Shown: piece by piece, positions 1 to 34,338 of the stretch
Numbering within the stretch: position 1 is the stretch's first letter
Layout of the letters: every line of letters starts with the position of its first letter
Assembly (NCBI GenBank): GCA_903838035.1
Contig: CAILWW010000045.1
Location: 1-34,338 of the forward strand
Direction of reading: 5' to 3'
Origin: an uncultured Actinomycetes bacterium
Lineage (GTDB): Bacteria > Actinomycetota > Actinomycetes > Nanopelagicales > Nanopelagicaceae
DNA: 34,338 nucleotides
Translations under genes and position numbers: made by a program
The notes under the pieces: generated by a model
Database searches by the model: none
What the model was told of the DNA's origin: nothing
Seen by the model: the letters and a program-made list of their open reading frames with translations, nothing else

Positions 1-62
1 AGAACGGGGGCAATTGCGGCTGGCAAGGTACGAGGCCTGGCGCCAAGAATCCATTTCTTCAC
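1..62 (-). CDS. menA: 1,4-dihydroxy-2-naphthoate prenyltransferase, N-terminal fragment cut by the window edge
   Basis: Only the first 20 codons are in the window. Reading the minus strand from a GTG at 62 gives VKKWILGARPRTLPAAIAPV, and the GARPRTLPAA block is the conserved amino end of MenA. MenA is the membrane UbiA-type enzyme that joins the polyprenyl chain to 1,4-dihydroxy-2-naphthoate and releases CO2. The start lies 7 nt after the menE stop, so menE and menA are probably co-transcribed. An ATG at 70 is in another frame and meets a stop after three codons, which supports the GTG. No strong ribosome binding site is visible, so coupling to menE is likely. Confidence 0.8.
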   Translation of the reverse strand, partial: MKKWILGARPRTLPAAIAPV

Positions 63-69
63 TTGTTCA

Positions 70-1152
70 TTATTCTCTATCAAGGAAGGCATCGCGTGCA
101 GCAATGCGATCGGGTTTGCCAATTCCTTTAAGCGGAAGCGGGTTTAATTCAAAAAATTCCTTCGGCATTGCATGGCCACCGAATTTAGCGCGAATCTTCT
201 CGCGAATTAACTCGATATCGAGGGGTGAATCAGAGGCGAGAACCAACTTCGTTCCCCATTCCAAGTCCGGGACGCCAAAGGCGATAAAGCGGAGAGCGGC
301 AAATTCTTCGTGTAGAAAATTCTCGATGTGGCTCAGCGAGATTTTCTCGCCACCAGAGATTATTTGGTCGTCACTGCGACCAAGAATATAAAGTTTTCCT
401 TCGCGAAGTTCGCCTAGATCTGGCGTGATAAACCAACCATCATCAATCGAAAGATCCCATAGCTGGCGATTATTGATATAGGTAGTTGCCATCATCGGCC
501 CACGAAGCAGGACGGTGCCATCTTCGCGAATTTTTACTTCTGTGCCATTTATAGGTTGGTGGTTATAAATACATCCGCCCGACATCTCAGACATTCCATA
601 TGTAGTGATGATATTAATTCCAGCGCTTTTGGCTTCTGTTTCAAGAAGAGGAGAGGTTGCGCCACCACCAACTAGTACCGCCTGACAATTCTTTAAATGG
701 CCGAGCAGCTCATCATCGCCGTGAAGTGCGCGATGCAATTGGGTTGGAACAATCGCGGTGAACTCAACATCTACATAGCTTTTATTATTTCGAAGATCGA
801 TGACCTGAGTACCGAGTCCCATCGCACGTACGAGGACATTTATTCCGGCGATGTGATTGATGGGAAGTAAGAGCGACCAACGTTGGCCAGGTTTGGCACC
901 AAGAAATTCGTGTGAGGATCTGGCTGATGCCAGCAGTGCTCCAGCGCTGAGCGCCACTTCCTTTGGTGTACCGGAGGAACCACTTGTAGGAACGACGATG
1001 GCGATATCGGCAGCTACCTGAGATGTTGAAGTGGCACCTGCGGAGAGGGCGGGACCGCTGCCATCAAGTGCGCGCAACAGAGCCTGCGAAAGTTGTGCAA
1101 TATCCCACTCAGGGCTGATGGGCAGGAGCTGGCGCGGATGATTTTGCTTCAT
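70..1152 (-). CDS. menE: o-succinylbenzoate-CoA ligase
   Basis: This 360-residue adenylate-forming enzyme activates o-succinylbenzoate with ATP and CoA for ring closure by MenB. The P-loop motif PTSGSSGTPKE is at residues 55-65. The TTYGMSEM motif is at 183-190 and the aspartate of TPDLG is at about 245. The hinge ILGRSDDQIISGGEKIS begins at about 256, and the catalytic lysine is K346 in GIGKPDR. It is short for the superfamily but usual for actinobacterial MenE. It is divergent from menB across 59 bp and is followed 7 nt later by menA. A likely promoter leaves almost no leader before the ATG. The motifs and the men neighbours leave little doubt about the assignment. Confidence 0.92.
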   Translation of the reverse strand: MKQNHPRQLLPISPEWDIAQLSQALLRALDGSGPALSAGATSTSQVAADIAIVVPTSGSSGTPKEVALSAGALLASARSSHEFLGAKPGQRWSLLLPINHIAGINVLVRAMGLGTQVIDLRNNKSYVDVEFTAIVPTQLHRALHGDDELLGHLKNCQAVLVGGGATSPLLETEAKSAGINIITTYGMSEMSGGCIYNHQPINGTEVKIREDGTVLLRGPMMATTYINNRQLWDLSIDDGWFITPDLGELREGKLYILGRSDDQIISGGEKISLSHIENFLHEEFAALRFIAFGVPDLEWGTKLVLASDSPLDIELIREKIRAKFGGHAMPKEFFELNPLPLKGIGKPDRIAARDAFLDRE

Positions 1153-1161
1153 GACACCCGT

Positions 1162-1190
1162 AGGCTATCCATATCTTTTAGAACTTTCAG
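1162..1190 (-). promoter_or_regulatory. Candidate menE promoter with a very short leader
   Basis: On the minus strand CTGAAA (1185-1190) and TAGCCT (1162-1167) are separated by 17 nt. They fit the -35 and the actinobacterial -10 pattern TANNNT. The -10 element ends 9 nt before the menE ATG and no Shine-Dalgarno sequence intervenes, so the transcript may be leaderless or nearly so. The call rests on pattern and spacing only. Confidence 0.4.
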
Positions 1191-1211
1191 TACCGACATA
1201 TAGGAGCAGAT

Positions 1212-2090
1212 GTGAGCAAGCCATTTAAGCGCGAACCAGGCGATCGCACGATTCCAGCATGGGCAATTGGTGAAGGTGGCGAAAAATTCGCTGACATCAT
1301 TTATCAAGTCGCTGATGGAATGGCGAAGATAACCATCAATCGCCCAGAAGTCCGCAATGCCTTCCGCCCGCAGACTCTCTTTGAATTACAAGAGGCCTTC
1401 AACCTTGCTCGCGACAATGATTCAGTTGGCGTAATCATCTTTACGGGCGCCGGTAGCGAAGCATTCTGTTCTGGTGGCGATGTCAACGTTCGCGGCGATG
1501 ATGGATATATCGGCGACGATAAATTGGCGAAAAAAGGTATTGGCCGACTCAATGTTCTCGATCTACAGATTCAAATTCGCCGATTGCCAAAGCCGGTTGT
1601 TGCCATGGTTGCCGGATGGGCGGTTGGCGGCGGACATGTTCTGCACGTTGTCTGCGACATTACCGTTGCCGCCGATAATGCAAAGTTCGGTCAGACCGGA
1701 CCAATGGTGGGCTCCTTCGATGGCGGATACGGAGCGGGATTGCTCGCTGCGCATATCGGACAGAAGAAGGCACGTGAAATTTGGTTCCTCTGCCGTCAAT
1801 ACGATGCCGCCGAAGCGCTCGATATGGGATTGGTAAATACAGTCGTTCCAGTGGCAGAACTCGAAGCCGAGACGGTCAGTTGGTGTCGCGAGATGCTTCG
1901 TCACTCACCAATGGCACTTCGCTTATTGAAGGCTGGTCTCAATGCCGCAGATGATGGACTTGCCGGAGTACAACAACTTGCCGGTGATGCAACTCTTCTC
2001 TTCTATATGACTGAAGAAGGACAAGAGGGTCGCAATGCATATCAAGAGAAGCGAAATCCTGATTTCAGTAAGTTCCCTAAACGTCCATAG
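1212..2090 (+). CDS. menB: 1,4-dihydroxy-2-naphthoyl-CoA synthase
   Basis: This is a crotonase-fold enzyme of 292 residues that closes the second ring of the naphthoquinone from o-succinylbenzoyl-CoA. The oxyanion and CoA region SGGDVNVRG is at residues 87-95, GGGHVL is at 139-144, and [16 protein letters not shown] is at 159-174 with the conserved aspartate D170. The QTG form of the last block is typical of bicarbonate-dependent MenB, while mycobacterial MenB has an aspartate in place of that glycine. The start is GTG, with AGGAG at 1202-1206 five bases upstream. menC follows after 5 nt, so menB, menC and menD form an operon. Confidence 0.95.
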
Positions 2091-2095
2091 CTGAC

Positions 2096-3067
2096 ATGGA
2101 TTTCCTAGAGCACGCCGTCGTTGCGATACCAACGAAGACTGATTTTCGCGGAATAAATATCCGGGAGGCCTTTCTCTTTCGTGGTTCGCAAGGGTGGAGT
2201 GAATTCTCGCCATTTATCGAATATGACGATGCCGAATCTTCAACCTGGTTGAAAGCAGCAATTGAAGGTGCATATAAACCGTGGCCGGAGTTGAAACGAA
2301 CGAAGGTAAGTATCAACGCCACATTGCCACGGATTGCTTCGGAAAAAGTAGCTTCCTTTATGTCGAATTATTCGGGTTGCACTACTGTGAAAATGAAAGT
2401 GAATAACTTCGAGGATGATGCAGATCGTCTGGAAGCGCTCTTAGATTTCATGCCGGAGGCAAAGGTTCGTCTGGATGTCAACGGGGGATGGTCACTCGCG
2501 CAAGCTCGAGCATATATTCACGATTACTTTATGCGCTTTGGCAACGTCTTTGAATATATCGAACAGCCTTGTATGGAGCTTTCAGATATTGCAGAATTAA
2601 AGCAAGAGATTCCGATGAAGATTGCGCTGGATGAATCCATCAGGAAATTTCTCGATTCAGATTTCAAAGATATTTCTGAGATTGCCGATGTAGCAATTAT
2701 GAAATGGGCACCATCAGGTGGAATCGAGAGCGCCAGAAAAATTATTGCGGAAATTGGCTTGCCGGCCGTTATCTCGAGCGCGCTGGATACGGGTATCGGT
2801 ATTTCGCATGGCTTGGCACTTGCCGCAAGCTTGCCGGAACTCGACTTTGCTTGCGGACTTGGCACAACTGCTCTCTTTGTTGGAGATATCACCGATCCCT
2901 CTCCGAGACCAATAGATGGAGAGATTGAAGTCAAAGCTATTGCGCCAAAGCCAGAACTACTCGAGAAATATGCAGCGTCGGCCGAACGGAAGTTGTGGTG
3001 GGAGAATAGAGTCAAGCGAATTTGGGAGAACCATTTAAGCGATGAGGTGAAAGGTTGGGTGCGATGA
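2096..3067 (+). CDS. menC: o-succinylbenzoate synthase
   Basis: This 323-residue enolase-superfamily enzyme dehydrates SHCHC to o-succinylbenzoate. The active-site set can be read in order: the KMK lysine pair at 99-101 (K101 as the probable base), D127 in RLDVNGGW, E156 in IEQP and D179 in ALDES as the metal ligands, and K203 in IMKW. It starts 5 nt after menB. It ends in an ATGA overlap with the preferred menD start, which indicates translational coupling. The family is sometimes confused with N-acylamino-acid racemases, but the men context decides here. Confidence 0.93.
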   Translation: MDFLEHAVVAIPTKTDFRGINIREAFLFRGSQGWSEFSPFIEYDDAESSTWLKAAIEGAYKPWPELKRTKVSINATLPRIASEKVASFMSNYSGCTTVKMKVNNFEDDADRLEALLDFMPEAKVRLDVNGGWSLAQARAYIHDYFMRFGNVFEYIEQPCMELSDIAELKQEIPMKIALDESIRKFLDSDFKDISEIADVAIMKWAPSGGIESARKIIAEIGLPAVISSALDTGIGISHGLALAASLPELDFACGLGTTALFVGDITDPSPRPIDGEIEVKAIAPKPELLEKYAASAERKLWWENRVKRIWENHLSDEVKGWVR

Positions 3068-4635
3068 TCTCTTCCACAGATTTGGCACGTGCAACTCTTC
3101 GCTCGCTCATTGAGTCAGGTGTCGATACTTATGTGCTCTCGCCAGGTTCGAGAAATGCACCGCTCTCTATCGCCTTATACGAAGCTTCGCAAAAGGGTTT
3201 GATTGACCTTCATGTAAAAATAGATGAGCGAGGTGCAGGATTCTTTGCACTCGGAGCTGCCAAAGCCAGTGGTAAGTACGTGGCGGTTATTTGTACGAGT
3301 GGTACTGCGGCAGCGAATTATCATCCTGCTCTACTTGAGGCCTATCACGCGCACAACGACTTACTAATTATTACTGCAGATCGCCCTGCCAGATTGCGCA
3401 AGACCGGCGCCAATCAGACAACAAATCAAAGTCATATCTTTGGAAATATTCCTACCCACGACCATGCAGAGATATTTGATGCTGCTTCCTTGTTAACCGG
3501 TGGACCGATTCATATCAATATTCAATTTGATGAACCGCTGTTACCGAGCGATGAGAAGGATTGGCTGGCCGGAATTTCAATTAAAGCGGGGAGTGCCGAG
3601 GCTCCAAAAGAATCGCAACTGGAAATTTCGCCGAACTCCGTAGTGGTCATCGGTCATGACCGTGGAATTTTTTCGGTCGAAGCGATTAATAAGGCACTTG
3701 CCGGAATAGAACATCCGGTTATTGCCGAGGACCCGCTCTCATTTCCTTATGCCATAGGGCACGCTTCGATTTTTCTGGCCGACCAAGAGATTCGTAAAGC
3801 ACTCAAGCCTGAGCAAGTGATAGTTATCGGACGCACGACGCTTTCGCGCAGTATCAATTCATTTGTAAATGAAGCTCCATTTTCCGTTGTCATTGATCCA
3901 CGTATGGAATCCATCGATACCGAACGTTCGGCGGATCAAAAATTATTCGCCCTTCCAAAGTTAAGCGGTGAGGTAGATGACAAGTTCCTAGCCTCGTGGC
4001 AGGGTGCATATGGAAGCGCAGCTCAAACTATTGAAAGCGATAGCCAGTGGTCAGAGCGCACCGCCATCCGCGCAATATGCGAGAACCTACCGCGCGACTC
4101 TGCGCTCTTTGTCGGATCCTCTCGTCCGATCCGCGATGTCGAAGGTTTTGCATCTCCCAGAAGCGGAATCTCTGTTTTTGCTAACCGAGGCCTTGCCGGT
4201 ATTGATGGAAATATCTCTACTGCCTTTGGTATCTCGGAAAACTTTGAGCGCACCTTCGCAATCTTGGGTGATATCACTTTTCAACATGATTTAAGCGCTT
4301 TGGTCTCTACCCCATCAAATTCAACGACGATATTTCTTATTGATAATAATGGCGGGGGAATATTTTCGACTTTACCTCAGGCCGGCGTTGCTGGGTTTGA
4401 AACGATTTTTGGAACTCCACAAAATACAAATCTAGAAAAGCTAATCTCTGGTTTCGATATTCCGGTAACAAAGGTAAAAACCGCAAGCGATATTGAACGC
4501 TCGATTTTGCGGGCAGCGAAGGGTTTACAAATTATTATTGTTGAAGTTCCCGCTCGCGAGCAGATGGCCGCGAGTATGAAAGAGATCTATCAGAGCGTTT
4601 CTAATGCGGTGCGCATGGGCGATAACTTCGCCTGA
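3064..4635 (+). CDS. menD: SEPHCHC synthase (thiamine-diphosphate dependent)
   Basis: This 523-residue enzyme joins isochorismate and 2-oxoglutarate, the first committed step of menaquinone synthesis. APGSRSAP-like LSPGSRNAP lies near residue 30, and the conserved glutamate that activates thiamine diphosphate is in DERGAGF at about 55. The DRPARLRKTGANQT block is typical of MenD. The metal and diphosphate motif runs from GDITFQHD to IDNNGGGIFS near residues 400-435. I chose the ATG at 3064 because it overlaps the menC stop as ATGA and gives the usual family start. A TTG at 3055, three codons earlier and nearer to GAGGTGA, remains possible. The last 46 nt overlap the convergent menF. Confidence 0.94.
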   Translation: MISSTDLARATLRSLIESGVDTYVLSPGSRNAPLSIALYEASQKGLIDLHVKIDERGAGFFALGAAKASGKYVAVICTSGTAAANYHPALLEAYHAHNDLLIITADRPARLRKTGANQTTNQSHIFGNIPTHDHAEIFDAASLLTGGPIHINIQFDEPLLPSDEKDWLAGISIKAGSAEAPKESQLEISPNSVVVIGHDRGIFSVEAINKALAGIEHPVIAEDPLSFPYAIGHASIFLADQEIRKALKPEQVIVIGRTTLSRSINSFVNEAPFSVVIDPRMESIDTERSADQKLFALPKLSGEVDDKFLASWQGAYGSAAQTIESDSQWSERTAIRAICENLPRDSALFVGSSRPIRDVEGFASPRSGISVFANRGLAGIDGNISTAFGISENFERTFAILGDITFQHDLSALVSTPSNSTTIFLIDNNGGGIFSTLPQAGVAGFETIFGTPQNTNLEKLISGFDIPVTKVKTASDIERSILRAAKGLQIIIVEVPAREQMAASMKEIYQSVSNAVRMGDNFA

Positions 4636-5819
4636 CTCTCAGCGAGTTCATCCTCCGGTTTAGAGCCAGCAACAATTCCACATCCAGCAAATAGTCGAAC
4701 GGTTAAGTGATCCGCCGAAATTAAGCCGCAACGAAGCGCGATTCCAATTTCTCCATCGCCTCGGGCATCAATCCAACCGACGGGCCCGGCATAACGGTCG
4801 CGATTCATTCCCTCAATCTCATCGATTATCCTCTTGGCAGTTGGCGTTGGAGTTCCACAGACCGCAGCCGATGGATGAAGTGAGCTGATCACAGTGAAGA
4901 TATCTACTGGAATTGCCGATTCATTTACCACTCCGGTTACATCTGTTGCCAGGTGCATCACATTTGCCAAGTGAAGTACGAAAGGGGAGTCCGGAACGTT
5001 AGTAGAGGAGCAGTACGGAGCAAGCGCATCAGCAACCGATCTGACTGCATACTCATGCTCCTCCAAATCCTTAGAGGATTTTGCAAGTGAAGCTGCAAGT
5101 GCAAGATCTTGCGATTCATTTCCGGTCATGCGAATAGTTCCGGCGAGAACGCGCGATGTCACTAAAGATTTACTCAATCGAACCAAGAGTTCTGGAGTTG
5201 CACCAACTAAGCCTTGGACTTGATAAACCCAGGTAGATGGATACTTCGCTTCCAGATTCTTGATGAGTGCTCTTATTGAAATTTCAGAGGATGCGGTTGC
5301 AACTAGATCACGTGCGAGAACTACTTTGTCGAGTTCGCCGCTCTTAACCCGAGTGACCGCGTTGGCCACTCGTGCTTGCCAATCGTCATCGGCTAGAGAG
5401 CCCTGGCTCCAAGTAATTGTGGGATGGGATTTTTCTTCAGGTGAATTTGTGAAAGCGGGCTGCGGGTCATCGCCCACCCAAGTTATCCAAGATTTACCTG
5501 ATTTCTGCCCGACAATAATCTCTGGAATCACTAAATGAGAGGGTTGATCTTCATCAAAGGCGAAGGAGGTAAAAAGAATTGGCCCAGTTCCGCTGCCATG
5601 AACATTATTATGAATTTCAAAATTACTTAATTGTTCCCGCCACCATTTACGGGCATCGGCAAAACGATTAGCCCCAGAGACAGTTGTCGATTTCCAAATA
5701 CCGAAACCAACAAAGCCATCGCCACCGCGAATCCACGAAGTAGAAAATTCTTTGCCAAAGTCAACAGAACTAAGCGCAGGATGGTCACCGAGCAGCTCGG
5801 TAGTAATTTTTATTGCCAT
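4590..5819 (-). CDS. menF: Isochorismate synthase
   Basis: This 409-residue chorismate-binding enzyme converts chorismate to isochorismate, the substrate of MenD. The general-base lysine is in GELDKVVLARD. The HPSAAVCGTPT block, YAGPVGWIDARGDGE and the C-terminal FAGCGIVAGSKPEDE carry the chorismate- and magnesium-binding residues seen in MenF and EntC. Salicylate synthases share this fold, but no siderophore genes are near and menD is adjacent. The gene runs against menD and their coding ends overlap by 46 nt, so no terminator lies between them. Downstream of bioY on the same strand, it is 20 nt from that gene's stop, so it is probably co-transcribed with it. Confidence 0.92.
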   Translation of the reverse strand: MAIKITTELLGDHPALSSVDFGKEFSTSWIRGGDGFVGFGIWKSTTVSGANRFADARKWWREQLSNFEIHNNVHGSGTGPILFTSFAFDEDQPSHLVIPEIIVGQKSGKSWITWVGDDPQPAFTNSPEEKSHPTITWSQGSLADDDWQARVANAVTRVKSGELDKVVLARDLVATASSEISIRALIKNLEAKYPSTWVYQVQGLVGATPELLVRLSKSLVTSRVLAGTIRMTGNESQDLALAASLAKSSKDLEEHEYAVRSVADALAPYCSSTNVPDSPFVLHLANVMHLATDVTGVVNESAIPVDIFTVISSLHPSAAVCGTPTPTAKRIIDEIEGMNRDRYAGPVGWIDARGDGEIGIALRCGLISADHLTVRLFAGCGIVAGSKPEDELAESQAKLSPMRTALETL

Positions 5820-5839
5820 ATAAATATCAGTGAGCGAAA

Positions 5840-6415
5840 TTAACGCTTAGCGACAAACCGCCAAACGGTAGGAAGTGCAGTACTTGCAATTGCAATCTTG
5901 ATTGCCTCACCGAGGATAAATGGTTGCAGTCCCTTTGAAAATGTCCATGACCAAGATTGGCCAGTGCTGTGTTGGAGCCAAACTAAGCCAAAGGAAAAAA
6001 TAATGGTTGTGCCAATCAACATTGTTGGGATAACTGTTGCAATCCTCTGATCCCACTTGCGGCCAGCGAGCGCACCAGTGATAAGTGCAGCAAGGAGCAT
6101 GCCGACGAGATAGCCACCAGTAGGGCTGGAGAGATGCGAGAAGCCTTCGGTGCGTCCAGCAAAAATTGGAGCGCCGGCAATCCCCAGAGCGAGGTAGAGG
6201 GCAAAGGTGCTAAATCCAAGTGAGGCGCCATACGCAGTTCCGAGAAGGAGTGCGCCTAGCGTCTGGCCGGTGAGTGGGACTGGCGATCCGGGAATCGGTA
6301 GTGAGATTTGAGCCATGGCGGCGAGAAAGAGAGTTCCGCCTACGAGCAAGCCGGTCGTTGAGACTGCAGTGCGATGAGGTAGTACCGCGCTGCGAAGGGT
6401 TGCTACTTGAGACAT
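5840..6415 (-). CDS. bioY: BioY family biotin transporter, ECF S-component
   Basis: This 191-residue hydrophobic protein has about six membrane segments. The BioY core is visible in the first segments as AAMAQISLPIPGSPVPLTGQTLG and in the PTGGYLVGMLLAA motif near residue 100. BioY binds biotin in the membrane and needs an energising module (ATPases plus transmembrane EcfT/BioN). No such module is in this window, so it must be elsewhere or BioY works alone. AGGAG sits seven bases before the ATG. It lies directly upstream of menF on the same strand, and a shared transcript is likely although biotin has no direct role in menaquinone synthesis. It is divergent from menG. Confidence 0.9.
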   Translation of the reverse strand: MSQVATLRSAVLPHRTAVSTTGLLVGGTLFLAAMAQISLPIPGSPVPLTGQTLGALLLGTAYGASLGFSTFALYLALGIAGAPIFAGRTEGFSHLSSPTGGYLVGMLLAALITGALAGRKWDQRIATVIPTMLIGTTIIFSFGLVWLQHSTGQSWSWTFSKGLQPFILGEAIKIAIASTALPTVWRFVAKR

Positions 6416-6478
6416 ATATCCACTCCTAAATTCACTGCTTAACTTGTGAACAGAGCCTACTCCCGAGAGAATGTACGA

Positions 6479-7171
6479 GTGAGTAGAGCTGGCTTAAACA
6501 AGGAACCGGAAGATGTCTCCAAGATGTTTGACGGGGTCGCAAAGCGGTATGACATCCTCAATGACCTGCTCTCCCTTGGCCGAACCAAGGCCTGGCGCAA
6601 GGTGGCCACGGCCATCATCGCCCCCAAGCCCGGAATGGAAATTCTCGATATCGCCGCCGGAACTGGCTCCTCCAGCCGCCCACTTGCCGATGCCGGCGCC
6701 AAGGTCATTCCACTGGATTTCTCGGAGGGAATGCTCGATGCCGGGCGAAAGCGCCACCCCGATCTCCCCTTTACCCAGGGCGACGCCCTCAAGCTCCCCT
6801 TCGAAGCGAACGGCTTTGATGTGACGACCATCTCATTTGGCCTACGAAATACCGCAGATACCAAAGCGGCGCTCGCCGAAGCCCTCCGGGTGACTAAATC
6901 TGGCGGCCGAATTGTCGTGGTCGAGTTCTCGCAGCCCACAAACGCCATTTTTCGCACCATATATATGCGCTATCTGATGCGCGCCCTGCCGGTCGTGGCC
7001 CGCAAGGTCTCCTCTAACCCAGATGCCTATGTTTATCTCGCCGAATCGATTATCGCCTGGCCAAATCAAGCAGGGCTTGCCGCCCTCATGAGCGAGGTCG
7101 GTTGGAAACAAGTGGCATGGCAGAACGCCACCTTTGGCATAGTTGCAATTCACATTGGCTTTAAGAACTAG
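6479..7171 (+). CDS. menG: Demethylmenaquinone methyltransferase
   Basis: This SAM-dependent UbiE/MenG-type methyltransferase makes the last step of menaquinone synthesis. The SAM-binding motif DIAAGTG is at residues 57-63. It is preceded by MFDGVAKRYDILNDLLS, the usual MenG amino end, and followed by FGLRN and the VEFS motif. I chose the GTG at 6479, eight bases after GAGAGA, because homologues begin with SRASLxK-like sequence here. The frame extends to a GTG at 6446, which has no ribosome binding site and would add 11 residues. The gene is visibly richer in GC-ending codons than the flanking bioY and nuo genes. It is 51 bp upstream of nuoA. Confidence 0.92.
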   Translation: MSRAGLNKEPEDVSKMFDGVAKRYDILNDLLSLGRTKAWRKVATAIIAPKPGMEILDIAAGTGSSSRPLADAGAKVIPLDFSEGMLDAGRKRHPDLPFTQGDALKLPFEANGFDVTTISFGLRNTADTKAALAEALRVTKSGGRIVVVEFSQPTNAIFRTIYMRYLMRALPVVARKVSSNPDAYVYLAESIIAWPNQAGLAALMSEVGWKQVAWQNATFGIVAIHIGFKN

Positions 7172-7208
7172 CCCATCCCTGAATTTTCATCCATCCACGC
7201 TTAACCCG

Positions 7209-7214
7209 TAGACT
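7209..7214 (+). promoter_or_regulatory. Candidate -10 element of the nuo operon
   Basis: TAGACT fits the actinobacterial -10 pattern TANNNT and ends 8 nt before the nuoA GTG. No Shine-Dalgarno sequence lies between them. Transcription would start at or within a base or two of the GTG, so nuoA may be read from a leaderless mRNA. No clear -35 sequence is seen. The only other sequence in the menG-nuoA gap is unremarkable. Confidence 0.35.
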
Positions 7215-7222
7215 TCCTAATC

Positions 7223-7582
7223 GTGAACCCATACGTACCAATTTTGGTCATTGGCGCAATTGGCTTTGGATTCGGCGCTTTTTCGGTCGTCACAGCGGCG
7301 ATCACTGGTCCCAAGCGATACAACCGCGCAAAGCTAGACGCTTACGAATGCGGAATCGAACCTTCACCACAAGCAGCAGGTGGCGGACGCTTCCCAGTGA
7401 AGTACTTCCTAACTGCAATGCTCTTTATTGTTTTTGATATTGAGATCGTCTTCCTTTATCCATGGGCAGTCTCCTTTGATCAACTTGGTCTCTTTGGACT
7501 TGTTGAGATGGCAATCTTTATTGCAACCGTCTTTGTCGCTTACGCATACGTCTGGCGACGTGGCGGATTGGAATGGGATTAA
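7223..7582 (+). CDS. nuoA: NADH-quinone oxidoreductase subunit A
   Basis: This is a 119-residue membrane subunit of complex I with three predicted helices. The conserved loop YECGIEPSPQA near residue 42 carries the cysteine and acidic residues at the quinone-site junction, and FDIEIVFLYPWA near residue 73 is diagnostic of NuoA. It starts with GTG and has no visible ribosome binding site, which fits a leaderless transcript from the -10 element just upstream. It is the first of fourteen nuo genes in canonical order. nuoB follows after 3 nt. Confidence 0.95.
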   Translation: MNPYVPILVIGAIGFGFGAFSVVTAAITGPKRYNRAKLDAYECGIEPSPQAAGGGRFPVKYFLTAMLFIVFDIEIVFLYPWAVSFDQLGLFGLVEMAIFIATVFVAYAYVWRRGGLEWD

Positions 7583-7585
7583 GGA

Positions 7586-8140
7586 ATGGGTCTAGAAGAG
7601 AAATTACCTAGCGGTTTCGCGCTAACAACGGTTGAAGGTCTGGCCGGATATATGCGCAAGAACTCACTCTGGCCCGCAACATTTGGACTTGCTTGTTGTG
7701 CAATTGAAATGATGGCAGCCGGAGCAGGTCGTTATGACTTGGCACGTTTTGGAATGGAAGTTTTCCGCGCCTCCCCACGCCAAGCAGATTTAATGATTGT
7801 TGCTGGTCGCGTCTCCAACAAGATGGCGCCAGTTCTTCGTCAGATTTATGATCAAATGGCCGCTCCTAAATGGGTAATTGCCATGGGTGCATGTGCATCT
7901 TCAGGTGGAATGTTTAATAACTACGCAATCGTTCAAGGCGTAGATCACGTTGTCCCAGTTGATATTTATCTACCTGGTTGCCCACCTCGCCCAGAAATGT
8001 TGATGGATGCAATCCTGAAATTGCACGAACAAATTGGCAACGAAAAGCTCGGCGTCAATCGTGAACGAGTTATTCGCGAAGTCGAAGCAGCTGCGCTCGC
8101 AGCAAAGCCAACTCACCAGATTGGCGGACTTCTCGCATGA
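7586..8140 (+). CDS. nuoB: NADH-quinone oxidoreductase subunit B (cluster N2)
   Basis: This 184-residue peripheral-arm subunit holds the last iron-sulphur cluster, N2, which hands electrons to quinone. The four ligands are all present: adjacent C37 and C38 in [10 protein letters not shown]103 in [10 protein letters not shown], and C132 in LPGCPPRPE. The spacing matches well-studied bacterial NuoB. The gene ends in an ATGA overlap with nuoC. The C-terminal extension after residue 160 is not conserved and looks ordinary for Actinobacteria. Confidence 0.97.
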
Positions 8141-8775
8141 GTGAGCAGACCGGAATGTTTGGCGTCCACGGAAGTGGCGATACCTCAGGCTTTGGCGGGT
8201 TAGTTCGTTCCGCCGTAAGTACTGGCTCCACCGAACGTCCTTATGGTGGATATTTTGACGACATCGCCGATGATCTCGAGCGCGCATATCCAGAATTCAA
8301 CGATGCAATTGAACGTGTCGTTGTTGATCGCGGTGAATTAACTCTTCATGTCAAGCGCGAAAAACTCTTTGATGTTGCAATGAAACTTCGCGATACCGAA
8401 TCACTTCGCTTTGAACTTTGCCTCGGAGTTAATGGTGTTCATTATCCAAGTGATGCTGGCCGCGAACTTCATGCGGTCTACCCATTACTTTCTATGACAC
8501 ATAATCGTCGGATTCGACTTGAAGTTTCAGTTCCAGATGTCGATCCACATATTCCATCACTTGTTGAAGTGTGGGCTGGAAATAACTGGCACGAACGCGA
8601 AACATTCGACATGTTCGGAATTATTTTTGATGGACATCCAGGTCTCACTCGCATCTTGATGCCAGATGATTGGCCCGGACATCCACAACGTAAGGATTAC
8701 CCACTTGGTGGAATTTCTATTGAGTACAAGGGCGCAACAGTTCCAGCACCATCAGAACGGAGGTCATACAACTAA
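8137..8775 (+). CDS. nuoC: NADH-quinone oxidoreductase subunit C
   Basis: This 212-residue peripheral-arm subunit is of the 30-kDa family. It is separate from NuoD, unlike the fused NuoCD of enterobacteria. The family signature is seen in the second half: [20 protein letters not shown], followed by [20 protein letters not shown]. The first 40 residues are glycine- and serine-rich and probably flexible. The start ATG overlaps the nuoB stop and the TAA stop shares one base with the nuoD ATG. Confidence 0.95.
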
Positions 8776-10124
8776 TGAGCAATCAAAATTCTCAAGAAGA
8801 TATGTATGCATCTTCCCGTGAAACAACTGAAGGTCGCGTCTATTCAGTTACTGGTGGCGATTGGGATTCACTCGTTACCGAAATTGGTCAGACCAAAGAA
8901 GAGCGCGTTGTCGTCAACATGGGTCCACAGCACCCATCTACGCACGGCGTGCTACGACTTGTTCTTGAACTTGAGGGCGAAACAATTACCGAAGCTCGTG
9001 CAGGTATCGGCTACCTTCACACCGGCATCGAGAAGAACACGGAATATCGCACCTGGACCCAAGGCGTCACATTTGTTACCCGTATGGATTACTTGGCACC
9101 ACTCTTTAACGAAGCGGCTTACTGCCTAGGCGTGGAAAAACTTTTGGGTATCACCAATGACATTCCAGAGCGCGCCAGCGTTATTCGCGTAATGATGATG
9201 GAGCTCAACCGCATCTCTTCCCACATGGTCGCACTTGGTACCGGCGCACTAGAACTTGGTGCTCTCTCACCAATGATCTTTGCATTCCGTGAGCGCGAAA
9301 TGGTGCTCGATATCTTTGAGCTGGTCTCTGGTCTGCGTATGAATATGGCCTACATCCGTCCGGGCGGAGTTGCTCAAGATTTGCCAGCCGGCGCTGTTAC
9401 CAAGATTCGGGAGACGGTAAAGACTCTTCGCAAGAACTTTAAAGATAATGAGAAGTTGCTTGTTGGAAACACCATCTGGATGAAGCGCACTAAAGATATC
9501 GGCTACCTCGATCTCGCTGGTTGCATCACGCTTGGCGTTACCGGACCAGTACTTCGTTCCACCGGAATGCCTTGGGATCTTCGTAAGACCCAGCCATATT
9601 CAGGTTACGAAAATTACGATTTCGATGTCATCACAACCGATACCTGTGATGTCTATGGCCGCTTCTTGATTCGTATGCAAGAGCTGGAACAATCACTTCG
9701 CATCATCGAACAAGCGTGCGACAAGCTCGATCAACTTGAAGGCGCACCAGTAATGGTTGCCGATAAGAAGATTGCCTGGCCGGCACAGCTCTCCGTTGGT
9801 GGCGATGGAATGGGTAACTCGCTCAACCATATTCGCGAAATTATGGGCGAATCCATGGAAGCGTTGATTCACCACTTCAAGCTTGTGACTGAAGGTTTCC
9901 GCGTACCGGCAGGTCAGGTCTACTCCGCCGTTGAATCACCTCGTGGCGAAACTGGAGTGCACCTTGTCTCTGATGGCGGCACGCATCCATATCGCATGCA
10001 CTTCCGCGAACCATCTTTTAACAATCTCCAAAGCACCGCAGCAATGGCTGAAGGCGGCATGATCGCTGATGTCATTGGCGCAGTTGCTTCTATCGATCCG
10101 GTGATGGGTGGTGTTGACCGCTAA
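8775..10124 (+). CDS. nuoD: NADH-quinone oxidoreductase subunit D
   Basis: This 449-residue 49-kDa-type subunit is related to hydrogenase large subunits and forms much of the quinone pocket with Nuo[13 protein letters not shown] near residue 52 carries the conserved histidine next to the quinone head-group. The GYLHTGIEK motif follows, and the C-terminal end DPVMGGVDR is the usual family end. The metal-binding cysteines of hydrogenases are absent, as expected. It joins nuoC and nuoE through single-base TAATG overlaps. Confidence 0.96.
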
Positions 10125-10756
10125 TGGCGTTTACTTCCGAACAAGAAGCAATCATGGATTCGATTGTTGCACGATATCCACGCAAGCGATCTGCCATCAT
10201 GCCGTTGCTTCATTATGTGCAATCAATTTCGGGTTATGTAACTCCAGAGGGAATCGAGAAGATCTCTGAGAAAATTGAGGTAGCGACCGCAGAAGTTACT
10301 GCAGTCTCAACTTTCTATACCCAATACAAATCTGAGCCAGTCGGTGAATATCACGTCGGAGTTTGCATCAACACTTTGTGCGCAGTCATGGGCGGCGACG
10401 AAATTTATGACTCAGTCTCTAAGCACCTCGGAATTGAAAATGGCGAGACCACAAAAGATGGAAAAGTTTCACTTGAGCGCATTGAATGCAACGCTGCTTG
10501 CGATTACGCACCAGTCGTCATGGTCAACTGGGAATTCTTCGATAACCAGACTCCAGCATCAGTCAATCAATTAGTCGATGCCGCGCGTGCTGGTAATCCG
10601 CCTGCACCAACTCGCGGACCTAAGTCGCTTCGCACTTGGAAGCAGAACTCAGAAGTGCTTGCGGGACTTTCCGATGGGCTTGCTGGTGAAGGTGTTTCTG
10701 CCGGCGAACCATCAAAGCTCGGTTTGAAGATCTCACGAGAAGGTGGAGCGAAATGA
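10124..10756 (+). CDS. nuoE: NADH-quinone oxidoreductase subunit E (2Fe-2S cluster N1a)
   Basis: This 210-residue thioredoxin-like subunit of the NADH-dehydrogenase module has the 2Fe-2S ligands C81, C86, C122 and C126 in the pattern CxxxxC and CxxxC (CINTLC and CNAAC). Residues 160-210 form a proline-, glycine- and serine-rich tail longer than in enterobacterial NuoE but common in Actinobacteria. The gene overlaps nuoD by one base and nuoF by ATGA. Confidence 0.95.
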   Translation: MAFTSEQEAIMDSIVARYPRKRSAIMPLLHYVQSISGYVTPEGIEKISEKIEVATAEVTAVSTFYTQYKSEPVGEYHVGVCINTLCAVMGGDEIYDSVSKHLGIENGETTKDGKVSLERIECNAACDYAPVVMVNWEFFDNQTPASVNQLVDAARAGNPPAPTRGPKSLRTWKQNSEVLAGLSDGLAGEGVSAGEPSKLGLKISREGGAK

Positions 10757-12054
10757 GCAAATTAACTCCGGTACTTTCAGCGAATTGGGATCAAGCTGAT
10801 TCATTTACTATTGAAGGCTACAAGCGCAGTGGCGGTTACAAAGCGATAAAGAGCGCGCTTGAAAAGACTCCGGATGAAGTTATCCAACTCGTTAAGGATT
10901 CCGGACTTCGTGGTCGTGGTGGTGCCGGCTTCCCAACCGGAATGAAGTGGGGATTTATTCCACAAGGCGATAACAAAGAACATTATCTAGTTGTCAATGC
11001 CGATGAATCAGAGCCAGGTACTTGTAAAGATATGCCGCTCTTGATGGCTAATCCACATGTACTGGTTGAAGGAATCATCATTGGTTCATATGCGATTCGG
11101 GCAAACCATGCATTTATTTATATTCGTGGTGAAGTTGCACATGTCGTTCGTCGAGTTCAAGAAGCAATCGCCGAGGCATACAAGGCTGGTTTCCTTGGAA
11201 AAAATATTTTAGGTAAGGGCTTCGACCTAGACCTCACCCTACATGTTGGTGCTGGTGCTTATATTTGCGGTGAAGAGACCGCGCTGCTTGATTCACTCGA
11301 AGGTTTCCGCGGCCAACCTCGGCTGCGCCCACCATTCCCTGCGATTGCTGGTCTATATGCCCGACCAACAGTTGTAAACAATGTTGAATCGATTGCATCT
11401 GTTCCATCAATTATTAATAATGGTGTCGAATGGTTCCAATCCATGGGAACAGAGAAGAGCAAGGGTTACACCTTGTACTCACTATCCGGCCACGTTGCTA
11501 ATCCAGGACAGTTCGAAGCGCCACTGGGAATCACCCTTCGCGAACTTCTTGAACTTGCTGGCGGCATCCGTCCAGGTCATCAGATTAAATTCTGGACACC
11601 AGGCGGCTCATCTACTCCGATGTTTACTGCAGAACATCTTGATGTTCCATTGGATTATGAAGGCGTTGGTGCTGCTGGTTCAATGCTTGGAACAAAAGCG
11701 CTTCAGATTTTTGACGAAACTACTTGTGTAGTTCGCGCTGCACTTCGTTGGACCGAGTTCTACAAGCATGAATCCTGCGGAAAGTGCACACCTTGCCGCG
11801 AAGGTACATGGTGGCTGGTACAGATGCTGCACGATCTGGAAGATGGCAAAGGCAGCGAAGAAGATCTTGCAAAGCTCTTGGATCTCTGCGACAACATCGC
11901 CGGTCGTTCATTCTGCGCACTTGCAGATGGCGCAGTTGCTCCAATTATTTCCTCATTGAAGTACTTCCGCGATGAGTATCTGGCTCACCAGAAAAATGGT
12001 GGATGTCCTTTTGATCCAATGAAATCAACTAAGTTCGAGATGGCTGGTATCTAA
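10753..12054 (+). CDS. nuoF: NADH-quinone oxidoreductase subunit F (FMN, NADH binding, cluster N3)
   Basis: This 433-residue subunit oxidises NADH. The glycine-rich nucleotide site GLRGRGGAGFPTG is at residues 51-63. The FMN-binding region includes NADESEPGTCKD at 82-93 and GAGAYICGEETALL at about 166-179. The 4Fe-4S ligands are C342, C345 and C348 in ESCGKCTPCREG, with C388 in SFCALADGA. The first codon overlaps the nuoE stop, and GGTGGAG lies about seven bases upstream. All catalytic features are intact. Confidence 0.97.
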   Translation: MSKLTPVLSANWDQADSFTIEGYKRSGGYKAIKSALEKTPDEVIQLVKDSGLRGRGGAGFPTGMKWGFIPQGDNKEHYLVVNADESEPGTCKDMPLLMANPHVLVEGIIIGSYAIRANHAFIYIRGEVAHVVRRVQEAIAEAYKAGFLGKNILGKGFDLDLTLHVGAGAYICGEETALLDSLEGFRGQPRLRPPFPAIAGLYARPTVVNNVESIASVPSIINNGVEWFQSMGTEKSKGYTLYSLSGHVANPGQFEAPLGITLRELLELAGGIRPGHQIKFWTPGGSSTPMFTAEHLDVPLDYEGVGAAGSMLGTKALQIFDETTCVVRAALRWTEFYKHESCGKCTPCREGTWWLVQMLHDLEDGKGSEEDLAKLLDLCDNIAGRSFCALADGAVAPIISSLKYFRDEYLAHQKNGGCPFDPMKSTKFEMAGI

Positions 12055-14381
12055 TGTCGACTGAGCAACTAACCGAAGTCGAAATGATTACCTGCGTCAT
12101 CGACGGATTTGAAGTTACCGTCCCCAAGGGAACACTGGTCATTCGCGCTGCCGAGAAACTCGGTATCCAAATCCCGCGCTTCTGCGACCACCCGCTTCTC
12201 TCTCCAGCAGGTGCCTGCCGCCAATGTTTGGTTGATGTCGAAATTAATGGCCGGGCATTTCCAAAGCCACAAGCTTCCTGCACCATCCCGGTCGAAACCG
12301 GAATGATTGTTAAGACTCAATTGACCTCTCCTGTTGCCGATAAAGCACAGAAGGGCATCATGGAGTTGTTGCTCATCAACCACCCACTCGATTGCCCAGT
12401 CTGCGATAAGGGCGGCGAGTGTCCATTGCAGAACCAGGCGATGAGCAATGGTCGCGAGAGTTCTCGTTATGAAGGCAAGAAGCGCACCTATGACAAGCCC
12501 GTTGCAATCTCCACTCAAGTTCTCCTCGATCGCGAGCGTTGCGTTCTCTGCGCGCGCTGCACTCGTTTCTCGGAAGAAATTGCTGGCGATCCATTTATCA
12601 CTTTGAATGAACGCGGCGCGCTTCAACAAGTTGGTATCTACGAGAAGGATCCATTCCAATCTTATTTCTCCGGAAATACCGTGCAGATTTGCCCAGTTGG
12701 TGCTCTTACTGGTGCTTCCTACCGCTTCCGCGCACGTCCATTTGATTTAGTTTCCGTCGACAGCGCCTGCGAGCACTGTGCATCTGGTTGTGCGATGCGC
12801 ACAGATATTCGCCGCGGAAAGACGCTTCGTCGACTTGCTGGAAATGATGCCAGCGTTAATGAAGAGTGGAACTGCGATAAAGGTCGTTGGGCATTTAAAT
12901 ATCTCACCACACGCGAACGCGTCTCTACTCCAATGGTTCGTGGGGAAGATGGCGAACTACACGAGGCCTCATGGCCAGAAGCAATTGCCGCTGCAGCAGC
13001 TGGTCTAAAAGGCAAGCGCGCTGGAGTTCTTGTTGGCGGTCGCGTTACTCGTGAAGATGCATATGGCTACAGCAAGTTTGCACGTGTAGCGCTTGGAACA
13101 AACGATATTGATTTCCGCGCACGTCCACATACCGATGAAGAGACCTCATTCCTTTCATCCATAGCGCTCGACCTCAAGACCACATATGCCGATCTCGATA
13201 AGGCAGATCACGTTGTACTTGTTGAATTCGAACCAGAAGAAGAATCTCCAATTGTCTTCTTGCGTTTGTACAAGCAATCTCGCAAGCGCTCACTCAAAGT
13301 TTCTACAACCGCAGCTCGCATTAGCCGTGGAAACCACAAACTAGGTGCAGTTCGTGTTGCACTTTCATCAGTTTCAGATCTCACCGCTAAGTCAGTAATT
13401 TTGGTGGGCGAGCGAGCAGCAGAAAGTGCTGGTGCACTTTCAACCGCGGTGGCACTCGCGGAAAAATCAGGAGCAAAGCTTGCTTGGATTCCTCGTCGCG
13501 CTGGTGAACGTGGCGCACTTGAGATGGGAGCAATTTCTACACTTCTCCCTGGTGGCCGCCCAGTCTCCGATGCCTCAGCTCGAGTGGATCTAGCGGCAGC
13601 ATGGGGCGTGGATTCACTTCCAACAACTCCTGGTCGTACGACCTCAGAAATTTTAGAAGCGCTCAATAAAGAAGATGAACTCGAAGCGGTGCTCGTTGGC
13701 GGCGTAGATCCAATGGATATTTCTGCCGACGCCCTTAGCCAACTTCTTAATACCTTCGTTGTTTCACTCGAAATCTCGCACAGCTCTGTAACTGCGATTG
13801 CCGATGTCGTTCTTCCGGTCGCAGCCGTAGTTGAAAAGCGCGGAAGTTTTGCCGATTGGCAGGGAAGTGTTCACAGCTTTGATAAGGCACAAGCCGATGC
13901 ACTATCAAGAAGTGATGTTCGTATTTTGACCATGCTCTCAGAGGCGATGGGCAAGTCGATTAACCTGCCAACGGTTTCAGCAACAGAGCGCGAGATTGCA
14001 TCACTGGGCAAGTGGGATGGCGCAAAGATTAACTTTGCTCCAATCGCTTCTGGATCTGCTCCGCACGCAGAAGGAAACCATGCCAATCTCACCTCTTGGC
14101 GACTCTTGCTCGACCTTGGAACTTTGCAAGAGGGCGAGGCAAACTTGGCCGGCACAGCTCGCATTGCTCGTGCCCACATCTCCAGCAAGCGCGCCGGCGA
14201 TCTTGGTGTTGCCAATGGCGACCTGGTGAAGGTTTCCAATGATCGTGGATCGCTGACACTTCCGGTTGTCATTATCGATATCGCAGATGATTCAATCTGG
14301 GTTCCAAGAAATTCTCTGAATTCACAAGTCATTCCAACCCTGGGCTTTAGCTCTGGAATAGTTACGGTGGTGAAGGCATGA
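12054..14381 (+). CDS. nuoG: NADH-quinone oxidoreductase subunit G
   Basis: This is the largest complex I subunit, 775 residues. The N-terminal 2Fe-2S domain has C44, C55, C58 and C76. The His-Cys3 cluster N5 has H110, C114, C117 and C123. The next 4Fe-4S site has C163, C166, C169 and C213. A fourth set, C239, C242, C246 and C274, has the CxxCxxxC-x27-C spacing of the extra cluster N7, which is present only in some bacteria. The remainder is a molybdopterin-oxidoreductase-like domain without catalytic function, including the AIADVVLPVAAVVEKRGSF motif near residue 582. It overlaps nuoF by one base and nuoH by ATGA. Confidence 0.96.
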   Translation: MSTEQLTEVEMITCVIDGFEVTVPKGTLVIRAAEKLGIQIPRFCDHPLLSPAGACRQCLVDVEINGRAFPKPQASCTIPVETGMIVKTQLTSPVADKAQKGIMELLLINHPLDCPVCDKGGECPLQNQAMSNGRESSRYEGKKRTYDKPVAISTQVLLDRERCVLCARCTRFSEEIAGDPFITLNERGALQQVGIYEKDPFQSYFSGNTVQICPVGALTGASYRFRARPFDLVSVDSACEHCASGCAMRTDIRRGKTLRRLAGNDASVNEEWNCDKGRWAFKYLTTRERVSTPMVRGEDGELHEASWPEAIAAAAAGLKGKRAGVLVGGRVTREDAYGYSKFARVALGTNDIDFRARPHTDEETSFLSSIALDLKTTYADLDKADHVVLVEFEPEEESPIVFLRLYKQSRKRSLKVSTTAARISRGNHKLGAVRVALSSVSDLTAKSVILVGERAAESAGALSTAVALAEKSGAKLAWIPRRAGERGALEMGAISTLLPGGRPVSDASARVDLAAAWGVDSLPTTPGRTTSEILEALNKEDELEAVLVGGVDPMDISADALSQLLNTFVVSLEISHSSVTAIADVVLPVAAVVEKRGSFADWQGSVHSFDKAQADALSRSDVRILTMLSEAMGKSINLPTVSATEREIASLGKWDGAKINFAPIASGSAPHAEGNHANLTSWRLLLDLGTLQEGEANLAGTARIARAHISSKRAGDLGVANGDLVKVSNDRGSLTLPVVIIDIADDSIWVPRNSLNSQVIPTLGFSSGIVTVVKA

Positions 14382-15601
14382 ACTTCGCAGATCTCCTAGG
14401 AAATGATCCGGGCTGGCTCACAACAGTAAAAGCCTTTCTTGTCTTTGCCCTCTGCGTACTTCTCACACTTCTTGCCATCTGGAGCGAGCGGCGAATCGTT
14501 GCGCGCATGCAGATGCGTCTTGGACCAAACCGAGTAGGACCATTTGGACTTGTTCAAGGTCTTGCTGATGGCGTAAAGCTCGCGCTCAAGGAAGATCTCA
14601 TCCCGAAAGCAGCTGACAAGATTGTTTTTATTATCGCGCCAATCATTAGCGTCTCAACCTGCTTTCTCTCATTTGCAGTAATTCCGATGACCGGAAAGGT
14701 CAGCCTCTTTGGGCATAAGACCGCGATGCAACTGACCGATATGCCAGTCGGAGTTCTCTTTATTCTTGCCGCTGCTTCCGTGGGTGTTTACGGAATCGTT
14801 CTTGCCGGCTGGTCATCAGGTTCTACCTATCCACTACTTGGCGGTCTTCGTTCTAGCGCTCAAGTTATCTCCTATGAAGTAGCAATGGGACTTTCACTTG
14901 TTGCAGTCTTTATTCGATCCGGTTCAATGTCGACCTCAGAAATTGTGGCCCAACAACACAGCCTCTGGTATGCCGTCGCGCTCTTCCCTTCCTTTGTTAT
15001 TTACTTGATCTCCATGGTCGGTGAGACAAACCGTGCACCGTTTGACCTGGCCGAAGCTGAAGGTGAACTCGTAGGTGGATTCCATACTGAGTACTCATCG
15101 CTGAAGTTTGCACTCTTCTTCCTCGCCGAATATGTAAATATCATCGGTGTATCTGCTCTTGCCACCACATTGTTCCTCGGTGGATACCATGCACTTCCAG
15201 GCCTGACCTTTACCGAGAATTGGCTCGGTGGTTGGTTCACCATGATTTGGTTTATGGCCAAGGTAATTGCCTTCTTCTTTATCTTCGTCTGGCTACGCGG
15301 AACACTTCCACGTCTGCGCTATGACCAATTTATGAAGTTTGGTTGGAAGGTGCTCATTCCAGCGAGCCTCTTCTGGATTATGGTCGCCTCTTCCTTCCGC
15401 CTCATGTCACAACGTGGCGCATCTAAGAGCGTTGTTATCGCCGCCGCAATCGGCGTTGTCATCATCTTGCTTGCCGCAATCACACTCTTTGATCGCTCTA
15501 AAGAGAAGAGTGAAGAGCGAGAAGCGCTTGGCGATGTAGCTCCACCATCTTTCCCAGTTCCCCAAATTCCTTCACAGCGAGCGGAGCAATTGCATGGCTG
15601 A
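14378..15601 (+). CDS. nuoH: NADH-quinone oxidoreductase subunit H
   Basis: This 407-residue membrane subunit has about eight to nine helices and links the quinone site to the proton channels. [18 protein letters not shown] near residue 45, [20 protein letters not shown] near residue 215, and [15 protein letters not shown] near residue 307 are the classical NuoH blocks. The last 80 residues, after the final conserved helices, form a charged tail absent from Escherichia coli NuoH but common in Actinobacteria. The stop overlaps the nuoI start by 8 nt. Confidence 0.96.
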
Positions 15602-16235
15602 GAATTCACTAACCCCGCGCTACCCAGATCTCGGCTTAATCGCCGCTGCTAAATCTGAGAAAAAAATCGAAGGCGATGAGCTCAAAGCCAAAGGTTTCTT
15701 CACTCAACTTCAAGGATTCTGGGTCACCTTCATCACCATGTTTAAGAAGGTCAACACCGTAAATTACCCAGAAGTGAAGGAGCCAACCGCTGCTCGCTTC
15801 CATGGTCGCCATCAACTCAATCGTTATGACGATGGACTGGAAAAATGTATCGGTTGCGAACTTTGTGCCTGGGCTTGTCCAGCTGATGCCATCTTGGTGG
15901 AAGCGGGCGATAACACTGAGACCGAACGTTTCTCACCGGGCGAGCGTTACGGCAAGGTTTATCAGATCAACTATCTCCGTTGTGTTTTCTGCGGTCTCTG
16001 CATCGAAGCTTGTCCTACTCGCGCGCTCACGATGACCAATGAGTATGAACTTGCCGATGATGATCGAGCAAAGCTTATTTATGAGAAGCAAGATCTCTTG
16101 GGCGAAATGCGTGCTGGCATGGTTCCGGCACCGCACCCAATGTATCCAGATACAACCGACACAAATTATTACCGTGGTGAAGTCACCAAAGCGCACCCAT
16201 CACAAGGAACTCCGATTGGGGAAGTAAATGCTTAG
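15594..16235 (+). CDS. nuoI: NADH-quinone oxidoreductase subunit I (clusters N6a and N6b)
   Basis: This 213-residue ferredoxin-like subunit has two 4Fe-4S motifs: C85, C88, C91 and C95 in [12 protein letters not shown], and C130, C133, C136 and C140 in [12 protein letters not shown]. It passes electrons to cluster N2 in NuoB. The N-terminal amphipathic region around residues 35-55 would lie against the membrane. It overlaps nuoH and nuoJ by 8 nt each. Confidence 0.97.
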
Positions 16236-17010
16236 CCTGGCTCTTCACTCCGGAACCACTGCAACACCGGAAGCAGTTCAGTTCTGGTTCTTGGCTCCAC
16301 TTGCCGTGCTTGCTGCGCTAGGGATGTTGCTAGTGAAGAAGGCGGTTCACTCCGCCCTGCTCCTTGCTTGGGTCATGGTGAGCCTGGCATTTTTCTATAT
16401 TGCACAAGATGCGCTCTTCCTTGGAATTGTGCAGATCGTCGTTTATACCGGCGCGGTCATGATGCTCTTTCTCTTTATTTTGATGTTGGTCGGAGTCGAT
16501 AGCTCGGATTCATTGGTCGAAACCATTAAGGGGCAACGCGGGGCTGCCATCGCAGCAGCGCTCGGCGTTGGCGGACTCTTAACTTCGCTGATTGCTCGCG
16601 CAGTGCAAGGAGTTCCAGCAGTCGGGCTTAAAGATGCAAATAACGGTGGAAATGTTCAGGGCTTGGCCTCAGAACTATTTACCAAATATGTCTGGGCCTT
16701 TGAAGTTGTCTCCGCACTCCTTATTACCGCAGCGCTTGGTGCGATGGTTTTGGCTCATAGTCAAAAGATTAAGTCCAAGACCGCACAACGCGATTTATCG
16801 ATTGCTAGATTCCGGAAAGATTCACTTGGAGCCTCAGCCGGCCTTCCTGCTCCTGGAGTTTTCGCTCGCCACAACGCAGTAGATGTCCCAGCTCTTCTTC
16901 CAGATGGTTCACCAGCGCCATCTTCAATATCAGCAACTCTGAAGGCTCGCGGAGATATGTTGGATAGCAAAATCTTTGAACTAGAAGCGAAGGAAGAGGA
17001 GGAGAACTAA
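16228..17010 (+). CDS. nuoJ: NADH-quinone oxidoreductase subunit J
   Basis: This 260-residue membrane subunit has five helices in the first 175 residues. The block [27 protein letters not shown] near residue 70 contains the characteristic pi-bulge helix of NuoJ. The C-terminal 80 residues are a hydrophilic tail with an acidic end, typical of high-GC Gram-positive bacteria and not of enterobacteria. It begins inside nuoI and is directly abutted by the nuoK start codon. Confidence 0.94.
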
Positions 17011-17310
17011 ATGGATATCTCAAATTACTTATTCCTTTCAGCCATCCTTTTTACGATTGGTGCCGTAGGTGTTGTGGTTCGCAGAAATGCGATTGTGGTC
17101 TTTATGTGCATCGAGTTGATGCTCAATGCCACAAACTTAGCCTTCGTAACTTTTGCTCGTATTAATGGAAATTTAGATGGCCAAGTCGCCTCCTTCTTCA
17201 CCATGGTCGTAGCAGCATGCGAAGTAGTAGTTGGTCTAGCGATCATCGTGACGATGTTCCGCTCCCGTCGATCGGCATCTGTTGATGATGCCAGTTTGTT
17301 GAAGCGCTAA
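17011..17310 (+). CDS. nuoK: NADH-quinone oxidoreductase subunit K
   Basis: This is a 99-residue subunit with three helices and the usual NuoK length. The conserved intramembrane glutamate lies in [14 protein letters not shown] near residue 35, and a second acidic residue in [12 protein letters not shown] near residue 70. The two are part of the proton path. The gene starts immediately after the nuoJ stop and ends 2 nt before nuoL. Confidence 0.96.
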
Positions 17311-17312
17311 TC

Positions 17313-19202
17313 ATGACTACCAGCACACATTTGGTTTATCTCATCGCACTTCCATTAGTAAGTGCAGCAATCCTGCTGCTCCTCGGCCGCATTGCCGACA
17401 AGTGGGGACATATCCTCGCCACCTTGGTCTCTGCCTCGGCCTTTGCGATCGGAGTATCCGAGTTCTTTGCCATGAAATCTCGTCATGGCGATGCCCGTGC
17501 GGCAACCCAAACGATTTTTAGCTGGATCAGCGTTGGTTCATTTAAGGTCGATGCAGCTCTTCTTCTAGATCAGCTCTCCATCTCCTTTGTACTTCTTATT
17601 ACTGGTGTCGGAACTCTGATTCATATCTACTCGATTGCTTACATGTCACATGATCGCGATCGCAGACGCTTCTTCGCCTATCTCAATCTCTTTATCGCTG
17701 CCATGTTGCTCTTGGTTCTCGGTAACTCATACCTCAACCTTTACGTTGGTTGGGAGGGCGTGGGTCTTGCCTCATATTTGCTCATCGGTTTTTGGAATCA
17801 GAAGCCTGCTTATGCCACAGCCGCAAAGAAAGCTTTTGTTGCCAACCGCGTAGGCGATGTCGGCCTCTCACTGGCCATCATGATTGCATTTGCCCAATTT
17901 GGCACAGTTACCTTTGCTGGAGTTAAGGCTGGTGCGCCTCATGCATCTTCAGCCGCGTTAACCGCGATTGGTGCAATGTTGTTACTTGCAGCTGCTGGTA
18001 AATCTGCCCAATTCCCATTGCAATCTTGGCTTGGCGATGCGATGGCCGGCCCTACTCCGGTCTCCGCTCTGATCCACGCCGCGACCATGGTGACCGCCGG
18101 CGTCTATCTCATCACCCGCTCTAACTTCATCTTCGATGCATCTTCTACTGCACGCTTGTTGGTAGTCATCGTTGGTGCCATCACTCTGCTCTTTGGTGCG
18201 ATTGTTGGTACGGCAAAAGATGACATCAAGAAAGCGTTGGCCGCCTCAACCATGTCTCAGATTGGTTACATGATTTTGGCAACCGGCCTTGGACCAGTTG
18301 GTTACGCCTTTGCGATTATGCATTTATTAACCCACGGATTCTTTAAAGCCGGAATGTTCCTCGGTGCCGGTTCGGTCATGCATGGCATGGATGATGAAGT
18401 AAATATGCGCAAGTACGGCGGATTGGCAAAGTTCATGCCAATTACCACGATCACATTCGGACTTGGTTACCTCGCCATTATTGGCGTTCCACCATTTGCT
18501 GGCTTCTATTCCAAAGATAAAATCATTGAAACGGCGTTTAACGCAGGTGGAACCAAGGGAATTCTCCTTGGTGGCGCAGCACTTCTTGGTGCGGCAATCA
18601 CGGCTTTTTATATGACTCGCGTTGTAGTTCTTACCTTCGCGGGATCAAAGCGATGGGATGAGAAAGCACATCCACATGAGAGCCCAGTTCTAATGTGGTT
18701 GCCGATGGCGATTTTGGCAATCGGTTCTGTTGCTTCAGGATTCTTACTTGCCTCTGGTAGCGCCATGGTTAATTGGCTCGCACCAGTTGTAAATGCATCA
18801 GGTGTAGAAGGTGGCAAAGAACTTATGAAACCAATCGTGGTTTCACTTCTAGCACTCGGCGTTGTCGTAGTCGGTGTTGCCTTTGCCGTCATCAAGTACC
18901 GCACGGTTCCATCAGTTGCTCCAGAAGATGTCTCCATCTTCACTAAGGCTGCGCGCAAGGATCTCTATCAGGATTCATTGAACGAAGCGCTCCTCATGCG
19001 CCCAGGTCAGAAGCTCACCTCAGGATTAGTTTATACCGACGATACCTTGGTTGATGGCGCGGTTCGTAGCGTTGGATTCACCCTCGCAACCGTCTCCGGC
19101 TGGGTCCGTAAACTTCAAAATGGTTATGTCCGTACCTATGCACTTGTAATGCTCATTGGATTACTGGCGCTAATCGCAACGATTTGGATGGTGACCTTGT
19201 GA
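17313..19202 (+). CDS. nuoL: NADH-quinone oxidoreductase subunit L (proton-pumping antiporter-like subunit)
   Basis: This 629-residue subunit has some sixteen helices and ends in the long lateral helix that holds the membrane arm. The channel glutamate is in [18 protein letters not shown] near residue 147. Lysines and histidines follow in [33 protein letters not shown] and in the [22 protein letters not shown] block. The length is typical of the family. It ends in a GTGA overlap with the preferred nuoM start. Confidence 0.96.
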
Positions 19203-20704
19203 GCATCTTGACGACGATTGAACTTCTGCCACTGGTAGGCGTACTTGCGCTTATCTTTACGCCAAAGGCGCAGAGTAAGTTAATCAAACAACTCGCGGTC
19301 GCGGTTTCGCTTATTACCCTTGCCATCTCTGTTGTGATGGCGCTTCGCTTCAAGAGCGGTACAACTGGATTCCAATTCGTCGAGTCCCATCCTTGGATCT
19401 CGAGTTTCGGCATCAACTACGCAGTCGGCGTCGATGGCATCGCACTCGTATTGATTCTCCTCACCACAATTCTGGTTCCGATCGTGCTGGTAGCAGGATG
19501 GAATGAATCAGAAGGCGGCCGCTTCAGCGTTAAGACTTTCTATATCTTGATCTTGATCTCCGAGACGATGATGGTTGGGGTCTTTGCCGCAACCGATGTC
19601 TTCCTCTTCTACGTCATCTTTGAAGCAATGCTGATCCCGGTTTATCTGCTGATTGGCGGGTATGGTCGTGGAGATCGCGCGGCTGCGGCTCTAAAGTTCT
19701 TGCTCTATAGCCTCTTTGGTGGACTCTTGATGCTGGCCGCCCTGATTGGTACTTACATCATTGCCACTAATCAGATTGGTGGAACATTTGATCTGACCAA
19801 GCTGGCCACTTTGACCATCGATAAGCCAACTCAGAACTGGCTCTTCCTTGGATTCTTTATCGCCTTTGCCATCAAAGCTCCATTGTGGCCACTGCACACT
19901 TGGCTGCCAAAAGCGGCAAAGTCTGCAACTCCGGGAACTTCGATTCTGCTGCTCGGCGTGATGGATAAGGTCGGCACCTACGGAATGATCCGTTTCTGCA
20001 TGACTCTATTTCCAGATGCCACCAAGACTTTCACTCCTGCAATCATCACATTGTCAGTGATTTCAGTTCTCTACGGCGCATTTCTTGCAATCGGACAGAA
20101 GGATATTAATTCGCTAATTGCATTCACCTCGATCTCTCACTTTGGCGTTATCACCTTGGGAATTTTCGCTATGACCTCACAAGGTCTATCCGGCGCGACT
20201 TTCTATATGCTCAATCACGGATTCTCGACCGCGGCCTTATTTATGACCGCAGGTTGGATGGTCTACCGACGCAAGTCATCCCAGATTGAAGATTTTGGTG
20301 GACTCCAAAGAGTCACTCCAGTGCTTGCTTGGTCCTTCTTTATCGCTGGACTTTCGGCACTCGCACTTCCTGGACTTTCTAGCTTCATCAGCGAATTTCT
20401 AGTTTTGGTCGGTACCTTCACGCGCTATCCAGTTGCCGCAATTCTCTCTACCTTTGCGATTATTTTGGCCGCGCTTTATGTATTGATCGCAGTTCAAAAG
20501 TCGCTTCATGGCGAGGTTAAGCCTGGAAACGAATCGCTAACTGACCTTGGCTTGCGCGAGAAGATTGCAATCGCTCCAGTCATTGCAATCATTGTTCTCC
20601 TTGGTTTCTATCCAAAGCCAGTTCTCGACATTATTAATCCTGCATCCGGAGTTGTTATGCAACATGCCGGGGCAGTAGATCCAGTTGCAAAGGCAGGTAA
20701 GTAA
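19199..20704 (+). CDS. nuoM: NADH-quinone oxidoreductase subunit M
   Basis: This is an antiporter-like subunit of 501 residues from the preferred start. The proton-path glutamate lies in [20 protein letters not shown]. The lysine-bearing blocks [16 protein letters not shown] and [19 protein letters not shown] are intact. I chose the GTG at 19199, which overlaps the nuoL stop as GTGA and has GGTGA four bases upstream. A TTG at 19184 would add five residues without a better ribosome binding site. nuoN follows after 2 nt. Confidence 0.95.
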
Positions 20705-20706
20705 CC

Positions 20707-22218
20707 ATGAGCGCACCAGTACTCAATTACTCACTACTTGCACCAATTCTGATCATCCTTGGTGGAGCGCTGCTCGGCGTACTTGTCGAGGCCTTCATCA
20801 GCAAAGCGCTTCGCGCAACCCTTCAACTGGGAATCGCGCTCGGCAGCGTTGTGCTCTCATTTGCCTGGCTATGGAAGGTTCATAATGAATCCTCTATCTC
20901 AGCTGCGGTGAAGTCAGTCGCGATGGATCCAGCTGGAATTTATATTCAAGGAATCATTCTTATTCTTGCCTTTATCGCTATCTTGCTAATTGCAGATCAA
21001 GATAATTTCACCGCCCAAGCCTCTGCCCTTCCCGGTTCGGAAGAGGAGAGCGTTGCCATTGCCGAAGGTAAGCAACAGACCGAAGTATTCCCACTGACGC
21101 TCTTTGCAATTGCCGGAATGATGCTCTTCCCAATTGCCACCGATCTCATCACACTATTTGTGGCACTTGAAGTTCTCTCACTTCCTTTGTATCTCATGGC
21201 TGGCCTCTCTCGCCGCCGCCGCTTGCTCTCGCAAGAAGCTGCACTTAAATACTTCCTACTCGGCGCTTTCTCGTCGGCCATCTTTCTCTTCGGAGTTGCC
21301 TTCCTATACGGGTATTCCGGCTCACTTAACTTCAACGAGATCGCCGCTTCCATCTCCGCATCAGGAAATAACTCAGTTTTCCTCTACATCGGAATTATCT
21401 TTATCTCGGTCGGCTTACTCTTCAAAGTTGGCGCTGTTCCATTCCACTCTTGGACCCCAGATGTCTATCAAGGTGCACCAACTCCAATTACCGGATTTAT
21501 GGCTGCCTGTACGAAGGTGGCGGCATTTGGCGCAACCCTTCGCCTCTTTTACGTGGCGCTAGATTCAGTTGATGGAACCTGGAAGCCAATCATCACCGCA
21601 ATTGCCATGATCACAATGGTTATTGGTTCAATCGCCGCGATGACCCAACGAGATATCAAGCGCGCCCTTGCCTACTCCTCAATTGCCCATGCCGGCTTCT
21701 TGTTGATTGGCGTTGTTGCCCTTAGCCAAGCGGGACTCGCATCTTCACTCTTCTACTTCTTGGCATATGGCCTAGCCACACTTGGTGCATTTGCAGTTAT
21801 TACTATCGTTCGCGATTCATCGGGCGAGGTAACAGATCTCAATCGCTGGGTTGGATTGGGAAAGAAATCTCCATTGATTGCAGCTATCTTCTCCATCTTC
21901 CTGCTTAGCTTCGGTGGAATTCCGCTGACAGCTGGTTTCGTTGGAAAGTTTGCCATCTTCTCGGCTGCATATCAGACTGGAAATATGGCGATTGTTGTTG
22001 TTGCGGCGCTGGCATCTGCGATTGCACTCTTCTTCTACCTTCGGATTGTCTTGATGATTTGGTTTGCTGAACCAACTAATGATTCTGTGACCGTTGTGAT
22101 TCCATCCTTCCTCACACGCACCGCAATCTTTGTAACGGTCGCAGCGACTCTTATTTTCGGCGTAATTCCTGCTCCGCTCCTCGACTCGGCGAAGAACTTC
22201 GCAGTCTTTTTGCGTTAG
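20707..22218 (+). CDS. nuoN: NADH-quinone oxidoreductase subunit N
   Basis: This is the third antiporter-like subunit, 503 residues with about fourteen helices, and the last gene of the nuo set. Blocks include LFVALEVLSLPLYLMAGLSRR with the conserved glutamate, FKVGAVPFHSWTPDVYQGAPTP near residue 238, and MTQRDIKRALAYSSIAHAG near residue 314. A loop near residues 100-120, rich in acidic residues and serine, is longer than in Escherichia coli and is seen in other Actinobacteria. A prenyl diphosphate synthase gene follows after 6 nt. Confidence 0.95.
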   Translation: MSAPVLNYSLLAPILIILGGALLGVLVEAFISKALRATLQLGIALGSVVLSFAWLWKVHNESSISAAVKSVAMDPAGIYIQGIILILAFIAILLIADQDNFTAQASALPGSEEESVAIAEGKQQTEVFPLTLFAIAGMMLFPIATDLITLFVALEVLSLPLYLMAGLSRRRRLLSQEAALKYFLLGAFSSAIFLFGVAFLYGYSGSLNFNEIAASISASGNNSVFLYIGIIFISVGLLFKVGAVPFHSWTPDVYQGAPTPITGFMAACTKVAAFGATLRLFYVALDSVDGTWKPIITAIAMITMVIGSIAAMTQRDIKRALAYSSIAHAGFLLIGVVALSQAGLASSLFYFLAYGLATLGAFAVITIVRDSSGEVTDLNRWVGLGKKSPLIAAIFSIFLLSFGGIPLTAGFVGKFAIFSAAYQTGNMAIVVVAALASAIALFFYLRIVLMIWFAEPTNDSVTVVIPSFLTRTAIFVTVAATLIFGVIPAPLLDSAKNFAVFLR

Positions 22219-22224
22219 CCGCAA

Positions 22225-23214
22225 ATGTCACAACTAGGAATACCCGAAATCGATTCAGCTCTTGAATCAACCTTGCTCGCTCAGATGAGTGAAGTGGAGA
22301 AGCTGCTTCGCTCGCATATCGAGGGTAAGTATCCTTTTGTGATCGAGACTTCCAGGCACCTAGTTGAAGCTGGCGGGAAGCGCCTGCGCCCGATGTTAGT
22401 TTTACTTGCAGCTCAATTCGGTGAGCGTGTAAATGAAGATGTAGTGAAATCAGCCGTTGTCTGCGAACTTACGCACCTGGCGACGCTCTATCACGATGAT
22501 GTTATGGATGAAGCGCCAAAGCGTCGTGGCGTCGACAGTGCTAATAAGCGGTGGGATAACTCCATCGCAATTTTGACTGGCGATTACCTCTTTGCCAAGG
22601 CCTCGCTTCTGCTCGCAGAGCTGGGGCCGGAAGCGGTTCACCTGCAAGCGGTAACTTTTGAACGATTAGTTATTGGCCAGATTATGGAGACCCAAGGTTC
22701 AACCCCGGGAAAGAGTTTAATTAATCACTATCTTTCAGTTATCGCAGATAAAACCGGTTCCTTGATTGCAGCAAGTGCTCGATATGGGGGCATGACTTCA
22801 GGGGCAAGTGAAATCATCACCAATACCTTGACCGAGTATGGTGAGAAAATTGGCGTTGTATTTCAGCTTGCCGATGACATCATTGATATCGCCAGCACGT
22901 CGGGGGAGTCAGGAAAGACACCGGGAACCGATCTTCGAGAAGGAGTCCCAACGCTCATCACCCTCTTTGTGTTGGAATCTGACGATCCGGCCGACAATGA
23001 ACTGAAGAAGATTTTAAGTGCACCGATTACTGATGAAGCAATCGTAGAGTCGACGCTCGCCACCCTACGTACTCACAAAGCGATGGAGCAATCTCGCGCT
23101 TTGGTGCAACGATATGCCGATGAAGCGAAAGCGCTGCTCAACTCCTTGCCAGATGGTGCCGCGAAAAACGCGCTAATCAATCTCAGCGACGCTGTTATTA
23201 CTCGTACTTCCTGA
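22225..23214 (+). CDS. Long-chain polyprenyl diphosphate synthase, probably for the menaquinone side chain
   Basis: This 329-residue trans-prenyltransferase extends a short allylic diphosphate with isopentenyl diphosphate. GGKRLRP, the IPP-binding motif, is at residues 50-56. The first aspartate-rich motif DDVMD is at 91-95 and the second, DDIID, at 217-221. Chain length cannot be read safely from the sequence; heptaprenyl to nonaprenyl is usual for this family. Its place 6 nt behind nuoN, in a region with seven men genes, argues for menaquinone side-chain synthesis. This placement after nuoN recurs in Actinobacteria. Its 3' end overlaps the convergent rarD gene by 42 nt. Confidence 0.9.
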   Translation: MSQLGIPEIDSALESTLLAQMSEVEKLLRSHIEGKYPFVIETSRHLVEAGGKRLRPMLVLLAAQFGERVNEDVVKSAVVCELTHLATLYHDDVMDEAPKRRGVDSANKRWDNSIAILTGDYLFAKASLLLAELGPEAVHLQAVTFERLVIGQIMETQGSTPGKSLINHYLSVIADKTGSLIAASARYGGMTSGASEIITNTLTEYGEKIGVVFQLADDIIDIASTSGESGKTPGTDLREGVPTLITLFVLESDDPADNELKKILSAPITDEAIVESTLATLRTHKAMEQSRALVQRYADEAKALLNSLPDGAAKNALINLSDAVITRTS

Positions 23215-24072
23215 TTTAACTAGGTCAACCGCAAGCGCGCTGAGCGCAATCCAAATCACGAAAAATCCAACCCATCGTGCTGTCGACATATGTTCATGGC
23301 GCAGGAAAACTCCAAGCAAGAACTGCACGGTCGGAGTGATGTATTGAATCAGCCCCACGAGTGAGAGGGGAAGTCTGGTGGCGGCACCGTTAAAGAGAAG
23401 AAGTGGAACTGCGGTTACGGCTCCAGCCAGAATTAAAAGCGTGGTGAGTCCGGCCCCGTGACCAAATTGTCCTTGACCTTTTTGGCCAAGATAGATCAAG
23501 TACCCGGCGTAAGGGATTAGTGAGATGGTGGTTTCGATGGTCAAACTTTCGAGCGAGCCCAGACCCAATTGCTTTTTAATAAAACCATAACTTCCAAAGG
23601 AGATGGCAAGTGTGATGGCGACCCATGGGAATGTGCCGGCATCGACAGTGAGTACTAGTACGCCAATGGTGGCGACGATGACCGAGAACCACTGGAGTTT
23701 GCGCATTCGCTCGTTGAGTAGAAGGACGCCAAAACCAATGCTGACCAAGGGGTTGATGTAATAACCAAGTGAGGCATCCACGATGTGATGGTTATTAACG
23801 GCCCAGATATATGTGGTCCAGTTGATAGAGATCAGAGCAGCGGCAAGTGTCAGGCTCCAAAAGATTTTCTTATTCCGCATGAGTGCATATGTGCTCTTTA
23901 TCTTGCGCATAAAGGCGAGCACGATGAGACAGAAACCAAGGGTCCAGACTGCACGATTACAGACAATCTCCAACGGGTTAGCTGGTTTAAGGAGCGGCCA
24001 ATAAAGTGGAAAGAGTCCCCAAATTAAATAAGAGGAGAGTCCGTTAAGCAGTCCGACTTTATAGCGGTTCAT
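23173..24072 (-). CDS. rarD: RarD/EamA family permease
   Basis: This 299-residue membrane protein has about ten helices in two EamA halves. The N-terminal GLLNGLSSYLIWGLFPLYWP and the ICNRAVW-like EIVCNRAVWT are typical of RarD, a drug/metabolite-transporter family member whose substrate is not established. It is the last gene of a minus-strand run of five, 3 nt after yajQ. Its coding end overlaps the convergent prenyl synthase gene by 42 nt. Family membership is firm, function is not. Confidence 0.88.
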   Translation of the reverse strand: MNRYKVGLLNGLSSYLIWGLFPLYWPLLKPANPLEIVCNRAVWTLGFCLIVLAFMRKIKSTYALMRNKKIFWSLTLAAALISINWTTYIWAVNNHHIVDASLGYYINPLVSIGFGVLLLNERMRKLQWFSVIVATIGVLVLTVDAGTFPWVAITLAISFGSYGFIKKQLGLGSLESLTIETTISLIPYAGYLIYLGQKGQGQFGHGAGLTTLLILAGAVTAVPLLLFNGAATRLPLSLVGLIQYITPTVQFLLGVFLRHEHMSTARWVGFFVIWIALSALAVDLVKSGSTSNNSVAEID

Positions 24073-24075
24073 GCC

Positions 24076-24567
24076 TTAACGATAGTTGGTAAATTGAACG
24101 GCAAACTCCCAATCGCCAGCTTTTACCATTGCGATTGCATCTTGTAGATCATCACGACTCTTTGAAGTTACTCGCAAGGTATCACCCTGGATTTGCGTCT
24201 TAATTGACTTTGGGCCTTCATCGCGCAGCAACTTAGCAATCTTCTTTGCATTTTCAGTCGAGATTCCCTCTTTAAATGCGCAGGAAATCTTGTAGACCTT
24301 GCCACTGAGTTCTGGCTTGCTGTCATCCAAATGTTTGAGTGAGACCGAGCGCTTTACTAACTTGTCCCGGAAAACTTCCAGCGCAGCCTTAGCGCGCTCT
24401 TCAGTATCAGCCTCGATGAGAAACTTCTCGCCCGACTTTTCAATCTTGGTACCGGTATTTTTGAAATCAAAACGGGTGTTAATTTCACGGTCGGTCTGGT
24501 TGAAGGCGTTATCAACCTCCATATGGTCGACTTCCGAAACGATATCGAAACTTGAATCTGTTGCCAT
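24076..24567 (-). CDS. yajQ: YajQ family nucleotide-binding protein
   Basis: This is a 163-residue protein of the YajQ/UPF0234 family, the normal length. The start MATDSSFDIVSEVDHMEVDNA, the block QTDREINTRFDFKNTGTKIE and the end GDWEFAVQFTNYR match the family closely. Members bind nucleotides, and in one plant pathogen YajQ binds cyclic di-GMP and acts with a transcription factor. Its role in Actinobacteria is not known. AAGGAG lies about seven bases before the ATG. It is 12 nt downstream of a glycosyltransferase gene and 3 nt upstream of rarD. Confidence 0.92.
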   Translation of the reverse strand: MATDSSFDIVSEVDHMEVDNAFNQTDREINTRFDFKNTGTKIEKSGEKFLIEADTEERAKAALEVFRDKLVKRSVSLKHLDDSKPELSGKVYKISCAFKEGISTENAKKIAKLLRDEGPKSIKTQIQGDTLRVTSKSRDDLQDAIAMVKAGDWEFAVQFTNYR

Positions 24568-24579
24568 GGAGGTGCTCCT

Positions 24580-26103
24580 TTATTTCGAGAGGCTATTGCG
24601 GGTTACTTTAATAATTCGCTTTATGAGGTTCTTCAAATCTTTAGGTCTGCGAACTTTAGCGAAGCTTCGAAGCGCAATGAAAATCAATGGAAATAGAGTG
24701 CGAAGGGAGAGGTTTTTAGAGAAGTCGAATTGGCTGATCTCCACCCATTCCAAGCCCCACTGCTGCTCAATATTTGAATAGATTTTGCCGGGCATGCGCC
24801 GCGCACGACCCAGGGCGGGAGCGAATACCAAGAAGGTGCGCTGATCTTTAGTATCGACAAATCCCTCAAGCCCATTCTTCGATTTTGTTATTTTGTGACG
24901 AAGCGCGCCAAAGCGAATTCGCTCATCGAGGTTACCTTCGGTGAAGTAGATATAAGGAGAGGAGGCGACCTTCATCTTCTCCAAAATATCGTCAATCATA
25001 AGTACTTCATCACCATGCAGAATCTCAAAGGCGAATCGAGCATCGGCCATGCAATATCGATAGATGGCTCGGACATCCTTCAGCGGATCTTCGATAACTC
25101 GATAGCGGGCAGGAAGTTCGCTCCATGGTCCAAGAAGTAGGAACTTTGCCTGACCTTTTCGATCAGAGAGAAATTCATTGACCATCGATTTGAAAGCTTC
25201 AAAGCTCATGTTGCGGCAATCGACAATTACTTGATTCTCTGCAACCGCCCAGGTGAGTGGTGCATGCCCACGCAGATAGGCAAGGCCAGGAATGTAGTTC
25301 GCAAAGAGAGGTCGGTTATGTTGAATGACCGTCTCCATATGTTGTTCGACGGTGCTGATTCCGAGGTGCCAAGAATGCGCATCCCGCTCTGGAACCATGC
25401 GAATACCTGACATAAGTACGCGCCAACCAATTTCGGTATCTTCACCGGTCTTAAAGAGTGGGTTATATCCGCCAAGTGCCAACCAATTCTTACGAGAGAT
25501 CGAGAAGGTTGCGCCAACTACTGCACGGAATGATTCCAGACCAGGATTGCGCAAATCTTTGGTGCCGGTAATGAGCGTCTCCCAACCCTCTTTGCCTTCG
25601 CTCTCCTGGTGTAGCTCGTGAAACTTTCCATCACTTAGGGCTTGGGAGAGCTCCTTCGGGTTGTAGTTCCAGTCAGGTACGAATCGCTTCCAGCCTAATA
25701 CGAGATAGTCATCAGATTCGTGATGCCACTTCATCATATGAGCCAAGTGATCTGGATGCATCACCATATCGGCATCCATGCACCAGACAACATCCTCTTT
25801 GAGCTTAGAAATTACATGGTTGGTAGCATCGGTCTTTCCCCATAAATCTTGCGCATTCTTAAACTTTAAAATCTTGCTCTTGGTAGGGCGGATTGCTGGA
25901 AGTTTGAGCGCGGGCGTCGAACCATCATCAACGATGTAGACGTTTATTAGCCGACTTGGATAGGACTGGGCTTTGAGGGAGGCGAGGACTAAATCTAATT
26001 TATCTTGGCCACCACGACAGGCGATGACGACAGCAACCGAGAGCGATGGACGAAGATTTATCGCTAGCGCTTCAGGTCGGTCATATCTCCAGGTTGCACT
26101 CAT
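24580..26103 (-). CDS. Family 2 glycosyltransferase with a C-terminal extension
   Basis: This is a 507-residue protein. Residues 20-290 are a GT-A glycosyltransferase domain. SVAVVIACRGGQDKLDLVL starts the fold, IVDDGS is near residue 58, the metal-binding WCMDADMVMHPDH is near residue 108, and the acceptor-side GGYNPLFKTGEDTEIGWR is near residue 216. Residues 300-507 form a second region that I cannot assign, ending in a basic, hydrophobic stretch that may touch the membrane. The ATG overlaps the stop of the upstream glycosyltransferase as ATGA. With that gene and the LCP gene it probably builds a cell-surface glycan. The sugar is not predictable. Confidence 0.85.
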   Translation of the reverse strand: MSATWRYDRPEALAINLRPSLSVAVVIACRGGQDKLDLVLASLKAQSYPSRLINVYIVDDGSTPALKLPAIRPTKSKILKFKNAQDLWGKTDATNHVISKLKEDVVWCMDADMVMHPDHLAHMMKWHHESDDYLVLGWKRFVPDWNYNPKELSQALSDGKFHELHQESEGKEGWETLITGTKDLRNPGLESFRAVVGATFSISRKNWLALGGYNPLFKTGEDTEIGWRVLMSGIRMVPERDAHSWHLGISTVEQHMETVIQHNRPLFANYIPGLAYLRGHAPLTWAVAENQVIVDCRNMSFEAFKSMVNEFLSDRKGQAKFLLLGPWSELPARYRVIEDPLKDVRAIYRYCMADARFAFEILHGDEVLMIDDILEKMKVASSPYIYFTEGNLDERIRFGALRHKITKSKNGLEGFVDTKDQRTFLVFAPALGRARRMPGKIYSNIEQQWGLEWVEISQFDFSKNLSLRTLFPLIFIALRSFAKVRRPKDLKNLIKRIIKVTRNSLSK

Positions 26104-26882
26104 TGCGCGGTTCCAAACTCTTCATGTGGCCAGAATCCAACGCGCTGGCCATCGGTCTCGCGTAGGTACTTGGAATAATTTGTGACGTAGGTATGGGCAA
26201 CAACGCTGCGCTTGTAAATGTATCCAAGGCCAGGTGCGCGCCAAATCTTGCCGCCATTTTTCTTGATGCCAGAGAGCAGAAAATGATCGACCGCGCTCTT
26301 ACCTTCGCCAAACCAGCCCACCGCTTCGGCCGCGGAACGTTTGGCCAAAATAGTTCCGCCACAAACCCAGTCGGTCCAGAGATTGGATGTTGAAATTCCG
26401 GTCGCAAGTACGCGGCGAACAGTGAGGTCGATGGCTTGCAGATAAATGTAATTCATGGCTTTGCCCACCGCTTCGGCGCCATTTGTTAGAGCTATCTCTA
26501 GTAAGTCGCGCAGATGATCGGGGCCGTAAATATCGTCATCATCCATCTTGGCTATGTATTCGCCAGTGGATTGCGCCGCCATAGTTGAGAGCACCGAACC
26601 AAGCGTGTAAGCAACGGTGAAATTCTTTGTGACAACCGAGATGCCACGCTTTTGCAGCCGAACTAATTGTTTTTTATGCGATGGCGAAAGTTGAAACTTA
26701 TGCACGCCGAGTAGAAGTTCAAAACTTGGAAGTGTTTGGGCCTCGATTTGAGTGAGGATATTTGTTAAGTCATCTGGGCGAGCAGTCGCCATCACTACTG
26801 AGATATATGGAAGCTTCTTAAAGGCTGCCCTGCGCTCGGCGCGGGCCGCAATAATTTGGGCTACCTCGACTTCAAAGTCCAA
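26100..26882 (-). CDS. Family 2 glycosyltransferase
   Basis: This is a 260-residue GT-A protein. YISVVMATARPDDLTNIL opens the domain near residue 26, and EYIAKMDDDDIYGPDHL near residue 108 is the metal-binding acidic motif. It is shorter than its neighbour and lacks the extra domain. The first in-frame start after the upstream stop TAG is TTG at 26882, with TTAGGAC about nine bases upstream. No ATG or GTG is close, so this TTG is the best choice. It lies 17 nt after the LCP gene and overlaps the next glycosyltransferase by ATGA, so the two are co-translated. Confidence 0.82.
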   Translation of the reverse strand: MDFEVEVAQIIAARAERRAAFKKLPYISVVMATARPDDLTNILTQIEAQTLPSFELLLGVHKFQLSPSHKKQLVRLQKRGISVVTKNFTVAYTLGSVLSTMAAQSTGEYIAKMDDDDIYGPDHLRDLLEIALTNGAEAVGKAMNYIYLQAIDLTVRRVLATGISTSNLWTDWVCGGTILAKRSAAEAVGWFGEGKSAVDHFLLSGIKKNGGKIWRAPGLGYIYKRSVVAHTYVTNYSKYLRETDGQRVGFWPHEEFGTAQ

Positions 26883-26899
26883 TGTAAAGGCGTCCTAAC

Positions 26900-28030
26900 T
26901 TAGTAGTGAATCTTTCCGCACGGATTATCTGCTGCCGTAATTGTATTGAACTTATTAATTGCGGTGGGGGATGGACTTGCCTTTGCGCTGGCTTTGCTTG
27001 CCGAAGGAGAAGGTGAAGGCGTCGCTACATCGTATATATCGCGGTCATTGATGAGGCGATTGAAAAGATCTACTGATTTAACTGGATCCCAAATAACTAC
27101 TGAGCCAAGGCCTGGATATGAGCCATTGGAGTTTGAGAGCGGGATGGTCAAGGTGGCAACCTTCTTAGCCGAGAGCTTGCTCATCTGTTGACCAAGGGAG
27201 ATCATGTCATTCTGATTGAGACCAGAATCGGTCTTGATGGTAGAGAGAACAGCGTTAAAGAAGTTCAGTAACTTAACTGGATTGAGAAGTACTCCAGCAC
27301 TTGTCGCTTTACGAAGTACTGAGCCCATAAATTGTTGTTGGCGCTGCATGCGGCCAATATCGCCAAGCCCATCGAAGTCACGAGTACGAACATACTTAAG
27401 CGCTTCGATGCCATCGAGTATGTGATAACCCGCCGCCATGACGAGGTGGCTCTTTGGGTCGTTGATGGCGACCTTCGAGCAGACCTGAATTCCACCAAGT
27501 GCGTCCACGATGCTGGTGAAGCCAAGGAAGTTAATTTCGATGTAGTGATCAATATGAATATTTGTGGATTGCTCGATGGTGTTAATTAAGAGCGGCGCTC
27601 CACCCCAAGCAAATGCGGCATTCAACTTTGCTTTAGTTGCAGAGACCATGGTCTTGCCATCAAAGCCAATGTGTTCGGGAACGGTCACCAGCGAATCGCG
27701 TGGCAAAGAAACAAGAACCGCCTTGCTGCGATCTTTGCTGATGTGGACGATAAACATGGTGTCTGACCGGCCGCCGGCTGCAGACTTGGTGCTGCCGACC
27801 ATCAGCGCCTTCTCTTGCGCCGCGGTTAATCCTTCACGAGAGTCAGAGCCGACAACGAGGAAGTTCAAGGCGCCCGAGATATTAGATGGGCGAGATCCGA
27901 CGCCCTTAAAGGCATCAAAGGTATGGATGGAGCTAAAGGCCTGACCGAGACCGATCCAGGTAGCGGCTGCGATAAAGACGACGGCGAGCGAGAGGGTGGT
28001 GACAATCTTGACTCTTCTCGGCGCGCTCAC
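26900..28030 (-). CDS. LytR-CpsA-Psr (LCP) family cell-wall glycopolymer ligase
   Basis: This 376-residue protein has a short cytoplasmic amino end, one membrane helix at about residues 9-30, and an extracellular LCP domain. The domain's phosphate-binding residues are in VVGSDSREG, GGRSDTMFIVHIS, VSLPRDSLV and YVRTRDFDGLGDIGRMQRQQ. LCP enzymes move lipid-linked glycopolymers to peptidoglycan. The carboxy end is a proline-, serine- and alanine-rich linker (PSPSPSASKASAKASPSPT). The start is GTG; an in-frame TAA lies four codons upstream, so no earlier start is possible. No Shine-Dalgarno sequence is seen, which suggests a leaderless mRNA. It heads the run with two glycosyltransferase genes. 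Confidence 0.9.
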   Translation of the reverse strand: MSAPRRVKIVTTLSLAVVFIAAATWIGLGQAFSSIHTFDAFKGVGSRPSNISGALNFLVVGSDSREGLTAAQEKALMVGSTKSAAGGRSDTMFIVHISKDRSKAVLVSLPRDSLVTVPEHIGFDGKTMVSATKAKLNAAFAWGGAPLLINTIEQSTNIHIDHYIEINFLGFTSIVDALGGIQVCSKVAINDPKSHLVMAAGYHILDGIEALKYVRTRDFDGLGDIGRMQRQQQFMGSVLRKATSAGVLLNPVKLLNFFNAVLSTIKTDSGLNQNDMISLGQQMSKLSAKKVATLTIPLSNSNGSYPGLGSVVIWDPVKSVDLFNRLINDRDIYDVATPSPSPSASKASAKASPSPTAINKFNTITAADNPCGKIHY

Positions 28031-28111
28031 GGAGGGAGTTTACTAGCCAGAGCGCGAAGTTCTTCCTAAGATGGCGATTACCTGCTCTTTTGCAGCAAAT
28101 CTTAAGTAATT

Positions 28112-28139
28112 TTTACCACGCCGGTGATTACGGTAATCT
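28112..28139 (+). promoter_or_regulatory. Candidate tRNA-Tyr promoter with an overlapping inverted repeat
   Basis: TTTACC (28112-28117) and TAATCT (28134-28139) are separated by 16 nt and would start transcription about 20 nt before the tRNA. The perfect inverted repeat GATTAC-G-GTAATC (28126-28138) overlaps the -10 element, and a further GATTAC occurs at 28076-28081. A repressor site is possible but unproven. The rest of the 28031-28165 gap holds no gene. Confidence 0.3.
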
Positions 28140-28165
28140 TCCCTCTGCCGTAATAGAAAGGCCCT

Positions 28166-28250
28166 GGCGGGTTGCCCGAGCGGCCAATGGGAGGGGACTG
28201 TAAATCCCCCGGCTCTGCCTTCGAAGGTTCAAATCCTTCACCCGCCACCA
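28166..28250 (+). tRNA. tRNA-Tyr, anticodon GTA, CCA encoded
   Basis: The acceptor stem pairs GGCGGGT (28166-28172) with ACCCGCC (28240-28246), followed by the discriminator A and CCA. The anticodon stem GGGGA/TCCCC encloses the loop CTGTAAA, with anticodon GTA at 28200-28202. The T arm is GAAGG-TTCAAAT-CCTTC. A long variable arm, as expected for bacterial tRNA-Tyr, lies between them. The gene is complete and presumably functional. Its 3' part from the anticodon onward is duplicated 2.85 kb downstream, which marks it as an integration site. Confidence 0.97.
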
Positions 28251-28251
28251 T
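28200..28251 (+). repeat. attL-like direct repeat: tRNA-Tyr 3' part (copy 1)
   Basis: These 52 bases, from the first anticodon base through CCA and one following T, recur without mismatch at 31052-31103. Just left of the repeat, GACT here corresponds to GACC in the other copy, so the match extends to 55 of 56. The copy is inside the intact tRNA gene, as is usual when an element restores the 3' end of the tRNA it integrates into. Confidence 0.93.
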
Positions 28252-28263
28252 ATTTCAAGAGTG

Positions 28264-28275
28264 ACCATGCATGGT
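28264..28275. promoter_or_regulatory. Perfect 12-bp palindrome just inside the cassette
   Basis: ACCATGCATGGT reads the same on both strands and lies 13 bp after the tRNA CCA. It could bind a dimeric regulator of the cargo gene or an accessory factor for recombination. It could also be chance. The cargo gene starts 59 bp further on, with no recognisable ribosome binding site between. Confidence 0.25.
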
Positions 28276-28334
28276 AAAGGTTTGTAGCACATTCTCAGAT
28301 ATCTATTCACAAGCGTTTCTGACAAAATGACCAG

Positions 28335-31049
28335 ATGTTGAGGGAACGTACGCGAAGTCTTATCACCTCGCTTTGCCTATTCGCCTCTGTTCTTGTAACG
28401 ATTGAAGCCCCTGTTGCGCAAGCTGCAGTTCTCTCCGATGCTGGAAGTAATTGTTCCCTAACGGTGACGAGTGCCGGAGTGACAGTCGATGCAACAAGTG
28501 TTCCCATAACTGTCTCTGGATCTAATTGCGTTGTCCAGTTCAAAACCGTTGGCAGCTACACGGTCACAATTCCGAGTGATGTGTCTGCGGTGAATTATTT
28601 GGTTGTCGGCGGCGGCGGCGGCGGTGCATCTGGTGGCGGTGGCGGTGGTGGCGTGCTCCAAGGAACAAACTTTGCCGTTACACCTAATTCGAATTACTCC
28701 GTAATTGTTGGAGATGGTGGAATCGCTGGTTCGGGTGGTTCGAACTTACAAGGTGGTGATCCCAGATCAGCAAATGGCAGTTCATCAACTTTCTCAACAA
28801 TTAACGCACTCGGCGGAGGTAGTGGTGGACAGGGCGGCGTTGGATATGAAGCAAGAAGCGGCGGAAGCGGTGGCGGTTCTAGATATGACTGCACAGATGC
28901 AACGCCCGGTGCATGCGGGGGCATTGGAACACCCGGACAAGGTAACAACGGAGCGGCATCGACGTATCCAAGTTATGGCGGCGGTGCAGGTGGCGGCGGT
29001 GCAGGATCTGCAGGGCAGAACACAATTCTTAGCAATATTGGTGGTAAAGGCGGCGATGGTGTCGTTGGAGTAATCACTGGCCTAACTTATGGTGGCGGTG
29101 GTGGCGGTGGAATTAATGCAAACTCAAATCAATTTGGTTTTGTAAACGCTTCAGGTAACTCAGACTCACGAGCAGGAGTAGCGACAACTGGAGGCGGACA
29201 AGGCGGTTCCGGTGGTGGAGGTCGTGGAAGTTCCTATGGATACTCCAGTGGAACGCGCGGCCAGTTTGCAAATGCAACCGCAGGAACACCAAATACAGGT
29301 GGTGGCGGTGGAGGTACGGACCCCGAAGACCTTGGCGCTGGAAAGGGTGGCTCTGGAATTGTTGTTTTAAGCTACGTTGCTAGTGCGAATTTACGAACAA
29401 TTACATTCAATTCCAATATCAATACCCCGACAACAACCACACAGTCGGTCACCAGTGGTGTTTCAACTCCACTAACAAGCAATTCTTTCAGTGCAAATGG
29501 TTATGTTTTTAGTAGCTGGAATACTGCCGCCGATGGCTCCGGCACCAGCTATGCAAATCAATCCAATATAGCAATCACCACAAATACCACTCTTTATGCA
29601 CAGTGGATAACTGGTGTAAACCGCACAGTTACATTCAATGCGAATAATGGATCTGGTTCAATGTCCGACCAAACGGCAGGCATTCCAACAAACCTAAATC
29701 CCAATGCATTTACACGTTCCAGCTACACCTTTGCAGGTTGGAACACTGCCGCTAATGGGACTGGATATAGTTATTCTAATCAAGGCTCATTCCCGTTTAG
29801 CACTGACGTGACGTTATATGCGCAGTGGACAGCAGTGGTCACCAACTACACCGTCACATTCTTTGGCAATGGCGCCGATGCGGGTGCAACGCCGTCTCAG
29901 ACCGCTGGATCTGCTCAATCTCTAACTCTAGATGGGTTTACCCGAACGGGCTACAGCTTCTTGGGCTGGGATACTAATTACGCTGCAGGATCTGCCACAT
30001 ATCTAGATGGACAGACCTATGCATTTAGTGGGGCTTTAAGTTTGTATGCAATCTGGGTAACTCAAGCATCTCGAACAATTACCTTTGATGCCAACCTTGG
30101 TACTGGAACAATGGCATCGCAGAGTGCAACTAGTAACACTGTATTAAATTCAAACACTTTTACGCGAAGCGGTTACACCTTTGCAGGTTGGAACACTCAA
30201 GCAAATGGTCTCGGCGTAAGCTATTTAAGTTCCTACACTTATAGCTTTTCGGCTTCGATAACACTTTATGCCATTTGGAGCCAGAACCTCACCGTTTCTT
30301 ATGACAGCAACACGGCAAATACTGGCTCTGTACCTAATTCTCAAACCTACTATGCGGGCGGGCCTACCGTGACCGTTCAAAGTAACTCTGGTTCACTTTC
30401 GAAAACTGGATTTATTCTTACTGGCTGGAACACTGTTGCTAATGGGACGGGAACTAGTTACGCGCTTGGTCAAGTTAATTCCACCTTCGGCGCCAATACG
30501 ACTCTCTTCGCACAATGGAGTGCTGCAACCTACACAGTTTTATATTCGGGAAATGGAAACACATCTGGATCAGTTCCTTCAAACCAAAGTTATGTCTACG
30601 GCGGAACTGCTCTTACCCTCAGCAATAACCCATCACCACTTGCAAGGACCAACTATGTCTTCAGCGGATGGAATACAGCGGCGGACGGTTCTGGAACGAC
30701 TTATGCATCCGGTGCCAGCAATATTACTTTTGCTGAAGATACGGTTCTATTCGCGAAGTGGACTATTAATGCAACGTTATCTATTCCCCAAGTGTCAGTG
30801 GCAAGATATCGAACCGCTAACACTTTGACCCTAACTATAGGTGCGCCAGGGAAATATACGTTTTATGCGCGAGGCAAAAGAATTCCTGGATGCATCAACC
30901 TCACCGGCAATCCTCCGACATTGAACTGTTACTGGAAGCCGAGCTCTCATGGTCAATTCAATATTTCGGTTACTGGCAATGTAGGCGGACGGTCCTATTC
31001 ATCAAATCTAGGCATCTATAACGTTGAACAGAGAGTTGGAACTAGGTGA
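28335..31049 (+). CDS. Secreted glycine-rich protein with six InlB B-type repeats
   Basis: This is a 904-residue protein. A signal peptide at residues 1-30 ends APVAQA. Residues 74-347 form a glycine-rich domain with long GGGGGG runs that opens with YTVTIPSDVSAVNYLVVGGG and closes with GGSGIVVLSY, a known secreted-domain layout. Six repeats of the InlB-B/Listeria-Bacteroides type follow, each about 70-77 residues and ending in LYAQW or a variant: 354-424, 430-498, 505-574, 580-648, 652-728 and 733-809. The last 90 residues include two cysteines (C853, C865) and match nothing I know. No LPXTG motif or terminal membrane helix is seen, so attachment to the cell is unclear. InlB repeats occur in adhesins, and a role in surface interaction or phage exposure is plausible. 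No Shine-Dalgarno sequence precedes the ATG. Confidence 0.88.
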   Translation: MLRERTRSLITSLCLFASVLVTIEAPVAQAAVLSDAGSNCSLTVTSAGVTVDATSVPITVSGSNCVVQFKTVGSYTVTIPSDVSAVNYLVVGGGGGGASGGGGGGGVLQGTNFAVTPNSNYSVIVGDGGIAGSGGSNLQGGDPRSANGSSSTFSTINALGGGSGGQGGVGYEARSGGSGGGSRYDCTDATPGACGGIGTPGQGNNGAASTYPSYGGGAGGGGAGSAGQNTILSNIGGKGGDGVVGVITGLTYGGGGGGGINANSNQFGFVNASGNSDSRAGVATTGGGQGGSGGGGRGSSYGYSSGTRGQFANATAGTPNTGGGGGGTDPEDLGAGKGGSGIVVLSYVASANLRTITFNSNINTPTTTTQSVTSGVSTPLTSNSFSANGYVFSSWNTAADGSGTSYANQSNIAITTNTTLYAQWITGVNRTVTFNANNGSGSMSDQTAGIPTNLNPNAFTRSSYTFAGWNTAANGTGYSYSNQGSFPFSTDVTLYAQWTAVVTNYTVTFFGNGADAGATPSQTAGSAQSLTLDGFTRTGYSFLGWDTNYAAGSATYLDGQTYAFSGALSLYAIWVTQASRTITFDANLGTGTMASQSATSNTVLNSNTFTRSGYTFAGWNTQANGLGVSYLSSYTYSFSASITLYAIWSQNLTVSYDSNTANTGSVPNSQTYYAGGPTVTVQSNSGSLSKTGFILTGWNTVANGTGTSYALGQVNSTFGANTTLFAQWSAATYTVLYSGNGNTSGSVPSNQSYVYGGTALTLSNNPSPLARTNYVFSGWNTAADGSGTTYASGASNITFAEDTVLFAKWTINATLSIPQVSVARYRTANTLTLTIGAPGKYTFYARGKRIPGCINLTGNPPTLNCYWKPSSHGQFNISVTGNVGGRSYSSNLGIYNVEQRVGTR
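29394..30761 (+). repeat. Six tandem InlB B-type repeat units within the cargo gene
   Basis: The units begin near 29394, 29622, 29847, 30072, 30288 and 30531. Each codes for a YTVTF-like strand, a FxxSGYTFAGWNT core and an LYAQW-like end. Units two and four share 24 identical bases (29724-29747 and 30174-30197), enough to permit recombination or slippage that would change the unit number. Confidence 0.8.
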
Positions 31050-31051
31050 CC

Positions 31052-31103
31052 GTAAATCCCCCGGCTCTGCCTTCGAAGGTTCAAATCCTTCACCCGCCAC
31101 CAT
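31052..31103 (+). repeat. attR-like direct repeat: displaced tRNA-Tyr 3' fragment (copy 2)
   Basis: This is an exact 52-base copy of 28200-28251: anticodon GTA, the 3' arm of the anticodon stem, variable arm, T arm, acceptor 3' strand and CCA. No tRNA 5' half precedes it, so it is not a second tRNA gene. The bases to its left, GGTGAC, still pair four of five with TCCCC to form an imperfect core-site inverted repeat. The cargo stop codon TGA (31047-31049) lies in that arm. Confidence 0.93.
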
Positions 31104-31167
31104 CACTTAAGTAATTAACTACTGAATGCAACTCCATTATCTGTGGATATCTAAAATGCTATAGTAA

Positions 31168-31350
31168 CGCCTAACGTTACTAATTGCGGCATCTTTGAAT
31201 GATTTACGAATTCCACCCGGAAACCATTTAAAGCCACTACATGGTAAGCAAAATGGTTTGATGAGTATTCGAATTAATGACAAATGGCGAATATGTTTTA
31301 TATGGACAGAATCAGGACCCAAAGAAGTAAGAATTGTTGATTATCATTAG
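31168..31350 (+). pseudogene. higB: 5'-truncated higB toxin remnant
   Basis: The frame ending at TAG 31348-31350 reads 60 residues that match the carboxy two-thirds of HigB/RelE-type toxins: RLTLLIAASLNDLRIPPGNH, then SIRINDKWRICFIW, and the ending VRIVDYH. TAG and TAA codons stand directly before the arginine, and the roughly 30 N-terminal residues of the family cannot be found in any frame upstream. There is no plausible start codon with a ribosome binding site. The intact antitoxin gene follows after 20 nt, the usual higBA order. The break lies 64 bp from the attR-like repeat, so loss of the 5' end may be linked to recombination there. The remaining sequence from 31104 to 31167 contains nothing recognisable. 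Confidence 0.85.
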
Positions 31351-31370
31351 AAAGAGAGAGGGAGAAAAAA

Positions 31371-31676
31371 ATGGCTAAGCAGCGAGTAAAGGCTGTTACC
31401 CCTGGCGAACTTCTCTGGGAGGAATTCATGGCTCCTTATGGACTTACCAGATATCGACTTGCAAAAGAGATCGGCGTTCCAGCTCAACGCATAGGCGAGA
31501 TAGTGAACGGAAATCGCAGCATTACTGCCGATACCGACCTACGGCTATCTAAGTACTTCAATCTCTCAAAGGGTTACTGGATGAGGGCTCAAGCAGCTCA
31601 TGACCTAGAGGTGGCAGAGAAATCCCTCTCAGCGGAATTGAAGAAAATTAAACCCCTTAACGGCACGGCTGCCTAA
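31371..31676 (+). CDS. higA: HigA family antitoxin, orphan
   Basis: This 101-residue XRE-type protein has a helix-turn-helix at about residues 22-62. The HigA signature is visible as TPGELLWEEFMAPYGLTRYRLAKEIGVPAQRIGEIVNGNRSITADTDLRLSKYF, in which the recognition helix is around PAQRIGEIVNG. A purine-rich GAGAGAGGGAG lies seven to ten bases before the ATG. HigA normally neutralises HigB and represses the higBA promoter. Here the toxin gene upstream is a truncated remnant, so HigA is an orphan that may still bind DNA. It is 10 nt upstream of the FAD oxidoreductase gene and may be co-transcribed with it. Confidence 0.92.
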   Translation: MAKQRVKAVTPGELLWEEFMAPYGLTRYRLAKEIGVPAQRIGEIVNGNRSITADTDLRLSKYFNLSKGYWMRAQAAHDLEVAEKSLSAELKKIKPLNGTAA

Positions 31677-31686
31677 GGTTTAGGAG

Positions 31687-32970
31687 ATGCCGAAAGCAAT
31701 TGTCATTGGCGCCGGAGTCATCGGCTCTTCAATTGCTCTGGAGTTAATACGTAATGGTTTTGAAGTAGAAGTAGTCGATAAGGCCTCAGGTGCAGGGCAG
31801 GGTTCCACGAGTGCTTCCAGCGCAGTCGTTCGATTTAATTACTCGACTTATGATTCCGTGGCACTGGCTTGGGAAGCCTTCCATTGCTGGAAAAATTGGC
31901 AGCAGCATCTAAATGTAAATCTTGCCTCGTACGCCAGGCTGTATGACGTAGGTGTCATCATGCTTGATGCCCCAGTTATTTCTACCGAGCGGACCACATC
32001 GCTATTTGAACAAGTAGGAGTTGCCTATGAAGTGTGGAGCGCTGAAGATTTAAAGAGTAAGGCCTCGTACTTGGATGGTGGCAAATATTGGCCGCCCAAA
32101 CCCGTTACCAGTGATGAGTTCTTTGAAGATGCCCAAAGTAATTTAGGTGCGATATTTACTCCGCAAGGTGGATATGTCGATGACCCACAACTTGCCGCCG
32201 AGAATCTTGCAGCCGCTGCCGCAGCTCTTGGGGCCACATTTAGATTTAAGGCAGAGATTCAGGCTGTACTCAAAGATGGAGATCGGGTAACTGGCGTTGA
32301 GTTAAATAACGGCGAGAAATTATTTTCCGATGTCGTAGTAAATGCAGCCGGTCCTTGGTCGGCCAAAATCAATCAACTTGCTGGTGTGGGTAAGGATTTC
32401 ACGATTGAAGTAAGGCCGATGCGTCAAGAAGTCCATCAAGTAGATACTCCACTCGGGCTCTTGCCGGGTCCAATCGTTGGCGATGTTGATTTGGGTATTT
32501 ATATGCGCCCAACACCAAATGGCGCTCTGCTTATCGGTGGAACCGAACCCGAATGCGATCCGCTGGAATGGGTAGATGATCCAGACTCGGTAAATATGGT
32601 GCGAACCGCAGAGAGATTTGAAGCCCAAGTGACACGAGCAGCACGGAGGCTGCCTGCCTTGCAGATTCCAAATACACCGCTGGGAATCGTTGGCGTATAT
32701 GACGTCTCATCGGATTGGACACCAATCTATGACAAGACAAGCCTTGCAGGTTTTTTCGTTGCCATTGGCACAAGTGGAAATCAATTTAAGAATGCCCCAG
32801 TTGTAGGGCAATTGATGGCTAAGTTAATTGGTGAGGTGCGGGACGGTCGTGATCACGACAGCGATCCGGTGATATTTAAGGGCGCTCATACCGGTAATGA
32901 AATTAATCTGGGAGCCTTCTCCCGTAAACGTGAGTACAACTCCGAAAACACACATTCGGTAATGGGATGA
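31687..32970 (+). CDS. DAO-type FAD-dependent oxidoreductase
   Basis: This 427-residue flavoenzyme is of the D-amino-acid oxidase/sarcosine oxidase/dimethylglycine dehydrogenase superfamily. The FAD-binding Rossmann motif GAGVIG is at residues 8-13, and the ribose-binding acidic residue is in VVDKASG near residue 31. GSTSASSAVVRFNYS follows the dinucleotide fold as in sarcosine-oxidase beta-like proteins. The GWT-like SSDWTPIYDK and the closing GTSGNQFKNAPVVG belong to the second FAD-contacting region. It probably oxidises an amino acid or N-methylated amine, but the substrate cannot be read from the sequence. TTAGGAG sits directly upstream of the ATG. A strong terminator follows the stop. 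Confidence 0.85.
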   Translation: MPKAIVIGAGVIGSSIALELIRNGFEVEVVDKASGAGQGSTSASSAVVRFNYSTYDSVALAWEAFHCWKNWQQHLNVNLASYARLYDVGVIMLDAPVISTERTTSLFEQVGVAYEVWSAEDLKSKASYLDGGKYWPPKPVTSDEFFEDAQSNLGAIFTPQGGYVDDPQLAAENLAAAAAALGATFRFKAEIQAVLKDGDRVTGVELNNGEKLFSDVVVNAAGPWSAKINQLAGVGKDFTIEVRPMRQEVHQVDTPLGLLPGPIVGDVDLGIYMRPTPNGALLIGGTEPECDPLEWVDDPDSVNMVRTAERFEAQVTRAARRLPALQIPNTPLGIVGVYDVSSDWTPIYDKTSLAGFFVAIGTSGNQFKNAPVVGQLMAKLIGEVRDGRDHDSDPVIFKGAHTGNEINLGAFSRKREYNSENTHSVMG

Positions 32971-33000
32971 AAAAAGCCCCACCTTTCGGTGGGGCTTTTT
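32971..33000. terminator. Rho-independent bidirectional terminator
   Basis: A 13-bp perfect stem, AAAAAGCCCCACC paired with GGTGGGGCTTTTT, closes on the loop TTTC. It gives a T-tract on both strands. It starts one base after the stop of the oxidoreductase gene and lies 18 bp beyond the stop of the convergent substrate-binding protein gene, so it can end both transcripts. Confidence 0.95.
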
Positions 33001-33018
33001 CGTAACTAGTTGGGGAAC

Positions 33019-34281
33019 TTATCCCTTGTAGTGAACTTGTGCCTTTGGATCTGATACAGGTTGTCCATTGATGACCTTGTAGACATCGAAGGTACCTGAA
33101 CCAACGTCACCGTTAGCATCGAAGTCAACTTCTGACCATGCACCTTGGTATGAGAACTTGGTGCCAGCAGCTGCAGCCTTCACAGCTTGGTCAAGGTGCT
33201 GCCATGAGATCTTTGCTCCAGCTGGACCACCAACTGCGCGAAGACCCTTTGCAAGGTCAGCTGCCTTGGTGCTCTTTGCATAGATTGAAGCCAAGCACTC
33301 GAGAACTGCTGCATCGTATGCAGCTGGATCTACGAATGTCTGTGAAGCAGAAGGAACTGTTGCTTCAAAGGCTGACTTCCATGCGGCGGTTGCTGTTCCA
33401 GAAGCTGCAGCAGCAGTTCCACGAACGCCATTCATGTACTTGGCTCCAACAATCTTGATGGAGTTAGCATTGTTAAATGACTCGGTCATGAATGTGCGAG
33501 TTTGATCCCACTTCTTAGTACGAACAAGAGCAGGTGCAACCTTTGCGAATGTCTCTTCGAAGTCAACGATGAACCAAGCTGCTGGCTTACCTGAGACGAG
33601 CTTTGTTGCATCTGAATCGAATGTTGCAGCATTTGGATCGTAAAGAACTGACTTGCCGATCTTTCCGCCATTCTTAATCCAAGCTGCTTGGAATACAGAT
33701 GAGAGCGCGCTTCCGAATGCATCGTTGCGAGCACCGACGTTAACGGTCGCGGTCTTTCCAAATGCCTTGCTCATTGCAAGAACTACAGCCTTGGCTTGTA
33801 GTGCATCAGATGGATAGTTGCGGAAGAGAGTGTCGTTATCGCCAAGAGTTGAGAGTGCTGGTGATGACGCAGCAGGGCTCATGATGAGAACTTGGTTTGG
33901 AATTCCGACAGCTGCAGCTGCAGCAAGAGTTGTTCCGGAGGTCATTGGACCAACGAGTGCGTTTGCACCATTTGAATCAACAAGCTTCTTTGCGGCTTCT
34001 ACGGAAGTTGCAGGTGTTGCTTGATCATCTTCAGTACCAGCAACTGTGCAAGAGCCAGCAACGCCGGCAGCCATCATTGCATCATTAACTTGGGTAACGC
34101 CGAGAGCGGCGGCCTTAGCCATAGGTGGGCCGTATGTAGCTAGCTGGCCGGTCAATGGCAGAACGATTCCAACCTTCATATCTACGCCAGCGGCTGCATT
34201 GGCACCTACTGATGTACCGAGTAGTGCGCTTGCTGCAATCGCTGAAGTTGCGACAACAATTAATCCTCGCTTCTTCTTCAT
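33019..34281 (-). CDS. ABC transporter substrate-binding protein, branched-chain amino acid (LivK) type
   Basis: This is a 420-residue exported protein. Residues 1-30 are a Sec signal peptide with a KKKR start, a hydrophobic core and an end at about ANAAA. The mature part has a type I periplasmic-binding fold: MKVGIVLPLTGQLATYGPPM at its beginning, AKKLVDSNGANALVGPMTSG, and the SPAASSPALSTL region, all typical of LivK-like receptors. The ligand could be a branched-chain or other amino acid, an amide or urea, and is not readable. There is no lipobox cysteine, unusual for such a protein in a Gram-positive. AGGAGAAC lies directly before the ATG. Permease and ATPase genes are not in this window and could lie beyond the right edge. 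Confidence 0.88.
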   Translation of the reverse strand: MKKKRGLIVVATSAIAASALLGTSVGANAAAGVDMKVGIVLPLTGQLATYGPPMAKAAALGVTQVNDAMMAAGVAGSCTVAGTEDDQATPATSVEAAKKLVDSNGANALVGPMTSGTTLAAAAAVGIPNQVLIMSPAASSPALSTLGDNDTLFRNYPSDALQAKAVVLAMSKAFGKTATVNVGARNDAFGSALSSVFQAAWIKNGGKIGKSVLYDPNAATFDSDATKLVSGKPAAWFIVDFEETFAKVAPALVRTKKWDQTRTFMTESFNNANSIKIVGAKYMNGVRGTAAAASGTATAAWKSAFEATVPSASQTFVDPAAYDAAVLECLASIYAKSTKAADLAKGLRAVGGPAGAKISWQHLDQAVKAAAAGTKFSYQGAWSEVDFDANGDVGSGTFDVYKVINGQPVSDPKAQVHYKG

Positions 34282-34302
34282 AGTTCTCCTAAGCCTGTAG
34301 TT

Positions 34303-34334
34303 CGCCCTAGAGGGGCGGGTTCATGCTTAGCGTA
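34303..34334 (-). promoter_or_regulatory. Candidate promoter and leader hairpin of the substrate-binding protein gene
   Basis: On the minus strand TACGCT (34329-34334) fits a -10 element; any -35 element lies beyond the window. Between it and the ribosome binding site is a five-base-pair inverted repeat CGCCC-CTCTA-GGGCG (34303-34317) that could be a leader hairpin or an operator. This rests on pattern only. Confidence 0.25.
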
Positions 34335-34338
34335 GTCG

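Follow-up and report, generated by a model that had tools for sequence, protein, structure and literature searches.

tRNA-fragment cassettes of additive flexible genomic islands have been described in the streamlined Actinobacteria Ca. Actinomarinales (PMC7771536), and tRNA-fragment cassettes with tRNA-Lys repeats in Ca. Methylopumilus (PMC10872708). Tycheposons, as far as they are described in PMC10872708, are tRNA-bounded cargo elements of planktonic bacteria, 4-200 kb in length, with a tyrosine recombinase. In the Islander collection (PMC4383910), 2083 of 3919 tRNA islands have an anticodon-centred core, and annotated coding sequence is overlapped by 626 of the 3919, so overlap with coding sequence is common.

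Here we analyse a 34,338-nt stretch of DNA (the window) from an uncultured bacterium of the Nanopelagicaceae, in which a gene ends inside a presumed recombination site at a displaced tRNA fragment. We conclude that the inserted unit is, with high probability, a non-autonomous tRNA-Tyr cassette of the tRNA-fragment, additive genomic-island kind, and that it has probably decayed. As part of this best explanation, the position of the stop codon within the core arm is very likely incidental: the site does not shape the gene end.

Results

The window contains, all on the forward strand, an intact tRNA-Tyr (GTA; 28166-28250, identified with ARAGORN), the cargo ORF, a distal tRNA fragment, a higB toxin remnant, a higA-like antitoxin gene and an FAD-dependent oxidase gene (31687-32970), which forms the right-hand chromosomal flank. 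The tRNA-Tyr is both the insertion target and the proximal junction. Its 3' part, a 60-nt direct repeat running from the anticodon arm to CCA (28192-28251), recurs downstream in the same orientation at 31044-31103 with 97% identity, and this distal copy is the scar of the insertion. The inserted unit thus delimited measures 2.85 kb and holds one gene. In the uninserted relative G025 the same oxidase gene lies within ∼41 nt after tRNA-Tyr, indicating that the DNA between tRNA and oxidase gene in the window is an insertion. The content at this position varies: it is empty in G025, and other cargo is found in G018, G200, G253 and G010.

Between the distal fragment and the oxidase gene, higB (interval 31201-31371) lacks its 5' half while higA is intact. 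The remnant (31201-31350) matches only the C-terminal half of its profile (positions 44-91 of 91), and the adjoining higA-like gene (HTH_3, 31371-31676) encodes 101 aa. The higB fragment is probably a leftover of an earlier event at the tRNA-Tyr site.

The cargo ORF (28335-31049 in the ORF table) encodes a surface protein of 904 aa, with a signal-peptide-like N-terminus, a glycine-rich domain, six Flg_new (List_Bact_rpt) repeats and a C-terminal domain that finishes in the family motif RxGxR. Its last codons are GGA ACT AGG TGA, with the stop TGA at 31047-31049; a second in-frame stop, TAA, follows two codons on (31053-31055), within the core. The motif [KR]RxGxR-stop recurs at the C-terminus of many unlinked surface proteins, from which it follows that the cargo stop is a natural C-terminus. 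Truncation of the cargo by the attachment site was also considered and rejected, the cargo end fitting the family motif. Further copies of the cargo are scarce: the 296 family genomes yielded only the one in G023, and a public collection only what looks like the same contig. Among viral contigs, neither the cargo nor either form of the core found a match.

Reading the junction directly from the sequence and the ORF table confirms what the earlier note had described, namely an ORF ending in AGG TGA whose GGTGA forms the left arm of an imperfect inverted repeat. The left arm (GGTGA, 31045-31049) contributes its last three bases as the cargo stop codon; the anticodon-loop equivalent CCGTAAA (31050-31056), the presumed crossover region, holds the second TAA; and the right arm is TCCCC (31057-31061). 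Four of the five arm positions pair, the exception being T31047/C31059.

To place this arm in context, we compared distal junctions across the family. In the window, 6 of 8 bases of the distal left arm equal the tRNA arm AGGGGACT. Across 19 family distal junctions, some of which are mutually related (G018, G114, G212) and so not all independent, the bases left of GTAAATCC gave 112 matches to this tRNA arm, compared with a null mean of 36 and a maximum of 56 in 5000 draws from nearby sequence. Pairing between left and right arms was likewise in excess in these junctions (66 of 95 positions; null mean 22, maximum 39), and each of the last five arm bases, GGACT, is retained in 16-17 of the 19. 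The inverted repeat is preserved in G140, where TCCTC on the right faces GAGGA on the left. A left arm that is not conserved was named in the earlier note as a refuting result; judged from these alignments, the left arm is a genuine conserved core-site arm, and its conservation fits the core-binding arm of a tyrosine recombinase.

This conservation bears on the suggestion that no site-specific recombinase acts at the locus now, and that the 60-nt tRNA repeats and neighbouring genes provide the homology through which recombination swaps or deletes cassettes. The repeats are indeed long and near-perfect, and two cassettes of G018 have in common ∼200 bp ahead of the core, a stretch that takes in the beginning of the MNT gene. 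However, homologous exchange alone does not predict left arms that are conserved beside the core across unrelated cargo. We therefore consider this explanation quite improbable as a replacement for site-specific recombination, although homologous recombination could act in addition to it.

The tight junction invites a comparison with integrons. An integron cassette consists of one gene and a recombination site, its reading frame and attC forming one co-evolved unit, and the earlier note had proposed that the 3' end of the cargo and its attachment site evolved together in this way. The single-gene unit with its tight 3' end, the tandem arrays present in relatives and a second, unrelated cargo that stops close to the core (a DsbD/thioredoxin protein in G094, 6 nt away) agree with this proposal. 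The stop-to-core distances do not, and they show what the note itself had given as a refuting outcome, other cassettes with long non-coding stretches ahead of the distal repeat. The copy of the cargo in the sister genome G023, 90% identical in DNA and ending in the same final residue, stops 77 nt before the core; its contig starts within the cargo gene, leaving the tRNA-proximal end of that cassette unseen, and its downstream gene differs from that of the window. Among other forward cargo genes, stops lie 6, 33, 73, 172 and 228 nt ahead of the core, G094 being the only one that resembles the window, and the last genes of G200, G018 and G114 lie on the opposite strand, with starts 155, 99 and 99 nt from the core. 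Reading-frame ends thus keep no fixed close spacing to the site (the range is 2 to 228 nt, and some last genes are reversed) in genomes that are fragmented, with several contigs breaking off at the repeat.

Nor is a tight gene end a telling layout here: 20 of the 24 gene 3' gaps in the window are at most 10 nt, indicating that a snug stop is the norm in this compact genome. In the interval 30901-31200 we found no pair of the attC boxes RYYYAAC and GTTRRRY on either strand. An integron integrase (IntI) was not found in the window's genome, which is 87% complete and whose three tyrosine recombinases all fall far short of the TIGR02249 cut-off. Given the missing attC boxes, the missing IntI and the variable stop-to-core spacing, we rejected the integron hypothesis, and regard integron-like co-evolution as most improbable. 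What stands of the cassette layout proposed earlier is insertion at a recombination core, the conserved arm and the occurrence of tandem cassettes in relatives.

Which enzyme might have acted at this site is suggested by related elements. In G287 a distal copy of the tRNA-Tyr 3' half has an integrase gene on one side and, on the other, the oxidase gene also present in the window, and in G140 an integrase gene lies ∼220 nt left of the tRNA-Tyr 3'-half core. Both integrases are of phage type, with Phage_integrase plus SAM-like domains. G287, G140 and the G018/G114/G212 cassettes have the repeat TCATACMC at −104, and also close to −93 or −115, against a background of 0.0015 for three positions. 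In contrast, the window's distal site has no such arm-type repeat, and no Phage_integrase match was obtained on the window's contig. Of the three tyrosine recombinases in the window's genome, two are Xer-like and the third is a partial integrase at a contig edge, adjoining a tRNA-Arg. Action of XerC/D at a dif-like site was considered as a further conceivable route. The lack of an integrase and of arm-type repeats makes it probable that the window copy is not self-mobile, and it is probably no longer mobile.

The contig-edge integrase (L121:1-795) is itself of phage type, and the tRNA-Arg beside it has the anticodon ACG.

A different reading of the bare distal site is that the unit is a minimal cassette mobilised in trans: a core-only element, made up of the tRNA 3' half, a leader and a single gene, that uses the integrase of another element and does not need arm sites. 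The clean single-gene unit with its 97% repeat, the presence in the family of integrase elements at tRNA-Tyr sites, and junctions such as those of G094 and G200, which have the conserved arm without detected arm repeats, all speak for such a cassette. On the other hand, the integrase elements and the MNT cassettes have kept arm-type repeats at −104, and no tRNA-Tyr-linked integrase was found in the window's genome. We consider trans-mobilisation of a minimal cassette unlikely, and favor a non-autonomous cassette that has probably decayed.

For such a cassette the following sequence of events may be proposed. Acting at the anticodon region of tRNA-Tyr, a phage-type tyrosine integrase would have inserted by recombination an element bearing its own tRNA 3' half, both the catalysis and the crossover position being presumed. 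The tRNA would thereby have been restored and the old 3' half pushed to the far end of the surface-protein gene, while GGTGACC, the left arm at the distal site, represents the element's own core-site arm. A short deletion may then have removed a spacer such as the one G023 keeps; spacer loss in the window's lineage is one way to interpret the difference between these two genomes. The stop falls inside the arm because this is where the gene naturally ends, intergenic DNA being almost absent from this genome. The tRNA-Tyr of G274 (L106:342-421) combines an intact 5' half with a 3' half of the shortened form that is otherwise typical of distal copies; a crossover in the anticodon region would be expected to give such a hybrid, which looks like a recombination product.

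Our survey took in 27 genomes from the genus and 296 from the family. At least 44 genomes outside the genus have two or more matches to the tRNA-Tyr 3' half, some of these matches being a complete second tRNA-Tyr gene. Diverse cargo lies between tRNA-Tyr and a distal fragment across the surveyed genomes. G018 has two cassettes in tandem, and in G094 a cassette is bracketed by two distal sites. From the sequence comparisons, tRNA-Tyr is an insertion hotspot in both genus and family.

Several other arrangements were observed around tRNA-Tyr. In several genera it is followed by gene-free tandem units of ∼69-79 nt, each consisting of a shortened tRNA 3' half and a spacer of ∼20 nt (L041:9306-9560, L042, L089, L090, L091, L104, L105). 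In L162, L163, L164, L165 and L169 the tRNA-Tyr 3' half is joined to left sides that resemble the 5' halves of other tRNAs (e.g. CCCGTAGTCCAATGGCAGAGACAGAGGACT). Full tRNA-Tyr genes also occur in pairs 1-15 kb apart, sometimes with different upstream flanks (L081, L082, L083, L086, L087, L088); these pairs possibly reflect elements that carry a whole tRNA-Tyr. In three genera, the end of the cargo near distal junctions is formed by an Lcl_C domain that has the motif RPVRAF (L037:8152-9471, L094:2-352, L102:2997-5276). L037 also has a partial bAvd-like reading frame, a weak Pfam match below the cut-off, that enters the core. It is possible that the Lcl_C/RPVRAF cargoes are targets of diversity-generating retroelements on tRNA-Tyr cassettes.

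One could go further and picture tRNA-Tyr as a working cassette hub, where integrase elements act in trans on single-gene cassettes that swap surface proteins (possible retroelement targets among them), some being trimmed until coding sequence joins the core. We consider this extension unlikely.

Discussion

The locus offers a clean example of small tRNA-linked cassettes that vary surface proteins in streamlined, presumed freshwater bacteria. It also illustrates that integron-like co-evolution need not follow from a stop codon within an attachment core. The set of family junctions, with its conserved arm and −104 repeats, would make the responsible integrase testable.

It is instructive to compare the unit with the known systems. 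With integron cassettes it shares the combination of one gene and a recombination site, and its relatives show tandem arrays, but its core is tRNA-derived, IntI and the attC signature are absent, and the spacing from stop to site is not fixed. Like the tycheposons it is a tRNA-bounded cargo element; at 2.85 kb and one gene, however, it lies outside the 4-200 kb, tyrosine recombinase-bearing class as described in PMC10872708. Its resemblance to Islander islands is closer, comprising the intact tRNA, a displaced 3' fragment that lies on the correct side and is oriented like the tRNA, and an anticodon-centred core; the difference is that it has no integrase gene, and for this reason the strict Islander rule does not admit it. 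With the cassettes of Actinomarinales and Methylopumilus it has in common a small variable gene cassette at a tRNA, part of which recurs as a direct repeat, whereas it differs in its host group, in its position at tRNA-Tyr, in a 60-nt repeat that begins in the anticodon stem and in its surface-protein cargo. The window unit is a further tRNA-fragment cassette of the additive-island type, located at tRNA-Tyr.
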